Source of the DNA: Catenulispora sp. MAP5-51
Lineage (GTDB): Bacteria; Actinomycetota; Actinomycetes; Streptomycetales; Catenulisporaceae
Reading direction: 5' to 3'
Assembly: GCF_041261205.1 (NCBI RefSeq)
Contig: NZ_JBGCCH010000009.1
Location: forward strand, 248,001-312,000
Length of the DNA: 64,000 bases
In this document: one piece after another, positions 1-64,000 of the stretch
Layout of the letters: each line of letters begins with the position of its first letter
Numbering within the stretch: the stretch's first letter is position 1
The notes under the pieces: model-generated
The model's input: only the letters and a program-made list of their open reading frames with translations
What the model was told of the DNA's origin: nothing
Databases searched by the model: none
Program-made: the position numbers and the translations under genes

Positions 1-61
1 GCAGCACGACATGAAGAAGTGGCCTGATCTGCTGCTGAGTCCCCGGGAAGGCCGGGCTGAG

Positions 62-1081
62 TCAGCTCAACGTGCCGGCAACCGCGGCCAGATTCGTCTT
101 GTCGTTCGACGTGTTGCTCATGGTCGGATCGCCCATGGCCACAACGATGGCCATGACGTTCCCCTTGACCGCGCAGTAGAAATGACGATCCGAGGCACCG
201 CCGTTCAAGCCGCTCGATCTGCCGGGGGCGCCATTGTTGTCACGCAGCTTGTGATAGATGGCCATACTTCCGGTTCTCTGCGCGGTGATGGTGGTCGTGC
301 TGACCATCGGGAGATTGGTGCTGGGATCGATAGCGCCGTTGTACAGCGGACCGTCGGCGAGGAGTCCTTGGGTGAGGGACTGGAAAGCGGCCTGTGCGTC
401 GGCGGCGTTCGCGTAGGTGAAGAAGTCTTGGTAGGCGAACCCGACGGCAAGGCCCGAAGACCCGTACATGATGACGGTCACCTTCTGGGCGGCGTGGGCA
501 TTTCCCACCGACTTGTACGACGGGCAGTTGTCCGAGGCGTCAACGCTGAAGACCAGGCTTCCCGTGCAATCAAGAGGCGCGGTGTCGGACCAGTTCGCGA
601 GGCTGTAGAAGGGCACCTGATCTGGACTGAGCGAGGTCGTCGTGATGACGGCCGGCGGGGCGGAGGCGCTCGTCCCGGACGAGGTCGGCGGCGCACTTGA
701 TGCGCTTGACGTACTTGTGGATGTCCCTGAAGCGATCGATGCCCCCGATGTCCCCGATGTGCTCGTGGGGGGAGTGTTCGTGGCCGGTTCGTCCGTGGAG
801 CTCGGGACGGTGGCCGGTGTCGAGGTCGGAGCGGTGGTGGGCGGCGTGCTGGTGGTCGCCGCCGGAGGTTGCGGTGTGGCGCCGCGATTCGACGAGGACA
901 AGGCGAACGCGGCGGTCGAGACGGCGGCGACGAGCATGAACGACGTGGCGGACAGTGCGACCCGCTTGCGCCGGGTGCGCCTGCCTCCCCGGATCCGGGC
1001 CGCTGTGGCGCCCGGGCCCTGTGCGGCTCCGGCCGCGAGGTCGATGGCCTGCGAGAGGGTGGCGTCGAAATCCTTGGCCAC
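62..1081 (-). CDS. Single-pass membrane protein paired with ECF sigma factor (possible anti-sigma or cell-surface sensor)
   Basis: A 339-residue protein with GTG start at 1081, chosen because it lies 2 nt after the sigma-factor stop and its Shine-Dalgarno (GGGAG) sits inside that gene's last codons. Residues 1-45 are cytoplasmic and Arg-rich, one membrane helix follows (VALSATSFMLVAAVSTAAFA), then a long Thr/Ser/Pro linker of about 90 residues, then a globular C-terminal domain with paired Cys (LDCTGSLVFS, DNCPSYKS). The design, a short inside part and an exported domain on a flexible stalk, is common for membrane proteins co-transcribed with ECF sigma factors. A zinc-binding HxxxCxxC anti-sigma motif is not visible, so an anti-sigma role is only inferred from the coupling. 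Confidence 0.7.
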   Translation of the reverse strand: MAKDFDATLSQAIDLAAGAAQGPGATAARIRGGRRTRRKRVALSATSFMLVAAVSTAAFALSSSNRGATPQPPAATTSTPPTTAPTSTPATVPSSTDEPATNTPPTSTSGTSGASIASGTSTSTSSASSAPPTSSGTSASAPPAVITTTSLSPDQVPFYSLANWSDTAPLDCTGSLVFSVDASDNCPSYKSVGNAHAAQKVTVIMYGSSGLAVGFAYQDFFTYANAADAQAAFQSLTQGLLADGPLYNGAIDPSTNLPMVSTTTITAQRTGSMAIYHKLRDNNGAPGRSSGLNGGASDRHFYCAVKGNVMAIVVAMGDPTMSNTSNDKTNLAAVAGTLS

Positions 1082-1083
1082 GG

Positions 1084-1638
1084 CTAGATCTCCCTTCGGC
1101 TGGGCTGGGTCTGAGCGGACGACCGCGGCGGCCGGGGTTCGTCCAGGCTGTCCGCGAACTCGGTCAGGTGGGGTGCCAAAGCCCTGCGACCGCGCGCCAG
1201 CCGCGCCTTGACGGCGCTGGGAAGCGCGCCGGTCTCGGACGCGATCTCCTCGATCGACAGCCCCGCGTAGTGATAGAGCACGATCGCCCGCCGCTGGTCG
1301 GCGGAGATCCTGCGCAGCGCGGCCACGACGGCCAGATGGTCCGGATTCATCCCGGACACCTCGGCCGCCCTGTGATCGCGCCGATGAGCCTTCAGCCGGT
1401 TGACGGCCTTGCGCCAGGAGGACACCGCCAGCCGAGCGGCAACGGTGCGCACCCACGCCTCGGGATCGCCGTGCTCGACGGACAGCTTGGCCCACCGCTG
1501 CCACGCCCGCGCGTAAGCCTCCTGAACGCTGTCCTCCGCCTCGTGCAGGCTGCCCGTCATCGCATAGATCTGACCGACGATCCGCCGGTACGTCGCGGCG
1601 TAGAAGGCGTCGAAATCCCGATCCAGCTCGCCCCCCAT
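1084..1638 (-). CDS. ECF-type RNA polymerase sigma factor
   Basis: 184 residues, usual length for an ECF sigma factor. Region 2 (about residues 9-55) contains DFDAFYAATYRRIVG and the acidic EAEDSVQEAYARAW stretch that contacts core polymerase and the -10 element. Region 4 (about 105-160) carries the helix-turn-helix LSIEEIASETGALPSAVKAR for -35 recognition. ATG at 1638 is preceded by a strong GGAGGGGG ribosome site. It is translationally coupled to the downstream membrane protein, which probably links it to an envelope signal. The target promoter is not evident. Family assignment is firm; the physiological role is unknown. Confidence 0.92.
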   Translation of the reverse strand: MGGELDRDFDAFYAATYRRIVGQIYAMTGSLHEAEDSVQEAYARAWQRWAKLSVEHGDPEAWVRTVAARLAVSSWRKAVNRLKAHRRDHRAAEVSGMNPDHLAVVAALRRISADQRRAIVLYHYAGLSIEEIASETGALPSAVKARLARGRRALAPHLTEFADSLDEPRPPRSSAQTQPSRREI

Positions 1639-1783
1639 ACAGCCCCCTCCCCGTCACGTCGCCACGCCCTCGTTCGCGGCGTCGGTGGGATTACGCGCGG
1701 CGGCCGGGGGCGGTTACATCACGGTTCGGTCTCGGTCCCGGCTGCGGAGGATCTTATGAGACTGGACAGCTGCCGCGGGCGGC

Positions 1784-1826
1784 AAAAAGCTCGCCGGCCG
1801 CACCTTGGAGTGCGGCCGGCGAGCTT
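1784..1826 (-). terminator. Rho-independent terminator of the S53 protease gene
   Basis: A perfect 17-bp inverted repeat (1787-1803 and 1810-1826) with a 6-nt loop is followed, on the minus strand, by a short U-run (A-run 1784-1788 on the plus strand). It lies 56 nt past the protease stop. A small cluster of GTCAGTnC repeats lies between the stop and the hairpin (about 1828-1865). Confidence 0.85.
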
Positions 1827-1882
1827 GTCAGTACGTTGTCAGTGCGTGTCAGTGCATGTCAGTACCCAGCGAAACCCTGACC

Positions 1883-3319
1883 TCAGTGGCCCCGGTTCCC
1901 CTGGTTGTCATCGCCCTGAGCGGATGCGGCCAGCGCCAGCGCCGGGACGAAGTACGCCCCGTCGATGGTGCCCCAGCCGGTCGCCATGTCGTAGCCGGGT
2001 CCCGCGCTGGGGCCGGTCACGCCGTTGTCGCTGATGTTGCCGACGGTCACGTCCTGGATGCCCGTGAACTTGCCGAACTTCGCGTTCGTCGACAGGCGGC
2101 CCAGTTGGTACAGCGCCGGGTTGATGGTGCCGAGGCGGTGGCCGGCGGCCTGGTCGGCCAGGGCCACCACGCCGGACATGATCGGGCAGGACTCGCTGGT
2201 GCCGGCGATCAGGTGCCAGCCCGGGCGGGTGAAGCTGAAGTACACCCATGCCGCGCCCGACAGGGTCGCGCTGAAGGAGATGTCCGGGGTGCCGCGCTGG
2301 GCGCCGACCACGTTCTTCACGCCGTCCTGGTAGTCCGGGCGCTTGAACACGTGGGACTGCCCGCCGCCGCCGACGACGCCGCCGGGGTCCAGCAGGTTGT
2401 TGTCGTTGCCGGTGACGTCCGGGGCGGTGCGCTTGCCGCTGTCGTCGATCGCCGGGTAGGTGCCGCCGATCGAGGTGACCAGCGGGTCCGCGGAGGGCCA
2501 GGAGTTCGCCGGGTAGGGGAAGAACCCGTTGCCGTCGAGGGTCTGGCTGGTCACGCCGTTGTCGCCGGCCGAGGCCAGGACCGTCACGTGGTGCGCCGCG
2601 GCGTCCTTGAACGCGTACCGCAGGTCCGTCAGCGAGGAGTAGTCGTGGTTCGCGAACCCGGGGAAGGTGTCCTCGGTGGCGCCGAAGCTCTGCGAGATCA
2701 CGTCGGGGACGCCGGCGTCGATGAGCGACTTCTCAGCGTTCATCATCTCCGGCAGGCCGGTCACGCCCTCGGTTTCGGCGACGGCGGTCTCGGCCAGCAC
2801 GATCTTCGCACCCGGCGCCATCGCGTGCGCGTACTCGACGTCCAGCGTCGTCTCCTCGGCCCACCCGACCATGGTCGAGTCGGTCGGGTCGAACGCCGGG
2901 ATGGTCCCGAACTGCCGGATGTCCACCTTGGTGTCCGGCAGACCCCACTGCTTGTCGAAGGTGTCCAGGTCGGCCTGGATGGTGGGCGACCCGTAGGAGT
3001 CGACGATCAGGATCGTCTTCCCCCGGCCGGTGATCCCGGCCTGGTACAACGGGTTCAGGTCGTACGCGCTGCGGTACTGCAGCGGGCTGTAGCAGTTGAT
3101 GCCCAGCTGCGCCAGACACGCTGATGTCGCCAGCGGTGTCGGCAGGTCTGCCACTTCCCGGCTTCCCCAGGTCATGGGGTGCACCTGGACGCTCTTGCCA
3201 GAGCCCTGGATGCCCGCGGACGTCACGGTGGACGCGGCGGTCGAAGCAGCCAGGGTGAACGCGCTCGCTATGGCGAGCGTGAGCGCTCCGGCGCGGGTGG
3301 CACGTTTGCGGGTGCTCAT
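1883..3319 (-). CDS. Secreted S53-family (sedolisin) serine-carboxyl peptidase
   Basis: 478 residues starting with a Sec signal peptide (basic RKRATR, hydrophobic GALTLAIASAFTLAAS, cleavage near residue 30). The sedolisin catalytic set is visible: Glu156 and Asp160 in WAEETTLDVEYAH, oxyanion Asp253 in ASAGDNG, and nucleophile Ser375 in AGTSESCP. The C-terminal DVTVG and DMATGWGT pieces form the usual Ca2+ site. The long N-terminal activation domain of many S53 enzymes is short here (about 60 residues). Such enzymes digest proteins outside the cell at acidic pH. It is divergent from a secreted M4 peptidase and has its own terminator. Peptidase identity is firm; substrate unknown. Confidence 0.94.
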   Translation of the reverse strand: MSTRKRATRAGALTLAIASAFTLAASTAASTVTSAGIQGSGKSVQVHPMTWGSREVADLPTPLATSACLAQLGINCYSPLQYRSAYDLNPLYQAGITGRGKTILIVDSYGSPTIQADLDTFDKQWGLPDTKVDIRQFGTIPAFDPTDSTMVGWAEETTLDVEYAHAMAPGAKIVLAETAVAETEGVTGLPEMMNAEKSLIDAGVPDVISQSFGATEDTFPGFANHDYSSLTDLRYAFKDAAAHHVTVLASAGDNGVTSQTLDGNGFFPYPANSWPSADPLVTSIGGTYPAIDDSGKRTAPDVTGNDNNLLDPGGVVGGGGQSHVFKRPDYQDGVKNVVGAQRGTPDISFSATLSGAAWVYFSFTRPGWHLIAGTSESCPIMSGVVALADQAAGHRLGTINPALYQLGRLSTNAKFGKFTGIQDVTVGNISDNGVTGPSAGPGYDMATGWGTIDGAYFVPALALAASAQGDDNQGNRGH

Positions 3320-3678
3320 GTGACTCCTAGTCTTTGAAAGACACCCCGATGGAACAGTGCACTGTGCACAACACTCAAAAGCCGGGACGTGCGCAATGGC
3401 GCTGGCCTGCGGTTGATCGAATCGTTATGCGGGTTCGGGGTTTCGCCCTAGGAGGCGCGATCCGATCCGTCCGGGGCGGGTCCACCCTTGCTGAGCCCTC
3501 GCGATCGTTGACGTTCGGCGTATGGGCGGTTACTTTCCGAACCAACGTCAGGGTTCTTAGAACACTCTTAGCAAACTCTGCACAAAACCTTGGCGTCTTG
3601 CGCTGGGCCCATGCCACCAAGCATCGGCGCACGCGCTCTCCCCCGCCCCCCTTCGCACAACCCCGCGAAAGGAAGCCC
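3320..3678. promoter_or_regulatory. Divergent protease promoter region with a 12-bp palindrome
   Basis: This 359-nt gap separates the divergent S53 and M4 protease genes, so it must hold both promoters. A perfect 12-bp palindrome, ACAGTGCACTGT, lies at 3354-3365, 35 nt from the S53 start, where it could be an operator. The part near the M4 gene is relatively AT-rich (GGTTCTTAGAACACTCTTAG near 3552-3571). No small gene is supported here: the open frame that runs through it in phase with the M4 gene lacks a plausible start and signal peptide before 3679. Confidence 0.5.
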
Positions 3679-6339
3679 GTGAGACCGCATCGTCCCCACT
3701 CCAAGCGCGGCCGTATGCCGCGACTGCTCGCCGCCGGCCTGGCCGTCGGCACCGCCGTCGCGGCCGGCGTCACCGCGCTGTCCGCCGGACCGGTCACAGC
3801 GGCCGCCGCCGGCGGACCGGCTGTCACCCCGAACGCGCAAACCCTGGCTGCTCAGAGTGCCGACGCACTCGTCGCCGCCCGGCCCGCGTACCTGCACGCC
3901 AGCGCGAACGACCAGTTCGTGCGCCAGCAGGTCATCTCCTCCAACGGCGCCCAGTATGTGCCGTATCTGCGCACGTACTCGGGCCTGCCCGTGGTCGGCG
4001 GCGACTTCGTCATCGCCACCAACGGCGCCGGCCAGGTCGTGTTCCAGTCGGTCGCCCAGGACCACGCCATCGGCGCCCTGTCCACCACCCCGACGCTCAG
4101 CAGCGCCAAGGCCGCCTCGGTGGCCTCCGGGCAGCTGAAGTCGGTGACCAAGGTCGAGGGCACGCAGCTCGTCGTGTACGCGCTGGGCTCCGCTCCGGCC
4201 ACGCTGGCCTGGGAGACCACGGTCGACGGCACCGGCGACGACGGCTACAGCCGGCTGAGCGTGGACGTCGACGCCAAGACCGGCGCGGTCCTGCACACGC
4301 AGGAGCACGTCGAGCACGGCAGCGGCACCAGCGCGTGGAACGGCCCCAACCCGGTCCACATCGACACCTCGGGCTCGGGCAGTTCGTACTCGATGAACAC
4401 CCCGAACATCACCAACATGCCCTGTCAGGACGCGGCGAACGACACCACGTTCACCAAGTCCACCGACGTCTGGGGCAGCACCGACAAGACCAGCCGTGAG
4501 ACCGGCTGCGTGGACGCCCTGTTCGGCGCGCAGTCCGAGTTCAAGATGCTCGCCCAGTGGGACGGGCGCAACGGCATGGACGGCAACGGCGGCGCCTGGC
4601 CGATCCGCGTGGGCGACCAGGAGGAGAACGCCTACTACGACGGCTCCCAGGTCCAGATCGGCTACAACTCCCAGGGCCAGTGGATCGGCGCCATCGACGT
4701 CATCGCGCACGAGATGGGCCACGGCGTCGACGACCACACCCCGGGCGGTATATCCGGCAACGGGACCCAGGAGTTCGTCGCCGACACCTTCGGCGCCTCC
4801 ACCGAGTGGTTCACCAACGAGCCGGCGCCGTACGACGTGCCGGACTTCACCGTCGGCGAGCAGATCAACCTCGAGGGCACCGGGCCGATCCGCAACATGT
4901 ACAACCCCTCGCTGATCAACGGCGACCCGAACTGCTACTCCAGCTCCATCCCGGGCGACGAGGTGCACGCCGCGGCCGGCCCCGGCAACCACTGGTTCTA
5001 CCTGGTGGCCGAGGGGACCAACCCGACCAACGGCCAGCCGACCAGCCCGACCTGCAACAACTCCACGGTCACCGGCGTCGGCATCCAGAACGCCGAGAAG
5101 ATCATGTACAACGCGATGCTGCTGAAGACCTCGGGAGCCTCGTACCTGAAGTACCGCGTCTGGACCCTGCAGGCGGCCAAGACCCTGGACCCGACCTGCG
5201 CCGAGTTCAACACGGTCAAGGCGGCCTGGACCGCGGTCAGCGTCCCGGTCCAGTCCGGCGAGCCGACCTGCACCGCCAGCACCAACGACTTCTCGATGGC
5301 GGTGTCCCCGACCTCGGGCTCGGTCAACCCCGGCAGCTCCCTGTCCGCGACCGTGTCCACCACCCTGACCAGCGGATCGGCCCAGTCGGTGGCGCTGTCG
5401 GCCTCCGGCCTGCCCTCCGGCGCCACCGCCTCGTTCAACCCGGCGTCGGTCACCACCGGCTCGACCTCGACGCTGACCCTGAGCACGGCGGCCGGCACAC
5501 CGGCCGGCAGTTATCCGGTGACCATCACCGGGACCGGCGCCTCGGCGACGCATACCGCGACATTCACCTTGACGGTGAACGGTTCCGGCAGCGAGACCGT
5601 GTCGGTCACCAACCCGGGCAGCCAGACCTCGACGGCCGGCACCGCGATCAGCACCCTGCAGATCTCGGCGACCGACTCGGCGGGCAAGGTGCTGACCTAC
5701 TCGGCCACCGGTCTTCCGGCCGGCCTGTCGATCAGCAGCTCCGGCGCCATCACCGGAACCCCGACCGCCGCCGGCACCTCCAGTGTCACGGTGACGGCGT
5801 CCTCGGGCACCGCCTCGGGCAGCACCACCTTCAGCTGGACGGTGAACCCGGCCAGCGGTGGCTGCACCGCCTCGCAGCTGTTGGGCAACGCCGGCTTCGA
5901 GACCGGTAGCGCCGCGCCGTGGACCGCCTCCTCCGGGGTCATCGACAACAGCTCGTCCGAAGCGGCTCACTCGGGCAGCTGGAAGGCGTGGCTGGACGGC
6001 TACGGCACCACCCACACCGACACGCTCGCACAGCAGGTGACGATCCCGGCTTCGTGCACGACGGCGAACTTCTCCTTCTACGTCCACATCGACACGGCGG
6101 AGACGACGGGCAGCACGGCGTACGACAAGCTGTCGGTGCAGGTGCTGAACTCCTCGGGGGCCGTGCTCGGCACCCTGGCGACCTACAGCAACCTGAACGC
6201 CGCCAGCGGCTACGTGTCCCACTCCTTCAGCCTGGCCAGCTACATCGGCCAGACCATCAGTCTGAAGTTCACCGGCACCGAGGACTCGTCGCTGCAGACG
6301 TCCTTCGTGGTCGATGACACCGCGCTGAACGTCAACTGA
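3679..6339 (+). CDS. Secreted M4 (thermolysin-like) metallopeptidase with Ig-like and C-terminal beta-sandwich domains
   Basis: 886 residues. GTG at 3679 is chosen because it follows AAGGAAG and opens a signal peptide (RPHSKRGRMPRLLAAGLAVGT...). In order: signal peptide; FTP/PepSY-type propeptide (about 45-210); M4 catalytic domain with HEMGH zinc ligands His344 and His348, catalytic Glu345 and third ligand Glu365 in QEFVAD; two Ig-like repeats (about 530-720; the second is the putative-Ig 'GLPAGLSISSSGAITGTPTA' type); and a carbohydrate/protein-binding-like beta-sandwich (about 725-886, two Cys). The appended domains probably anchor the enzyme to substrate or wall. It is exported as a zymogen and removes its propeptide autocatalytically, as known for the family. 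Confidence 0.95.
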   Translation: MRPHRPHSKRGRMPRLLAAGLAVGTAVAAGVTALSAGPVTAAAAGGPAVTPNAQTLAAQSADALVAARPAYLHASANDQFVRQQVISSNGAQYVPYLRTYSGLPVVGGDFVIATNGAGQVVFQSVAQDHAIGALSTTPTLSSAKAASVASGQLKSVTKVEGTQLVVYALGSAPATLAWETTVDGTGDDGYSRLSVDVDAKTGAVLHTQEHVEHGSGTSAWNGPNPVHIDTSGSGSSYSMNTPNITNMPCQDAANDTTFTKSTDVWGSTDKTSRETGCVDALFGAQSEFKMLAQWDGRNGMDGNGGAWPIRVGDQEENAYYDGSQVQIGYNSQGQWIGAIDVIAHEMGHGVDDHTPGGISGNGTQEFVADTFGASTEWFTNEPAPYDVPDFTVGEQINLEGTGPIRNMYNPSLINGDPNCYSSSIPGDEVHAAAGPGNHWFYLVAEGTNPTNGQPTSPTCNNSTVTGVGIQNAEKIMYNAMLLKTSGASYLKYRVWTLQAAKTLDPTCAEFNTVKAAWTAVSVPVQSGEPTCTASTNDFSMAVSPTSGSVNPGSSLSATVSTTLTSGSAQSVALSASGLPSGATASFNPASVTTGSTSTLTLSTAAGTPAGSYPVTITGTGASATHTATFTLTVNGSGSETVSVTNPGSQTSTAGTAISTLQISATDSAGKVLTYSATGLPAGLSISSSGAITGTPTAAGTSSVTVTASSGTASGSTTFSWTVNPASGGCTASQLLGNAGFETGSAAPWTASSGVIDNSSSEAAHSGSWKAWLDGYGTTHTDTLAQQVTIPASCTTANFSFYVHIDTAETTGSTAYDKLSVQVLNSSGAVLGTLATYSNLNAASGYVSHSFSLASYIGQTISLKFTGTEDSSLQTSFVVDDTALNVN

Positions 6340-6372
6340 CACCGGTCCTGCATCCGCAGTGACGTTCTGACC

Positions 6373-6407
6373 GGCGATGCCCCTTCCGAGACGGGAGGGG
6401 CATCGCC
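6373..6407. terminator. Bidirectional terminator between M4 peptidase and response regulator
   Basis: Perfect 12-bp inverted repeat GGCGATGCCCCT (6373-6384) and its complement (6396-6407) with an 11-nt loop, placed between two convergent genes. Confidence 0.75.
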
Positions 6408-6427
6408 GTACCCGATGGTGCGGCCGG

Positions 6428-7036
6428 CTAAAGCCAGCCCCGCTCCGTCGCGATCCGCGCGGCGACATGCCGTGACGGAGCCCCGGTCTTCTGCATCGCA
6501 GAGGACAGATAATTCCGCACGGTCCCCGAAGCCAGATGCACCCGATCGCTGATCTCCCGCACGCTCAAGCCCTCCGTCGTCAGCCGGAGGACGTCGAGCT
6601 CCCGTTCCGTGAGCGGGCAGTCGTCCATCATCGCGGCGGCGGAGATGTCGGCGTCGATCCAGCGCTTGCCGCCGTGCACGTGGACGATCGCGCGTTCCAG
6701 TTCTCCCGGGTCGACGGACTTCGGCAGGAAGCCGCGGACGCCGGCGGCCAGGGCCGTGCGCAGGACCCCGGCGCGGGCGTGCCGGGTGAGCAGCACGACG
6801 GCTTGGTCGGGGCGGGCGGCGATGATGCGCCGCGCCGCCTCCAGGCCGTCCAGGCGCGGCATCTCCAGGTCCAGCAGGACCACGTCCGGGTCGACGTCGA
6901 CGTCGGCGGCCAGGGCCACCGCCTCGGCGCCGTCGCGGGCCTGGGCCACGACCCGGAGCTGCTCGGACATGTCAAGCAGGCTGGCGAGCGCGCTGCGCAG
7001 CAGGGTCTCGTCGTCGGCGATCAGGACGCGGATCAC
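6428..7036 (-). CDS. NarL/FixJ-type response regulator of the upstream kinase
   Basis: 202 residues. The receiver domain (about 1-115) has the acidic pair IADDE, the phosphorylated Asp in VVLLDLEMPR and Lys in FLPKSVD. A LuxR-type helix-turn-helix (about 135-200) includes LTERELDVLRLTTEGLSVREI. The start is a GTG at 7036 whose TG is shared with the kinase stop (GTGA overlap), so it is translationally coupled. Almost certainly phosphorylated by the 7033-8175 kinase; the likely target is the divergent ABC exporter operon at 8298. Confidence 0.93.
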   Translation of the reverse strand: MIRVLIADDETLLRSALASLLDMSEQLRVVAQARDGAEAVALAADVDVDPDVVLLDLEMPRLDGLEAARRIIAARPDQAVVLLTRHARAGVLRTALAAGVRGFLPKSVDPGELERAIVHVHGGKRWIDADISAAAMMDDCPLTERELDVLRLTTEGLSVREISDRVHLASGTVRNYLSSAMQKTGAPSRHVAARIATERGWL

Positions 7037-8175
7037 GATGCCCCCCGCGCCGAGGTCGCGAAGGTCGTGCCGGTCTGCGAGGTCTCCAGCGTGCCGCCGA
7101 GGGCCGCGAAGCGTTCCCCGAGCCGGGCCAGTCCGCTCAGCTCCTGCGTCGCGTCCGTCGCGCCGTCGTTGACGATGCGCACCGAGTCCGGTCCGAGCTC
7201 GACCAGGACGTGCTCGGCCTGCGCGTGCCGCAGCAGGTTGGTGGTGGCCTCGCGCACCACCAGCGCGAACAGCTCGTCGAGCCGGTGCCCGATCGGCGCG
7301 CGGCCCCGGACGTCCAGCTCGATCCCGGCCGCGCGGACCAGCGACTCGGAGTTCGCCAGCTCGCCGGCCAGGGTGACGCCGCGCTCGCCGTAGGCCAGGC
7401 TCCGGGTCTCGGCGATGGTCTCCGCGATGAGCTGTTCGGCCTCGCGCACGTGCGTCCGGGCCAGGGCCGGGTCCTTGTCGAGCAGCTTGTCGGCCAGTTG
7501 CAGCTTCAGCCGGCTGACGTGCAGCGCCTGCCCCTGGATGTCGTGCAGGTCGGCGGCGAACCGGTACCGCTCGCGCATGACGGCCAGGTCCGCCGTGGCC
7601 CGGCGGGCCTGGTCGATCTCGAGGTAGAGGCCGAAGCCGAAACGGTTGCCCCGGAACAGGGCCAGGGCGGCGGAGGTCATCGCGGTCACGCCAATGACGG
7701 CTGCCGCGTCGCCGAACACGGCCACCGGCAGGACGGCCAGCCCGACGGCCAGCAGGCTCCACCACCACCGCAGGAACGGGGGAGTGTTCGCCACCAGGGC
7801 CGCGGACAGGGAGAACGCGACCGCGGCCTGCGGGCTGTGGTGAGTGATCGCGATCGCCCACGACAAACCGTAGGACGCCAGCAGCGCCGCGCCGGCGAGG
7901 GCGGGTCGCGCACCGTGTTCCCAGTGCACGCACTGCCAGCAGACCAGAGCCCCGACCGCCAGGGAGAGCACCAGCAAGACCGTCGAGGACTTGCCCTGCG
8001 CCACGCCGACCAGGAGCACATAGGCGGCCACCACGAAGACCATGATCCAGGTCGTGAAGCGGCGCATCCGGGCCAGCGCCGGCTCGCCGGCATCGGCGTG
8101 CGACCAGGACTGGTGGATCTGTGTCTTCTGGATGTCCGTCTTGGGGATCTCCATCTCTTGGATCTCCGGCGTCAT
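7033..8175 (-). CDS. Sensor histidine kinase (HisKA_3/DesK type)
   Basis: 380 residues with five or six predicted membrane helices (about 40-185), then a dimerisation/phosphoacceptor helix with the motif RFAADLHDIQGQALH (His is the phosphate acceptor) and a C-terminal GHKL ATPase domain with N-box VVREATTNLLRHA. The G boxes are shortened (SGLARLGERFAALGG), which is usual in this subgroup. No large extracellular sensor domain exists, so the stimulus is probably sensed in the membrane. It is divergent from an ABC transporter, the common arrangement for DesK-like kinases that detect envelope or drug stress. Confidence 0.92.
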   Translation of the reverse strand: MTPEIQEMEIPKTDIQKTQIHQSWSHADAGEPALARMRRFTTWIMVFVVAAYVLLVGVAQGKSSTVLLVLSLAVGALVCWQCVHWEHGARPALAGAALLASYGLSWAIAITHHSPQAAVAFSLSAALVANTPPFLRWWWSLLAVGLAVLPVAVFGDAAAVIGVTAMTSAALALFRGNRFGFGLYLEIDQARRATADLAVMRERYRFAADLHDIQGQALHVSRLKLQLADKLLDKDPALARTHVREAEQLIAETIAETRSLAYGERGVTLAGELANSESLVRAAGIELDVRGRAPIGHRLDELFALVVREATTNLLRHAQAEHVLVELGPDSVRIVNDGATDATQELSGLARLGERFAALGGTLETSQTGTTFATSARGAS

Positions 8176-8233
8176 GGCGTCAGCCTAAGCGTGGCCGGTT
8201 CCGCGCGGCTCCACCAAGCGTCACCTCTGTGCC

Positions 8234-8297
8234 TGACATATGTCACGCGGAGTCATGAGAGCCCGGCACTACAGCGATCCCGCCCCCGGTCGGGATC
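8234..8297. promoter_or_regulatory. Candidate operators between kinase and ABC exporter genes
   Basis: The divergent gap holds a perfect 12-bp palindrome TGACATATGTCA (8234-8245) and, touching the exporter start, an inverted repeat GATCCCG-N8-CGGGATC (8276-8297). The first has the TGAC/GTCA half-sites often bound by NarL-type regulators, so it is a good candidate for the 6428-7036 regulator. This is inference from sequence form and position only. Confidence 0.45.
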
Positions 8298-9236
8298 GTG
8301 GAAGGCATGAGGGAAGCGACAGAGGACACGGTCATCGAGGCATGGGACGTGGGCTACACCTACAAGGCGAAGCGCGGCTCCGCCGACGGCGGGCACGTGG
8401 CCGTCCGGGGCCTCGGCCTCACGGTCCAGCGCGGCGAGACGTACGCGCTGCTGGGCACCAACGGCGCGGGCAAGACGACCACGCTGGAGGTCCTGGAGGG
8501 GCACCGGTCGCCGACGTCCGGCCGGGTCCGGGTGCTGGGCGGCGACCCGTCCGACCGCCGCCACGTCCGGCCGCGCATGGGCATCATGCTCCAGGAGTCG
8601 GGCCTGGCCGCCGAGCTCACCGTGCGCGACAGCCTCGTGCTGGCCGGCGCGATCTCGGGACGGCGCGACGACGCCGACGCGGTCCTGGAGCGGGTCGGCA
8701 TGGCCGGGAAACGCTCCACCAGGGTCGCGCAGCTGTCCGGCGGGGAGAAGCGGCGCGTCGACTTCGCGATGGCGGTGTGGGGCTCGCCGGAGCTGGTCTT
8801 CCTCGACGAGCCGACGACCGGGCTCGACCCGGAATCCCGCGCCGCCCTGTGGGCGATGGTCGGCGAGCTCAAGGCGGCCGGCACCACCTTCCTGCTGACC
8901 ACGCACTACCTGGAGGAGGCCGAGAAGGCCGCCGACCACATCGGCCTGATGCACGGCGGCACCCTGCGCCGCCAGGGGACGGTCGCCGAGCTGACCGCCG
9001 GGGGCACCACGACGGTGCGCTTCGTGCCGCCCGGGGCCGTGGCCGACATCCCGGTCCCGGTGGCCGGCACGGAGAACGGCCTGGCGGTGATCCGGACCCG
9101 CGCCGTCCAGCGCGACGTGACCACCCTGATGCTGTGGGCCGCCGAGAACGGCCACGAACTGATGCGCTTCAGCGTCCGCGAATCAGGACTCGACGATATC
9201 TTCCACGCCATCGGCACCGAGGGGACCACACCGTGA
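8298..9236 (+). CDS. ABC transporter ATP-binding protein (drug-export type)
   Basis: 312 residues with Walker A GTNGAGKTTT (about residue 53), Q-loop region MLQESGL, ABC signature QLSGGEKRR, Walker B LVFLDEPTTGLDPE and H-loop His in LLTTHYLEEAEKAADH. The family powers export of drugs or peptides through a small permease. GTG 8298 is used as start; ATG 8307 in the same frame is equally possible because neither has an ideal ribosome site. The stop overlaps the permease start (GTGA), giving translational coupling. Control by the divergent two-component system is likely. Confidence 0.93.
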   Translation: MEGMREATEDTVIEAWDVGYTYKAKRGSADGGHVAVRGLGLTVQRGETYALLGTNGAGKTTTLEVLEGHRSPTSGRVRVLGGDPSDRRHVRPRMGIMLQESGLAAELTVRDSLVLAGAISGRRDDADAVLERVGMAGKRSTRVAQLSGGEKRRVDFAMAVWGSPELVFLDEPTTGLDPESRAALWAMVGELKAAGTTFLLTTHYLEEAEKAADHIGLMHGGTLRRQGTVAELTAGGTTTVRFVPPGAVADIPVPVAGTENGLAVIRTRAVQRDVTTLMLWAAENGHELMRFSVRESGLDDIFHAIGTEGTTP

Positions 9237-9937
9237 ACGCCATCGCCGCAGCCGAGTTCAAGATGCTCGCCCGCAACCGCGTCGTGGCCGGCGGCGCGCT
9301 GCTGTTCCCCCTGGTCTTCGGCGGCTTCCTCTACTTCACCCGCGACACCCACAAGGCCGGCGGCGCCGTGGCGGGCGTGCAGCTGGTCGTGATGGTCGCG
9401 ATGGGCACCTACGTCACCGCGACGACGACCCTGGCCTCCCGCCGCCAGACGCTCTACCTAAAGCGGATGCGCGGCGCGGCGGTCTCCGACCGGGCCATCA
9501 TCGCAGGGCTCGTATCACCGCTGATCGCCGTGAACGCCGTGCAGCTGGCCATCGTGCTCGGCGCCCTGGCCTCCGCCGACGCGCCCGCGAACCCGGTCCT
9601 GCTGATCGTCGCGGTCCTGATCGCCGAAGCCATGTTCACCGGCCTGGCCCTGGCCACCGCGGGCTTCTCCACATCCCCGGAACACGCGCAGTACACGACC
9701 ATGCCCGTCTTCCTGACCGCCACGGTGGCCGCTGTCTGGTTCGAGGCGACCGGCACCGACAGCCTGATCGCCGTCAAGCGCGCCCTGCCCGGCGGCGCCC
9801 TGGCGGAGCTGGTCGCGACGGCGTGGAACGGCGGATCGCTGGCGAAGGTGCCGCTGCTGCTGGCGCCGAATCTGGCGTGGGCGGCCGTCGGGGTGCTCGC
9901 GGCGCGGGCCTTCTTCCGGTGGGAGCCGCGGAGGTAG
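9233..9937 (+). CDS. ABC-2 type permease subunit
   Basis: 234 residues, about six membrane helices (for example VVAGGALLFPLVFGGFLYF and VLLIVAVLIAEAMFTGLALA). It starts at GTG 9233, overlapping the ATPase stop. Length and topology match ABC-2 permeases that dimerise to form a drug or lipid export path. The cytoplasmic loop RRQTLYLKRMRGAAVSDR is the coupling region typical of the family. Substrate unknown. Confidence 0.9.
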   Translation: MNAIAAAEFKMLARNRVVAGGALLFPLVFGGFLYFTRDTHKAGGAVAGVQLVVMVAMGTYVTATTTLASRRQTLYLKRMRGAAVSDRAIIAGLVSPLIAVNAVQLAIVLGALASADAPANPVLLIVAVLIAEAMFTGLALATAGFSTSPEHAQYTTMPVFLTATVAAVWFEATGTDSLIAVKRALPGGALAELVATAWNGGSLAKVPLLLAPNLAWAAVGVLAARAFFRWEPRR

Positions 9938-9966
9938 GCGCGAGTAGGCGCGGAGGCACGTCAGGC

Positions 9967-9998
9967 GGGAAGTACGCACTTGCAAGTGCGTACTTCCC
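9967..9998. promoter_or_regulatory. Perfect 32-bp palindrome, candidate HxlR operator
   Basis: The 32 bp read identically on both strands, with core AGTACGCACTTGCAAGTGCG. It sits 23 nt before the start of a decayed MBL-fold gene and about 230 nt before an HxlR-family regulator. HxlR/QorR-type regulators bind GTAC-flanked palindromes of this form, so it is probably the operator. It could also act as a terminator for the ABC operon (30 nt downstream of its stop), though no U-run follows. Confidence 0.6.
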
Positions 9999-10020
9999 GT
10001 CGGAGAGTGGCTCTCCCATA

Positions 10021-10219
10021 GTGAGTCGCATGACCCGCGCAGCAGAACGCTCACAAACCACCGTCGGCGGTACCACCGTCACCTACCTGCCCGACGGCGA
10101 AGGCTGGATGGACGCCTCGGTGATTCCTGGCCGGCGGGCACTTCGCCGACCACGTGTTCGGCCGGGTGCTGCCCCCGGACACGCGCCGGCTGTGGGCCGA
10201 CGGACGCCTTCTGGGCTAA
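10021..10219 (+). pseudogene. Remnant of an MBL-fold metallohydrolase with an internal deletion
   Basis: The GTG/ATG start region (10021/10030) encodes an N-terminus typical of MBL-fold hydrolases (TTVGGTTVTYLPDGEGWMDA). From about 10127, in another frame, comes a typical MBL C-terminus, LAGGHFADHVFGRVLPP followed by RRLWADGRLLG, ending at TAA 10219. The HxHxDH metal-binding core and roughly 200 residues are absent, so the ends of one gene are joined out of frame. The neighbouring HxlR gene and palindrome suggest the intact gene was its regulated target. Confidence 0.75.
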
Positions 10220-10229
10220 CGTTCCCGGC

Positions 10230-10661
10230 ATGCCGGCACCCCGCGTCCGACGTCCCCGCCCCGGCTCTCCGGGCCGGACTCCGTTGTCCTGGCTTCCCGA
10301 CGGCAAGCCCGCCGACGTCTACAGCGCCCCGTGCCCGTCGCGGGCCGCGCTGGACCGCATCGCCGACAAGTGGACGGTCCTGATCGTCGTGGCGCTCGGG
10401 GACGGTACGCGCCGTTACAGCGAGCTACGCTCCGCGATCGACGGTGTCAGCGAGAAGATGCTGACCCAGACGCTGCGCAGTCTGGAGCGCGACGGGCTTG
10501 TGAAACGCACCGTGTACCCGACGGTGCCGCCGAAGGTCGAGTACAGTCTCACGGAGCTCGGCCGGACGCTGCGTGAGCCGCTGAACGCCGTGCGCGACTG
10601 GGCCGAGCAGTACATCAACTCGGTCCAGGCAGCGCGGCACCGCTATGACGGACAGGCATAG
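10230..10661 (+). CDS. HxlR-family winged-helix transcriptional regulator
   Basis: 143 residues. The core begins at CPSRAALDRIADKWTVLIV, with the conserved Cys that senses electrophiles or thiol stress in relatives such as YodB/HypR, followed by a winged helix (YSELRSAIDGVSEKMLTQTL) and wing KVEYSLTELG. ATG 10230 gives an unusually long basic N-terminus (about 30 residues) and lacks a clear ribosome site, so a later start is possible. It lies 10 nt after an MBL-fold remnant and probably recognises the 32-bp palindrome at 9967. Confidence 0.9.
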   Translation: MPAPRVRRPRPGSPGRTPLSWLPDGKPADVYSAPCPSRAALDRIADKWTVLIVVALGDGTRRYSELRSAIDGVSEKMLTQTLRSLERDGLVKRTVYPTVPPKVEYSLTELGRTLREPLNAVRDWAEQYINSVQAARHRYDGQA

Positions 10662-10822
10662 TTCGTCCGCATGGCGGGATCGGTGTCCCATTCGCGGCAC
10701 TCTTTCCGGGTCGCGTCTGCGACCTGGACGATTAGTGGTAGGTCGCGGGCGGGTGGTCGTGTCATAGTTGGCTGGCGCACACGTCCCAACAGGTGGGTGT
10801 GGCCGCGGTATCGAGGAGATTC

Positions 10823-11026
10823 ATGGCAACCGGCAAAGTCAAGTGGTTCAACGGCGAGAAGGGCTTCGGCTTCATCGAGCAGGATGGTGGAGGCCCGGAC
10901 GTCTTCGTCCACTTCTCCGCGATCAGCGGCAGCGGCTACCGCAACCTGGAAGAGAACCAGGCGGTGGAGTTCAACGTGACCCAGGGTCCCAAGGGCCCGC
11001 AGGCTGAGGACGTCCGCGGCCTGTAA
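10823..11026 (+). CDS. cspA: Cold-shock protein (CspA family)
   Basis: 67-residue OB-fold protein with both RNA-binding motifs intact: RNP1 KGFGFIE and RNP2 VFVHFSAI. Starts [12 protein letters not shown] at ATG 10823 with ribosome site GAGGAG 7 nt upstream. Binds single-stranded nucleic acid as an RNA chaperone. The 161-nt upstream gap likely contains a long 5' leader, usual for csp genes, but no specific cold box was recognised. Confidence 0.96.
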
Positions 11027-11173
11027 GGCGCTGACGCCGGCTTGAACCCCGGCGCCCCGCCTCCTTCCCTGGAAGGGGTGGGGCCCGGGAGTTCTTCTGG
11101 TGTGATGGTCAGGCGCACTCGGCAGTCCGTTCGAGGTGACCGCCGGGACGCTTCGAGTCCGGGGAGGCTGGCT

Positions 11174-11509
11174 ATGTCACGCAGCAGTGGAATCCGTGGA
11201 AGCAGGATCGGCGCCGGCCCGATGGGCGAGTCCGATCGTGGTAATTCAGTCGAGCGCGTCGTGGTGACCTTCTGGTGTGCCGACGGCCACTCGACCCCGG
11301 CGGTGTTCGCCGCCGAGGCGGTCGTGCCGGAGACCTGGGAGTGCCAGACCTGCGGTCAGCCCGCGGGACTGGACCGGGACAACCCGCCGCCGGCAGCGAC
11401 GGCGGCTCCGTTCAAGACCCATCTGGCCTACGTCCGCGAGCGGCGCAGCGACGCCGACGGCGAGAAGCTGCTCGCCGAGGCGCTGGCCAAGCTCCGTCAA
11501 GGACGCTGA
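11174..11509 (+). CDS. rbpA: RNA polymerase-binding protein RbpA
   Basis: 111 residues. The N-terminal tail (SSGIRGSRIGAGPMGESDRG) and the core with paired zinc-type Cys (TFWCADGH and WECQTCGQPA) match actinobacterial RbpA, as does the C-terminal sigma-interaction segment FKTHLAYVRERRSDADGEKL. RbpA binds the beta subunit and the housekeeping sigma factor and stabilises the open complex. ATG 11174 is preferred over in-frame upstream starts because it follows GGGGAGG at 8 nt and matches the family N-terminus. A strong terminator follows. Confidence 0.93.
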   Translation: MSRSSGIRGSRIGAGPMGESDRGNSVERVVVTFWCADGHSTPAVFAAEAVVPETWECQTCGQPAGLDRDNPPPAATAAPFKTHLAYVRERRSDADGEKLLAEALAKLRQGR

Positions 11510-11524
11510 CGCGCTTGTAGTGCG

Positions 11525-11569
11525 AGCCGGGCTCCTGCCGCCGAGGGCGGCAGGGGCCCGGCTGCTTTT
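11525..11569 (+). terminator. Strong rho-independent terminator after rbpA
   Basis: A near-perfect 18-bp stem (11525-11542 and 11545-11562) is followed by GCTTTT. It begins 15 nt after the rbpA stop and abuts the stop of the convergent protease gene, so it probably serves both. Confidence 0.85.
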
Positions 11570-12453
11570 CACGGCTTGGGCAGCAGGCAGCCCGAGACCG
11601 TCAGGTCGATCGCCCGCGAGGCGTTCAGGCAGGTGGTGACCCAGTAGGTCTCCTGCCCGTATCCCTGGCCGCGCCGGTAGGTGATGGTGCCGTTCGAGCC
11701 GACCTCGCACGGGTTGTCCAGCGTGCACTTCTGGCCGTTCTCGTTGATCGTGTTGTTCACGCCGACGACCTGGCCGGTGCTGGTGTCCACGTCCGGGGAG
11801 CCGGAGCTGCCGCCGATGACGGCGCAGCCGGTCCGGCCGTAGCGCAGCGAGTCGTGCCAGGTCCACTGGTCCTCCTCGACCGTGGCCGCGAACCCGTTCA
11901 GGGTGCAGCTCCAGGTCCGGTCCCAGTAGGCCGAGGGTATGGCGATGGTGTCGCCGCTGACCGGGTGGCTCGCCGAGATGGTGAGCGGCGTGACGCCGTA
12001 CTGGCTCTGCAGCGCGGCGAAGGTCTGCGTGAGCTCGTACACGGAGATGTCCGTGTTGGTCATCGTCGCGTAGAGCAGCTTGTCGGCCTGCACGGTGCCG
12101 AGCTCGCCGCCGGAGCCGTTCAGGAGCGTCCCGGAGCGGTCGCTGGGCACGTTCTGCAGGACCTGGCCGGCCGAGGGCATGCCGCCCTCGAAGCAGTGCC
12201 CCGCGGTGAGCATCAGGGCGCGGTCGCCGGCCTGCGAGGACGGGTAGCGCACGAGCGAGGCCGAGCAGTCGTCCAGCGCGATGGTGCTCGCCAGCGTGAC
12301 GTGGACCGCCGCCGGGCGCGGCGCGGTGGCCGGGCCGGCTTTCGCCGTGCCGGCGGCCGCGGTACCGGCGGCCGCGGTACCGGCGGTCAGGGTGAGGGCG
12401 GCCGTGATGGTCACGGCCGCCGCGGCGAACATCGCCGCGGTTCGCTTGAGCAT
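11569..12453 (-). CDS. Secreted trypsin-like serine peptidase (S1 fold)
   Basis: 294 residues. Start ATG 12453 has GGAG 6 nt upstream and opens a signal peptide (LKRTAAMFAAAAVTITAALT) followed by a short Gly-Thr-Ala repeat stretch. The triad is visible: His in LTAGHCFEGG, Asp in NTDISVYEL and nucleophile Ser in GGSSGSPDVD. Several Cys (DDCSAS/GHC, WSC, GC, KC/NPC, TTC/SGC) probably form disulfides. Such enzymes hydrolyse peptides outside the cell. The overall form is closer to actinomycete trypsin-like peptidases than to chymotrypsin-like SGP enzymes, which carry a long propeptide absent here. Confidence 0.9.
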   Translation of the reverse strand: MLKRTAAMFAAAAVTITAALTLTAGTAAAGTAAAGTAKAGPATAPRPAAVHVTLASTIALDDCSASLVRYPSSQAGDRALMLTAGHCFEGGMPSAGQVLQNVPSDRSGTLLNGSGGELGTVQADKLLYATMTNTDISVYELTQTFAALQSQYGVTPLTISASHPVSGDTIAIPSAYWDRTWSCTLNGFAATVEEDQWTWHDSLRYGRTGCAVIGGSSGSPDVDTSTGQVVGVNNTINENGQKCTLDNPCEVGSNGTITYRRGQGYGQETYWVTTCLNASRAIDLTVSGCLLPKP

Positions 12454-12569
12454 GGGATCTCCATGGGGCGAGGGTGGTGGCATGCGCCTATTGGCACGTC
12501 GCGGAGATTAGGAACGAATCCGGCAAGTGTCAACGGGTCCTGATATAAACGCCGCAAAGAGATCACCGC

Positions 12570-12601
12570 GGCCGGACCGCCGCCGCGGCGGCGGTCCGGC
12601 C
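12570..12601 (-). terminator. 32-bp perfect palindrome, terminator after ferredoxin gene
   Basis: Self-complementary over 32 bp with core GACCGCCGCCGCGGCGGCGG, 9 nt past the ferredoxin stop on the minus strand. There is no long U-run, which is common for GC-rich actinomycete terminators. Confidence 0.7.
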
Positions 12602-12609
12602 GTCCGGTG

Positions 12610-12813
12610 TCAGCCCTCGTCCTCGACCAGGCTGATCGCCGACGCGGGGCACAGATTCGCCGCGTCGCGCACCGCGAACCGCCGCTGGGCCGGCGGCTCG
12701 GGGTCGAGCACCACGACCAGGCCCTCGTCCTCGTCCTGGTCGAACACCTCCGGCGCGTTCAGCGCGCACATCCCGGCGCCCATGCACTTGCCCCGGTCGG
12801 CCTCGACCCGCAT
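12610..12813 (-). CDS. [3Fe-4S]-type ferredoxin, partner of the adjacent P450
   Basis: 67 residues. Cluster ligands are Cys in KCMGAGMC and in NLCP; the middle position of the usual CxxCxxC is Ala, the hallmark of 3Fe-4S ferredoxins that feed bacterial P450s. ATG 12813 has AGGAG 7 nt upstream. An alternative ATG at 12840, inside the P450 stop (ATGGTGA), would add nine residues. The gene follows the P450 by 20 nt and is surely co-transcribed; the reductase must be encoded elsewhere. Confidence 0.93.
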   Translation of the reverse strand: MRVEADRGKCMGAGMCALNAPEVFDQDEDEGLVVVLDPEPPAQRRFAVRDAANLCPASAISLVEDEG

Positions 12814-12833
12814 CTTGACGCTCCTGTCCGGGC

Positions 12834-14036
12834 TCACCATGCGATCGGCAGCTTGTGCACGCCGTAGATGAGCATGTCGTGGCGGAAGGGGATCTCCTTG
12901 AACGGTACGGCCAGTCGCAGGTTCGGCAGTCCGTTGAGCAGCACGTCCAGCGCGATCTGCAGTTCGGCGCGGGCCAGCGGCTGGCCAAGGCACTGGTGCA
13001 CGCCGAAGCCGAAGGCCAGGTGCCGGCGGGCGTCGCGGCCGACGTCCAGGGCGTCGGCGTCGGGGAACGCCTCGGCGTCGCGGTTGGCCGTGTTGATCAT
13101 CAGCAGCACGCCCTCGCCGGCCCGGATCGTGCGGCCGTTCACCTCGACGTCCTCGGTCGCGACCCGGGGCAGCCCGGTGTGCACGATCGACAGGTAGCGC
13201 AACAGCTCCTCGACCGCGCCGCGGATCAGGCTGTTGTCGTTGCGCAGCCGCTCCATCTGCTCCGGATCGCGCAGCAGCGTCAGGATCGACAGGGACGTCA
13301 TGTTGGCGGTCGTCTCGTGCCCGGCCACCAGCAGCAGCGTGCCCATCCGGGCGACCTCGTCGGGGGAGAGGTCCTCACGGTGCATCAGACGGCTGATGAT
13401 GTCCTCGTCGCGGCTGTCGCGCTTGGACTCGGCCAGCTGCTTGATGTAGCTGTTCAGGTCCTCTCGGGCCTGGTGGACCTGCTCGCCGGTGGAGGAGGCG
13501 TTCAGCAGGGTGCTGCTGCACTTCTGGAAGTAGGCGTGGTCCTCGTACGGGACGCCCAGCAGCAGGCAGATCACCAGCGAGGGCAGCGGGAGGGCGAACT
13601 CGGCGACCAGGTCTGCGTGGTCGCGGCCGCGGGTCATGGCGTCCAGCAGCTCCACCGCGATCGCCCGCACCTGCGGCCGCATCTCCTCGACCCGCTTGAT
13701 GATGAAGTCCGAGGTGAGCATGCGGCGCAGCCGGGCGTGCTCGGGGTCGTCCATCCTGATGAAGGTGATGCTCCCGGTCGCCAGCTCGCGGCGTCCGGGG
13801 CTCAGGAACGGGAATCCGGATTTGGTGCCGTCGGCGCTGAACCGGCGGTCCTGCAGCACGGCCCGGACGTCCTGGTGCCGGGTGAGCATCCACGCGGTGG
13901 TGCCGTCGAACAGCTTCACCGGGGCGACGGGGTCGTGTTCGCGGGCGCGGTCGTAGGCGGGCGGCGGGTCGAAGGGACAGGCTCCGCGTTCGGCGGGGAC
14001 GGCGAGGACTTCGGTCGGCTGGTCCGCGAGAGTCAT
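12834..14036 (-). CDS. Cytochrome P450 (CYP105/107-like, class I)
   Basis: 400 residues. Diagnostic motifs: I-helix LLLVAGHETTAN with the acid-alcohol oxygen-activation residues, K-helix ExxR as EELLR, and heme loop FGFGVHQCLGQPLAR with the Cys thiolate. MTLADQ at ATG 14036 is preferred to a start nine residues upstream because it follows AAAGGA and matches the length of soluble bacterial P450s. It probably hydroxylates a small molecule with electrons from the adjacent ferredoxin. No biosynthetic cluster surrounds it, so the substrate is unknown; xenobiotic or fatty-acid-like substrates are plausible. Confidence 0.95.
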   Translation of the reverse strand: MTLADQPTEVLAVPAERGACPFDPPPAYDRAREHDPVAPVKLFDGTTAWMLTRHQDVRAVLQDRRFSADGTKSGFPFLSPGRRELATGSITFIRMDDPEHARLRRMLTSDFIIKRVEEMRPQVRAIAVELLDAMTRGRDHADLVAEFALPLPSLVICLLLGVPYEDHAYFQKCSSTLLNASSTGEQVHQAREDLNSYIKQLAESKRDSRDEDIISRLMHREDLSPDEVARMGTLLLVAGHETTANMTSLSILTLLRDPEQMERLRNDNSLIRGAVEELLRYLSIVHTGLPRVATEDVEVNGRTIRAGEGVLLMINTANRDAEAFPDADALDVGRDARRHLAFGFGVHQCLGQPLARAELQIALDVLLNGLPNLRLAVPFKEIPFRHDMLIYGVHKLPIAW

Positions 14037-14062
14037 ACGCCTGATCCTTTCCAGGTGGCACA

Positions 14063-14084
14063 AGTTAGCTTTGGCACGCTAACT
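14063..14084. promoter_or_regulatory. Inverted repeat in the P450 promoter
   Basis: AGTTAGC-N8-GCTAACT begins 26 nt before the P450 start codon. A related GTTAGGCT-like half-site occurs nearby (AGCCTAACTC, 14097-14106). Its position suits a repressor operator. The binding protein is not known; the operator of the 14209 regulator looks different. Confidence 0.45.
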
Positions 14085-14208
14085 AACTGTCGGTCAGCCT
14101 AACTCACGCATGGTGATGAATAAAGGGTCGGATCGAGGGTTGAAACGGCATGAACCGGGGGAGAGCTGTATCTCAGTCGTTTGACGAGGGCAAATGACCC
14201 TCCTGGTA

Positions 14209-14739
14209 TCAGGACTGGTCGATAGGGAAGAGAATGGGGCTCAACAGGTACTGAGCCCGCTCCGCCGTCGCCTCGTTGTGCAGGACCGGAAGGATCGCCG
14301 CGCGCAGCCCCTCGATCAGCGTCCGCAGCTCCTCGCGGCTGAGCCAGACCGCGTGCTGCCGGTAGCCGACCAGGTCGGCCGCCGGATCAGAGTCCTGATC
14401 CTCGAGGTAGGCCGCGAACTCGGCCTGCAGCGCGGCGGTCGCCGCGGCGAAGCCCACGCGATGGTCGTCCTTGGTCAGCGCGGCGATCTGCTCGGTGTCG
14501 ATGCCGGCGCGCTCGGCGCGCAGGCGGTAGTGGCGCTCGACCGCGCCGCGCACCCGCCGCTCCTCGGCGACCTCCAGCACCCCGGCCTCGGTGAGCAGGT
14601 CCAGGTGCCGGTACACCGTGGCCCGGGAGACGTCGCCGACCCGGCCGCACAACGCGCCGGCGGTCAGGATGCGGTCGCCGCGCAAGGCGTGGATGATGCG
14701 CAGGCGGACCGGGTGCGCCAGCAGTCTCAGCGAGTCCAT
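14209..14739 (-). CDS. ArsR-like helix-turn-helix transcriptional regulator
   Basis: 176 residues. The N-terminal winged helix (about 1-75: SLRLLAHPVRLRIIHAL, TAGALCGRVGDVSRATVYRHLDLLTEAGVL) is of the ArsR/HTH_20 type; the C-terminal 100 residues form an effector or dimer domain with no metal-binding Cys pair. It is divergent from the alpha/beta hydrolase gene, with an inverted repeat in between, so it likely represses itself and that hydrolase. The P450-ferredoxin pair lies downstream of it but has its own promoter region. Confidence 0.85.
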   Translation of the reverse strand: MDSLRLLAHPVRLRIIHALRGDRILTAGALCGRVGDVSRATVYRHLDLLTEAGVLEVAEERRVRGAVERHYRLRAERAGIDTEQIAALTKDDHRVGFAAATAALQAEFAAYLEDQDSDPAADLVGYRQHAVWLSREELRTLIEGLRAAILPVLHNEATAERAQYLLSPILFPIDQS

Positions 14740-14762
14740 GGACCAACGATCTCATGAATGCT

Positions 14763-14786
14763 ACCTTTCTCAAAGATGCGAAAGGT
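14763..14786. promoter_or_regulatory. Candidate autoregulatory operator of the ArsR-like regulator
   Basis: Inverted repeat ACCTTTC-N10-GAAAGGT in the 139-nt gap between the divergent regulator and hydrolase genes, 24 nt before the regulator start. Position and symmetry support a dimeric winged-helix binding site. Confidence 0.55.
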
Positions 14787-14878
14787 GAGAACCGCGGACC
14801 GCGGGACAAGAACCTCGGCCGCAAGGCAAGCAGCACGGACCGCATAAGAAGCACAGCCGCAGGGAACCCAGGGGAGTC

Positions 14879-16180
14879 ATGGAAGCGATCACTGACCCGG
14901 CCGCGCTCGCCGCGCGGTTCGTCGAGCTGGCCGGCCAGAGCCGGTGGGCGGACATCGAAGCACTCTTCGCCCCGGGCCTGCGCGCGGTGGTGTCCGCCGA
15001 CGCGGTCCGGGCCGGTTGGACCTCCGAGGCCGGCCCGCTCGGCGATCTCGCCGGGCTCGGCGCCCCGCAGACCGAGGCCATCGACGGCGGTCTGACGCGC
15101 GTGAGCGTCCCGGTGAGCTTCGCCAAGGGCGACCTCACGGTCGTCATCGCCACGGCCGGAGACGGGCTCCTGCACGGTCTGCGCCTGGCCGCGCCCGGGG
15201 AGTGGACGCCGCCGCCCTACGCCGCCCCGAAGCGGTTCGTGGAACACGAAGTCGTCGTGGGCGAGGGTCCGCTCGCGGTCCCCGGCACCCTGACCATGCC
15301 GCGCGGCGCCGGCCCCTTCCCGGCCGCGATCCTGCTGTCCGGCGGCGGCCCCTTCGACCGCGACGGCAGCGCCGGTCCGCTCAAGCCGCTCAAGGACCTG
15401 GCGTGGGGCCTGGCCGGCAGCGGGGTGGCGAGCCTGCGCTTCGACAAGGTGAGCGCGGTGCACGGCGAGGTCCTCGCCGAGATGCCCGAGTTCACGGCCG
15501 CCGACGAGTATCTGCCCTACGCCCGTGACGCGTTCCGGCAGCTGCGGCAGAACCCTGAGATCGCCCCGGACCGGATCCACATCGTCGGCCACAGCATGGG
15601 CGCCAAGATGGCGCCGCGAATCGCTTCGGCGGAACCGGGTATCGCTGGACTCGTGCTCCTGGCCGCCGACGCCGTGCCGATGCAGCGCGCGGTGGTGCGC
15701 ACCGTGCGCCACCTGGCGTTTCTCGGCCTGGTCCCGGCCGAGACGGTGGCCGTGATCGAGCAGCAGGCCGCGAACGTCGACAGCCCCGACCTGTCGTCCT
15801 CCACCGCGACCGAGGACCTCCCGCTCGGCTACTCCGGCGCGTACTGGCTGGACCTTCGCTCCTACGATCCCGTGGCCACCGCCCGGGAACTGCCCCAGCC
15901 GATGCTGATCCTGCAGGGCGGCCGCGACTACCAGGTCACCGAGGCCGACGACCTCGCACTGTGGCGGGCCGGCCTCGGTGGCCGGGCCGATGTGGAGATC
16001 CGCGTCCACGCCGCCGACAACCACATGTTCGCGCCGGGCACCGGGCCCTCGACGCCGGCCGAGTACGCGGTCCCGGCGAACGTCGACCCGGCGGTCGTCG
16101 AGGACATCGTCCGCTGGCTCGGCGCGGACGCCCCGCGGGGCAAGCGGATCTTCACCGGAATGCGGGGGCGGAGAAGCTGA
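14879..16180 (+). CDS. Alpha/beta hydrolase with N-terminal DUF3887-like domain
   Basis: 433 residues. Residues about 1-105 resemble the DUF3887/SnoaL-like domain often found before serine hydrolases (AALAARFVELAGQSRWADIE). Residues about 120-420 are an alpha/beta hydrolase with nucleophile Ser in IHIVGHSMGAKMA, acid Asp in LILQGGRDYQVTE and catalytic His in AADNHMFAPG. Likely an esterase acting on a small ester; no signal peptide, so cytoplasmic. ATG 14879 follows CAGGGGAGTC. Expression is probably controlled by the divergent ArsR-like protein. Confidence 0.88.
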   Translation: MEAITDPAALAARFVELAGQSRWADIEALFAPGLRAVVSADAVRAGWTSEAGPLGDLAGLGAPQTEAIDGGLTRVSVPVSFAKGDLTVVIATAGDGLLHGLRLAAPGEWTPPPYAAPKRFVEHEVVVGEGPLAVPGTLTMPRGAGPFPAAILLSGGGPFDRDGSAGPLKPLKDLAWGLAGSGVASLRFDKVSAVHGEVLAEMPEFTAADEYLPYARDAFRQLRQNPEIAPDRIHIVGHSMGAKMAPRIASAEPGIAGLVLLAADAVPMQRAVVRTVRHLAFLGLVPAETVAVIEQQAANVDSPDLSSSTATEDLPLGYSGAYWLDLRSYDPVATARELPQPMLILQGGRDYQVTEADDLALWRAGLGGRADVEIRVHAADNHMFAPGTGPSTPAEYAVPANVDPAVVEDIVRWLGADAPRGKRIFTGMRGRRS

Positions 16181-16478
16181 ATTCGAGGGCTTCACGATTT
16201 CTTAAGAATTCTCGGCACTGGTCAAAAACGCGTCTGTGAGAGGGGGCATACGAGTTACTCACGCGGGTGTAAAGTGCTGCGGGAGATAGGGCGGTTCCGA
16301 TAGGGAATTCGTTCGAGGGTCCCGGAGACGGGGCTCGAGGCGGCTGTGCGCGTGCGCGTCCGCGGGCTCTCACGCCATGTGACCGACAGGGCCCGGATCG
16401 TTCACGTTAACAAGCTGTGACCCGGGTTCTCATCAAGTCACCCTCCCCATCTCCTATGCAGCGTAGTAGATTCCCTGT
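16181..16478. other. Intergenic region before the serine recombinase gene
   Basis: No convincing gene in 298 nt. It is less GC-rich than its surroundings near 16190-16290 and contains the 10-bp palindrome TTCTTAAGAA (16199-16208) 19 nt after the hydrolase stop. The stretch 16400-16470, with GTTCACGTTAACAAGCTGTG, probably contains the recombinase promoter. Confidence 0.4.
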
Positions 16479-17846
16479 GTGGTTGACATGCGAGAGCCGC
16501 TGTTCGCGGCGGGTATCTACTGCTGCGTACCGCACATCGACGATGACGATCAGAGCACTGTCGACGTCCGTGAGCTGAAATGCCGCGAGTACGCGCGGTC
16601 ACGCCGGCTGCGCGTGGCGCCCGCGGCGGTTCAGGCCGACGCCGTCCGCACGGTGTGGAAGACCAAGGGCGTCAAGCCGGGATGGACGGCGACGCTGGCG
16701 GCGGTGGAGCGCAAGAAGATCAATGACCTGATTCTCTACGCGCCCGGTTCCCTGCTGCGCCACCGCGCCCTGGATCTGGTGCGGCTGCTGAACGCCAGCG
16801 AGCGCAACGGGATCGTGCTGCACAGCGTCGGCGACGAGTGGGACCTGGCCGACCCGGCGCAGCGCCGCACCCTGATCGACCGCGCCTCGGTGGCCTGCCG
16901 CGCCGCGCAGGCGGTGTCGCGTGCCTCGCGCGCCGCCCACCGCGGTGCCGCCCTCGCCGGCCGCCCCCACGGCGGCGGACGCCGAGCCTTCGGCTACGAG
17001 GCGGGCATGGGCGAGCCGATCGCGGACGAATCGAAAGTGGTGCGCGAGGTGTTCGCGCGCTTCCTCGACGGGGAGACCCTGCGCGCCATCGCCTTCGACT
17101 TGAACGATCGCAAGGTCCCGACCGCCCTGGGCTCGGCCTGGACGGTCGGCGGCGTCGGCCGCATCCTCGACGCCCCCCGCTACGCCGGCATCCGCGTCTT
17201 CCGCGGCCAGGTCCGCACCGACGACGGCGACTACATGCTCGGCGCCTGGGAACCCTGCGTCAGCATCGAGGAGTGGGAACGCGTCCACACCCTGCGCGCC
17301 GAGGCAGCCCCCCGCCCCAACACCGGCCGCACCGGCGCCGGCCGCTCGGGCTACCTCCTCACCGGCCTGGTCGAGTGCATGGCCTGCGGCCACAGCATGG
17401 TCGGCTCGGTCGTCGGCGGCTACCGCATGTACGCCTGCGCCTCGACCCGCAACCAGCCGCCCGAGGCATGCGCCCGCTCGATCGGCGCGACCTCCTTCGA
17501 ACGGCACGTCCAGCAGGACGCGATCCGCATCCTCCAGGAATGGGACGTGGCCCGCGTGGCCTCCCTCCCGATGGTCGGCAACCGCCGCCCGGACACCCGT
17601 TCCCCGTACGACCCCGAACACGCCGCCTTCGGCGACATCCACGGCGGAGTGGTGGTCCGCTCGGCCTCCGCGATCGACGGCATAGTCACCGGCCCGGACG
17701 CCGGCCAGGACTGGCCCCGCGTACCGCTCCGGCGCCGCGCTGAGGTGCTGCGGTTCCTGTACACGGTGATCCGCGTCGGGCCGAAGACGACGAGCCGGGG
17801 AGTGTTCGACCCGGGGCGGATCGCTTTGGTGCCGCATCCGCTGTAG
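16479..17846 (+). CDS. Large serine-recombinase family protein lacking catalytic residues
   Basis: 455 residues with the usual order: N-terminal resolvase-like domain (about 1-160), 'recombinase' DNA-binding domain (about 165-275; AGRPHGGGRRAFGYE, GETLRAIAFDLNDRKVPT), zinc ribbon (about 285-345; CMACGHSMVG and YACASTR/EACARS) and C-terminal helical part. The nucleophile region, normally YxRxS, reads GIYCCVPHIDDDDQS, with no Arg and no Ser at the expected positions. The DRLxR region reads ILYAPGSLLRHR, so the Asp-Arg pair is also lost. Fold and DNA-binding parts are kept while active-site residues are not. GTG 16479 is used; ATG 16488 is also possible. No attachment site was identified. It may bind DNA without cutting it. 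Confidence 0.85.
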   Translation: MVDMREPLFAAGIYCCVPHIDDDDQSTVDVRELKCREYARSRRLRVAPAAVQADAVRTVWKTKGVKPGWTATLAAVERKKINDLILYAPGSLLRHRALDLVRLLNASERNGIVLHSVGDEWDLADPAQRRTLIDRASVACRAAQAVSRASRAAHRGAALAGRPHGGGRRAFGYEAGMGEPIADESKVVREVFARFLDGETLRAIAFDLNDRKVPTALGSAWTVGGVGRILDAPRYAGIRVFRGQVRTDDGDYMLGAWEPCVSIEEWERVHTLRAEAAPRPNTGRTGAGRSGYLLTGLVECMACGHSMVGSVVGGYRMYACASTRNQPPEACARSIGATSFERHVQQDAIRILQEWDVARVASLPMVGNRRPDTRSPYDPEHAAFGDIHGGVVVRSASAIDGIVTGPDAGQDWPRVPLRRRAEVLRFLYTVIRVGPKTTSRGVFDPGRIALVPHPL

Positions 17847-18117
17847 GACGGGGCGGGGCAGTTGGCGGCGGCTGGGACTGGCGGCTTGGTGCCCGTTCTT
17901 GGTCGGTGGTGGTCGGGCGCTCAGGTCTTGATCATCGGCGGCGGGGCGGGCGGCAGCGCGGCAGGGCGGCAGGCTGGTTACCGGCGGCTGTTGCCAGTTG
18001 CTGATTGTCGGCCGCTGGTGCCGGCGCTGGTTGCCGGTAGTCGCGCGCGGGCATCGCATCACCGGCGGCTGAGCGCCGGCCCATGATCTCCGGGGGCCGG
18101 GTGGCGCGCGGGGGTCG

Positions 18118-18690
18118 TCACCCTGCCCCCGGGTGCTTGGTGCGCCAGGTGCTCTTCTTCGCCTGGTTGCCGCAGCGGTCCATCGAGCACCAGCGGCGGG
18201 TGCCGGGGCGGGATGTGTCCAGGAACCAGGCGCCGCAGTTCGGCCCGGCGCAGTCGCGCACGCGGGGCAGCAGTGGCGAGGTCGCCAGATCCACGGCGTC
18301 GCGGGCGATGGTCGACAGGAGCGCGGCGACGGGATCGGCCGCGGTGTGGGTCAGGGCGCCGTGTTCGTCCAGGAGCGGGTGCGGGGGCGGCGCCGAGGCC
18401 GCCTTGTTCAGCAAGCTTCGGGCTTCGGGCGGGCAATCGGCTGGGCTCGTGGCACGGGCTGCCTTCAGAAGCGCGTAGACGGCTTCGCGGGTCTGGCGCG
18501 CGAGGCGCAGTGTGGCGGGCGGCGGCGCGGTGATTGCGATGTCCGCGTCAAAAGGGCCGAGAAGCCGAATCCAGGCGACCAGATCCTCGGGCGTCGCGAG
18601 TTCCTCGACCGCGCCCTCGGTTCCACGCCATCTCAGGGTGCGGATGAAGTCCAGGCTCAGCCTGCCGGAACCTGTGCGGAACTCTGACAT
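18118..18690 (-). CDS. ABATE/CGNR zinc-finger transcriptional regulator
   Basis: 190 residues. The N-terminal ABATE domain (SGRLSLDFIRTLRWRG...) probably binds a small ligand; the C-terminal CGNR finger has four Cys (RDCAGPNCGAWFLD and WCSMDRCGNQAKK) and recognises DNA. ATG 18690 is taken because the family starts just before LDF; a frame extension to 18735 crosses the operator. It is divergent from an MFS exporter, the usual arrangement in which the regulator controls the pump. Confidence 0.9.
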   Translation of the reverse strand: MSEFRTGSGRLSLDFIRTLRWRGTEGAVEELATPEDLVAWIRLLGPFDADIAITAPPPATLRLARQTREAVYALLKAARATSPADCPPEARSLLNKAASAPPPHPLLDEHGALTHTAADPVAALLSTIARDAVDLATSPLLPRVRDCAGPNCGAWFLDTSRPGTRRWCSMDRCGNQAKKSTWRTKHPGAG

Positions 18691-18710
18691 GCCCCCCAGC
18701 GTACCCCGAT

Positions 18711-18760
18711 CGGAACCAGTTTGACTGGTGTACATTGACGGAACCCTTTAAACCGGTTCC
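18711..18760. promoter_or_regulatory. Paired operators between CGNR regulator and MFS pump
   Basis: Two palindromes lie in the 83-nt divergent gap: ACCAGT-TTG-ACTGGT (18715-18729) and GGAACC-N9-GGTTCC (18740-18760). Both begin with CGGAACC (18711 and 18739), 28 nt apart. They probably bind the CGNR regulator and cover both promoters. Confidence 0.6.
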
Positions 18761-18773
18761 CGCGAGGTGACTC

Positions 18774-20000
18774 TTGTCCGCACTCGTCGCACCAGTACCA
18801 GCACCCGACCCCGACTCCGCCCCCGCCCTGAAACCGGCCCTGAGCCGGCCGCTGACCCTGCTGCTGTCGCTCGCGTGCGGCGTCGCCGTCGCGAACATCT
18901 ACTTCCCGCAGGCCATCAGTCCACTGATAGCCACCGGCCTGAACACGAGTAAGAGCTCCGCCGCGCTCGTCACCACCTGCTCCCAATTCGGCTACGCGGC
19001 CGGCATCTTCCTGCTCGTCCCGCTCGGCGACCGCCTGCGCCACCGCCGCCTGGTCACCACGTTGCTGCTGCTCACCGCCGTCGCGCTGGTGCTCGCCGGA
19101 ACCGCGGCCACGCTGCCGGTCCTGGCCGTGGCCAGCACCCTGATAGGTCTGACCACCGTCGTCCCGCAGATCCTGATCCCCATGGCCGCCGGCCTCGCCG
19201 AGCCCGAACGCCGGGGCGAGGTGACCGGGACCCTGCTGTCCGGGCTGATCGGCGGAATCCTTTTGGCCCGCACGTTTTCCGGCACCCTCGGCCAGTGGCT
19301 CGGCTGGCGCGCGCCGTATCTGTTGGCGGCCGCCGCAGTGTTGGCGCTGGCGATGGCGATGGCCGCGTTCCTGCCGACGACGACGCCCAGCACCGCCGAG
19401 CGCTACCCCAAGCTCCTGGCCGCGGCGGTGCGCCTGATGAGAACCGAACCGCTGCTCCGGCGCTCGTGCCAGTACCAGGTCCTGGTGTTCGCGGCGTTCA
19501 GCGCGGCCTGGACCGCGCTGGCGCTGCACGTCACCGGCCCCGAGTACCGCCTCGGCACGCCTGCGGTCGGCGTGCTGGCGCTGGTCGGTGCCGGAAGCAT
19601 GCTGGCGACGCCGCGCGCCGGCCGTGCCACCGACCGGTGGGGGCCGGACGCGGTGAATCTCCGTTGCCTGCTCGGGGTTCTGGCCGCCGCGGCCGTGTTG
19701 TTGCTCGGTGCCCTCGGCGGAGTGCTCGGGCTTGCCGGTCTGGCCGTCGGCATGCTCGCGCTCGATGTCGCGATGCAGTCCGGCCAGGTCGCGAACCAGG
19801 CGCGCATCTTCGCGCTGCGGCCCCGAGAGCGTGCGCGCCTGAACACCGCGTATATGACCTGCGCCTTCCTCGGCGGCAGTGCGGGGTCGTGGCTCGGGGT
19901 GCGGGCGTATTCGTCCTTCGGATGGCAGGGGGTCTGCGGGATCGTCGCCGTCCTGGGCGGTCTCGCGCTGGCGCTGTGTTTGGCGCGCCGAAGGGGCTGA
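18774..20000 (+). CDS. MFS transporter (drug-efflux type)
   Basis: 408 residues with about 12 membrane helices. TTG start at 18774 follows GAGGTGA at 5 nt; no better ATG/GTG exists before the first helix (PLTLLLSLACGVAVANIYFP). The loop 2-3 motif GDRLRHRR is the conserved MFS signature, and PEYRLGTPAVGVLALVGAGS begins the C-terminal half. Similar to bacterial proton-driven multidrug or metabolite exporters (DHA1 group). Divergent from and probably controlled by the CGNR regulator. Confidence 0.92.
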   Translation: MSALVAPVPAPDPDSAPALKPALSRPLTLLLSLACGVAVANIYFPQAISPLIATGLNTSKSSAALVTTCSQFGYAAGIFLLVPLGDRLRHRRLVTTLLLLTAVALVLAGTAATLPVLAVASTLIGLTTVVPQILIPMAAGLAEPERRGEVTGTLLSGLIGGILLARTFSGTLGQWLGWRAPYLLAAAAVLALAMAMAAFLPTTTPSTAERYPKLLAAAVRLMRTEPLLRRSCQYQVLVFAAFSAAWTALALHVTGPEYRLGTPAVGVLALVGAGSMLATPRAGRATDRWGPDAVNLRCLLGVLAAAAVLLLGALGGVLGLAGLAVGMLALDVAMQSGQVANQARIFALRPRERARLNTAYMTCAFLGGSAGSWLGVRAYSSFGWQGVCGIVAVLGGLALALCLARRRG

Positions 20001-20003
20001 TGC

Positions 20004-20552
20004 TCAGACGCCGTCGGCCGCGCCGCCGTTCGGCGCCGGGCAGCCGTGCGCCTCCGACCCCATGTCGATCACCGGCACCGGGTTCAGCCCGAGATGCGCC
20101 GCTATCCGCGTCAGCAGCGCGTCCTGCGCCGCCAGATGCTCCTGCAACTGCGCGGCCTCGTGCAGGGTGGCGCTGGCGTCGTGGTACGTCGCCTCGCTGC
20201 GCGCGTCGGCGGCGGCAGCCTGCACGTTCTGCCCGACCATGATCACCGACAGCAGCACCAGCTGCAGGAAGGTCTGCGCGACCCACGCCACGATCGTCGA
20301 GGCGCCGCCGCGGATGGCCGAGGGCAGGCTGATCATGTCGAAGGCGGCGAACAGGTACGCGCACCACATCGAGCCCACGGCCTTGGTGATGAGCAGCGCG
20401 GCCCGGGTGTTGAACCGGGTGAACGCGTTGTCGGTGCGGTGCTGGTCGGCGACCTTCACCGGGCCGTTGGCGTGCCGCGCGGTGATGTGCGGGTGCGGGA
20501 TGTGCTCGTAGTGCAGGTGCTTGGCGCGGTCCAGCGGGTTCGTCGGGCTCAT
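20004..20552 (-). CDS. DUF1003-like small membrane protein
   Basis: 182 residues. A His-rich N-terminus (HLHYEHIPHPHITARH) is followed by two membrane helices (about 55-75 and 95-115) and then a helical tail of about 50 residues (VGQNVQAAAADARSEATYHDA, LHEAAQLQEHLAAQDALLTRI). The two helices separated by a short loop, then MxQNxQ, match the DUF1003 pattern. Function unknown. It ends 3 nt from the MFS stop on the opposite strand. Confidence 0.75.
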   Translation of the reverse strand: MSPTNPLDRAKHLHYEHIPHPHITARHANGPVKVADQHRTDNAFTRFNTRAALLITKAVGSMWCAYLFAAFDMISLPSAIRGGASTIVAWVAQTFLQLVLLSVIMVGQNVQAAAADARSEATYHDASATLHEAAQLQEHLAAQDALLTRIAAHLGLNPVPVIDMGSEAHGCPAPNGGAADGV

Positions 20553-20635
20553 CGGGCTCGGGCTCTCCTGTCGGCAGGGGGCGACGCCCGACGGGGACGG
20601 CGCCGTTCGTCGGCGCCGCGCACCGGCGAGCGGGA

Positions 20636-22672
20636 TCAGTTCACGCAGGTGATCCCGTTGTCCATGGCGATGCCGGAGGAGTCCGCCGGATCCTGGGTGC
20701 CGGAAGGATCAGGGTTCGCAGGATCCGCCGGGCCCGATCCGGCCGTGTCGCTCGGTGCCGGGGGCTGGGGGCCACCGGGCGGAGTGTAGTCGGCCCCCAG
20801 TCTGATCAGCACATGGCCGGCCGCGGTGCGGGCCGAGGGCGCCGGCACGGCCTGCAGGCCGAGGGCGGCCGCGAGTTGTCCGGCGGCCTTCGCGGCGCCC
20901 CTGCCGTACACAATCGTGCTGTGGCTTTGCGCGGCCGCGCCGCTGGTCTTGTCCACCGGCCAGCCGGACGCGGCCAGCCAGTCCCCGACCGAGGTGGCCA
21001 GGCCGCTCCTGGCGGTCGCGTTGTAGAGGTCGACGACGGTGTGGGTGTCCGTGGGCGCGATCGCGGCCGGGCGCATGCCGGTGCCCGCGCCGCGGGCGGC
21101 CGGCAGCGGCGGCAGGGCCGGGGTGCCGCCGGCGAGCTGCGGCGAACCGGCCGGCAGGCCCGCCCCGCCCTGCTGCTCCGGCAGCACCGAACGGCCCTGC
21201 CCGAGCCCGGCGCTCCCCTCGGTCAGGGACTGCGGCCCGAGCGCGGAGCCCGGATCCCCGTTGTTCTCAGCGTTCTGCGCCATCTCGTCGGCGAACTCCT
21301 TGGCGTCGCCGAACCCGGTCATCACGATCTGCCGGATCTGCAACGGGTCCACCGTGTTGACCGAGCCGTCGCCGGGCAGCACCGGCTGCCCGGTGATCGG
21401 CAGCTCCCGGAAGTCGGCGTCGCCGTCGGTCAGGTTCTGCGCCCGGGCGGCGAAGTCCAGCACGTCCCAGGAGTCGTCGATGACCACGTCCTTCTTCACC
21501 ACGTCGAACAGCGCCTGCATCTTGCCCAGGTCGCCGATCACGCCCTCGGACTTCAGCTTGTGCATCACCGAGGCCAGGAACGCCTGCTGGCGCCGGTTGC
21601 GGTCGAAGTCGCCGCGCAGCAGGTGGAAGCGCTGGCGCACGAACTGCAGCGCGGTCGGCGCGTCCAGCAGCGAGTGGCCGGCCGGCAGCTTCAGCCCGGT
21701 GCCGGCGCCGTCCTCGATCGGGTCGTCCACCGGGTGGTTCAGGCAGACCTCGATCGGGCCCACGGCCTGGGCCACGTCGTAGAAGCCCAGCAGGTTGATC
21801 TCGGCCAGGTGGTCCACGTGCTCGCCGGTGAGCAGCTGCACGGCCCGGATCGTGGACTCCCGGCCCACCTCGCGGCTGATCTTCTCGATCTGGGCCTGGT
21901 CGGTCATGCCGGAGGCCTTCAGCCGGTCCACCGCGATCTGCTTGGCCCGGCCGTACGCCTCCTTGATCTTGTGCATGCCCAGGTCCGGGATGTCGCCGAC
22001 GGCCGAGGTGCCGCCGGGCTCCTCGACGTAGTCGTCCCGGGCGATGGAGAACGCGGTCACCCGGCCGCCGTCCGCCGGGATGTGCATGAAGATCAGGACG
22101 TTGGCGTTGTAGCCGCCGATGTCGGAGGAGCCGGCGTGCAGTTCCTGCTCGACGAAGTCGGTCGGCAGGTCGTTGCCGTTCATGTCCTTGCGCGAGTCCA
22201 GGCCGATCAGCAGCAGGTTGACCGAGCCGTCCAGGTGCGGGGCGACGTAGCCCTTCTCGCCGGAGCGGATCTGGTTGATCGCGTCGGAGGTGTACAGGCC
22301 GGAGGTCAGATTGTGGTACGCGGCCCAGGTCGCGGCACTGGCCAGGAGGATCGCGGCCGAGGCGGTGCAGGCCAGGGTGCGGGCCGCGACCGTGAGGCGG
22401 CGCCGGCGCGGCGAGGGGGGCTGGCGCCGCTCGGGACGCTCCCGGCGCTCGCCGTGGCCGGACCATGGCTGGCCGGGTCGGCCTGGCTGACCGGGCCGAC
22501 CGGTCGCGCGCGGCGGCTGCTGCGGCCGCGGGCTCCAGTAGCGCAGGTCGTCCTGCGGACGCGAGCCCGGCGCGCGCGGGGACAGGTCGTACGGCGGCTG
22601 CGGCCTCGGCCGCCGCGGCTGATTTCGGTCAGGTGGCTGATTTCGGTCAGGCGGCGGAGTGCGGTCAGGCAC
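20636..22672 (-). CDS. LytR-CpsA-Psr (LCP) family glycopolymer ligase with LytR C-terminal domain
   Basis: 678 residues. A Pro/Arg-rich cytoplasmic tail (about 1-95; opens with DRxPPPDRNQ repeats) precedes one membrane helix (TLACTASAAILLASAATWAA), the LCP catalytic domain (about 150-370; VNLLLIGLDSRKD, IARDDYVE, and the Arg-rich FVRQRFHLLRGDFDRNRRQQ that binds pyrophosphate) and a LytR_C domain (about 545-640). LCP enzymes attach wall teichoic acid- or arabinogalactan-like polymers to peptidoglycan outside the membrane. GTG start overlaps the stop of the upstream membrane gene by 8 nt, so the two are coupled. Confidence 0.95.
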   Translation of the reverse strand: MPDRTPPPDRNQPPDRNQPRRPRPQPPYDLSPRAPGSRPQDDLRYWSPRPQQPPRATGRPGQPGRPGQPWSGHGERRERPERRQPPSPRRRRLTVAARTLACTASAAILLASAATWAAYHNLTSGLYTSDAINQIRSGEKGYVAPHLDGSVNLLLIGLDSRKDMNGNDLPTDFVEQELHAGSSDIGGYNANVLIFMHIPADGGRVTAFSIARDDYVEEPGGTSAVGDIPDLGMHKIKEAYGRAKQIAVDRLKASGMTDQAQIEKISREVGRESTIRAVQLLTGEHVDHLAEINLLGFYDVAQAVGPIEVCLNHPVDDPIEDGAGTGLKLPAGHSLLDAPTALQFVRQRFHLLRGDFDRNRRQQAFLASVMHKLKSEGVIGDLGKMQALFDVVKKDVVIDDSWDVLDFAARAQNLTDGDADFRELPITGQPVLPGDGSVNTVDPLQIRQIVMTGFGDAKEFADEMAQNAENNGDPGSALGPQSLTEGSAGLGQGRSVLPEQQGGAGLPAGSPQLAGGTPALPPLPAARGAGTGMRPAAIAPTDTHTVVDLYNATARSGLATSVGDWLAASGWPVDKTSGAAAQSHSTIVYGRGAAKAAGQLAAALGLQAVPAPSARTAAGHVLIRLGADYTPPGGPQPPAPSDTAGSGPADPANPDPSGTQDPADSSGIAMDNGITCVN

Positions 22673-23087
22673 GGGCCGACCTCCGGCGGGCGACCCGGCG
22701 TAACAGCGCGACGGCCACGGTGGCCGCCAGCGTCACCGCCATCGGCGGGAAGGCGTCGATCATGCCGTGCGCCACGGCGACCGCCTGCCTGCTGCCCGAT
22801 CCGGACACGTCGAAGAGCTCGCGGCCCACGCACATCGCCCAGATCGCCATCGGTGCCAGCGGCAGCACCCACCACAGCCCGGCCGGCCGCACCCGCAGCG
22901 CCGCCAGCGAGGCGGCCCCCGCGCACAGGACCGCGAACACCACGCCGCCGAAGAACATCCCGATCGCCGGCGCGAGCACGAGCAGCACCGTGACGCGACC
23001 GGCCGTGACCGGCTGCGATCGGCCGCGTCTGGCGGGCGCCCGGTGTCCTGTGCCGGAGGTGCCGTGAGTGCCGGGGCTGTGAGGCAT
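22665..23087 (-). CDS. DUF6542-like four-helix membrane protein
   Basis: 140 residues; four membrane helices (VTVLLVLAPAIGMFFGGVVF, ASLAALRVRPAGLWWVLPLA, ...AIWAMCVGREL, MAVTLAATVAVALL). ATG 23087 is favoured because GAGG lies 9 nt before it; ATG 23096 is an alternative. Pattern and length resemble the actinobacterial DUF6542 group, often encoded next to LCP or cell-wall genes. Its stop overlaps the LCP start, so it may help the ligase. Function not known. Confidence 0.75.
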   Translation of the reverse strand: MPHSPGTHGTSGTGHRAPARRGRSQPVTAGRVTVLLVLAPAIGMFFGGVVFAVLCAGAASLAALRVRPAGLWWVLPLAPMAIWAMCVGRELFDVSGSGSRQAVAVAHGMIDAFPPMAVTLAATVAVALLRRVARRRSARA

Positions 23088-23154
23088 GTGGCACATCCTC
23101 ACATCTTGGGCGTCAGTGGTGGGATAAGACCGGGAAGTGTCTGATGCCGCACTC

Positions 23155-23199
23155 ATCAGCTGATCGGACGATTGGTCCCCGGGGTCGACTTAGGTCCCC
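23155..23199. promoter_or_regulatory. Candidate regulatory sites before the MacB-like ABC operon
   Basis: Contains a 10-bp palindrome ATCAGCTGAT (23155-23164) and two direct GGTCCCC repeats (23174-23180 and 23193-23199) 19 nt apart, about two helical turns. The spacing suits tandem binding of the operon's own NarL-type regulator. Inferred from form and position. Confidence 0.4.
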
Positions 23200-23258
23200 T
23201 GCGAAGACAGGTGATAGCACCCCTGATTCCGCGCACGCTCCGCGCGAGTCTGGATCAC

Positions 23259-24089
23259 ATGACAGTTATGGAAGACGCGCTGCGTCTGGAATCAGTGAGC
23301 AAGACGTTCGGCGGCCAGGTGAAGGTCGCCGCATTGGACCAGGTCAGCCTCGGTCTGCCCTACGGCACCTTCACGGCCGTCATGGGTCCCTCCGGCTCGG
23401 GCAAGAGCACCCTGCTCAACTGCGCCTCCGGTCTGGAGCGCCCGGATTCCGGCCGGATCCTGATCGGCGGCCAGGACCTGGACACCTCCGACGAGACCGC
23501 CGCCACGCGCTTCCGGCGCGGCCGCATCGGCTTCGTGTTCCAGGCGTTCAACCTGCTGCCGACGCTGACCGTCTGGCAGAACGTGCTGCTGCCGGCGCGG
23601 ATCGCCGGGACCCCGATGACCAAGGCGGACCGGGAGCGCGCCCGCGCCCTGCTGGAGCGGATCGGCCTCGGCGACCGGCTGGACCACCGTCCGGCCGAGC
23701 TGTCCGGCGGCCAGCAGCAGCGGGTCGCGATCGCCCGGGCCGTCGTGAACCGGCCCGCGCTGCTGTTCGCCGACGAGCCGACCGGCGCGCTGGACTCGGC
23801 CCGCGCCGCCGAGGTGCTGATGCTGCTCGGCGAGTCGGTGCGGGAGTTCGGGCAGACCGTGGTGATGGTGACGCACGACCCGGTCGCCGCTGCCTACGCC
23901 GACCGCGTGCTGTTCCTGGCCGACGGCCGGATCGTGGACGAGATGCGCGCGCCGCAGGCCGCCGGGGTGGCGGCGCGGATGGCCGCGTTCCGTCCCTCCG
24001 GCGCCGGGCAAGGCGCCGGCCAGGGCGTTGGGCAGGGCGTCGGGCAGGGCGCGGGCTCCGCGCGCCGCTACACCGGATCGGCGGCCTGA
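23259..24089 (+). CDS. ABC transporter ATP-binding protein (MacB/LolD type)
   Basis: 276 residues. Walker A GPSGSGKST, Q-loop FVFQAFNLLPTLT, signature ELSGGQQQRVAIARA, Walker B LLFADEPTGALDS and H-loop MVTHDPVAAAYADR; the LPTLT and TGALDS forms are typical of the MacB/LolD subgroup. An unusual C-terminal tail after about residue 245 is built of Gly-Gln repeats (GAGQGVGQGVGQGAG). ATG 23259 is used (ATG 23268 also possible). The FtsX-like permease starts 1 nt after the stop, followed by a kinase and regulator: a sensor-transporter operon of the antimicrobial peptide-resistance type. Confidence 0.94.
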   Translation: MTVMEDALRLESVSKTFGGQVKVAALDQVSLGLPYGTFTAVMGPSGSGKSTLLNCASGLERPDSGRILIGGQDLDTSDETAATRFRRGRIGFVFQAFNLLPTLTVWQNVLLPARIAGTPMTKADRERARALLERIGLGDRLDHRPAELSGGQQQRVAIARAVVNRPALLFADEPTGALDSARAAEVLMLLGESVREFGQTVVMVTHDPVAAAYADRVLFLADGRIVDEMRAPQAAGVAARMAAFRPSGAGQGAGQGVGQGVGQGAGSARRYTGSAA

Positions 24090-24090
24090 C

Positions 24091-25440
24091 ATGCGTACCG
24101 TGAGCCTGAGCAACCTGCGGCACCGCCGCGCGGCCTACCTCGCCTCCTTCCTGAACCTGTTCCTCGGCGGCGCGATCCTCACCGGCTTCGCCTCCCTGTA
24201 CGAGACCGGCAGCACCCCGGGCCTGGCCAAGGCCGACCGCTCGGCGCTGCAGACGATGGCCCTGGTCATCGGCGGCTGGGGCGCCCTGATCATCGCCTTC
24301 GGCACCGCCGCGACGCTGAGCCTGGCGGTCCAGCAGCGGGAGAAGGAGATCGCGCTGCTCAAGGCGGCCGGCGCGCTGCCCCGGCAGATCCGCCGCATGA
24401 TCATGACCGAGACCGCGGTGCTGCTGGCGGCGGCCGCGATCCCGGCGGTGCCGGCCGGCATGGCCGTCGGCCACACCGTCCTGGCCACGCTGAAGTCCAC
24501 GCACCAGGTCTCGGACGGAGTCGGCCTGAAGTTCGGCGCCACGACCCTGGCGATCGGCCTCGGCGACATCGCGCTGGCCGCCCTGGTGGCCGCGATCGTG
24601 GCCGGGCGCCGCGCCGCGAATCAGAGCACGGCGACCGCGCTGGTCTCCGCCGCGACCGAGGACACCGGGATGTCGCGCAAGCGCAAGATCGCGGGGATCG
24701 TGTTCATCGCGCTCGGCCTGGACGCCGGGGTGATGAGCGCGACCCTGATGAAGAACCAGGGCTACGCCACCATGTCCACCGCCGGCCAGGCCTGCATCCT
24801 CACCGGTATCGGGCTGGCGCTGCTGGCCCCGGCCCTGATCCGGGCCGCCGTCGCGGTCCTGGGCCCGCTGATGCGCCGCGGCGGCGGCTACCTGGCCGAG
24901 GCCGAACTGCGCCGGCACTCCCGGCAGGCCGCGGGCGTCCTGATGCCGGTGATCCTGTTCGTCGCGCTGGCCAACGGCGCGCTGTACCAGCAGTTCATCC
25001 AGGACGACGCCAACCGCGCGCAGCACATCGCGATGTCCGCCGACGACAAGGGCGTGCAGACTCTCAGCTTCCTGGTGGTCGGCATGATCGCGCTGTTCGC
25101 GGCGGTGGTCGTGGCGAACATCGCGGTGGCCACGACGCTGCACCGCCGCCGGGAGTTCGGGCAGCGGCGCCTGATCGGCGACACGCCGGGGGAGGTGCGG
25201 CGCTCGCTGGGCTGGGAGACGTGCGCGATCCTGATCGCCGGCCTGGTCTTCGGCACGCTGGCGGCGCTGGCCGGGGTCATCCCGTTCAGCTACGCCAAGA
25301 CCGGCCACCTGATGCCGCAGCAGAGCCTGTGGGTGTTCTTCGCGGTGGCCGTGAGCGTCACGGTGCTGACTCTGGCCGCGAGTCTGGGTGCGGCCCGGCG
25401 GGTGCTGAACGTGCCCGCGCTCGCCGCGATGGGCGGGTAG
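24091..25440 (+). CDS. FtsX-like ABC permease
   Basis: 449 residues in two similar halves, each with FtsX-type helices. First half: GALIIAFGTAATLSLAVQQREKEIALLKAAGALPRQIRRM, where the QREKEIALLKAAGA segment is the classic FtsX signature read in two parts. Second half: LFAAVVVANIAVATTL...RRREFGQRRLIG. No large periplasmic MacB domain, so it more likely moves or senses lipids or peptides in the membrane than drives an outer complex. Start ATG 24091 abuts the ATPase stop. Partner kinase follows at 25450. Confidence 0.93.
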   Translation: MRTVSLSNLRHRRAAYLASFLNLFLGGAILTGFASLYETGSTPGLAKADRSALQTMALVIGGWGALIIAFGTAATLSLAVQQREKEIALLKAAGALPRQIRRMIMTETAVLLAAAAIPAVPAGMAVGHTVLATLKSTHQVSDGVGLKFGATTLAIGLGDIALAALVAAIVAGRRAANQSTATALVSAATEDTGMSRKRKIAGIVFIALGLDAGVMSATLMKNQGYATMSTAGQACILTGIGLALLAPALIRAAVAVLGPLMRRGGGYLAEAELRRHSRQAAGVLMPVILFVALANGALYQQFIQDDANRAQHIAMSADDKGVQTLSFLVVGMIALFAAVVVANIAVATTLHRRREFGQRRLIGDTPGEVRRSLGWETCAILIAGLVFGTLAALAGVIPFSYAKTGHLMPQQSLWVFFAVAVSVTVLTLAASLGAARRVLNVPALAAMGG

Positions 25441-25449
25441 GGCCCGATA

Positions 25450-26706
25450 ATGGCGACGCACGAAGGGACGACTGGGATGACGGGGATGGTCGGGCTGTCG
25501 CGGGTGGCCGGAGGTGGAGCCGGCGCCTGGCGCCAGCGTGCCTGGCCGACCGCCGTGGCGGCCGGCCGGGGCCTGGTGCTCGCCCCGGTGTCGCTGCTGG
25601 CGGGGATCCCGCTGCTGGTGGCGGCGGCGCTGACGCTGGGCCTGATGCCGATCGGCGGCGGCGTGCTGGTGCCGCCGGTGATGCGCGCGGTGCGGGGCCT
25701 GGCGAACTGGGAGCGGCGGATCGCCGCGCGCTGGAGCGGCGTCGAGATCCAGGCGCCCTACCTGCCCCGGGCCGGCCGCGGCCGGCTGCGCTGGCTGCTC
25801 GGCGACCCGGCGACCTGGCGCGACCTGCTGTGGATGATCACGAACATCCCGGTCGGTATGGCGCTGGGGCTGCTGCCGCTGACGCTCGTCGGCTATTGCG
25901 TGGTCGGCTTGATCTCGATCCCGGGGCTCGCGCTGAGCGATGACCTCTTCTGGTGGTTCGGCCTGGGCTTCGGCCTCCCGGCGCTGGTGCTGGCGCCGTT
26001 CGCGGGCCCGGCGCTGATCCGGGCGCAGGCGCTGTGGGCCCGCCGGCTGCTGGCGCCGACCGATGTCGGCGAGCGGATCAGCACCCTGACCGTGACCCGC
26101 GAGCGGGTCAGCGACGACGCCGAGGCCGAGATGCGCCGCATCGAGCGCGACCTGCACGACGGGGCCCAGGCCCGGATGGCGGCGGTCGGGCTGAGCCTGG
26201 GCATGGCCGAGGACCTGATCCGCGAGAACCCCGACGAGGCGATCGCGCTGCTGGCCGAGGCCCGCGAGCACAGCGGTGCCGCGCTGGCCGAGCTGCGCTC
26301 GCTGGTCCGCGGGATCCTGCCGCCGGTGCTGGCCGAGCGCGGCCTGGGGGACGCGCTGCGGGCCCTGGCCTACGCCTCGCCGATCCCGGTGGAGGTGCGC
26401 TGCGAGCTGTATCCGACAGAGCGGCTGCCGGCCCCTCGCGAGTCGGCTCTGTACTTCGGGATCGCCGAGGCGCTGGCGAACGTGTTGAAGCACAGCGGCG
26501 CGCCGCGCGCCCGCATCGACGTGTTCCGCCGCGAGGACCGCGTGGTCGCCGAGGTGTGGGACGAGGGCTCCGGGGGCGCGGACGTGGACGGCGGGCTGGG
26601 GCTGGCCGGCGTGCGGCGGCGGCTGGCGGCGTTCGACGGGGGCCTGGCCGTGGACAGCCCGGTCGGCGGGCCGACCACGGTGCGGCTGGAGGTGCCGTGC
26701 GAGTGA
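25450..26706 (+). CDS. Sensor histidine kinase with PF13796-type putative sensor domain
   Basis: 418 residues. Residues about 35-195 form the 'putative sensor' membrane domain with four helices (GLVLAPVSLLAGIPLLVAAA; NIPVGMALGLLPLTLVGYCV). HisKA_3 phosphoacceptor motif: EMRRIERDLHDGAQARMAA. The GHKL domain has N-box GIAEALANVLKHSG and G-box WDEGSGG/GLGLAGVRRRLAAFDGG. It lies 9 nt after the permease gene and is followed by its regulator. It probably detects a membrane-active compound handled by the transporter. Confidence 0.94.
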   Translation: MATHEGTTGMTGMVGLSRVAGGGAGAWRQRAWPTAVAAGRGLVLAPVSLLAGIPLLVAAALTLGLMPIGGGVLVPPVMRAVRGLANWERRIAARWSGVEIQAPYLPRAGRGRLRWLLGDPATWRDLLWMITNIPVGMALGLLPLTLVGYCVVGLISIPGLALSDDLFWWFGLGFGLPALVLAPFAGPALIRAQALWARRLLAPTDVGERISTLTVTRERVSDDAEAEMRRIERDLHDGAQARMAAVGLSLGMAEDLIRENPDEAIALLAEAREHSGAALAELRSLVRGILPPVLAERGLGDALRALAYASPIPVEVRCELYPTERLPAPRESALYFGIAEALANVLKHSGAPRARIDVFRREDRVVAEVWDEGSGGADVDGGLGLAGVRRRLAAFDGGLAVDSPVGGPTTVRLEVPCE

Positions 26707-26731
26707 GGGCTGTGTGAGTGAGGGACGTCGA

Positions 26732-27379
26732 ATGCGCGTAGTGCTGGCCGAGGACCAAGCCCTCCTGCGGGACGGCCTGGTCCGGCTGCTTTCCGCCCAC
26801 GGCTTCGAGGTCGTCGCGGCCGTCGAGACCGGCCCGGACCTGGTCGACGCGCTGGTCGCGGAGCGGCCGGACGTGGCCGTGGCCGACATCCGGCTGCCGC
26901 CGACGTATCGGAACGAGGGCCTGGCCGCCGCCCTGGAGGCGCGCCGCCGGCTGCCGGGTCTTCCGGTGCTGATCCTGTCGCAGCACGTCGAGCCGCTGTA
27001 CGCCCGCGAGCTCCTGTCCGACAGTGCCGGGGCCATCGGGTATCTGCTGAAGGACCGCGTTTCGAACGTGCGTTCGTTCCTGGACGCGGTGCGGACCGTC
27101 GCCGGCGGCGGCACCACCATGGACCCCGAGGTCGTGGCCAAGATGCTGGCCCGCCGCTCCCGCGACGAGCGGCTCGGCGCGCTCACGCCGCGCGAGCGCG
27201 AAGTGCTGGCCGCGATGGCCGAAGGGCACGCCAACGCCGGTATCGCGGCGCGGTTGGTGATCACCGAGAAGGCGGTCAGCAACCACATCAACACCATCTT
27301 CGCCAAGCTCGGGCTGCTGCCGGATCTGGACGGCAACCGCCGGGTGCTGGCCGTGCTGGCCTTCCTCGACGCGGCCTGA
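26732..27379 (+). CDS. NarL/LuxR-type response regulator
   Basis: 215 residues from ATG 26732, which has AGGGA 8 nt upstream; GTG 26714 in frame is possible. Receiver: LAEDQ acidic pair, phospho-Asp in VAVADIRLPP, Lys in GYLLKDRV. LuxR helix-turn-helix: LTPREREVLAAMAEGHANAG...ITEKAVSNHINTIF. Partner of the kinase at 25450; most likely activates the same operon from the direct repeats near 23174-23199. Confidence 0.94.
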   Translation: MRVVLAEDQALLRDGLVRLLSAHGFEVVAAVETGPDLVDALVAERPDVAVADIRLPPTYRNEGLAAALEARRRLPGLPVLILSQHVEPLYARELLSDSAGAIGYLLKDRVSNVRSFLDAVRTVAGGGTTMDPEVVAKMLARRSRDERLGALTPREREVLAAMAEGHANAGIAARLVITEKAVSNHINTIFAKLGLLPDLDGNRRVLAVLAFLDAA

Positions 27380-27635
27380 ATCCTCCCCGGGACCGTTCGG
27401 AGGGGATGTCCCGTGCAGCTTCATGTGCAGGCGGAACGGGACTCTTACCGGCCACCGTGCTTCAAGCCGGTTCCGAAGTCGCGGGTTTTTCCTCTCCCTG
27501 GGCTATGTTTGGGCACGTCGAATGCATGACAATGGGCCCGGCGCCGCAGATCGAGTTTGGATCCGGTGGAACGGGTAGCGGTGTTCGCGGTTGCCGACGG
27601 ATCGGACGCGAGGAAGGGGTGGCGATGACCGACGG

Positions 27636-28064
27636 TCAGCGTCCGCTGCCGCTCCCGCTGATGTCGAGCACGAACAGGTCGGCGACGCCGGCCAGCTGGA
27701 GCACCCGGAGCACCGCCTCCGAGGGCGCGGCCAGCGTCAGCCGCGCGTCCGAGGCGCCGGCCTTGTGCTGGGCGCGGATCAGCGTGCGCAGGCCCATGGA
27801 GTCCAGGAACGCCACCCGCGAGCAGTCCACGACGACGTGCGCCCCGGGGCGCACGTACTCGTCCAGCACGCTCCACAGGGTGTCCGCCGCCGCCAGGTCC
27901 ACGTCGCCGGCCACGGTGACCGTGACGGCCCCGCTGTCCTTGCCGGCCCCGCCGTCCTTGCCGTCCCTGCCGTCACTGCCGTCACTGACGTCCCCGGACA
28001 CCGCGGCGGCTCCGCCCCGGTCCGGGTCGCTGTCGACCTCGACCGAGAAGCCCTCGACCGCCAT
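27636..28064 (-). CDS. STAS-domain anti-anti-sigma factor
   Basis: 142 residues. A non-conserved N-terminal stretch with Asp/Gly/Ser repeats (SDGSDGRDGKDGG, about residues 27-45) is followed by a STAS domain: TVAGDVDLAAADTL and the phosphorylation loop VDCSRVAFLDSMGLRTL, where Ser in DSMG is the residue phosphorylated in SpoIIAA/RsbV. ATG 28064 has a good GGAGG site. It is divergent from two anti-sigma-type genes and a SigF-like sigma gene, and is the likely antagonist that frees that sigma factor. Confidence 0.9.
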   Translation of the reverse strand: MAVEGFSVEVDSDPDRGGAAAVSGDVSDGSDGRDGKDGGAGKDSGAVTVTVAGDVDLAAADTLWSVLDEYVRPGAHVVVDCSRVAFLDSMGLRTLIRAQHKAGASDARLTLAAPSEAVLRVLQLAGVADLFVLDISGSGSGR

Positions 28065-28151
28065 GATGCCTCCTGTTTTCCCACCCAGCCCGCGTGATCC
28101 CGGATCGCTACCGACGATATCGGGTCGGCTCACGGCTGGGAATCTGGCTCG

Positions 28152-28604
28152 ATGACGTCGCGCCGGACGGCCCACACGCACCTGGAGCCGGGGCCCTCCG
28201 CGCCGGCCGGCGCCCGGGCCTTCCTGACCGAGACCTGCCTGCGCTGGCACGCCGAGGACTTCGTCACCGACGCCGCGCTGGTGGTCAGCGAGCTGGTCAC
28301 GAACGCCGTCCGGCACGCCGGGACCGAGATGCGCCTGGCCCTGGAGCTGCGGGACGGGACGCTGACCATCCGGGTCCACGACCACGGTCCGGGCCTGCCC
28401 CGGCTCATCCCGCCGGCCGAGCGCGGTTTCGGCGGCCAGGGCCTGGCCATCGTGGTGCGATTGGCCCAGGCCTGGGGGGTCGCGGTCGAGGACGGCGGCG
28501 GAAAGGCCGTATGGTGCCGACTCGGGCCGCGAGCCGCGGTACCGGCTGGGGCGGGCTCACAGGGGTCGCTGTGGAAAGGGGAGCAGGACGTATGGAGCGC
28601 GTAA
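28152..28604 (+). CDS. RsbW/SpoIIAB-like ATP-binding anti-sigma protein
   Basis: 150 residues, single GHKL ATPase domain with intact N-box LVVSELVTNAVRHAG, G1 box HDHGPGLP and G2 box RGFGGQGLAIVVRL. Members phosphorylate STAS antagonists and bind sigma factors. Its gene overlaps the next anti-sigma-type gene by 13 nt, and that one overlaps the sigma factor gene by 4 nt, so all three are one operon. The C-terminus after about residue 128 is not conserved. Confidence 0.9.
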   Translation: MTSRRTAHTHLEPGPSAPAGARAFLTETCLRWHAEDFVTDAALVVSELVTNAVRHAGTEMRLALELRDGTLTIRVHDHGPGLPRLIPPAERGFGGQGLAIVVRLAQAWGVAVEDGGGKAVWCRLGPRAAVPAGAGSQGSLWKGEQDVWSA

Positions 28605-29089
28605 GCGGTGTGGGTGGTGAGGCCGGCGTGGGCGCGGGTGCCGACGGCGGCCGTGCGGGCACGGACGGCCGTGTCCCGGTGACGCTGAGCATCCCCGCCG
28701 AACGCGACTACGTGGTGCTGGTCCGCTCGGCGGCCGGGCACCTGGGCGTGCGCGCCGGGTTCTCGATGGCCGAGATGGGCGACTGGCGCCTGGCCGTCGA
28801 CGAGGCCTGCGGCCTGCTGCTGCTCCCGGATGAGGTGGACGCCATCGGCGAGGAGCTGGACTGCGTCTTCCGCCTGAGTCCGGCCGGGCTGTCGCTGACC
28901 GTGTCCGCCGAGGCCAGGCCCGGCTCCAAGCCGCAGGTCGGCGGCTTCGGCTGGTCGCTGCTGGCGGCCCTGGTCGACGACCTGCAGTGGGCCGAGGAGG
29001 AGGGCCGCGTCCGGGTCGACATCGTCAAGCGCGCGGCAGGTCACGGCTTGCCAGGACCGGACGGCACGGCCCGGGCGGGGGTGCGGTGA
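28592..29089 (+). CDS. Divergent anti-sigma regulatory factor coupled to the sigma gene
   Basis: 165 residues. After a Gly-rich N-terminus (about 1-28), the fold follows actinobacterial RsbW-type proteins (VTLSIPAERDYVVLVRSAAGHLG; DWRLAVDEACGLLLLP; FGWSLLAALVDDLQW). In the N-box the catalytic Glu is present (DEA) but the Mg-binding Asn is replaced by Leu, and the G boxes are weak, so kinase activity is doubtful while sigma binding may remain. ATG 28592 lies inside the preceding gene; the stop shares GTGA with the sigma gene. Such direct coupling is the rule for a cognate anti-sigma factor. Confidence 0.85.
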   Translation: MERVSGVGGEAGVGAGADGGRAGTDGRVPVTLSIPAERDYVVLVRSAAGHLGVRAGFSMAEMGDWRLAVDEACGLLLLPDEVDAIGEELDCVFRLSPAGLSLTVSAEARPGSKPQVGGFGWSLLAALVDDLQWAEEEGRVRVDIVKRAAGHGLPGPDGTARAGVR

Positions 29090-30258
29090 GCACTCGGGGG
29101 AGCGGTCCCGGTCCGGCTGCGTCCGGCCGCGGCGGTCCCGGGCACGACGGCGACGCGGTGCGCTCGGCGGCTGAGGCTGGGCAGGCGGGTCAGGCAGGGC
29201 AGGCAGGTCAGGCAGGGCAGACGGGTCAGTCGGGGCAGATGGGGCCGGCCGCCGCGCAGGCCGTCCCGGGCTCGGCTCCCGCTCCCGCACCGGCTCCGGC
29301 TCCCGCCCCGACCCCGGCGCCCCAGCCGGTGCCGGCCGCACCGGCTGCACCAGCCGCGCCGCGCGCGGTGCGGGCCGACCGCCGGCTGCCCGACCAGGAC
29401 ACCGACATCCCCCTGCCGAGCATCCCCTCCCCGCGGCTCGGCGGCGCGCCGCGGGACCGCGCCGAGCACCGCGCGGAGATCCACCGCCGCTTCGAGCTGC
29501 TGGCGGAGTGCGAGCCGGACAGCGCGAGCCACCGGGCCCTGCGCGACGAGCTGATCGCCGAGCACATGAACTACGCGCGCTACGTGGCCTCGCGCTTCAG
29601 CGTCCCGGCGGACACCGCCGAGGACCTGGAGCAGGTGGCGTACCTGGCGCTGATCAAGGCGGTCGACAACTTCGACCCCGCGCGCGGCACGGCGTTCCTG
29701 GGCTACCTCACCCCGATGGTGGCCGGCGAGATCAAGCGCTACTTCCGCGACTCCACCTGGGACGTCCACGTCCCGCGCCGCATGCAGGAGCTCAGCCTGG
29801 CCCTGCACGGCGCCCCGGCCGAGCAGCTGGAGCGCCGCCTGGGCCGCTCCCCGACGATCGCCGAACTGGCCGAGCACCTCGGCGCGCAGCCGGAGGAGAT
29901 CGTCGAGGCCTTCGACGCCTCGGCCGCCTACAGCGCCACCTCCCTGGAGCGTCCGCTGGTGCCCGGCGACGAGCAGGGCGCGAGCCTGGGCGAGACGCTC
30001 GGCGTGGACGATGACGCCTACGAGTGGGTCGTCGACCGTGAAGCGCTCAAGCCATTGCTGGCCGCGCTCCCGGAGAAGGACAAGCGGATCCTGCTTATGC
30101 GCTTCTTCCGCGGCATGACACAGAGCCAGATCGGGACCGAGCTCGGCGTGTCGCAGATGCAGGTCTCGCGCTATCTCACGCGGATCCTGAGCACGCTGCG
30201 CGACGCGGTGCTGGTGGACGACGGCGAGGAGCCCGGCAAGGCGGACGGCAGGAAGTGA
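29086..30258 (+). CDS. SigB/SigF/SigG-family alternative sigma factor
   Basis: 390 residues from GTG 29086. About 135 N-terminal residues are low-complexity (AGQAGQ repeats, then Ala-Pro repeats) and not part of the family. Sigma regions: 2 (YVASRFSVPADTAEDLEQVAYLALIKAVDNFDPARGTAF in two parts), 3 (LERRLGRSPTIAELAEHLG) and 4 (LPEKDKRILLMRFFRGMTQSQIG; VSQMQVSRYLTRIL). This is the stress/sporulation group controlled by partner switching. Translation is coupled to the anti-sigma-type gene upstream. Together with the divergent STAS gene it forms a complete switch. Confidence 0.94.
   Translation: MSTRGSGPGPAASGRGGPGHDGDAVRSAAEAGQAGQAGQAGQAGQTGQSGQMGPAAAQAVPGSAPAPAPAPAPAPTPAPQPVPAAPAAPAAPRAVRADRRLPDQDTDIPLPSIPSPRLGGAPRDRAEHRAEIHRRFELLAECEPDSASHRALRDELIAEHMNYARYVASRFSVPADTAEDLEQVAYLALIKAVDNFDPARGTAFLGYLTPMVAGEIKRYFRDSTWDVHVPRRMQELSLALHGAPAEQLERRLGRSPTIAELAEHLGAQPEEIVEAFDASAAYSATSLERPLVPGDEQGASLGETLGVDDDAYEWVVDREALKPLLAALPEKDKRILLMRFFRGMTQSQIGTELGVSQMQVSRYLTRILSTLRDAVLVDDGEEPGKADGRK
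29171..29238 (+). repeat. In-frame GGGCAG/GGTCAG tandem repeat in the sigma gene
   Basis: About ten 6-nt units (GGGCAG, GCAGGT, GGTCAG variants) encode Gly-Gln-Ala triplets. Being nearly a multiple-of-three repeat, it can change length without frameshift. Confidence 0.7.
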
Positions 30259-30313
30259 GGGGCGGGCCGCGGTCCGGCCCGTCCGCCTAGTCGATCCAGT
30301 CCGTCTGGTCCGT

Positions 30314-30709
30314 CTAGTCCATCAGCTCCGCCAGCACCCGCAGCAGCCGCGTGACGTCCACCGGCTTGGGCACGTGCGCGTCCATCCCGGCGGCCAGCGC
30401 CTTGGCCTGGTCGGCGGCCGTGGCCTCGAACGTCACCGCGATGATCGGGGTGGCCGCGCCGTGGTCGAGCTCGCGCATGCGGGCCGCGGTGGTGTAGCCG
30501 TCCAGGCCGGGCATCGTGACGTCCATCAGGACCGCGCGGATCGTCGGGTCGTGCTCGACCGCGTGCAGGCCGTCGCTGCCGCTGGCGGCCCGCACGATCG
30601 TCAGGCCGCGGGCACTGAGCGCGCTGCCGAGCGCGAAGGCCCCGCGCGGGTCGTCGTCCACGATCAGGACCTTCTCGCCGTCGAAGCGAGGTTCGGCAGG
30701 GTGCGCCAT
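30314..30709 (-). CDS. Stand-alone response-regulator receiver domain
   Basis: 131 residues, a lone receiver of the kind found in hybrid-kinase C-termini: KVLIVDDDPRG acidic cluster, phospho-Asp in AVLMDVTMPGLDGY, switch Thr in IIAVTFEATA and Lys in HVPKPVD. No output domain. It is convergent with the SigF-like gene. It may relay phosphate to a PP2C phosphatase or act by protein contact in the same sigma switch, but no partner kinase is adjacent. Confidence 0.9.
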   Translation of the reverse strand: MAHPAEPRFDGEKVLIVDDDPRGAFALGSALSARGLTIVRAASGSDGLHAVEHDPTIRAVLMDVTMPGLDGYTTAARMRELDHGAATPIIAVTFEATAADQAKALAAGMDAHVPKPVDVTRLLRVLAELMD

Positions 30710-30843
30710 CCCTCCATACTCCGCTGTCGCCCGGCTTTTGAGAACTCTGATTCGAATCCGGGCTCTGAGGTCTCGGATTGGCCGATGCCGAACCGGGTAA
30801 CGGCGGGTGTTCCGGCACCGGGCCGGGCTCGGGAGGGGTCGTC

Positions 30844-31341
30844 GTGGCCGTCACTGTGATCGTCGTCCTGGTCGTCCTCGCCGCCGCGGCGGCGATGCTG
30901 TTCCTCGCTCCCGCCGGCTGGCGCACCTCGGCCGCGGGCACCTTCGGCGGACTGTCCACGCGCGTCGGCAAGTTCATCGAGAGCGGGCGTGCCGATCCGC
31001 GCACCACAGGTCGCATCGGCGGCGCCGCGGCCACGCCCCCGCCGCCGCGCTTCAGCGACGCGGACCGCGCGTACCTGGACGGCGTGTGGCGGCACGTACA
31101 GAGCACTTTCGTGAGCGATCCCCGGGTCGCCGTGACCCTGGCGCGCAACACCGCCGAGGGCTTCTTCATGGCGCACGGCGTCCCGACCGACGGGCTGCCC
31201 GAGGCGCCGGACGCCGCCGGCGCCGGGGCCGGCCGCGGTGACGAAGCGGTCGAAGCCGCCGAATCCGTCGAGGACACCGAGGCCCTGAGGCAGCGGCTGC
31301 TCGCGATCAAGACGTGGACGGACCGGGAGGCCGCCCGCTGA
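30844..31341 (+). CDS. Hypothetical single-pass membrane protein
   Basis: 165 residues from GTG 30844 (GGGAGGGG 5 nt upstream; a TTG at 30778 would extend it). One N-terminal helix (TVIVVLVVLAAAAAMLFLAP) is followed by a hydrophilic helical part with the pattern DRAYLDGVWRHVQSTFVSDP and LARNTAEGFFMAHGV, resembling short actinobacterial proteins that start with a signal anchor and end in an acidic tail. No function recognised. Its stop lies 66 nt before the paired-hairpin element R1. Confidence 0.65.
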   Translation: MAVTVIVVLVVLAAAAAMLFLAPAGWRTSAAGTFGGLSTRVGKFIESGRADPRTTGRIGGAAATPPPPRFSDADRAYLDGVWRHVQSTFVSDPRVAVTLARNTAEGFFMAHGVPTDGLPEAPDAAGAGAGRGDEAVEAAESVEDTEALRQRLLAIKTWTDREAAR

Positions 31342-31683
31342 GCCGGCGCGGCTGCCGTCGCCGTACCCGGCAGCCGCGCCGTTTTCTCAGGCGCCCCTGA
31401 CTGATGTGTGGCTGGTTGCGGGTTTGTTTGTGGGCTGATAGTCACAGGCGTTTTTACGGCTTCGCGCAGGGTTTGCGGGATCCGTTGGTGGCGCGGGTCG
31501 GGGGTGGCGCTGGTTTCGTGGGGCGGCGGTGGTGTGGGTAGGTGGTTGGCTCTACTGCGACGGTCAAAGGCCACAGTCAAGAGCCTGAAGAGCGCCTCCG
31601 GCGGCGCCTGCGCGGCGAGCGGCCTGGCTCCGGGGAGTGGGGGTTGCGCTGTCGGGCGGCGGTCGTTGCTTGTGGTCGCCTTC

Positions 31684-31838
31684 GTCCCGGATTCCCCGTC
31701 GCATCGTCGCCTAACGGAAGCAGACCGGTCCGGTGGTATCAAGTCGGATCGCCCAGCTGGTGGTCCAGTATCAGCGACTTGACACCACCGGCCCGGCCTG
31801 CTTGGCTTCGCCCGCCGAAGCGACGGGGAATCCGGGAC
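31684..31838. repeat. Hairpin module A of element R1
   Basis: 155-bp module bounded by the 19-bp inverted repeat GTCCCGGATTCCCCGTCGC and its complement. A second, nested, roughly 28-bp inverted repeat surrounds a 25-nt centre (left part CCGGTGGTATCAAGTCG, right part CGACTTGACACCACCGG). Nearly identical to module D of R2 in reverse orientation. Confidence 0.85.
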
Positions 31839-31912
31839 AACCCCGGTCTGTGGTGTGGACGGGGTCCACTCGGTGAGGCACAGCGGCGGCCAGGCGGTGT
31901 GTGCGTGGTGGG

Positions 31913-33434
31913 AGGTGTTCAATGGTGTGTGTAAGCGGGTGACCTGCACAGCAGCAAGCCTGGGCTTGGCTGCGGATGGGTAACTGGCTGTGAGTTCGAA
32001 AGTAGTGAAGCCGACGCGTGGAGTGACGGACATTAGCGATGCGGATCAGGTCCCAGCCGATGGCGAGCAGGCCGCGGCAGCGCAGCTGGCCCGGTTGCTA
32101 CCGCCACAGGCCCTTGATGCGTTGATCGCCGGCGCGCAGGCGACCGGGACCCCCCTGGACGGCCCGGACGGCCTGCTGGGGCAGATGACCAAGGCGGTGA
32201 TCGAACGGGCCCTGCAAACCGAGATGACCCACCACCTGGGCTATGAACACGGCGACAACGACGGGGCCGGGTCGGGTAACTCCCGAAACGGCTCCTACGG
32301 CAAGACGGTGCTGACCACGGCCGGGCCGGTGCGGATCGCCGTCCCACGGGACCGCAACGGCGAGTTCGCCCCGCAGATCGTGCCCAAGCGTTCCCGACGC
32401 CTGGGCGCGGTCGATGAGATGATTCTGTCGCTGTATGCCCGGGGCATGTCGACCCGCGACATCCGCGATCACCTGGCCGAGGTCTACGGCGCCGATGTGT
32501 CCCCGGCGCTGATCTCGAACATCACCGACGTGGTCGTCGATGAGATCACCACCTGGCAGAACCGGCCGCTGGAGGCGGTCTATCCGATCGTCTACATCGA
32601 CGCGCTGGTGGTGAAGATACGCGACGGTGGGGTCGTCACGAACAAGGCGGCCCACCTGGTGATCGGCGTCGATGTCGAGGGTGTCAAAAACGTACTGGGC
32701 ATCTGGATCGAGGCCAACGAGGGTGCGAAATTCTGGCTGACCGTGCTGACCGCTTTGAAGAACCGCGGTATGCGGGACGCGTTGATCGTGTGCTGCGACG
32801 GACTGCGCGGCCTGCCGGAGGCGATCAACGCCGTCTGGCCCAAGGCGACCGTGCAGACCTGCGTCACCCACCTGATCCGCAACTCGATGAAATTCGTGGC
32901 CTACAGCGAGCGCAAACACATCGCCCGCGCGCTGCGGCCGATCTACACCGCGATCGATGAGAACGCCGCGCTGCACGCCCTGGACGAACTGCGCGCCGAG
33001 CATGGCAAACGCTACCCCGGACTGGTCGCAGCCTGGGAAAGGGCTTGGGAGGCGTTCATCCCGTTTCTGTCCTTCGATACCGAGATCCGCCGGGTCATCT
33101 ACACCACCAACGCGATCGAGTCGATGAACTTCCAACTCCGCAAGACCCTGAAGACCCGCGGGCACTTCCCCAGCGACGAGGCCGCCATCAAGCTGCTCTA
33201 CCTCGGCATCCGCCGGATCGAAGGCCGTCACATCGACGGCGACGGCCCACTGCCAGCCGGCACCATCCGCGGCACCGGGACCATGGGCTGGAACCGCGCC
33301 CTCAACCACTTCGCGATCGTGTTCGGCGACCGACTCCCCATCTGATCGCCGACGCAAGCACCACCCCTGACCACCGCCGAGCCCTCGGCGGAAGGACAAC
33401 TGTCACCACGCTTACACACACCAGTTGACACCCT
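31913..33434 (+). mobile_element. IS256-family insertion sequence
   Basis: About 1.52 kb with imperfect terminal inverted repeats of 30 nt or so; both ends share TGGTGTGTGTAAGC (31923-31936 and the complement at 33409-33422). One transposase gene fills it. A clean 8-9 bp target duplication is not seen; diverged copies of CGTG(TG)GTGxGGGA flank both ends (31904-31913 and 33435-33448), matching the uninterrupted sequence in R2, so the insertion is probably not recent. Confidence 0.85.
31990..33345 (+). CDS. IS256-family (Mutator-type) transposase
   Basis: 451 residues, full length for the family. DDE triad: Asp204 in PIVYIDALVVKI, Asp270 in VCCDGLRGLPEAI, Glu377 in TNAIESMNFQLRK. The N-terminal region holds the QMTKAVIERALQTEMTHHLGY motif typical of IS256-family enzymes. 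GTG 31990; no frameshift or stop, so it may be active. It catalyses copy-out/paste-in movement of the element. Confidence 0.97.
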   Translation: MSSKVVKPTRGVTDISDADQVPADGEQAAAAQLARLLPPQALDALIAGAQATGTPLDGPDGLLGQMTKAVIERALQTEMTHHLGYEHGDNDGAGSGNSRNGSYGKTVLTTAGPVRIAVPRDRNGEFAPQIVPKRSRRLGAVDEMILSLYARGMSTRDIRDHLAEVYGADVSPALISNITDVVVDEITTWQNRPLEAVYPIVYIDALVVKIRDGGVVTNKAAHLVIGVDVEGVKNVLGIWIEANEGAKFWLTVLTALKNRGMRDALIVCCDGLRGLPEAINAVWPKATVQTCVTHLIRNSMKFVAYSERKHIARALRPIYTAIDENAALHALDELRAEHGKRYPGLVAAWERAWEAFIPFLSFDTEIRRVIYTTNAIESMNFQLRKTLKTRGHFPSDEAAIKLLYLGIRRIEGRHIDGDGPLPAGTIRGTGTMGWNRALNHFAIVFGDRLPI

Positions 33435-33469
33435 CGTGTGGTGCGGGAACCCTTCCCACAGGCGGGGTT

Positions 33470-33629
33470 GTCCCGGATTCCCCGTCGCTTCGGCGGTGCT
33501 TGCACAACCATCCCGGACTGGGCGGTGTCCAGCCGAACGAAACCGGTGGCCAGCAACAGCGATCCGGCTTGACACCGCCCAGGCCGGGATGGTTCCCTCC
33601 GGGCGACGAAGCGACGGGGAATCCGGGAC
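33470..33629. repeat. Hairpin module B of element R1
   Basis: 160-bp module with the same 19-bp terminal inverted repeat as module A but a different nested stem (AACCATCCCGGACTGGGCGG and its near complement, with CGGTGTC/GACACCG continuing it). Nearly identical to module C of R2 in reverse orientation. Confidence 0.85.
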
Positions 33630-34039
33630 AAAGCCGACCACAAGCAACGACCGCCGCCCGACAGCGCAACCCCCACTCCCCGGAGCCAGGCCGCTCGCCG
33701 CGCAGGCGCCGCCGGAGGCGCCCTTCAGCTCTTGACTGTGGCCTTTGACCGTCGCAGTAGAACCGACCACCTACCCACACCACCGCCGCCCCACGAAACC
33801 AGCGCCACCCCGACCCGCGCCACCAACGGATCCCGCAAACCCTGCGCGAAGCCGTCAAGAAACGCCTGTAAGCCACCCACCCCAGCCGCACCCACACAAG
33901 AAACTCACCCACACGTAGGCCAGGGGCGCCTTTTCTCACATACGCGCTTTCCGTCCGACCGTTTCAAAACCTGTGACCGGGTACCTGGCAGGGGCGCGGC
34001 GCCGCTGAACTCATCCGCGTATGCAGTGAGGAGGTTGCT

Positions 34040-34663
34040 ATGAGCACCATGACCGAGAAGGAAACCCCGTACGCGATCGGCGCGGACGTCTCTTGTGCCG
34101 ACGGCGACTGCGGTCGGCTGCACCGAATCATCATGGACCCGGCCACCCGGGCCCTGACCCACCTCGTCGTCGGGCGCGACCCCCATGCCGCCCGCCTGGT
34201 CCCGGTCACGCTGGTGGGCAGCGCCGGGGCCGGATCGATAGTCCTGACGTGCACCGCCTCCGGGTTCGACCTGCTGGAGCCGGCCGAGGCCACCGAGATG
34301 GTGCAGCCCACGGCCCCGGCCGGGGGACCCGTCACCGGCGGCGGCGCGCTCGGCGGGGGCTACCGGGCCCCGGCCAAGCCGGACATGGTCACCTACGACC
34401 GCGTCCCGGCCGGCGAGGTCCAGCTGTGCCGCAACGAGCGGCTGCACGCCGCCGACGGCGACATCGGGCACATCAAGGGCCTGATGGCCGCGCCCGACCA
34501 CCACGTCACCCACATCCTGCTCAGCGAAGGACATCTGTGGAGCCGCAAGGAAGTCGCGGTCCCGATCCGCAACGTGGTCGACGCCACCTACGGCGTCCAG
34601 GTGGACCTGACGCGCGAGGAGCTGAAGGACCTGCCCGCGATCGACCTGACGCGGGCCGGGTGA
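34040..34663 (+). CDS. PRC-barrel domain protein (two repeats)
   Basis: 207 residues made of two similar beta-barrel halves: residues about 10-80 (YAIGADVSCADGDCGRLHRI; ALTHLVVGRDPHAARLVPV) and about 115-195 (LHAADGDIGHIKGLMAAPDHH; HILLSEGHLWSRKEVAVP). PRC-barrels mediate protein or RNA contacts (RimM, photosynthetic reaction centre H subunit). Soluble, no signal peptide. The second half ends with a VDLTREEL motif typical of bacterial stress-associated PRC proteins. Precise role unknown. Confidence 0.85.
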   Translation: MSTMTEKETPYAIGADVSCADGDCGRLHRIIMDPATRALTHLVVGRDPHAARLVPVTLVGSAGAGSIVLTCTASGFDLLEPAEATEMVQPTAPAGGPVTGGGALGGGYRAPAKPDMVTYDRVPAGEVQLCRNERLHAADGDIGHIKGLMAAPDHHVTHILLSEGHLWSRKEVAVPIRNVVDATYGVQVDLTREELKDLPAIDLTRAG

Positions 34664-34667
34664 GGAC

Positions 34668-34699
34668 TCCGGCGGCCGGCCCGACCGTCGGCCGCCGGA
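34668..34699 (+). terminator. Terminator hairpin after the PRC-barrel gene
   Basis: Inverted repeat TCCGGCGGCCG (34668-34678) and CGGCCGCCGGA (34689-34699), 10-nt loop, 4 nt past the stop codon. No U-run. Confidence 0.65.
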
Positions 34700-35160
34700 C
34701 CGTCCGGCGAACAAGGCTGGTGCTTAGTGCGGCGCCAGACGGGGAGCCGGGCACACGCAAGGACGGCGGCGTGCGAAGGCGCGCGCCGCGCCGAACGGCC
34801 GGCCGGCGGACAGCCGGACCGGACCAGAGCGGACCCGGGACCGCAGGCGGGTGCGGCCCCGGGTCCGCTGCGCCAAGTGTGGAGGCGGCGCGGCATGGCG
34901 CGCAGTCGATTCGAGAGGGTTGGCGGCGAATGGCGCTTGACATGTCCGTTCGGAGTCCTCTTCCGGCGTCGCACGGACTGGCCGGAGGCGGCGACGGCGG
35001 TCGCCGGGACAGACGTGAGCGTGGCGTGAGGATGCGGGTGAGTTGGGGACGCCTCGCCCGGTGGGCGGCCGTCCGCTGCGGGATGCGGTAGGTACGGGGC
35101 CTGCGATGATGCCCCGGACCGGCGGTCGTGAGGGTTCCGACCGCCGATTCTCGATGATGT
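34700..35160. other. Non-coding gap with a second hairpin
   Basis: No gene is supported between the convergent PRC-barrel and kinase genes. A 12-bp inverted repeat AGCGGACCCGGG / CCCGGGTCCGCT (34828-34839 and 34858-34869, 18-nt loop) is a further terminator candidate. Short open frames here have no ribosome site or recognisable domain. Confidence 0.5.
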
Positions 35161-35285
35161 GCTGTCCGGTACCGCTGTCCGGTGACGCGTTGCCCTATGG
35201 CGTTGTCCCGTGACGGGCTGTCCGATGGCGCTGTCCGGTGACGCGCTGCCCGGTGACGATGTCCCGTGACGCGCTGCCCGATGGC
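35161..35285. repeat. Degenerate 13-15 bp tandem repeat
   Basis: About nine units related to GCTGTCCGGTGACGC (variants GCTGTCCGATGGC, GATGTCCCGTGACGC, GCTGCCCGGTGAC) alternate in 13- and 15-bp lengths and stop 8 nt before the 3' end of the Ser/Thr kinase gene. Non-coding. Confidence 0.75.
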
Positions 35286-35293
35286 TCCGGCGC

Positions 35294-36787
35294 TCAGCTG
35301 TGGCTTGAACTAGCCGCCGTAGTAGCCGCCGGCGAGCTGTGCGTCGTCGAAGGGCTCGACGACGGCGCCGCGGACGAGCTGGTGGTGCTGCTCGGCGAGC
35401 TCGGCGCGGACGTGCTCTGCGTCGTCGAGGCGCTGGTGCTCGCGGTCGTGCTCGGGACGCTGGTCGGGGCCGAGGTCGGGACCGGCGTCGTCGGCATCGG
35501 CGGGGAGCTGGTCGTCGGCGTCGGGGTGGTCGTCGGGGTCTGCGACGTCGTGGTGGTCTCGACCGAGCGGGTCAGCGGCGACTGGCTGGTGCTGGTCCCG
35601 ACCGAGGCCGCCGGCGGCGTGCCCGGGTTGTGGTTTCCGTTGCGCAGCACCAACACCAGCGCCGTCGCCAGAGCCGCGATGACCGCGACCGACAGCAGCC
35701 CGGCGACCAGCCCGGCACCGCCGGCCCCGTTGCGCGCCCCGTGCGGCGGCTCGCCGACCCCGATGCGCTCCGCGGTCCGCTCGCCGACCGGCTCCAAGCG
35801 TGCCGTGGGCCGGGTCGCCCCCGCGTTGAGCACCAGCGTCGGATCGGGCGCCGGGCCGGGTGTGATGAGCGGATCGTTGTCCGGTTGCGGGAAGACCGCG
35901 ATGCCTTCGTAGTCCAGGATCTCGGCGGCGCTTTGCGCTATGGCCGCCGTCAGGTCGGCGGGCAGCCAGGCGCCCTCCGGCACACTGTCGGCCATCCGCC
36001 CGATGATCTGCGCGGTGCTGGGCCGCCGCGCCGGCTCCTTGGCCAGGCACACGGCGATCAGCGGCGCCAGCGAGTCCGGCACGCCGGACAGGTCCGGCTC
36101 GCCGTGCGCGATGCGGTAGAGGAGGGCGTGCTCCGGCCCGCCGCCGAACGGATTGCGACCGGTGGCGGCGTAGGCCAGGACCGTACCGAGGGAGAAGACG
36201 TCGGTGGCGCCGGTGAGCTCCCACCCCTGCGTCTGCTCCGGCGACATGAACCCCGGCGAGCCGATGATGGTGCCGACGTCCGTCCGCGTCAGATCCGCCG
36301 CCGCGATGACCCGGGAGATGCCGAAGTCGATGACGTGCGGACCGTCCACGGCCAGCATCACGTTCGACGGCTTCATGTCCCGGTGCACCACACCCGCGGC
36401 ATGGATCTCGGCCAGCGCCCGCGCCAGCCCGTAGGCCAGCACCCGCAGCGAGGTCTCCGGCAGCAGCGAACCGGCACCCACCACCGCCCGCAGCGTCAAC
36501 CCGGACACATAGGCGGTCGCCAGCCACGGCGTCGCCGCCTCCGGATCAGCGTCCACGACCGCGGCGGTGAACCGCCCCGACACCAGCCGCGCCGCCGCGA
36601 CCTCCTGCCGGAACCGCCGCCGGAACTCCCGGTCCTGAGCCAACTCGGCCTTGACCACCTTCACCGCGACAGTCCGCCCGCCGCGCGTCCGTCCCAGGAA
36701 CACCTGCCCCATGCCCCCGGCGCCCAGCCGCGCGATCAGCACATAAGGACCCACAGTGCGCGGATCCCCTGCCCTCAGCGGTTCCAC
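35294..36787 (-). CDS. Membrane-anchored Ser/Thr protein kinase (PknB-type, no PASTA)
   Basis: 497 residues. Kinase domain (about 12-265): Gly loop LGAGGMGQVFLG, ATP Lys in VAVKVVK, catalytic HRDMKPSNVML, DFGIS (Mg-binding Asp), activation-loop end GSPGFMSPEQ. After a linker comes one membrane helix (about 350-375, AGLVAGLLSVAVIAALATAL) and an extracellular tail of about 115 residues almost entirely Ser, Thr, Pro and Ala. No PASTA or other sensor domain. It probably phosphorylates cytoplasmic proteins in response to wall or surface cues. No PP2C phosphatase gene is adjacent. Confidence 0.95.
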   Translation of the reverse strand: MEPLRAGDPRTVGPYVLIARLGAGGMGQVFLGRTRGGRTVAVKVVKAELAQDREFRRRFRQEVAAARLVSGRFTAAVVDADPEAATPWLATAYVSGLTLRAVVGAGSLLPETSLRVLAYGLARALAEIHAAGVVHRDMKPSNVMLAVDGPHVIDFGISRVIAAADLTRTDVGTIIGSPGFMSPEQTQGWELTGATDVFSLGTVLAYAATGRNPFGGGPEHALLYRIAHGEPDLSGVPDSLAPLIAVCLAKEPARRPSTAQIIGRMADSVPEGAWLPADLTAAIAQSAAEILDYEGIAVFPQPDNDPLITPGPAPDPTLVLNAGATRPTARLEPVGERTAERIGVGEPPHGARNGAGGAGLVAGLLSVAVIAALATALVLVLRNGNHNPGTPPAASVGTSTSQSPLTRSVETTTTSQTPTTTPTPTTSSPPMPTTPVPTSAPTSVPSTTASTSASTTQSTSAPSSPSSTTSSSAAPSSSPSTTHSSPAATTAASSSHS

Positions 36788-36964
36788 CTCGCGGACCTCC
36801 CCGATCGGTCGTCTCTACCAGTAGTAGTCCAGCATCGCAGTGAACAGAAGCACCGAGTGTGCACAAAGCCCTCAACCGTCACCGCTCCACCCGATCGGGC
36901 GGTTCGGCGCACCGTCGGGCGGGTGACGGTCGTTGAGAGTGGCCGCGAATGGCAGGATCGCGGG

Positions 36965-37417
36965 ATGGCCACGCTGCTGATCGTCCACCACACGCCCTCT
37001 CCTACCCTTCAGGCGATGTTCGAGGCCGTCCTCGCGGGCGCGACCGACGACCAGATCGAAGGCGTGACCGTGGTGCGGCGCCCGGCCCTGGCCGCCACGG
37101 CGGTGGACGTCCTGAATGCCGACGCGGTGATCGTGGGGACGCCGGCGAACATCGGCTACATGAGCGGCGCCCTGAAACACTTCTTCGACCAGGTCTACTA
37201 CCCGTGCCTGGACGCGACGAAGAAGCTCCCGTACGCCGCTTACGTCCACGGCAACAACGACACCGCCGGCGCGCTGCGGGCGATCGAGTCGATCGCCGGC
37301 GGCATGGGGTGGGAGCGGGTGTTCCGGCCGGTGACGGTGACCGGGGAGGCTTCGAAGGCTGATCTGGAGGCGTGCTGGGAGTTGGGGGCGACGGTCGCGG
37401 CGGGGCTGATGGAGTGA
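36965..37417 (+). CDS. Flavodoxin-like / NAD(P)H-dependent oxidoreductase family protein
   Basis: 150 residues with a flavodoxin fold: phosphate-binding loop VHHTPSPTLQAM at the N-terminus (the usual TxT is shifted to HTPSPT), then DAVIVGTPANIGYMSGALKHFFD, the characteristic isoalloxazine loop, and PYAAYVHGNNDTAGALRAIESI. Probably binds FMN and reduces quinones or nitro compounds. ATG 36965 with nearby GGAT; no operon partner. Confidence 0.85.
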   Translation: MATLLIVHHTPSPTLQAMFEAVLAGATDDQIEGVTVVRRPALAATAVDVLNADAVIVGTPANIGYMSGALKHFFDQVYYPCLDATKKLPYAAYVHGNNDTAGALRAIESIAGGMGWERVFRPVTVTGEASKADLEACWELGATVAAGLME

Positions 37418-37439
37418 GCGGGGGAGCCCGTCGGCGCCG

Positions 37440-39077
37440 CTAGCGCCACATCGCGATGGGCCGGTGGTCGTCGCCGGTGCCATCCACGGCTACCTGCACG
37501 TAATCGCCGTCGACGACGAACAGGCCGCCGCCGCCCCACCCGAACCTGTTGTCGCCGGAGATGACGTAGGCCATCGTGACGCGTCCCGTGCCCGGGTCCA
37601 GCCGGACGATCCGCGGACGGTCCCAGCCCGGCGTGGCGACGTACAGTCCGTCCGGCTGAAGGTCCGTCGCCACTGGATTCGAGGACGTCCACTGCCCGTC
37701 CTCGCTGTCCGCCGCGTTCTGCCAGACGCGCTGTCCGTCCGCCAGCGAGAACGCGGCCATCTGGTCGTTGCCGCCGGCGAGCGTCACCGGAGTGATCAGA
37801 AGGCCGTCCGTGACCACGGCGCGCGGGGCCGGTGCGTTCTGGAGCTGAGCGGCCGTGGGCTCGACGACCACGATGTCCTCGTCCGGCTGGGCGGTCGGGA
37901 TCGCAGTACGTTGACGGCCCTGCGCGTCGTAGGAGACGACGAGGTCCACGGGCCGCGACGCCTGATCGGACACGTGCACGACCGCGGGATCCACGGACAG
38001 CACCTCCCGCGCGTTCAAGGTGCCCGGAACCGACAGCTTCGCCTCCCAGCGGACGGCTCCGGTCCCCGCGTCGAGCGCGACCGTCTCCCCGCCGGAGCCG
38101 CAGCCTTCGATGGTCAGCACCAGGCTCGCATCAGCCGCCACCGCGTCCTCGGCACAGGAATCCGTCGCCGTGCTGCGCCAGCGCGGCGTCCCGTCGCGGA
38201 GCGAGACGGCCCGGATCCCGTGGTCCTCCCTCAGGAAGGCGGCATCCCCGGCGACGGCGATGTCGTCGGAGTACGTCGTGAGGAGGTCGGAGAACGCTGA
38301 GGCTTCACGGTCGACGGTCCACAGCTGCCTGCCGGTCTGCAGATCGATGCCCGCGACCTCCGTGCACGGCTGCCCGTCGGCCCGATAGGCGACCAGTCCG
38401 ATGTGCTCGGACACGGTGCGGCTGACGGCGCACACGGTGTCTTGGCCGGGGATCGGGAAGGTCCATTCGACGTGTCCGTCACCGGCGGCGTAGGCGATGA
38501 CCGCGTCGGTCCGTACACGGACGACCGTCTGGCCGTCCGCCCAGGCGCCCACCGCGGAGACCGTCGACGGCCGGTCCGGCGCGGCGGCCCACCGGACATG
38601 CGGCACGTGCAGGCCGCCGATCGAAAGGCTGGCCTCGCCGGTCCGCTGCCAGTGATAGACGAACACGCCGGGGAGCATGCCGATGACGGCACCGGCGGCG
38701 AGGATCGCGAAGGGGAGCCTCTTGCGCAAGCTAGTCGGCCACCACTTCACGGCAGCCGACAAGAGGGCGCCGATCACGAAGAACGGGCCGATGGCCAGGA
38801 AGAAGATCGACGGGAACCCGGGCGACAAGGCGCACCCCGACTTCGGCCCCCGAGCGTGGCACGCGCCGATATGCGGCCCGGAGACCGCGGCATGCCAGCC
38901 GAGGATGTTCATCGCCACAGCGAAGCCGATCGCCAGGCCGGCAGCCAGTAAGAGGGCGGCCCCGGCCGACCGCCGCCGGTCGCGCGTCGTCGATTCCCCC
39001 GGCCCCGCGAGGTCTCCCTGTGATGCCTGCGATGACTGCGATGACTGCGATGCCTTGCCCTGAACCTGCTTCCCCAT
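37440..39077 (-). CDS. Membrane protein with PQQ-like beta-propeller domain
   Basis: 545 residues. The N-terminus is Ser/Gln-rich (QSSQSSQASQ), followed by three helices (about 37-60, 80-105, 115-140) and an outside domain of PQQ/WD-like blades (TGRQLWTVDR, DGTPRWRST, TGAVRWEAKL, DGQRVWQNAA). The repeated W-centred blade motif is the mark of PQQ-binding-like propellers; there is no catalytic motif for a true PQQ dehydrogenase, so it is likely a binding or assembly scaffold. Unique gene orientation; no partner recognised. Confidence 0.85.
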   Translation of the reverse strand: MGKQVQGKASQSSQSSQASQGDLAGPGESTTRDRRRSAGAALLLAAGLAIGFAVAMNILGWHAAVSGPHIGACHARGPKSGCALSPGFPSIFFLAIGPFFVIGALLSAAVKWWPTSLRKRLPFAILAAGAVIGMLPGVFVYHWQRTGEASLSIGGLHVPHVRWAAAPDRPSTVSAVGAWADGQTVVRVRTDAVIAYAAGDGHVEWTFPIPGQDTVCAVSRTVSEHIGLVAYRADGQPCTEVAGIDLQTGRQLWTVDREASAFSDLLTTYSDDIAVAGDAAFLREDHGIRAVSLRDGTPRWRSTATDSCAEDAVAADASLVLTIEGCGSGGETVALDAGTGAVRWEAKLSVPGTLNAREVLSVDPAVVHVSDQASRPVDLVVSYDAQGRQRTAIPTAQPDEDIVVVEPTAAQLQNAPAPRAVVTDGLLITPVTLAGGNDQMAAFSLADGQRVWQNAADSEDGQWTSSNPVATDLQPDGLYVATPGWDRPRIVRLDPGTGRVTMAYVISGDNRFGWGGGGLFVVDGDYVQVAVDGTGDDHRPIAMWR

Positions 39078-39172
39078 GAGCCCCGTCCCCCGACCACTCG
39101 AGTTCTGACGCAGCTCAGAGTAGACCGCGCCGCCGTCGGGACCGACGGCGGCGCAGCCCCGAAAAGCGGTCC

Positions 39173-39592
39173 CTACAGCTGGTAGAAGTCGCTGTAGTGG
39201 TCCGGCGAGTACCACACCTCCCCGGTGTCCATGTCCACGACGATCCGCACCGCGTCGCGGTGCGCGCCGCACGCACGCGGGTTGACGTCGAACTCCTGGA
39301 AGCTGTCGCCGGCGGGCAGCTGGCCGTCGTCGTTGTAGTAGGTGCCGCCGGCGTAGTTGCACTCGCCGTTCGGCCAGTCGTACCAGCCGCGCGAGCTCGG
39401 GTAGTTCATGGACTGCCAGGTCGAGTTCGCCGAGGCCGCGGCGGCGCAGCCGCTGACGTTGCACGAGCTGTACACGGTCGCGTTGGCGGCGGGGCTGGCG
39501 ATGACGGTGACGGTGAGGGCGGACGCGGTGGCGGCGACGGCCACGGCGAGGCGTTTCGTCCAGGACAGGCCAAGGCGGCGCTGGGTCGACAT
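39173..39592 (-). CDS. Secreted guanyl-specific ribonuclease (T1/Sa family)
   Basis: 139 residues. ATG 39592 has GGAGG 7 nt upstream and starts a signal peptide (RRLGLSWTKRLAVAVAATAS...ASPAANA). The mature part, about 95 residues, ends with the RNase Sa-type core: Glu in DSFQEFDVNP (general base), Arg in AVRIVVDM, and His in SPDHYSDF (general acid). Four Cys (SSC, SGC, GEC, RAC) suggest two disulfides. It cleaves RNA after G. In known systems a barstar-like inhibitor protects the cell; none is seen nearby, and export itself may suffice. Confidence 0.88.
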   Translation of the reverse strand: MSTQRRLGLSWTKRLAVAVAATASALTVTVIASPAANATVYSSCNVSGCAAAASANSTWQSMNYPSSRGWYDWPNGECNYAGGTYYNDDGQLPAGDSFQEFDVNPRACGAHRDAVRIVVDMDTGEVWYSPDHYSDFYQL

Positions 39593-39769
39593 GGAACCTC
39601 CAGTCGTGGGGAAGGTGGTCACCGACACCATGACGCCGATTCGGGGTCTTCGCTACAGGGCAATCCCTGAACATCGGGCCCTGATGCAAAGATTCACCCA
39701 TCAGGGGCCGGATACGTTCCATGCACGTCGCCGGGCGTTTGCCGAAGGTCTTTGATCGGATACAGAGCG

Positions 39770-40576
39770 CTACTTCAGGCTCGGCTTCGCAGCCTTCCAG
39801 GCCTTGCGCACCCGCTTGTCGAAGTCCCGCGAATCGCAGCGCACCAGCCCGATCAGCACCCCGTAGGTGAACGCGTTCTCTCCGGCCTGGTGCGCGCCGG
39901 CGGCCAGGTCGGTGAGCGCCGAGGCGGCGACCACCCGGTCGTGCTCCTCGCCGAGCACATCCTGTAGCGCCTTGATCGGCTTGGCGCCAGGCAGCCCCAT
40001 CGCGTCGGCGGCGTAGCGGGCCCGGCGTGCGGCCTTGCGCGCGTCGTGCATCGCGGTGTCCCGTTCGGCGCCGTGCGGCATCGGCAGTGCCGCGCGCATC
40101 CGCTTGCGGACCCGCCGGTGCAGGTGCGACAGGTCGGGGTCCTTGCCGGGCTTCGCCGATGCGAAGTACGCCTCGAGGTTCCTCAGGAGCCTGCGATAGC
40201 GCGGCGAGTCCAGGGCCTCGGTCACGAGTCCGAGTGCTGATTCCCGCTCCAGCGCGAAGACCGCCTCGACCCGCTCCCGCACCGGGCCCTGGACGTACTC
40301 CGGCGGCGTGCGCTCCAGCAGGTCCAGCACCCGCTCGGCCAGCACCTCGGCCTCGCGCGCGGGCCCGAGCGCGTCGCCGAGCCAGCCCAGCTCCTCCACC
40401 AGGGCCAGGCGTTTCTTCTCGCCGGGCAGCACGTCCTGGAACGTCCGCAGGTTCGCGCGCAGCGTCCGGGCCGCGACCCGCATTTTGTGCACGGCGTCGT
40501 GCCGGTCGTCGCGGACGTCCGGTTCCAGCGTGGCCAGCGCGCCGGCCTGGGCGCGCAGCGATGTCAGCAGGCTCAT
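39770..40576 (-). CDS. CHAD domain protein
   Basis: 268 residues, all helical. Conserved His-rich helices typical of CHAD: HKMRVAARTLRANLRTF near the N-terminus and HDARKAARRARYAADAMG in the second half. CHAD domains bind polyphosphate and often target granules. Start ATG 40576 shares ATGA with the stop of the upstream lipoprotein gene, so it is translated with it. No CYTH triphosphatase domain or ppk gene is present nearby. Confidence 0.92.
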   Translation of the reverse strand: MSLLTSLRAQAGALATLEPDVRDDRHDAVHKMRVAARTLRANLRTFQDVLPGEKKRLALVEELGWLGDALGPAREAEVLAERVLDLLERTPPEYVQGPVRERVEAVFALERESALGLVTEALDSPRYRRLLRNLEAYFASAKPGKDPDLSHLHRRVRKRMRAALPMPHGAERDTAMHDARKAARRARYAADAMGLPGAKPIKALQDVLGEEHDRVVAASALTDLAAGAHQAGENAFTYGVLIGLVRCDSRDFDKRVRKAWKAAKPSLK

Positions 40577-41556
40577 GTGGTGAATCCCATGTGCACGTGG
40601 TCGTGATGGGTCGGGTCGCTGAAGAACTGCGGGCCCGACAGCTGCCGGGGCCCGCCGACGTTGTACGAGCCGAGCGCGGCCGCCCGGCGCATGAGGTTGT
40701 CAACGAGGGCGGTCGGCGTCGCGGGGTCCACGACAGCGTGTCCGTCAATGCGCCAGACGTCAACCGCCCGGCCGCGCGGATGGTCGGACAGGCGGTTGGT
40801 GCCGAAGACGTAGATCGGGTGGCCGGAGCGCACCACGCTCACCATCAGCTCGTGCTCCTGCGACAGCTCCAGCAGCACGTTCAGGACGCTGTCGTGCACC
40901 TGGCCGCTGCGCACGTCGGCCAGGCCGGCCGGCGGCAGGCTCACACGGGAGGAGGCGAGCAGGGCCTTCGCGGCGGCGGTGGGGGTCGTGGTCGGCGGTC
41001 CCGGCTGCGAGGGGTTCACCTGCGTCACCTTCCACTGCGGACTCGCCTGCACCAGGCGCACGTCGTAGGTGGCGACGCTGGTGACGACCAGGACGCTCGC
41101 CGAGGTGTCGAGCAGGCCGCCGTACTGCGCGTCGTACACCAGCAGGTCGGGGCGGTTCAGCTCGGCCACGATGTGCTGAACGGCCACCGCTTTGACGTCG
41201 GGGTTCAGCTCGCCCGGGCCCGGCGTCCACAGCGCGGCCGGAGTCGGGACGCTCGGCGAGGCGGCCGGGGACGACGGGCCGCCGGGGGTGACCGTCGGCG
41301 ACGGCGCGGTCGAGGTGGCGGTCGGGGACGGGGCCGGTGCCGGGGATGCGGAGCCTGACGCCGTTGCCGTGGCCGCTGACGTCGGCGAAGCAGGCGATGC
41401 GGACGAAGCCGGTGACGTCGGTGACGTCGCCCCGGTGGTCGGCGAACTCGTCGCCGCACCCCCGGCGTTGCCGTGCGAGGAGTCGCACGCCGCCGCGCCC
41501 AGTGCCGCGCCGAGCGCCGCGATGCCGCCCCGGAGAATCGTCCGCCTTGTACTCAT
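40573..41556 (-). CDS. Lipoprotein with M15/D,D-peptidase-like C-terminal domain
   Basis: 327 residues. Lipoprotein signal with twin-Arg start (STRRTILRGGIAALGAALGAAAC; lipidated Cys about 24). A Ser/Thr/Pro/Ala linker follows (about 30-110), then a domain with ALLASSRVSLPP, and a C-terminus resembling zinc D,D-peptidases: SVVRSGHPIYVFGTNRLSDH...GRAVDVW and HHDHVHMGF, providing His/Asp/His metal ligands. Probably acts on peptidoglycan stem peptides at the outer membrane face of the cell membrane. The stop is coupled to the CHAD gene. Confidence 0.78.
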   Translation of the reverse strand: MSTRRTILRGGIAALGAALGAAACDSSHGNAGGAATSSPTTGATSPTSPASSASPASPTSAATATASGSASPAPAPSPTATSTAPSPTVTPGGPSSPAASPSVPTPAALWTPGPGELNPDVKAVAVQHIVAELNRPDLLVYDAQYGGLLDTSASVLVVTSVATYDVRLVQASPQWKVTQVNPSQPGPPTTTPTAAAKALLASSRVSLPPAGLADVRSGQVHDSVLNVLLELSQEHELMVSVVRSGHPIYVFGTNRLSDHPRGRAVDVWRIDGHAVVDPATPTALVDNLMRRAAALGSYNVGGPRQLSGPQFFSDPTHHDHVHMGFTT

Positions 41557-41650
41557 ACGCTTCAGTATCCGTCAGAATCCGCGCGGGACCGCGAAAGAGG
41601 GCGCCGTCGCGCGGCTGACGAGCCGTCGTGCCGGGAGTACCGTGCCAGGT

Positions 41651-42430
41651 ATGACGCTGCTGGCCCAGCTGGCCGAGGCGGTCGCCGCCGGGACGATCGA
41701 GGTGGTCGACCTCACCGCGCCGCTGTCGCACGAGACGCCGATCCTGCACCTGCCCGAGCCCTTCACCAACACGGTCGAGTTCTCCCTCCGCGAGATCAGC
41801 CGCTATGACGAGCGCGGCCCCGCCTGGTACTGGAACGACATCGTCACCGGCGAGCACGTCGGGACCCACTTCGACGCCCCGGTGCACTGGATCACCGGCC
41901 GCGACGGCGAGGACGTCTCGCAGGTCGCGCCGCGCCGGCTGATCGGCCCCGCGGTGGTCCTGGACGCCTCCGACCGCGCCGCCTCCGACCCCGACCACCT
42001 GCTGCAGGTGGAGGACGTGCAGGAGTGGGAGGCCAAGCACGGCCCGCTGCCCGAGGGCGGCTGGCTGCTGTACCGCACCGGCTGGGACGCCCGCGCCGGC
42101 GACCAGGCCGCGTTCCTGAACGCGAACGAGACCGGTCCGCACAGCCCCGGCTTCTCCGCCGAGTGCGCGAAATGGCTCGCGGAGGAGACGCCGCTGCGGG
42201 GCATCGGGGTGGAGACCGTCGGTACCGACGCCGGCGCCGCCCACGGCTTCGACCCGCCGTTCCCCTGCCACTCCTTCATGCTCGGCGCCGGGAAGTACGG
42301 CCTGACGCAGCTGCGCAACCTGGACCGGCTGCCCGCGCGCGGCGCCGTGCTGATCGCCGCGCCGCTGCCGATCGTGCGGGGCTCCGGGAGCCCGGCGCGG
42401 GTGCTGGCGCTGGTCGAGCGGGAGGCGTGA
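41651..42430 (+). CDS. Cyclase-family metal-dependent hydrolase (kynurenine formamidase-like)
   Basis: 259 residues. The signature HxGTHxDxPxH is present as EHVGTHFDAPVHW; this binds the catalytic metal in KynB/cyclase (PF04199) enzymes. Start region VDLTAPLSHETPIL is also typical. It could hydrolyse an amide or lactone. ATG 41651 lies 94 nt from a divergent lipoprotein gene. A TPP enzyme follows after 204 nt in the same direction; a shared pathway is possible but not shown. Confidence 0.88.
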   Translation: MTLLAQLAEAVAAGTIEVVDLTAPLSHETPILHLPEPFTNTVEFSLREISRYDERGPAWYWNDIVTGEHVGTHFDAPVHWITGRDGEDVSQVAPRRLIGPAVVLDASDRAASDPDHLLQVEDVQEWEAKHGPLPEGGWLLYRTGWDARAGDQAAFLNANETGPHSPGFSAECAKWLAEETPLRGIGVETVGTDAGAAHGFDPPFPCHSFMLGAGKYGLTQLRNLDRLPARGAVLIAAPLPIVRGSGSPARVLALVEREA

Positions 42431-42441
42431 CGCGGCGGGGG

Positions 42442-42496
42442 CATGGTTGCGGGGGCACGGTCGCGGGGCACGGTCGCGAGGTCATGGCCGCGGGGA
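42442..42496. repeat. Short tandem repeat of CACGGTCGCGGGG-like units
   Basis: Four units of 13-14 bp (CATGGTTGCGGGGG, CACGGTCGCGGGG, CACGGTCGCGAGGT, CATGGCCGCGGGG) right after the cyclase gene stop. Confidence 0.6.
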
Positions 42497-42589
42497 CACT
42501 GCGGCGGAGCGGGCTCCAGAAGCACCAGGGGCACGCGCCCCCGCCGCGCGCTCCCCGTCCGAACCCTGACCCATCGTTGTGAGGCGCCG

Positions 42590-42613
42590 CGCGGAGGGTA
42601 GGAACCCTCCGCG
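42590..42613 (+). promoter_or_regulatory. Hairpin in the leader of the TPP-enzyme gene
   Basis: Perfect 10-bp stem CGCGGAGGGT / ACCCTCCGCG with a 4-nt loop, ending 21 nt before the start codon. It may be a cyclase terminator, an operator or a translational control hairpin. It does not contain the conserved TPP-riboswitch (thi-box) sequence. Confidence 0.45.
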
Positions 42614-42634
42614 TCCCGAGCGATCGGAGGACCC

Positions 42635-44278
42635 ATGCCCGCAGAAGAGACCGTCGCCTCCGAAGTCGGCCAGACCCTGCGCGAAGCCGGCGCCGACGTG
42701 GTCTTCGGCGTGGTCGGCAGCGGCAACTTCCACGTCACCAACGCCCTGGTCGGTGCCGGGGCGCGGTTCGTCGCCGCGCGGCACGAGGGCGGCGCGGCCA
42801 CCATGGCCGACGCCTACGCGCGGGCCAGCGGCGGGCTCGGGGTGCTCTCCGTGCACCAGGGCCCGGGCCTGACCAACGCCATGACCGGCATCGCCGAGGC
42901 CGCGAAGAGCCGCACGCCGCTGGTGGTCCTGGCCGCCGAGGCCACCTCCCGGCTGTCGAACTTCTGGGTCGACCAGAACGCGCTGGCCCGGGCCGTCGGC
43001 GCCCTGCCGCGCCGGGTCAACAGCGCCAGGTCGGCGCGCGCGGACACCCTGACCGCCGTGGCCACCGCGCAGTCCGAGCGCCGGACCGTCATCTTGAACC
43101 TGCCGCTGGACGTGCAGCAGCAGCGGGTCGAGGGCGGGAACCGGTTCGGGCTGCTGCCCGGCGGCACGACCGTGCACCCGCGCGAGGACGACATCGCTGC
43201 GCTGGCCGCGCTGCTCAACGAGGCCGAGCGCCCGGTCTTCATCGCCGGGCGCGGCGCGCGGCTGGCCGACGCCGGCGAGGCGCTCGCCGCGCTGGCCGAG
43301 CGGGCCGGCGCGCTGCTCGCCACATCCGCCGCCGCGCGCGGGCTGTTCCGCGGCGACCCGTTCGACCTCGACGTCAGCGGCGGGTTCGCCACGCCGCTGG
43401 CCGCCGAGCTGATCCGGGCCGCGGATCTGATCGTCGGCTGGGGCTGCGGCCTGAACATGTGGACGCTGCGCCACGGCACCCTCATCGCGCCCGACGCCAA
43501 GGTGGCGCAGGTCGACACCGAGCAGGACGCGCTGGGACGGCACCGGCGCGTGGACCTCGGGGTCGTCGGCGACGCCACGGACACCGCGTGGCAGGTCGCC
43601 GACCGAGTGCCCGCCAAGCGCGGCTACCGTTCGCGCGAGATCGCCCGACTGCTCCAGACCGAGGGGCGCTGGCCGCAGATCCCCTTCACCGACCGGTCCA
43701 CGGCCGACCGCATCGACCCGCGCACCCTCTCGACAGAACTCAACACCCTGCTTCCCGTCGAGCGCACCGTCGCCGTCGACTCCGGGAACTTCATGGGCTA
43801 CCCGGTGATGTACCTGGACGTCCCCGACGGCGAAGGCCTGGTGTTCACGCAGGCCTACCAGTCCATCGGCCTGGGCCTGGCCACCGCGATCGGCGCCGCC
43901 CTGGCCCGCCCCGACCGCCTGACCGTCGCCGCTCTCGGCGACGGCGGCGCGCTGATGTCGATCACGGAGTTGGAGACAGCGGTCCGCGAGCAGATCGGAC
44001 TCCTCATCGTCGTCTACAACGACGCGGCATACGGCGCGGAGGTGCACCACTTCGGGCCGCACGGCGACGACCTGGCCACGGTCACCTTCCCCGACACCGA
44101 CATCGCCGCCATCGCCCGCGGCTTCGGCTGCGAGGCCGCGACCGTCCGGTCCCCGCAGGACCTCAAGGTGGTCGCGCCGTGGCTGGCCGGACCGCGGGAG
44201 CGGCCGCTGCTGCTGGACGCGAAAGTGGCCGCGGACGAGGCCTCCTGGTGGTTGGAGGAGGCCTTCCGCGGCCACTGA
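42635..44278 (+). CDS. Thiamine-diphosphate-dependent enzyme (acetolactate synthase/benzoylformate decarboxylase family)
   Basis: 547 residues with the three-domain layout: N-terminal PYR domain with the catalytic Glu in AARHEGGAATMADAYARAS, middle domain (about 195-330), and C-terminal PP domain with the TPP motif GDGGALMSITELETAVREQ...VVYND. Closest to the broad ALS/BFDC/oxalyl-CoA group; the specific reaction cannot be read from the sequence. Near upstream lies a cyclase-family hydrolase. The gene ends only 4 nt before repeat element R2. Confidence 0.9.
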   Translation: MPAEETVASEVGQTLREAGADVVFGVVGSGNFHVTNALVGAGARFVAARHEGGAATMADAYARASGGLGVLSVHQGPGLTNAMTGIAEAAKSRTPLVVLAAEATSRLSNFWVDQNALARAVGALPRRVNSARSARADTLTAVATAQSERRTVILNLPLDVQQQRVEGGNRFGLLPGGTTVHPREDDIAALAALLNEAERPVFIAGRGARLADAGEALAALAERAGALLATSAAARGLFRGDPFDLDVSGGFATPLAAELIRAADLIVGWGCGLNMWTLRHGTLIAPDAKVAQVDTEQDALGRHRRVDLGVVGDATDTAWQVADRVPAKRGYRSREIARLLQTEGRWPQIPFTDRSTADRIDPRTLSTELNTLLPVERTVAVDSGNFMGYPVMYLDVPDGEGLVFTQAYQSIGLGLATAIGAALARPDRLTVAALGDGGALMSITELETAVREQIGLLIVVYNDAAYGAEVHHFGPHGDDLATVTFPDTDIAAIARGFGCEAATVRSPQDLKVVAPWLAGPRERPLLLDAKVAADEASWWLEEAFRGH

Positions 44279-44611
44279 GCTGTGTGGGGGTGGTGGGCTG
44301 GGTTCGGCGGCTGGGTGCGGTTTGTTCGTGGGCTGACAGGCACAGGCGTTTTCTGACGGCTTCGCGCATGGTTTGCGGGATCCGCAGCGGAGCGCGGGGC
44401 CGGGGTGCAGTGTGGGTCGCGTCGGCGGCCCGGCGGTTGGGGTGGTGGTCGGCTCTCCTGCGGCCATCAGGGATGGAAGGCCAAGGTCAAGAGCGGCAGT
44501 CAGAGGCGACAGTCAAGGGCGCCTCCGGCGGCGCCTGCGCGGCGAGCGGCCTCGCTCCGGGGAGTGGGGGGCCGCGTTGTCGGGCGGCGGACGCTGCTTG
44601 TGGTCGCCTTT

Positions 44612-44771
44612 GTCCCGGATTCCCCGCCGCTTCAGCGCCCGGAGGGAACCATCCCGGCCTGGGCGGTGTCAAGCCGGATCGCTGTTGCTGGCCACCGGTT
44701 TCGTCCGGCTGGACACCGCCCAGTCCGGGATGGTTGTGCAAGCACCGCCGAAGCGACGGGGAATCCGGGAC
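44612..44771. repeat. Hairpin module C of R2 (reversed module B)
   Basis: 160 bp with the 19-bp terminal inverted repeat (left copy has one mismatch, CCCCGCCGC) and nested stem AACCATCCCGGCCTGGGCGG. Matches the reverse complement of 33470-33629 almost base for base. Confidence 0.85.
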
Positions 44772-44871
44772 AACCCCGGTCTGTGGTGTGGACGGGGTCC
44801 ACTCGGTGAGGCACAGCGGCGGCCGGGCGGTGTGTGCGTGTGGTGTGGGAACTCTTCCCACAGGTGGGTTT

Positions 44872-45026
44872 GTCCCGGATTCCCCGTCGCGTCGGCGGGC
44901 GTAGCCAAGCAGGCCGGTCCGGTGGTGTCAAGTCGCTGATACCCGGCCACCAGCTGGGCGATCCGACTTGATACCACCGGACCGGTCTGCTTCCGTAAGG
45001 CGCTGACGTGACGGGGAATCCGGGAC
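44872..45026. repeat. Hairpin module D of R2 (reversed module A)
   Basis: 155 bp with 19-bp terminal repeats (the right one has one mismatch, GTGACGGGGAATC) and nested stem GGTCCGGTGGTGTCAAGTCG. Matches the reverse complement of 31684-31838 with few differences. Confidence 0.85.
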
Positions 45027-45121
45027 GAAGGCGACCACAAGCAGCGTCCGGCGGCAGCCAGCGCGGCCCCCCATCCCCGGAGCCGAGGCCGCTCGCCGCG
45101 CAGGCGCCGCCGGAGGCGCCC

Positions 45122-45171
45122 TTGACTGCCGCCTTTGACTGTCGCCTTTGACTGCCGCCTTTGACTGTGGC
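45122..45171. repeat. 13-bp tandem repeat in the right arm of R2
   Basis: Three to four units TTGACTGCCGCCT / TTGACTGTCGCCT. The same position in R1 has only one or two units (TTGACTGTGGCCT, TTGACCGTCGCAG), so this piece varies in copy number. Confidence 0.75.
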
Positions 45172-45440
45172 AGTAGCCAGCACCACCTACCCACACCACC
45201 GCCGCCCCGCGAAACCAGCGGCACCAGCGACCCGCGCCACCAACGGATCCCGTGAACCATGCGCGAAGCCGTCAGAAAACGCCTGTGCCTGTCAGCCCAC
45301 GACCAAACCGCACCCAGCCGCCAAACCCAACCACCCACACACAAGCCAAGAGCGTCCGCAAGCCGAGCGCCCTCGACACACCGGCCGGGCGGCGATGCGG
45401 TCGCCACCCGGCACTGGCTGCACTGGATCCGCTGGAAGCG

Positions 45441-46385
45441 CTACTTCAGCGTCCCCGCCGTCAGACCCGCCTGCACCTGTCGCTGGAACGACAAGTACAC
45501 CGCCATCACCGGCAGCATCGCGATCGTCATGCCCGCGAACAGGGCCGGGAAGTCGCCGCTGTAGCCCTGCGCCACCATCAGCGACACCAGGCCCTGCGAC
45601 AGCATGTAGTGCGGGGCCTCGCCGTGCTGGGACTGCATCAGCACCACCGGCAGCAGGTACTGGTTCCACTGCCCCAGGATGTTGAAGATGCCCACGCTGA
45701 TCAGGCCGGGCTTGGCCATCGGCAGCATCACCTGGAAGAAGGCGCGGGTGTGCGAGGCGCCGTCGATCATGGCCGCCTCGTACACCGCCGTGGGCAGGGT
45801 GCGGAAGAACGAGTGCAGGAAGAACACGGTGAACGGCATCGAGAACGCGACGTACACCAGGATCAGGCCCTGGTAGGTGTTCAGCATGTGCAGCTTGCTC
45901 ACCTGGAAGAACAGCGGCACCAGCGCCAGGTACACCGGCAGCATGACGCCGCTGACGAACAGGTAGTAGATGAACCTGTTGCCCCGGAACTCGAAGCGGG
46001 CCAGGACGTAGGCCGCCATCGCCCCGAACAGCATCGTCAGGGTCACCGAGAAGACCAGGACGATGACCGTGTCCTTCAGGTACGTGCTGATGCCGGTGTG
46101 CCAGGCCCGGGAGAAGGCCCCGAAGGACCAGTGGTGCGGCCAGGACCAGGCGCTGCCGTTGAGTTCGCTGCTGTTCTTGAACGCGCCCAGGATCACCCAC
46201 AGGACCGGGCCCAGGACCATGATGGCCCAGACCCCCATGAAGCCGGTGCCGAACACGTTCAGGGTCGCGCCGGACTCGGCGAACCGGCGCGAGCGCTCGC
46301 CGCCGGGTTTGCCCCCCTTCGGGTCGGCTGTGCCCGCTGTTCCGGGCGTCGCCGCGGGAGGGGTCTGCGTCATATCTGCTGCCAT
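45441..46385 (-). CDS. ngcG: Carbohydrate ABC transporter permease, MalG type (NgcG-like)
   Basis: 314 residues with six membrane helices and the inner-membrane EAA loop VYEAAMIDGASHTRAFFQVM, which couples to the ATPase. A long hydrophilic N-terminus (about 38 residues) is common in actinomycete sugar permeases. Third gene of the binding protein-MalF-MalG operon. The symbol rests on the NgcE-like binding protein and the GlcNAc kinase upstream. No ATPase gene is included; as in Streptomyces, MsiK encoded elsewhere probably energises it. Confidence 0.88.
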   Translation of the reverse strand: MAADMTQTPPAATPGTAGTADPKGGKPGGERSRRFAESGATLNVFGTGFMGVWAIMVLGPVLWVILGAFKNSSELNGSAWSWPHHWSFGAFSRAWHTGISTYLKDTVIVLVFSVTLTMLFGAMAAYVLARFEFRGNRFIYYLFVSGVMLPVYLALVPLFFQVSKLHMLNTYQGLILVYVAFSMPFTVFFLHSFFRTLPTAVYEAAMIDGASHTRAFFQVMLPMAKPGLISVGIFNILGQWNQYLLPVVLMQSQHGEAPHYMLSQGLVSLMVAQGYSGDFPALFAGMTIAMLPVMAVYLSFQRQVQAGLTAGTLK

Positions 46386-46404
46386 GTCGTCTTGTCCTCC
46401 GCGC

Positions 46405-47352
46405 TCAGTACTCGAGGCGCTCGCGGCGCGTGGCGCGCATGACGACGAGCGAAAGGATCAGGGTGATGAAGAAGATGACGACGCCCATCGCGCACGCGTA
46501 GCCGGCCTTGCCCAGCACCTGGAAGTTGCGCATCAGGTAGGTCGCCAGCACCTCGCCGTGCTCGTCCGGGCCGCCGCCGAAGCTGGAGCCCGGGGTCAGG
46601 GTGGCGACCAGGGCGAAGGCGTCCATCGCGGCGACCGCCAGGTACACCCAGGCGGTCTGGACCGAGTCCCACAGCAGCGGCATCGTGACCTTGAAGTAGG
46701 TCTGGGTCCGGCCGGCGCCGTCCAGCAGGGCCGCCTCGTAGTAGTCGCGCGGGATCTGCTGCATCGCCGCGGAGAACAGCACCAGGTAGAAGCCGACCCA
46801 CTGCCACACCAGGATGAACATGATGCACCAGAGCACGAACGTGGGGGAGTTCAGGAACTCCCAGGGGTGGTTCGCGTCGGTCAGGCCGAGCTTGATCACC
46901 ACGGCGTTGAACAGGCCGACGCTGTTGGACTCGTAGGCGGCCTGGAACAGGATCACGATGATCGCGACCGAGAGGACCTGCGGGAAGAAGAACACGATCC
47001 GGAAGAAGGCCGAGCCCCGGATCCCGCGCACGCCGCCGATCCCGCCCTTGCGCCCGCCCACGTTCAGCATGAAGGCGAAGAACATCGCCAGGACGATGGT
47101 GATGGTGGGGAACACGATCAGGATGATCATGTTGTGGGTGAGGGCCTTGAGGAAGATCGAGTCGTGGAACAGGTCCACGTAGTTCTTCAGCCCCACCACC
47201 TTGCTCGGCGGTGCGACGCCGCTCCACTCGGTGAGGGAGTAGCCGAAGGTCTCCACGTAGGGCCAGATGACGAAGATCAGGTAGACCGCGAGCGGCCCCG
47301 CGAGGAACGAGGCGATGAACAGCCGCTCTCTGGTCTTTTTGCGCAGCCGCAT
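46405..47352 (-). CDS. ngcF: Carbohydrate ABC transporter permease, MalF type (NgcF-like)
   Basis: 315 residues, six helices. EAA loop: DYYEAALLDGAGRTQTYFKV followed by MPLLWDS. The segment SSFGGGPDEHGEVLATYLM resembles GlcNAc/chitobiose permeases of actinomycetes. Lies between binding protein and MalG-type permease with short gaps (106 and 19 nt). Together they move a sugar, probably GlcNAc or chitobiose, across the cell membrane. Confidence 0.88.
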   Translation of the reverse strand: MRLRKKTRERLFIASFLAGPLAVYLIFVIWPYVETFGYSLTEWSGVAPPSKVVGLKNYVDLFHDSIFLKALTHNMIILIVFPTITIVLAMFFAFMLNVGGRKGGIGGVRGIRGSAFFRIVFFFPQVLSVAIIVILFQAAYESNSVGLFNAVVIKLGLTDANHPWEFLNSPTFVLWCIMFILVWQWVGFYLVLFSAAMQQIPRDYYEAALLDGAGRTQTYFKVTMPLLWDSVQTAWVYLAVAAMDAFALVATLTPGSSFGGGPDEHGEVLATYLMRNFQVLGKAGYACAMGVVIFFITLILSLVVMRATRRERLEY

Positions 47353-47458
47353 GGCGCGAGCTCCCGGGAGGGTCGGGGAGGGGTGGGACGGTGGGGCCGC
47401 GGACGCCGGGCCGGTGTCGGTACCGGCGCCGGTGTCCGCGGCGGGGAAGCGGGACGAC

Positions 47459-48919
47459 TCAGCTGGTGCTGGTGGGCCGCTTGAACTTCTGCACCGAGGA
47501 GTCGGCGGCGCACTTGTCGGCCGCCGTCTGCGCGCGGCTGATGAAGTCCGCCGGCTTGATCTTGTTGGCCATCAGCTGGCCCATGGCGTCCTCGAGGTCC
47601 TTCTCCATCTGGGAGTACCAGTTGAGGTAGTACCACGAGATGACCTGGCCGTTGGCCCCCTGGTACAGGTCGTTGCTGGACTTGGTGCCCGGCTTGAGCT
47701 TGGCCTCGATGTCCGGGGTGATTGAGTCCTTGACCACCGACAGCGAGTTGGCGTTCTGGGCGAAGGAGGCGCCGCCGGCCTTGGAGCACATGATGCGCAG
47801 GAACTCCAGGCCGCCGGCCTGGTTCTTGGCCTTGCTCGGCACGATGAACGGCTCGCCGGCGCCGGCCCGGATCGCGGTCTGCGGCATCTTGTCGCCGTCC
47901 AGCGAGGGCATGGCGAACACGGCCATGTCGAAGCCGGCCGGGGTCGCGGCCATCTGCTCGTTCTCCAGCCACGACCCGCACGGGATGACCGCGGCCTTGC
48001 CCTGGTTCCACAGGGTCTGGGACTGGATGTGGGTCAGGCCCTCGGTGCCCGGGAGCATGTAGCCCTTGTCCACCAGCTCGTAGATGGCGTTGACGCTGTT
48101 CACGACCGCGTCGGCCTTCCAGGCGTTGGGCTCCAGGTTGTCGATGGCGGTCTGCACGTCCGGGCCGCCGTTCTTGGCGACCAGGTCCATCAGCGGCACC
48201 ATCATGTAGTACGGGTACTTGCCCTGGTGCGCGAACGGCGCCATGCCGCTGGCCTTGATGGTCGCGCACAGCGTCATGAAGTCGGCCCACGTGGTGGGGA
48301 CCTGCCAGTTGTTCTTCTTGAACGTCGAGGAGGAGTACCACAGGCCGAAGACGGTGAACGCGTAGTTCAGCGAGAACATGCTCTGGCCGAGCTGCCCGGT
48401 CTCGATGGTGCCGGCCAGCAGGGTGTCGCGGACCTTCTTGCTCGGGTCGTCGATCGACGGCGCGTTCAGCAGCTCGTCCAGGTTGGTCAGCTGGCCGCTG
48501 GAGTTCAGCACGTCCAGCTTCAGCTGCTGGGCGCCGGAGTCGTCGATGACGTCCGGCGGGCTGCCGGCGTTGAAGCGCGGCTGCAGGTCGCCGGTGAGGT
48601 TCTGGCCGCTGTGGTGCGCGACCGCGGCGCCGGGGAAGCTCTTGGTGTACAGCGACTCGAAGGCCTTGGCGTAGTCGTCGCCGTAGCCGCCCTTGAAGAT
48701 GTAGACGTCCAGGGGGCTGGAGGCCTTCACGCCGAACGGGTTCTTCGGGTCCGAGGAGTTCGCGGCGGTCGAGGAGTTGCTGCTGCTCTTGCTGCTCCCG
48801 CTGCCGGCCGCGCACCCGGCTGCCAGGGCCGAGCCGGGGCCGACCATGGCCGCGATCGCGGCCGAGCGGACCAGCATCTGCCGGCGGGAGACGTCGGCGG
48901 GCAAGCCGTGTTCTGACAC
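47459..48919 (-). CDS. ngcE: Sugar-binding lipoprotein, N-acetylglucosamine/chitobiose type (NgcE-like)
   Basis: 486 residues. GTG start with GGAG upstream; the signal has twin Arg (DVSRRQMLVRSAAIAAMVG) and a lipobox ending ...LAAGC. Mature protein is a cluster-type sugar-binding fold; FLRIMCSKAGGASFAQNANS and LYQGANGQVISWYYLNWY match the NgcE group better than generic binding proteins. It delivers substrate to NgcFG. The divergent-side GlcNAc kinase, 210 nt upstream in the same direction, supports GlcNAc use. Confidence in substrate is moderate. Confidence 0.85.
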   Translation of the reverse strand: MSEHGLPADVSRRQMLVRSAAIAAMVGPGSALAAGCAAGSGSSKSSSNSSTAANSSDPKNPFGVKASSPLDVYIFKGGYGDDYAKAFESLYTKSFPGAAVAHHSGQNLTGDLQPRFNAGSPPDVIDDSGAQQLKLDVLNSSGQLTNLDELLNAPSIDDPSKKVRDTLLAGTIETGQLGQSMFSLNYAFTVFGLWYSSSTFKKNNWQVPTTWADFMTLCATIKASGMAPFAHQGKYPYYMMVPLMDLVAKNGGPDVQTAIDNLEPNAWKADAVVNSVNAIYELVDKGYMLPGTEGLTHIQSQTLWNQGKAAVIPCGSWLENEQMAATPAGFDMAVFAMPSLDGDKMPQTAIRAGAGEPFIVPSKAKNQAGGLEFLRIMCSKAGGASFAQNANSLSVVKDSITPDIEAKLKPGTKSSNDLYQGANGQVISWYYLNWYSQMEKDLEDAMGQLMANKIKPADFISRAQTAADKCAADSSVQKFKRPTSTS

Positions 48920-49023
48920 TGTGGTTCTCCTGATCGACGAGAAGCGGTGCGCCGGGGGGTTCCGGCTGTGAGGGGAGGTGCGCTCGTGCGGTGTGCTCAG
49001 GTGATGCGAGTGCTCGGCCGTAC

Positions 49024-49080
49024 GGTGCTGCGCGGTGCTGGGTGGTGCTGGGTGGTGCTGGATGGTGCCGGTGGTGCGGT
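49024..49080. repeat. Tandem GGTGCTGGGT repeats before ngcE
   Basis: About five 10-bp units (GGTGCTGCGC, GGTGCTGGGT twice, GGTGCTGGAT, GGTGCCGGTG) in the gap between the kinase and the transporter genes. No gene; may affect the ngcE leader. Confidence 0.65.
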
Positions 49081-49129
49081 GTCGTGCGACAGGTTTTGCT
49101 CGAGTTGCTCGGTAGGTTATGAGATTTTG

Positions 49130-50173
49130 TCAGCTGGCGGTAGGTATCGAAAACAATCGCTCACGGACTTCCGAGGGAGGCACCGGCCCGACGCGGGCCA
49201 GCGCGAGCCACGCGGCGGCCGCCGCGCCGTCCAGAGCCTCGCTCACCGGGGCGTCCGGCCAGCGCTCGCGCAGCATCCGCCGCACGCGCTCGGCGACCGG
49301 TGTCGGATTGGTCAGGATGCTTCCGGCCAGCACGATCGGGCTGGCCGCGTCGGAACTGCGGACGGTGGTCAGGGTCTGCGCGAGGTGCTCGACGGCGCGG
49401 TCGGCGATCGCCTCGGCGACCGGGTCGTGGGCTTCGCAGGCGGTGGTCAGCAGCGGGGCCAGGCGGGCCAGTGCCGTCGGGGGCTCGGCCATCACCGCGG
49501 CCACCAGCTCGCGGGCGGTCAGAGGCGGTTCGTCGGTGCCGGGCGATGAAGCAGAGTCGGATGCCGATGCGGTACCCGGCCCCGCCGGGCGCAACCGCAA
49601 CGATTCGATCACGAGGCCGGTGAGCGCGGTCGCCGGGCCCTCGCCGTCCAGCGCGGCCATCGCCGCCAGCACCGCCTGACGTCCCAGCCAGAAGCCGGAG
49701 CCGCGGTCGCCGAGCAGCCAGCCGTGGCCGTCGGACCGCGCGGCCATCGCGCGGTCCTTCACGGCGATCGCGACCGCGCCGGTGCCGGACAGCAGCAGCG
49801 AGCCCTCCGCGGCGGGGGTGCCGGCCGCGAACGCGATCAGCGCGTCCGGCTCGTACTCGACCGGGCAGCGGATCCCGACACGGGCCCAGACCCGGGTGAA
49901 CGCCTGCCCGCCGGGCAGGTCCTCGCCGGAGGGCAGGGCCCCGCCGCCGGCCAGGCCGAGCACCACGTGGCGCACGGCGGCCGGGTCCAGGCCGGTCAGC
50001 GCCTGCTCCACCGCCTCGGCCAGGGCGGCCGCGGCCCGCTCCGGTCCCAGGCCGGTCGGGTTGCCCCCGGAGGCGCGTCCGGCGCCCCGCCTGACCCCCC
50101 GCGGCGTGACCGCCAGGACCCGCGTCGACGTGCCGCCGACGTCGAGTCCGAGGACCAGCGCCTCGTCGGTCAT
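49130..50173 (-). CDS. N-acetylglucosamine kinase (BadF/BadG/BcrA/BcrD ATPase family)
   Basis: 347 residues of the actin-like ATPase fold: phosphate-1 GLDVGGTSTRVLAV, phosphate-2 LLLSGTGAVAIA, GDRGSGFWLGRQAV (typical of GlcNAc kinases) and adenosine loop IVLAGSILTNP. It would phosphorylate imported GlcNAc to GlcNAc-6-P. The NgcEFG-like transporter lies downstream in the same direction. Its promoter region carries LacI-like and DasR-like operators. Confidence 0.85.
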   Translation of the reverse strand: MTDEALVLGLDVGGTSTRVLAVTPRGVRRGAGRASGGNPTGLGPERAAAALAEAVEQALTGLDPAAVRHVVLGLAGGGALPSGEDLPGGQAFTRVWARVGIRCPVEYEPDALIAFAAGTPAAEGSLLLSGTGAVAIAVKDRAMAARSDGHGWLLGDRGSGFWLGRQAVLAAMAALDGEGPATALTGLVIESLRLRPAGPGTASASDSASSPGTDEPPLTARELVAAVMAEPPTALARLAPLLTTACEAHDPVAEAIADRAVEHLAQTLTTVRSSDAASPIVLAGSILTNPTPVAERVRRMLRERWPDAPVSEALDGAAAAAWLALARVGPVPPSEVRERLFSIPTAS

Positions 50174-50199
50174 GGTGGGTCTCGCCTCTCCGCAGCCGG

Positions 50200-50347
50200 G
50201 TGGAACGTTTCAATTCCACGTTGCGTGGAACTTAGAACCCGGATAATGCGACGTCAAGGGTTGACCTGGAAGTGCAACGGTAAAGATGCCGAAGGTATAC
50301 GGTACGGCGCGCAGCGGCCACCGCCGCCGGTCCTTGAAACGTTCCAA
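50200..50347. promoter_or_regulatory. Two LacI-type operators in the kinase/lacI divergent region
   Basis: O1 GTGGAACGTTTCAA (50200-50213) and O2 TTGAAACGTTCCAA (50334-50347) match at 13 of 14 positions when one is reversed. They are palindromic with the central CG typical of LacI/GalR-family sites. A third inverted repeat, TTCCAC-N5-GTGGAA, overlaps O1 at 50214-50230. The cognate regulator is the divergent gene at 50534. The 134-bp separation could allow DNA looping. Confidence 0.7.
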
Positions 50348-50367
50348 AGGGACTGGCGTCCCCTGGC

Positions 50368-50383
50368 GGCTGTCTAGACCTGT
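50368..50383. promoter_or_regulatory. DasR-like (dre) site 1
   Basis: GGCTGTCTAGACCTGT agrees with the dre consensus AGTGGTCTAGACCACT at 11 of 16 positions and keeps the TCTAGA core. DasR binds such sites to control GlcNAc and chitin genes in streptomycetes and is released by GlcN-6-P. Confidence 0.55.
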
Positions 50384-50419
50384 GGCCGCCCCGGATTCGA
50401 CTGTGCCACACAAAGCCCA

Positions 50420-50435
50420 GGCGGTCTAGACCGCC
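50420..50435. promoter_or_regulatory. DasR-like (dre) site 2
   Basis: GGCGGTCTAGACCGCC is a perfect 16-bp palindrome that agrees with the dre consensus at 12 of 16 positions, including the whole GGTCTAGACC core. It lies 98 nt before the lacI start and 52 bp from site 1, centre to centre. Confidence 0.65.
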
Positions 50436-50533
50436 CCGGGGCCGTGCCCGAAACAGGATGTTGACTGCGGTGAGCGCGGCCGTTTAGCCTCCTCGGCACG
50501 GCCACCGGGCGGATCGGGATACAAGGGGCGTGC

Positions 50534-51637
50534 GTGACGAAGAGCGCGGGCATGCGAGATGTGGCCCAACTGGCCGGGGTGTCGGTCGGCACGGTGTCGA
50601 ACGTGTTGAACCGCCCCGACGCGGTCTCCCCGGGCACCCGGGCGCGGGTCCAGGCGGCCATCGCCGAGTTGGGCTTCGTCCGCAGCGAGAGCGCGCGCCT
50701 GCTGCGCGCCGGCAGCAGCCAGGTGCTGGCCCTGCTCGCGCTGGACCTGGCCGACCCGTTCTTCGTCGGCGTGCTGCGCGGCGCCGAACAGGCGGCTCGC
50801 GCGGCGGACCTCGGCGTCCTGGTGATGGACAGCGCCTCCAGCGCCGCCACCGAGGCCACGCACCTGGTGATGCTGGCGCAGCAACGGGTCCGCGGCGTGC
50901 TGGTGACTCCGGCGGACGTCAGCGGCGCGACCCTGGCGGAGTTCGGCCGCGCCCGGATCCCGTACGTCCTGGTGGATCGCGACATACCGGGCGGAATCGG
51001 ATGCCGGGTCCTGGTGGACGACGTCGCCGGCGGCGCGATGGCGGTGGCGCACCTGATCGCGGCCGGCCACCGGCGGATCGCCTACGTCCCCGGACCTTTG
51101 GAGCTGCCGCAGTATCGCGATCGGCTGGAGGGTGCGCGCTTGGCGGTCGCCGAGGCCGGGGCCGGGGCCGGGAACGGGGCTGGGGCCGGAGCCGCCGCGG
51201 CTGCCGACGGGGGCGTGGACCTGGTGATGCTGCCGGGCGCGCGCGGCGACGTGGCCGCGGGCCGCGACGCGGCGGCGCGGATGCTCGGGCTGGCGGAACG
51301 GCCGACCGGCGTGTTCTGCGGCAACGACCTGATCGCCCTGGGGATGCTGCAGGGCCTGTTCGCCGCCGGGGTGGCGGTACCGGGAGACGTGGCGATCGTC
51401 GGGTACGACGACGCGGAGGTCGCCGCGGCCGCCGTGGTGCCGCTGTCCTCGATCCGGCGCCCCGCGACGCGCGTGGGGAAGGCCGCCGCGGAGCTCTTGG
51501 TGGAGGAGAGCGGCGCGGCGGCGGGGGAGCATGTGCACCGCGAGCTGGTGTTCCAGCCGGAGTTGGTGGTCCGCGCTTCCAGCTTGGCGACGGCCGCGGT
51601 TACTCCGGTGCCCTCGCCTCGAAACCCGGACAGCTGA
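50534..51637 (+). CDS. LacI/GalR-family transcriptional regulator of the GlcNAc cluster
   Basis: 367 residues. N-terminal LacI helix-turn-helix: MRDVAQLAGVSVGTVSNVLN, hinge helix RSESARLLRAG, then a periplasmic-binding-like domain with DPFFVGVLRGAEQAA and GYDDAEVAAAAVVPLSSIRR. GTG 50534. Low-complexity Ala-Gly segment about 210-230. It is divergent from the GlcNAc kinase and the likely owner of the GAACGTT operators. The ligand may be GlcNAc or a phosphate of it. Confidence 0.92.
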   Translation: MTKSAGMRDVAQLAGVSVGTVSNVLNRPDAVSPGTRARVQAAIAELGFVRSESARLLRAGSSQVLALLALDLADPFFVGVLRGAEQAARAADLGVLVMDSASSAATEATHLVMLAQQRVRGVLVTPADVSGATLAEFGRARIPYVLVDRDIPGGIGCRVLVDDVAGGAMAVAHLIAAGHRRIAYVPGPLELPQYRDRLEGARLAVAEAGAGAGNGAGAGAAAAADGGVDLVMLPGARGDVAAGRDAAARMLGLAERPTGVFCGNDLIALGMLQGLFAAGVAVPGDVAIVGYDDAEVAAAAVVPLSSIRRPATRVGKAAAELLVEESGAAAGEHVHRELVFQPELVVRASSLATAAVTPVPSPRNPDS

Positions 51638-51845
51638 GCACCGGCAGCCGCGGGTACCTCGGGAAGCGCGGGTCGTCGGCGGCGCGGGTGCAGCGCCAGT
51701 AGACGGTGCCCTTGCGCGTTTCGTTCCGGTGTACGTGGCTGCACATCGCGCACAAGCCCGGCTCCGGGCCGACGGGCAGTGATCTGCCGGGCTCCGGGCC
51801 GCCGTGATGTGCTCTGCCCGGCTCCGGGCCGCTGTCCTCAGACAT
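51600..51845 (-). CDS. Small conserved protein with a four-Cys motif
   Basis: 81 residues. Three Gly-Pro-Glu-Pro-Gly repeats (GPEPGRAHH, GPEPGRSLP, GPEPGL) precede the conserved part LCAMCSHVHRNETRKGTVYWRCTRA and LPVLSCPGFE, in which four Cys probably bind zinc or iron. This core is common in actinomycetes but has no assigned function. ATG 51845 overlaps the stop of the upstream HIT-like gene by 8 nt, so they are coupled. Its 3' end overlaps the end of the convergent lacI gene by 38 nt. Confidence 0.75.
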   Translation of the reverse strand: MSEDSGPEPGRAHHGGPEPGRSLPVGPEPGLCAMCSHVHRNETRKGTVYWRCTRAADDPRFPRYPRLPVLSCPGFEARAPE

Positions 51846-52437
51846 GCGCCGTTCCGCCATCGGCCGCCATCGCCGCGGCGATCTTCCGGTTCGTCTCGGC
51901 CCACCGCTCGGCCTCGATCTTCGGCAGCACGTCCTCCCAGATGAGCAGACACGACCCCCGCATCTGCAGCATGCCCTGCGGCCGCGCCGAGAACCACCAG
52001 TGCAGGTGGTCCCCGCCGTCGCCGAAGCGCGCCACGTGCACGCGCGCTATCCCGCCGAGGCTCACGATCGCCCGCTCCACACGCTGGAACAGCGCCCCCA
52101 ACTCGACGGCGCGCTCGGCCGGCAGGTCTGCCAGATCGCAGTGCACCCGCGGTTCCAGCATCACCAGCGCCGGGATCGACGCCTCGGGGAACGTCCGCAG
52201 CCGCCAGTGCTCGTCGGTCCAGATGTAGTCCGAGTCCGTCCAGGCACACGGACTGCACGGGGTTCCGCCCGGCGCACCGTTGCGGGGCGGCTCCGGAAGC
52301 ACCGGCGGCTGGAGCTTCCTCACCCGCAGATCGCCCTCGAAGGGGAAGATCTCCCAGCCCGGGATGCCGTCGGCGTCGAAGGGGATCTCCTGGCCGATGG
52401 GGAGGTGCTTGACGTAGTCGCTGGGTTCGGTCGTCAT
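51838..52437 (-). CDS. HIT-like superfamily protein
   Basis: 199 residues. The central and C-terminal parts resemble the HIT/GalT fold: ALVMLEPRVHCDLADLP, then ARVHVARFGDGGDHLHWWF, where DHLHWW approximates the HxHx motif for nucleotide phosphoester chemistry with one His fewer. May hydrolyse or transfer nucleotides. The N-terminal part SPCAWTDSDYIWTDEHWRL is shared with a group of actinomycete proteins of unknown role. Coupled with the four-Cys gene downstream. Confidence 0.75.
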   Translation of the reverse strand: MTTEPSDYVKHLPIGQEIPFDADGIPGWEIFPFEGDLRVRKLQPPVLPEPPRNGAPGGTPCSPCAWTDSDYIWTDEHWRLRTFPEASIPALVMLEPRVHCDLADLPAERAVELGALFQRVERAIVSLGGIARVHVARFGDGGDHLHWWFSARPQGMLQMRGSCLLIWEDVLPKIEAERWAETNRKIAAAMAADGGTAHV

Positions 52438-52511
52438 GGTTCAGCAGGATAGCCAAACGGCCGCCGGCTAAGGATCTTCGCCCTCGCCGCCGGCCGCCCC
52501 GCTGTATTAGT

Positions 52512-53625
52512 TCACTGCTTCGCCTTCGTCCTCGTCTGTGTCTGTGTCTGTGTCTGCGTTTTCAGCCACTCGTCCTTGTACTCGCCCATGATCGCGTGCA
52601 GGTGGTGGCCGATCTTCAGATAGTCCAGGTCGTCCAGGTTCGCCAGCGACACCCGTACCGACCAGCCCGGTCCGTCGAACCCGCCGCCGTTCAGCAGCAC
52701 CACCGAGGCCTGGTGCGCCAGCCGGAACACCACGTCGGTGGGTTCGTAGTTCCGCACCAGGTGGTCGGCGAACTCCTTGCTCTCGAAGGCCTCCGCCTCG
52801 GCCAGGATGTCGAGCTCGACGTAGTAGCAGGCGCGCCCCGGGTCCTGGCTGATGTGGTGGACGCCGATGCCCTCCATCAGCAGGTCCAGGCGGCGGTGGA
52901 CGATCGTGCGCAGCAGCTCCTTGTACTCCTGGCCCTCAGGCAGCAGGTCGAACAGGGAGAACAGCATCATCATGGTCTGCTGGCCGGTGGACAGGCCCGC
53001 GGTGTGGTTCAGCGCCACCGAGCGGCTGTCGGCGACCAGGCGGTCGATGAACTTGATCTTGCCCGGACGCAGAGCCAGGGTGCTGTAACGCTCGGCCAGC
53101 TCCTCCTTCTTGGCCTTCGGCAGCTTGGAAAGCAGGTGGTCGAAGACGTTGTCCTCGGCGAGCGCGATCACCCCGAGCCGGTGGCCGGTGGCGCCGTAGT
53201 GCTTGGACCAGGAGTAGACCAGCGCTGTGTTGCGCGGGCAGGTCGCGGCCAGCGAGCGGAAGCCGGGGACGAAGGTGCCGTAGACGTCGTCGGTGATGAT
53301 GGCCAGGTTCGGGTTCCGGGTCTTGACGATCTCGGCAATGCGGTCGCGGACCCGGTCGGACAGCGCCGTCGACGGCGGGTTCGAGGGGTTCACCAACATC
53401 AGGGCCTTGACCTTCGGGTCGGCCAGCTTGTCGACCTCGGAGTCGGGATAGCGCCACATGTGGACGCCCTCCTCGGTCATCATGTCCGACTTCACCTGGA
53501 CCACGTCGAAGGAGTAGCGCTCCAGCTCCGGGATCTCGATGTACGGGGTGAAGACCGGCGTCATCAGGGCGATGGTGTCGCCCTTGTGCAGGATGCCGTT
53601 GGCGACCAGTGTGTCGAACAGGCTC
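52512..53625 (-). pseudogene. 5'-truncated aspartate 4-decarboxylase / aminotransferase (AspD-like)
   Basis: The remaining frame of about 370 residues matches the C-terminal two thirds of bifunctional aspartate aminotransferase/4-decarboxylase: FDTLVANGILHKGDTIALMT, LMLVNPSNPPSTALSDRVRD, IITDDVYGTFVPGFRSLAA, and PLP-Lys in VYSWSKHYGATGHRLG. Intact members are about 530-550 residues; the first 160 or so, with substrate-binding parts, are missing, and no start codon or ribosome site precedes FDTLVANG. The reading frame enters from an unrelated sequence at about 53625. The C-terminus ends in a Gln-Thr repeat. Probably inactive. Confidence 0.8.
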
Positions 53626-53653
53626 GGGGTTTGCCTGGAACTCCGCGCACCCT

Positions 53654-53932
53654 CTAAGGCTCCGGATACGACCCGGGATCGCTCTGGTTCCCGGGCTGCC
53701 AGTCCCGCCCGAGCCGGTTCATGGCCTCGTCGATCCGGTCCCGCTCCTCGGCGGGCACTGCCGCGGCGGCCTGCTCGTCGGCCGCGGCCTCGCGCTCGGC
53801 CCGCTTCTGCGAACGCCGCACGGCCAGCCAGCCCCCGGAGGCGATCGCCGCCAGCGAGGCCCACACCATGGGCCGGTTCCACCACGACCCGCCGCCGCGC
53901 AGGGCCACCACCGAGGCGAGCACGGCATGCAT
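53654..53932 (-). CDS. Hypothetical small membrane protein
   Basis: 92 residues; ATG 53932 with GGGAG 6 nt upstream. One membrane helix (PMVWASLAAIASGGWLAV) then a basic/acidic helix (RRSQKRAEREAAADEQAAAA) and Asp/Pro-rich tail. No family recognised. It ends about 29 nt before the broken AspD frame. Confidence 0.6.
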   Translation of the reverse strand: MHAVLASVVALRGGGSWWNRPMVWASLAAIASGGWLAVRRSQKRAEREAAADEQAAAAVPAEERDRIDEAMNRLGRDWQPGNQSDPGSYPEP

Positions 53933-54134
53933 ACGAACTCCCGTCACCGACCGGTGCGCACCGTCGCGCCCGAAGTGGGCACCATGATTTCCGGACGCGC
54001 GCGCCCCGGCGGCCGTGACACGCCCGCACCGCCGGTGACGGTGCCCCGATCGGATGATTCGGCCGATGGTCGGTGGGGTGCTGCCTGCCGCTCGCGTCGC
54101 CTGCCGTCCGCGCCGGTTCGCCTGGTTGTTCTCG

Positions 54135-54719
54135 TCACATGTTCCGCAGGAGCAGCATGTCCAGCCGCTCCTGGATCCGCGCCAGATCAGCCCGGATGTT
54201 CTCCACGTCGCCCCGGTCGGCGCCCTCCTCGCTCTCCTTGAGCTCGATCAGCATGGTCCCGCCCGGCGCGATCACCATCTCCCGCACATCGCTCACATGC
54301 TCGGCCCCCTGCTTCCGCGACGACACGATCACGTCCGCCGGCCGCAGCGCCAGCCGCCGCAGCGTCCTGATCTGGAGCCTGCCGTCCCGGATCAGCACAC
54401 TGGGGCTGCCCTCCAGCACCCGCTCCAGCCGCGGCGTGCGGTCGCTCAGGTACGCCTGCAGCCGCACGAACAGCGCGTTCACCGCGATCAGCACCGCCGC
54501 ACCGTAGATCCCGCCGATCAGCGAGTTGTCGGGCCCGATCACCGCGTTCTGCACCACGTTCGACAGCAGCAGCACCACGGACAGGTCCAGCGTGTTGAGC
54601 TGCGCCAGCTCCCGCTTCCCGGCCAGCCGGAGCAGGACCACGATCGCGGCGTAGACGATGATCGTGCGCAGGGTCTTGTCGCCGTACGAGACGCCGGTGG
54701 TGAACAGGTCGTGCCACAT
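54135..54719 (-). CDS. DUF421 (YetF-like) membrane protein
   Basis: 194 residues. Three N-terminal helices (TLRTIIVYAAIVVLLRLAG; LDLSVVLLLSNVVQNAVIG; GGIYGAAVLIAVNALFVRL) and a cytoplasmic domain with the conserved ERVLEGSPSVLIRDGRL and MVIAPGGTMLIEL. This is the complete DUF421/YetF layout. A role in stress or spore membrane processes is known for some members; the molecular function is unknown. Confidence 0.9.
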   Translation of the reverse strand: MWHDLFTTGVSYGDKTLRTIIVYAAIVVLLRLAGKRELAQLNTLDLSVVLLLSNVVQNAVIGPDNSLIGGIYGAAVLIAVNALFVRLQAYLSDRTPRLERVLEGSPSVLIRDGRLQIRTLRRLALRPADVIVSSRKQGAEHVSDVREMVIAPGGTMLIELKESEEGADRGDVENIRADLARIQERLDMLLLRNM

Positions 54720-54883
54720 GAGCCCATTGTCCGCAGTGCCCGCACACCAGGCGGGGAGGCACCGCTGGGCCGAACGGGTGGCGGCACTCCCCGGCGGCCT
54801 ATCCCCGGGTGCGCCCCGCCCCGCGCGGTGTTCGACTGCTGAGGGTTCGACAAGCGGCGACGGATCGACACCTCGGAGGCCTG

Positions 54884-55486
54884 ATGATCGGGCTGGCGGC
54901 GACGGCAGCCATCCTGCTCGCCCCGCTGTCCGCGCCCGCCGGCGGCCACCCCGCCCCCCTGTCGGTGGCGATCCAGGCCACCGGCGCCCAGGACGTGTCC
55001 TACGCCATCGAGATCAGCAACACCACCGCCTACACGGTCACCGACGCGGTGATCACCCAGCAACTCCCCTCAGGCCTGGACTACGTCACCGCCACCCCGG
55101 CCCCCCACCGCACCGGCCGCCACCTGACCTGGACCCTCACCATCCCCGCCCACGGCACCGCCCGCATCACCACCACCGGCGCCCCCGGCCGCCACGTCGG
55201 CGCCCGCCCCCTGGACCACATCACCCAGGCGGGCACCCCGCACCACGGCCACCACCCCCACCCGACGACAACCGTCTGCGCCCGCGAAGACACCGGCCCC
55301 CAGTCCTGCGCCACCGGCCGCGGCGCCCTCCACCCACAGCCGGTGTCCCACAGCGAACGCGCCACGCTCACGCTCGCCGCAGCCGCCGCCGCAACGATCG
55401 CGGCCCTGCTCGCCGCCCCGCGCTTCCGGCGAGGACGACGGCGGCGCGCGGCGAACGCGCTGGAGCGAGTCGGCGTTGAAGGCTGA
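54884..55486 (+). CDS. DUF11-like secreted or anchored protein
   Basis: 200 residues from ATG 54884 (CGGAGG 6 nt upstream). Signal peptide (IGLAATAAILLAPLSAPAGG), then a DUF11-type repeat (VSYAIEISNTTAYTVTDAVI; QQLPSGLDYVTATPAP; LTWTLTIPAHGTARITTTG), a His-rich loop (HHGHHPHP), and a C-terminal hydrophobic helix with basic tail (LTLAAAAAATIAALLA; RFRRGRRRRA) that looks like a wall/membrane sorting anchor without LPXTG. Its stop overlaps the next gene start. Confidence 0.8.
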   Translation: MIGLAATAAILLAPLSAPAGGHPAPLSVAIQATGAQDVSYAIEISNTTAYTVTDAVITQQLPSGLDYVTATPAPHRTGRHLTWTLTIPAHGTARITTTGAPGRHVGARPLDHITQAGTPHHGHHPHPTTTVCAREDTGPQSCATGRGALHPQPVSHSERATLTLAAAAAATIAALLAAPRFRRGRRRRAANALERVGVEG

Positions 55487-58271
55487 TCCGGGGGCCGGTG
55501 CGGCCGGGGCCGGGGCCGGGGCTGGGACCGACGCCGAGGCCGGGGCCGGCGCTGACGACGATGGTGTGGGCGCCGGTGCGGGTGCTGCTTCGGGTGCTGC
55601 TTCGAGTGGCCGTGCCTCGTTCGAGTGCCGCAGCGAGCTCGCCGGCGCCGCTCCTGGTGCCGGTTCGGCCGCCCGCGCGCCGGTCGACCACCGGAGCGCG
55701 TTCGGCGACCACAGATTCCCGGCCCCGCCCCGCTGCTCCGGCGCACATCAGCGGACTGCCGCCGCCACACCTCCCTCTCCGCCCCCACCGCCCGCCGACC
55801 CACCCCACTTCGCCGACCGACCCCCCGACCCGCACCGCCGCGTCCGCCTCCCCTCCGACCGCCTCCGCCTCATCGGCGCCGTCGCCCTGGCCGTGCTTCT
55901 GGCCGCGGCCGGGGTCGTGGGTCACCGGGCCGGGTGCGATCTGCGGCAGGAGATCCTTCACCGGGCGTCCGCCTTCCCTCGCTTCCTGCTCTACGTCGTG
56001 CAGGTCGTCTCGTTCCTCGCCGTGATCGCCGTGCCGGTCGCCGTCGCTGTGGAGCGCGTGGTCAAGCGCGAGACTGTGCAGGTCGTCGATGCCGTCGGGG
56101 CTTCGACGGTGGCCTATCTCGCGGCGTTCGGCGTCAACATCGCCACCTCGCACTACCAGGACTCCTCGGTCGCGCAGGCCATCGGTGGCGCGACGCCGAT
56201 GCAGATCCAGCTCGCGGTCGGGGTCGCGGCGGTCACCGTCCTCGGGTTCAGCCGGAGTCAGTACCGGAGCCTGTTCCTCAGTGCCGCCGCGCTCGGCGGG
56301 CTCGCCGTGGTGCTGCTCGGGCAGGACTCCGTCACCGGGGTGCTGCTGTCGGCGCTGCTCGGCCGGATCGTCGGGCGGGCCTGGCTGTCGGTACGCGGCG
56401 TCCTCGACACCCGTCCCGGCATCGCCCGCATCCTCACCGAGCTCGACCACGTCGGGTTCCGCGCCCACCCCGGCTCGGTCCGCGTCCTGGAGCCCGGAGT
56501 CGACGGCGCGCGCCGCTTCCTCGTCACCGTCGCGACCATCGGCAGCGGCAACGGCAGCAGCAACGGCGACAGCGCCAGCAACCGCAACAGCGCCAGCAAC
56601 CGCGACAGCGCCAGCAACCGCCAAACCCTCGACCTCGCCGTCCTCGACCAAAGCCAGCGCGCCGCCTACCTCACCTCCCGCCTCTGGCAGTGGATCCGCC
56701 TGCGCGGCCCGGTACGCCGCCGCAGCTTCTTCTCCCTGCGCCGCACCGTCGAAAGTGAAGTCCTGATGTCCATGGCGGTCGAGGCCGCCGGCATCCGCAC
56801 CCCCCGCCTGCGCACCGCGCGCCAGGTCGACCAGGACACCGCCCTGCTCGCCTACGACCACCTCGACGCCCCGCGCGTCGCCGACCTCCCCGACCGCGCC
56901 TGGACCCCCGGCCTGCACAGCGGTATCTGGGCCCTGTGGCAGCACCTGCGCTGCCGCCAGCTCGCGCACCGCGAGCTCACCACCGACCACCTCCGCCTGG
57001 ACCCCTCCGGCCGGCTGTGGCTCACCGACGTCGGCTACGGCGAGATCACCGCCGAGGACCTCCTGTGCCGCCTGGACGGCGCCGAACTCCTCGTCTCCCT
57101 CGCCCTGCGCGTCGGCCCGGCCCGGGCCACCGAAGAAGCGGTCGACGCCCTCGGCCCCGCGACCGTCGCCTCCCTGCTCCCGCTCATGCAGCCGATCCTG
57201 TTCTCCGAGGGCACCGCCAAAGCCCTGCGCCGCCACCGCGCCGCCGGCGACCGCGCGGACATCGTCGGCGCCATCCGCGACCGCATCATCGCCCTGCATC
57301 CCGAGGCCGACGTCCAACCGGTCAGCCTGGAGCGGGTCCGGCCCCGCACCGTCCTGAGCATCGTCGGCGGCACCATCGCCTTCTACCTGCTGGCCACACA
57401 GCTCACCGGCTTCCAGGTGCCCGAGCTGGACACCTGGCAGGCCTGGGGCTGGGTGGTCGGCGCCGCCGTCGCCTCCGCCGTGACCTACGTCGCCGCCGCG
57501 TTCAACCTCCTGGGCTGCGTCAAGGAACGCGTCCCGGTCGGCACCACCGTCCTGGCCCAGGTCGCGGCGGCCTTCGCCGGCCTGGTCGCCCCGGCCTCCG
57601 TCGGCGGCCTGGCCGTCAACACCCGCTACCTGCAGCGCACCGGGATCCCGGTGGCGCGCGCCGTGACGGCCGTCGGCGTCTCACAGGTCATCGGCTTCGC
57701 CTGCTACCTGCTCCTGCTGCTGTTGTTCAGCGCCTTCGCGGGGAGCCACCGCAAGGAGTCCGGCGGCCTGTCGGCGATAACGCCGTCGGCGACGGTGACC
57801 GGCGTGATCATCGCGCTGGCCGTGATCGGCCTGCTGATCGCGGCCGTCCCGAAGCTGCGCACCCTGGTGGTCAGCCGCCTCAAGCCGCTGGTCACGGACA
57901 TCGGCCCGGAGTTCCTCCAGGTCGCCCGCACCCCGCGCAAGCTGGCCCAGGCCTTCGGCGGCGCGCTGGGCCTGCCGCTGGCGGCCACCCTGTGCCTGTG
58001 GGCGTCGGTGAACGCGGTGAGCGGCACCGAGGTGAACCTGGCCGCGATGGGCGTGGCCTACCTGCTGGCCAAGGCCGTGGGCTCCCTGGTGCCCACCCCC
58101 GGCGGCATCGGCGGCGTCGAGGCCGTGCTCACCGCCGGCCTGACCGCTGCCGGCGTGCCCTCGGCGGTGGCCGCCACCTCGGTGATCGTGTTCCGGCTGC
58201 TGACCTGGTGGCTGCCGGTGATCCCGGGCTGGTTCGCGTTCACGGCGTTGCAGCGGCGCGGGGCGCTATGA
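55476..58271 (+). CDS. UPF0104/LPG synthase-type membrane protein with kinase-like middle domain
   Basis: 931 residues by the TTG at 55476; the first about 120 residues are Ala/Gly/Pro-rich and the true start may be later. Then: five helices (about 125-310), a loop with an imperfect (DSASNRN)n repeat (nt 56560-56620), a kinase-like domain (about 370-600) with HRELTTDHLRLDPSG and LTDVGYG in place of HxD and DFG, and eight helices of the UPF0104 lysylphosphatidylglycerol-synthase family (about 625-925; AAFAGLVAPASVGGLAVNTR, PTPGGIGGVEA). No aminoacyl-transferase domain. The kinase-like part may bind but not phosphorylate. Function is not known. Confidence 0.88.
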   Translation: MKADPGAGAAGAGAGAGTDAEAGAGADDDGVGAGAGAASGAASSGRASFECRSELAGAAPGAGSAARAPVDHRSAFGDHRFPAPPRCSGAHQRTAAATPPSPPPPPADPPHFADRPPDPHRRVRLPSDRLRLIGAVALAVLLAAAGVVGHRAGCDLRQEILHRASAFPRFLLYVVQVVSFLAVIAVPVAVAVERVVKRETVQVVDAVGASTVAYLAAFGVNIATSHYQDSSVAQAIGGATPMQIQLAVGVAAVTVLGFSRSQYRSLFLSAAALGGLAVVLLGQDSVTGVLLSALLGRIVGRAWLSVRGVLDTRPGIARILTELDHVGFRAHPGSVRVLEPGVDGARRFLVTVATIGSGNGSSNGDSASNRNSASNRDSASNRQTLDLAVLDQSQRAAYLTSRLWQWIRLRGPVRRRSFFSLRRTVESEVLMSMAVEAAGIRTPRLRTARQVDQDTALLAYDHLDAPRVADLPDRAWTPGLHSGIWALWQHLRCRQLAHRELTTDHLRLDPSGRLWLTDVGYGEITAEDLLCRLDGAELLVSLALRVGPARATEEAVDALGPATVASLLPLMQPILFSEGTAKALRRHRAAGDRADIVGAIRDRIIALHPEADVQPVSLERVRPRTVLSIVGGTIAFYLLATQLTGFQVPELDTWQAWGWVVGAAVASAVTYVAAAFNLLGCVKERVPVGTTVLAQVAAAFAGLVAPASVGGLAVNTRYLQRTGIPVARAVTAVGVSQVIGFACYLLLLLLFSAFAGSHRKESGGLSAITPSATVTGVIIALAVIGLLIAAVPKLRTLVVSRLKPLVTDIGPEFLQVARTPRKLAQAFGGALGLPLAATLCLWASVNAVSGTEVNLAAMGVAYLLAKAVGSLVPTPGGIGGVEAVLTAGLTAAGVPSAVAATSVIVFRLLTWWLPVIPGWFAFTALQRRGAL

Positions 58272-58958
58272 CGACCCGCCGGAGCCCGGCCGCACCAGCC
58301 CCGACTCGTACGCGATCACCACGACCTGCGCCCGATCCCGCGCGCCGAGCTTCGTCATCGCCCGGTTGACGTGCGTCTTGGCGGTCAGCGGCGTGACGAA
58401 CAGCTGGGAGGCGATCTCCTCGTTCGACAGTCCGGCGGCGACCAGGGTGACCACCTCCAGCTCCCGTGCGGTCAGCGCGTTCAGGGGAGCGGTGACGGTC
58501 GGCGGGTCGGAGGCGGAGGGCTGAGCAAGGAAGCGGGCGATCAGGGCGCGCGTGGCGGCGGGGGAGAGCAGCGACTCGCCGCCCGCGACGATCCGGATGG
58601 CCCGGAGCAGCTCCTCGGGGTCCACGCCCTTGCCGAGGAAGCCGCCGGCTCCGGCGCGCAGCGCCTCGGCGACGTACTCGTCCTGCTCGAACGTGGTGAG
58701 GATCAGTACCTTGACGCCGGCCAGTTCCGGATCGGCCGCGATCAGCCGGGTGGCCTCCAGGCCGTCCAGGACCGGCATCCGGATGTCCATCAGCACCAGG
58801 TCCGGGCGCAGCTCCTGGGCCAGTTTCGCCGCCGCCGCGCCGTCGCCGGCCTCGGCGACGACCTCGAAGTCGGGGGTGGAGTCCAGCAGCAGGCGGAAGG
58901 TGCCCCGCAGCAGCGCCTGGTCGTCGGCCAGCAGGATGCGGATCGGCGGCGCGTTCAT
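58266..58958 (-). CDS. NarL/LuxR-type response regulator
   Basis: 230 residues. Receiver: LLADDQ acidic pair, phospho-Asp in LVLMDIRMPVLDGL, Thr/Lys in LTTFEQDEY and FLGKGVDP. LuxR helix-turn-helix: LTARELEVVTLVAAGLSNEEIAS and TPLTAKTHVNRAMTK. Its ATG overlaps the kinase stop (ATGA). The stop overlaps the end of the convergent UPF0104 gene by 6 nt. Probably controls the MMPL transporter operon upstream. Confidence 0.94.
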   Translation of the reverse strand: MNAPPIRILLADDQALLRGTFRLLLDSTPDFEVVAEAGDGAAAAKLAQELRPDLVLMDIRMPVLDGLEATRLIAADPELAGVKVLILTTFEQDEYVAEALRAGAGGFLGKGVDPEELLRAIRIVAGGESLLSPAATRALIARFLAQPSASDPPTVTAPLNALTARELEVVTLVAAGLSNEEIASQLFVTPLTAKTHVNRAMTKLGARDRAQVVVIAYESGLVRPGSGGSS

Positions 58959-60241
58959 GCGAGGGCCTCAGCAGCGTTCTCGTAGGCCGCCGAAGGGTTT
59001 TCGGCGCTGCTTTTAACTCCGGTGCCGACTCCGGCACCGACTCGCACCGCCAGCGGCAACTCCGCCTCGACCCGGAACCCGCCGCCGGACCTGGGCCCGG
59101 CCGCGAACGTCCCGCCCACCGCCTTCACCCGCTCCTGCATCCCGATCATCCCGTGCCCCGTCCCCATCCCCGACCGCGCCGGTCCCCGGCCGCCGTCGTC
59201 GTCCACGCGGATCCGCACCGCGTCCGCGGCGACCTCGACCCGCACCCGCGCCAGCGCCGAACTCCCGGCGTGCTTGTGCGTGTTGGTCAGCGCCTCCTGC
59301 ACGATCCGGTACGCCGTCAGCCCGGTCAGCGCCGGCATCGGCCGGAGGGCGTCGGCGCCGGGACCGGCCATCGCCACGTTCAGTCCGGCGTGGTGGAACG
59401 ACTCCACCAGCGCGTCCAGATCCCCGAGCCCCGGCGCGGGCTCGCGCGGGGGCGCGGACTCGTCGCCGGCGCGCAGCAGTCCGACCGTCGCGCGCAGCTC
59501 GTCCAGGGCCGAGCGCGACGTGTCCCGGATCCGCTCAAGCGCCTCGTACGCGTGCGAGGGGTCGGTCTTCATCAGGTGGTGCGCCACTCCGGCCTGGGCG
59601 TTGACCAGCGTGATGTGGTGCGCCACGACGTCGTGCAGCTCGCGTGCGATCCGCATCCGCTCCTCGGTGACGCGCCGCAGCGCCTCGTCCTCCTTGGTCC
59701 GCTCGGCGTGCTCGGCCCGCTCCATGGCCGAGGCGAGCAGCTCGCGCCGGCTGCGCGCGGCGTCGCCGACGGCCACCGCGAGCCCGACCCAGGCGATGAA
59801 GCCGAGGTTCGCGGCCAGGTCGTCCATGCCGGGCCGCAGGATCAGGGCGAACGAGGTCAGGGCCACCGCCGTCACGGCCCCGACTTTCACCGTGGTGGGC
59901 CGGTCGGAGCGCTTGGCGAAGGAGAACAACGCGATGGCGCAGGCGATCGGCGGAATGCTCGGCACGCCCACGAACGGCATCGCCGCCACCTCCACCGCGG
60001 AGGTGCCGACCACCGCGCCCAGCGGCCACCGGCTGCGGAACAGCAGCGGGACGGCCACCGTGGTCAGCAGCGCGGCCGCCGTCTCGGCGCTGACGTGCTT
60101 GTGCAGCGCCGAGACGAACATGGCCGGGGACAGCAGGACCAGGTACAGCACGGTGGTGACGATGTCCCGGCTGGTCGTGCCGGGACGCAGCCACTCTTTG
60201 ACCTGGTGTGTCACCTGCACGTTCGGCGCATGTCCGAACAT
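58955..60241 (-). CDS. Sensor histidine kinase (HisKA_3)
   Basis: 428 residues from ATG 60241 with AGAAGGGA 6 nt upstream. Four to six helices (about 25-165), phosphoacceptor RMRIARELHDVVAHHITLVN, GHKL domain with N-box RIVQEALTNTHKHAG and G boxes DDDGGRGP and GTGHGMIGMQERVKAVGG. Belongs to the MMPL-kinase-regulator operon type. The promoter-distal gene order was broken by a TnpB element whose left end is 25 nt before this start, so expression may now need a new promoter. Confidence 0.94.
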   Translation of the reverse strand: MFGHAPNVQVTHQVKEWLRPGTTSRDIVTTVLYLVLLSPAMFVSALHKHVSAETAAALLTTVAVPLLFRSRWPLGAVVGTSAVEVAAMPFVGVPSIPPIACAIALFSFAKRSDRPTTVKVGAVTAVALTSFALILRPGMDDLAANLGFIAWVGLAVAVGDAARSRRELLASAMERAEHAERTKEDEALRRVTEERMRIARELHDVVAHHITLVNAQAGVAHHLMKTDPSHAYEALERIRDTSRSALDELRATVGLLRAGDESAPPREPAPGLGDLDALVESFHHAGLNVAMAGPGADALRPMPALTGLTAYRIVQEALTNTHKHAGSSALARVRVEVAADAVRIRVDDDGGRGPARSGMGTGHGMIGMQERVKAVGGTFAAGPRSGGGFRVEAELPLAVRVGAGVGTGVKSSAENPSAAYENAAEALA

Positions 60242-60269
60242 GTCAGTCCCTTCTCGTAAGTTCAAGATT

Positions 60270-61493
60270 GTGAGGACGGCGTTCAAGTGTCGGGCGTACC
60301 CGGATCCCGAGCAGGCTGCGATCCTGGCCCGCACGTTCGGGTGTGTGCGCCTGGTGTGGAACAAGGCGCTCGCCGACCGTACGGCTGCCTGGCGCGAGCG
60401 CCGGGAGCGGACGTCGTATGCCGCCTCGGACCGGGCACTCACCCGGTGGAAGAGGACCGACGAGCTGTCGTTCCTTTCGGAGGTGTCCTCGGTACCGCTG
60501 CAGCAGGCACTCAGGCACCAGCATGCCGCGTTCGCCGCCTTCTTCGCCAAACGTGCACGCTACCCCCGTTTCAAATCTCGTGGCGGTCGGCAGTCGGCTC
60601 ACTACACTCGGTCCGCCTTTCGTCTGAGCGACGGCATGTTGTGCCTGGCCAAGACCACTGCGCCGCTTCTCTTCGTGTGGTCTTTCGACGAGGTGGACAT
60701 CACGACGCTGAACCCGACGACGGTGATCGTGTCCAGGGAACCGGACGGTCGTTGGTATGTGGTGTTCGCCGTGGAGACCGGCGACCCGAAGCCCGAGTCC
60801 CGGACCGGACGCGAGGTCGGAATCGACCTGGGCCTGGCCCACTTCGCCACCACTTCCGATGGTGGACACATCGCCAACCCGCGTCACTTGGAACAAAAGC
60901 TTGTCAAGCTCAAGCGTTATCAGCGCCGCATGGCGCGTGCCCAGCGTGGCTCGAAGAATCACAAGAAGGCTCAGACCAAGGTTGCCAAGGTCCATCGCGA
61001 AGTCCGTGACGCGCGGTCCGACTTCTTGCACAAGACCAGCAGCCGCCTGGTCGCCGACCACGACCTGATCGTCGTCGAGGATCTGAACGTCGCCGGGATG
61101 GTACGGAACCGGAGCGTGGCCCGTTCGATCTCGGATGCTTCCTGGGGTGAGTTCCGTCGTCAGCTCGAGTACAAGTGTGCGCGTGCTGGACGGTGCCTGG
61201 TGGCGATCGACCGCTGGTACCCGTCCAGCAAGATCTGCAATGAGTGCGGGTACCAGCGAGCCGCGCTTAGCCTTTCGGTGAGGACGTGGCGGTGTCCCGC
61301 CTGCCGCTCCCGGCATGACCGGGACGTGAACGCGGCCAAGAACATCCTTGCGGCTGGTCGAGCCGTAGCCCGCAGCGATCCGGGCGATGCCTGCGGAGCT
61401 GAGGTGAGACGGCAAGGGCCCTCCCTTCCGCGCTCGGCTTGGAAACAGGAAGTGTCCCAACCGGTGCGCTCTCGTGCAGCGGCTCAGCTGTGA
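60270..61493 (+). CDS. tnpB: TnpB RNA-guided nuclease (IS605 OrfB family)
   Basis: 407 residues from GTG 60270. N-terminal helix-turn-helix (FKCRAYPDPEQAAILARTFG) then RuvC-like nuclease: Asp186 in VGIDLGLAHFATT, Glu270 in DLIVVEDLNVAGM, Asp352 in RDVNAAKNIL; zinc finger with CNECGY and CPACRS between the last two. All catalytic residues are present, so cleavage activity is plausible. TnpB uses an RNA from the element's right end to cut donor sites and help keep the element. Confidence 0.96.
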   Translation: MRTAFKCRAYPDPEQAAILARTFGCVRLVWNKALADRTAAWRERRERTSYAASDRALTRWKRTDELSFLSEVSSVPLQQALRHQHAAFAAFFAKRARYPRFKSRGGRQSAHYTRSAFRLSDGMLCLAKTTAPLLFVWSFDEVDITTLNPTTVIVSREPDGRWYVVFAVETGDPKPESRTGREVGIDLGLAHFATTSDGGHIANPRHLEQKLVKLKRYQRRMARAQRGSKNHKKAQTKVAKVHREVRDARSDFLHKTSSRLVADHDLIVVEDLNVAGMVRNRSVARSISDASWGEFRRQLEYKCARAGRCLVAIDRWYPSSKICNECGYQRAALSLSVRTWRCPACRSRHDRDVNAAKNILAAGRAVARSDPGDACGAEVRRQGPSLPRSAWKQEVSQPVRSRAAAQL

Positions 61494-61537
61494 GGCTGAG
61501 GGGAGTCCCCGCCTTGTAGAGGTGGGGTCAGAGTCAA
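61440..61537 (+). ncRNA. Putative omega/reRNA 3' scaffold of the TnpB element
   Basis: In TnpB elements the guide RNA overlaps the end of tnpB and finishes at the right end; the sequence just outside becomes the guide. Here the terminal hairpin 61507-61527 and GTCAA end fit. The guide would be the bases after 61537, which are the 3' end of the mmpL gene in antisense. The 5' boundary is not visible. Confidence 0.5.
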
Positions 61538-63840
61538 TGTAGGCGGTGATTCGCGTAAGCCAGCTCGGGCTCGTCGTGCGGTCCGCCCGTCGCCGGTCCG
61601 GCGCCGGCGGCCGGGTCCGGCTCGCCCTCCACCGACATGTGCGGCAGGACCTTGTCCAGCCACTTCGGCAGCCACCAGTTGGCGCGCCCGAAGCGGTGCA
61701 TCAGGGCCGGGACCAGGATCAGCCGGAGCATCAGCACGTCCAGCAGGATCGCGGCGGCCAGCGCCAGGCCGAACTCGGCGATGACGCGCTCGCCGTTGAA
61801 CAGGAAGGCGCCGAAGACGCAGGTCATGATGACGCCCGCGGCCACGATCACCTGGCCGGTCTCGCCGTGTCCGACGCGCACCGCGCGGCTGTTGTCCTTG
61901 GAGTGCGACCACTCCTCGTGCATGCGGCTGATCAGGAAGACCTGGTAGTCCATCGACAGCCCGAACAAGATGCTGATCACGATCACCGGGACGAAGGCCT
62001 CCACGGGCCCGGCGCCGCCGGCTCCCAGTGCCTCCGAGCCCCAGCCCCACTGGAACACCGCGACCAGCGAGCCGAAGGCCACGCCCATGGTCAGCAGGTT
62101 CATCGCCACGCCGATCAGCGGCACCAGCAGGCTGCGGAAGGCCAGCATCATCAGCACGCAGCCCAGCCCGACGATGATCGCCACGAACAGCGGCAGCTTG
62201 CTGGTCAGGGTGTGGCTGAAGTCGTTGCTGATCGCCGTCGAGCCGGAGACCATGACGTGCAGCGTGGTCCCGGCCTCGGCCTGCGGGATCACGTCGTGCC
62301 GCAGGTTGTCGATCAGGTCCGTGGTGGCCTTGTCCTGCGGCGAGCTGACCGGCACCACCTGCACCACGCCGAGCTTCTGCCCGGGCTGCATCGGCTTGGC
62401 GGCCACCGCGGCCACGTCCGGCACGGTCTTGATCCGGTCCACCAGCTTGCTCAGCGCCTGCTGGTCGCCAGCCGCCGGGGTCTGCGCCACCAGTGTCAGC
62501 GGGCCGTTGAAGCCCTTGCCGAAGCCGTCGGCCAGCAGGTCGTAGGCCTGGCGCGTGGTCGTGGACTTCGGGTCGTTGCCGGCGTCGGAGTTGCCCAGGC
62601 GGATGGAGAAGAACGGCACCGCGACCACCGCCATGACGGCGATCGCCAGCAGCCCCTTGCCCAGCGGCCGGGCCTGGACCTTGCCCGCCCAGCGGGTGAA
62701 CACGGACTCGGGCTGTCCCGGGGTGCCGGAGGACGGGCGGCGGCGCGAGGCGCGGGCGTAGGGCACCAGCACTCCGACGCCGGCCTGGCGCGCGGCCAGC
62801 TCCCGGCGCTGCTTCTTGCTCAGCACGCGCAGCTTCAGGAACCCGAGCATCGCCGGCAGCAGGGTGATCGCCGCCAGCACCGTCATCGAGACGGTCACTG
62901 CCGCGCCGATCGCCATGCCGTTCAGGAAGCTCAGGCCCAGCGCGAACATGCCCAGCAGCGCGATGACCACGGTCCCGCCGGCGAAGATCACCGCGCGTCC
63001 GGAGGTGTTCAGCGCCTTGGCCACCGAGTCCTCGACCGACAGCCCGGCCATCAGGCCCTTGCGGTGCCGGTTGACGATGAACAGCGCGTAGTCGATGCCG
63101 ACGCCCAGACCCACCAGCGTGGCCAGGGTCGGGGCGGTGGAGCTGATGGAGAACAGGTGCGAGAGCTGGCCGGTGCCCATGATCCCGGTGATGACGCCGG
63201 CCACCCCGGTCAGGATGGGCATCACGGCCGCGCCGAAGGCCCGGAACACCAGGCCCAGCACGATCAGCGCGGCCACCACGCCGATCAGGTCCGCGGCGCC
63301 GCCGACCTTGCGGTCGGCCTGGCTGATCGCCTGCCCGCCGAGCTCTACTTGCAGGTTGCCGCCGCGCGCGCTCTGTGCGACGTCGATCACGTGCGTGATC
63401 TGCGCGTTCGGGATGTCGTGCGCCTCTTGCGAGAAGTTGACCGTCGCGTAGGCGGTGGTCTGGTCCTTGCTGATCTGTGTTTGTTTGGCAGTTTGTACGG
63501 CGCCGCTCGCCCCGCTGTAGGGGCTGGTGACCCCGGCCACGCCGGGCGAGGTGGCGATCTGGTTCAGCGCGTCGGTCATGCGCTTCTGGACGTCGGCGTC
63601 GGTGACCTTGGCGCCGCCGCTGGTGTGCCAGACCACCTGGTCGGTGTCCCCGGCCGAGGCCGGCAAGGACTGCTTGAGCAGGTCCAGAGCCTGGCTGGAC
63701 TCCGAGGCCGGGATCGACATCGTGTCGTTGTACTTGGTGCCTGCCGAACCGGTCAGGGCTCCGAGGCCGATGATCAGCGCCAGCCAGACGAGGACGGTGA
63801 CGAGGCGGCGCTTGTGGCACCAGCGGGCAATGACGGACAT
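61534..63840 (-). CDS. MMPL-family RND transporter
   Basis: 768 residues; ATG 63840 with GGGGAG 8 nt upstream (GTG/ATG 63867 is possible). Twelve membrane helices in two halves with large outside loops, the MMPL pattern (LVGLGVGIDYALFIVNRHR; ISILFGLSMDYQVFLISRMH, both with the proton-relay Asp-Tyr pair). Proteins of this kind export lipids or lipid-linked polymers, or drugs. The stop codon lies in the right end of the TnpB element (TCAA), but the same bases occur in the motif left of it, so the protein end is unchanged. Confidence 0.92.
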   Translation of the reverse strand: MSVIARWCHKRRLVTVLVWLALIIGLGALTGSAGTKYNDTMSIPASESSQALDLLKQSLPASAGDTDQVVWHTSGGAKVTDADVQKRMTDALNQIATSPGVAGVTSPYSGASGAVQTAKQTQISKDQTTAYATVNFSQEAHDIPNAQITHVIDVAQSARGGNLQVELGGQAISQADRKVGGAADLIGVVAALIVLGLVFRAFGAAVMPILTGVAGVITGIMGTGQLSHLFSISSTAPTLATLVGLGVGIDYALFIVNRHRKGLMAGLSVEDSVAKALNTSGRAVIFAGGTVVIALLGMFALGLSFLNGMAIGAAVTVSMTVLAAITLLPAMLGFLKLRVLSKKQRRELAARQAGVGVLVPYARASRRRPSSGTPGQPESVFTRWAGKVQARPLGKGLLAIAVMAVVAVPFFSIRLGNSDAGNDPKSTTTRQAYDLLADGFGKGFNGPLTLVAQTPAAGDQQALSKLVDRIKTVPDVAAVAAKPMQPGQKLGVVQVVPVSSPQDKATTDLIDNLRHDVIPQAEAGTTLHVMVSGSTAISNDFSHTLTSKLPLFVAIIVGLGCVLMMLAFRSLLVPLIGVAMNLLTMGVAFGSLVAVFQWGWGSEALGAGGAGPVEAFVPVIVISILFGLSMDYQVFLISRMHEEWSHSKDNSRAVRVGHGETGQVIVAAGVIMTCVFGAFLFNGERVIAEFGLALAAAILLDVLMLRLILVPALMHRFGRANWWLPKWLDKVLPHMSVEGEPDPAAGAGPATGGPHDEPELAYANHRLH

Positions 63841-63947
63841 CAGGGCTCCCCGGACTTCTACGAACATGGAACGCGTGCGTTTACACGGTGCCGAAAGCCG
63901 GGGGTGCGGCGCGTCTGGCAGGCGCAGACACTTGCGCTGCTGCGGTC

Positions 63948-63982
63948 GTAGTACGGGGGAGGGGACGCTACTACCGGGGGAG
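63948..63982. promoter_or_regulatory. Direct repeats upstream of the MMPL gene
   Basis: GTAGTACGGGGGAGG (63948-63962) and CTACTACCGGGGGAG (63968-63982) form direct repeats 20 bp apart, two helical turns, about 110 nt before the MMPL start. They may bind the operon's NarL-type regulator, or belong to a gene beyond the window edge. Confidence 0.4.
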
Positions 63983-64000
63983 CATCGCCGTAGTCAGGCG

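Follow-up and report, generated by a model that had tools for sequence, protein, structure and literature searches.

The window, a stretch of 64,000 nucleotides from Catenulispora sp. MAP5-51, contains between the genes for an alpha/beta hydrolase and an ABATE/CGNR regulator a gene of the large serine recombinase type (hereafter A, Table 1), which a first-pass annotation had described as a recombinase-family protein without its catalytic residues, encoded by an uninterrupted frame and not surrounded by phage genes. The frame is indeed read through over its 455 residues with neither a frameshift nor an internal stop. Gene order around A is conserved across the genus, the locus being syntenic in six other species-level genomes, and the lack of phage genes nearby is borne out by this genus-wide synteny: A sits in a conserved chromosomal setting and is not carried by a mobile element. 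Searches against Pfam recovered the Recombinase (PF07508, 66.8 bits) and Zn_ribbon_recom (PF13408, 27.6 bits) domains above their cut-offs and, as a weak pass, the Resolvase domain (PF00239, 25.1 bits against a cut-off of 23.3), so that the DNA-binding domain described as well kept is preserved, as are the four zinc-binding cysteines, which are invariant across A and two paralogues introduced below.

Table 1. Features of gene A and its upstream region (positions in the window).
Feature	Positions	Strand	Basis and remarks
Candidate operator palindrome ATCTCCTA-N7-TAGTAGAT	16449..16471	.	Conserved in orthologues; core 16451-16469
Presumed -10 box TAGATT; shares bases with the right palindrome arm	16467..16472	+	Read from the sequence
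Catalytically dead large serine recombinase, paralogue A	16479..17846	+	455 aa, GTG start
N-terminal resolvase-fold domain with vestigial active site	16506..16958	+	Residues ~10-160; AF2, structure match
YCCVP replacing YxRxS (R8 to C, S10 to P)	16518..16532	+	Alignment
GSLLRHR replacing DRLxR (D67 to G, R68 to S; Arg71 kept; one-residue insertion)	16746..16766	+	Alignment
Recombinase DNA-binding domain (PF07508)	17025..17303	+	Residues 183-275; Pfam, structure match
Zinc ribbon (PF13408) with C300, C303, C320 and C331 kept	17355..17510	+	Residues 293-344; Pfam, alignment
Short variable linker where intact relatives have the coiled-coil hairpin (missing)	17541..17663	+	Alignment

The AF2 model of A has pLDDT values mostly between 77 and 93 at residues 11-140, and a structure match (VIA) aligned this N-terminal domain with the catalytic domain of the TP901-1 integrase (Z 11.8, rmsd 3.2 over 129 residues). 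Outside the N-terminal domain the whole-protein model is poor and its C-terminal domains are of low confidence; the recombinase domain was matched to that of phiC31 integrase (Z 10.3, rmsd 2.5). Ten close relatives with an intact active site, drawn from Catenulispora and from further genera of its order, read YCRIS...DDDDQ and YHPDRLMRQ; aligned with them, A stays in register with YCCVP in place of YCRIS and PGSLLRHR in place of PDRLMRQ. Ser10, Arg8, Asp67 and Arg68 are thus gone, as the annotation had claimed, and a shifted but present catalytic Ser or Arg, looked for in the same alignment, was not found. Arg71, the only part of DRLxR that is left, and Arg45-like positions are retained, a His is inserted directly after Arg71, and the Cys in the second position of the first motif is ancestral. 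All three other serine recombinases of the same genome with a readable motif (L005, L009 and L011) retain the Ser.

A further loss lies past the zinc ribbon, where all intact relatives have a hairpin of about 30 residues (DQxQLxELNQMWTAKEISTAEYRxMRKEITDRIAKAQR and variants). The alignment shows it to be absent from 22 of 22 dead members of the family, those of group D (see below) included, with a short variable linker instead. A phiC31 integrase deprived of its coiled coil no longer recombines DNA, yet it associates with att sites little more slowly (PMC10754689). As judged from the alignment, the missing hairpin is a second loss, independent of that of the catalytic residues, and with both catalysis and the synapsis hairpin gone the family would be unfit for recombination on two counts; the domains that read DNA, i.e., the recombinase domain and the zinc ribbon, remain. 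A is most unlikely to be a functional large serine recombinase, the Ser and Arg of YxRxS, the Asp67 and Arg68 of DRLxR and the coiled-coil motif all being missing.

The genome encodes three such dead paralogues, A in the window, B on contig 27 and C on contig 42, the latter two sharing about 46% identity with A. Together with group D, which stems from two incomplete metagenome-assembled genomes (G005, 90%, and G006, 81% complete), they form a single clade in the tree (support 100/100) in which D splits off first and A next, leaving B paired with C, although long branches leave the placement of D unsure. L034 and L036, the closest relatives with an intact active site, belong to the same genus, and their join to the dead clade is weaker (84/83). 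Directly upstream of these two integrases lies coding sequence similar to the final part of an ECF sigma factor gene, and this sequence may serve as their attachment site. The catalytic motif reads YCCVP in A, B and C and YCRTP in D; the D proteins (L027 in G006 and L028 in G005) have kept Arg8, replaced Ser10 by Pro and lost the fourth zinc Cys, and possibly represent an earlier or a separate stage of decay. A is present in all Catenulispora genomes searched except one assembly that is 77% complete, and in G006 its halves are split over two contigs. Relatives outside Catenulispora were not found with two peptide patterns of the family in one genome for each of 84,980 species, and at 1e-60 the own genome was the sole match when proteins of 394 class-level genomes were searched. 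Viral contigs, queried with an intact relative, yielded no confirmed relative, and phage records contained only distant integrases of about 30% identity.

The homologues are not pseudogenes, an outcome that would have undone the first-pass annotation; their frames are long and open and evolve under purifying selection. Among close A orthologues omega is 0.10-0.17 overall (Nei-Gojobori), whereas a GC-biased neutral simulation on A gave omega 1.0 with a minimum of 0.59 and produced stops in most simulated copies; values are 0.09-0.20 in group C and 0.25-0.33 in group B. On this dN/dS comparison a pseudogene reading of A was ruled out. The dead N-terminal domain (omega 0.05-0.19) is among the most constrained regions of the protein, the recombinase domain reaching 0.17-0.30, and such strong constraint on a domain without catalysis implies a function of its own, which would most simply be dimerisation.

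Immediately 5' of the start codons of A and C stands the palindrome ATCTMCTA-N7-TAGTAG(AT), which in both cases overlaps the presumed -10 box. The upstream regions of the A orthologues have ATCTCCTAT-N3-GCGTAGTAGATT in common right before the start codon, and the C promoters have ATCTACTA-N7-TAGTAG in common in the same place; between orthologues the arms are invariant and the spacer varies. In a search of the 10.9-Mb genome for CTMCTA-N5-8-TAGKAG, the core CTMCTA-N7-TAGTAG (the spacer is always N7 at the A and C sites) was found in two places, one upstream of A and one upstream of C, each 10 bp from the gene start. For two randomly placed sites, the chance that both lie in the 60 bp preceding any of the three family genes is about 3e-10; this estimate leaves out of account that A and C share an ancestor. 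Given this paralogy, and the fact that the palindrome is equally far from a conserved motif in both paralogues, an ancestral promoter common to both accounts for the palindrome being there, but not for the survival of the arms alone. Nine genomes have the A site, and each of the seven genomes with C has the C site. The start codon lies 6 nt downstream of TAGATT, which suggests a leaderless transcript starting at the GTG. A promoter scan found no consensus -35 element or sigma-70 promoter upstream of A, and its promoter is therefore a presumed one. Within the 300 bp upstream of A, orthologues show strong conservation of two further blocks, 16245-16280 (CATACGAGTTACTCACGCGGGTGTAAAGT) and 16375-16420 (around TCGTTCACGTTAACAAGCTGTGAC); neither the region nor its blocks had a match in Rfam. 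A third palindrome site, flanked by an NRPS-like gene and a methyltransferase gene, occurs in G002, G003 and G008 (L123:8435-8453, L124:1151-1169 and L125:5458-5476), has one mismatch in G004 and G009, and is degenerate in the own genome, for which reason we do not claim a wider regulon. Sites with one mismatch elsewhere, considered as regulon members, look like background.

Paralogue B directly follows the ATPase gene of an operon encoding a substrate-binding protein, permease and ATPase (G000, G009 and G004), and in G005 and G006 this position is taken by a group D gene. At L097:5300-11001 the iron-box promoter, the ABC transporter genes (substrate-binding protein, fused permease, ATPase) and the dead recombinase B form one operon. 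The promoters of the B operons bear TTAGGCAATCCTAA-like sequences, which we take to be IdeR/DmdR iron boxes. In G002 (L105) the transporter genes are deleted and B is retained behind the iron box.

We consider it probable, at roughly 0.6, that A and its paralogues descend from a large serine recombinase and have been domesticated as transcription regulators that bind DNA and probably autoregulate. An integrase of this family would have been captured by an ancestor of Catenulispora and would then have shed strand cleavage (the Ser, two Arg and the Asp) together with synapsis (the coiled-coil hairpin), while the remaining protein was kept as a sequence-specific transcription regulator. Its resolvase-fold domain would still dimerise the protein, and the recombinase domain and zinc ribbon could read a short palindrome. 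Bound to ATCTMCTA-N7-TAGTAG at its own promoter and at that of C, A would lie across the presumed -10 box and either repress or modulate its own gene, and paralogue B might serve the iron-box-controlled transporter locus. The DNA-binding or regulatory role that the annotation had suggested is better supported by the lost hairpin, the palindrome at two paralogue promoters and the position of B in an iron-box operon. The further claim, that an integrase lineage has become a transcription-factor family with a dedicated palindromic operator on its own promoters, is tentative and stands at somewhat less than even odds. Against the regulator reading it can be held that no palindrome was found upstream of B, and that a site of 19-23 bp is shorter than the usual att site of about 40-50 bp.

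A further point against it, and the main rival for the binder of the palindrome, is the gene of a BlaI-family repressor that lies divergent from C in 5/5 loci examined and is found with the upstream site in seven genomes. This BlaI/MecI-type protein could bind the palindrome and control C, and A in trans, leaving the dead recombinases to act otherwise on DNA; in keeping with this, another pair of BlaI and M56 peptidase genes, in C. rubra (G004, L126:3990-4011), has the similar 8+8 palindrome ATCTACTA-N8-TAGTAGAT upstream, where it separates the pair from the divergent gene. However, the known BlaI operator core is TACA/TGTA (PMC7253601), which CTMCTA-N7-TAGTAG does not match, and two other BlaI genes of the own genome carry palindromes of the type CTAC-N5-GTAG, nearer to that core. 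A BlaI paralogue of 78% identity, kept genus-wide, lacks the motif upstream, as do about 20 homologues from the order. Moreover, the distance from the site to C is constant whereas that to blaI is variable, and the A site is retained in the incomplete genomes G005 and G006, in which neither C nor its BlaI neighbour was found. We therefore regard control by BlaI as unlikely, and binding of the palindrome by the dead recombinase itself as the leading view and a prediction of this analysis.

It is less probable still, and in our view improbable, that the proteins act as dominant-negative guards, blocking recombination in mixed dimers or on the att sites of incoming related elements. Such a role would fit the strong constraint on the N-terminal domain and the presence of intact near relatives with coiled coils in G002, G003 and G004. 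These three genomes, however, carry dead and intact proteins together, the three paralogues occupy fixed chromosomal loci, one of them as the last gene in a transporter operon, and a guard does not predict the promoter palindrome. A functionless, decaying remnant of an integrated element, to which the lost active-site residues and coiled coil and the absence of phage genes nearby might point, is very improbable, being refuted for group A by the selection test and at odds with frames intact in all near-complete genomes, with synteny and with invariant zinc cysteines. Equally improbable is a recombinase with altered chemistry, e.g., with Cys16 (the Arg8 position, invariant in groups A-C) as nucleophile, given that Asp67, Arg68 and the synapsis hairpin are lost too and that group D keeps an Arg at the position of Cys16.

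A domesticated DNA-binding regulator derived from a large serine recombinase was not found described in the literature searched, which covered few subscription papers, nor is one mentioned in the part covered of a review on recruited mobile elements. If the reading is true, pure DNA-binding regulators can arise from integrases just as they do from transposon nucleases and small resolvases, and the family would be a natural experiment on which parts of large serine recombinases serve DNA recognition as opposed to chemistry and synapsis. It would also supply a short, testable candidate operator and, in its recombinase and zinc domains, a natural scaffold devoid of cutting activity.

With the integrases of phiC31, TP901-1, A118, Bxb1 and SPbeta, A shares the order of resolvase fold, recombinase domain, zinc ribbon and C-terminal region, a match to PHROG 95 ("integrase") and the fold matches to serine integrases; unlike them it has no catalytic Ser, Arg8, Asp67 or Arg68, no coiled coil and no element, and it is inherited vertically. 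Its nearest sequence relatives, L034 and L036 in Catenulispora and L079-L085 in the same order, have DDDDQ and the downstream motifs in common with A, but keep YCRIS, DRLMR and the coiled coil, and the promoter palindrome was not found upstream of these intact integrases. For the proposed mode of action the closest likeness is to Tn3 and gamma-delta, where binding of the resolvase at res autoregulates tnpR as well as tnpA (PMC7157771), i.e., a serine recombinase regulates its own promoter via its sites. TnpR differs in being a small serine recombinase and a still active resolvase, and regulation by A is at present a prediction. A second parallel is TldR, which comprises nuclease-dead relatives of TnpB serving as transcription factors (PMC13418256): an unrelated and RNA-guided protein, but likewise an enzyme of mobile elements that has lost catalysis and gained a regulatory role, as may have happened to the large serine recombinase of Catenulispora.
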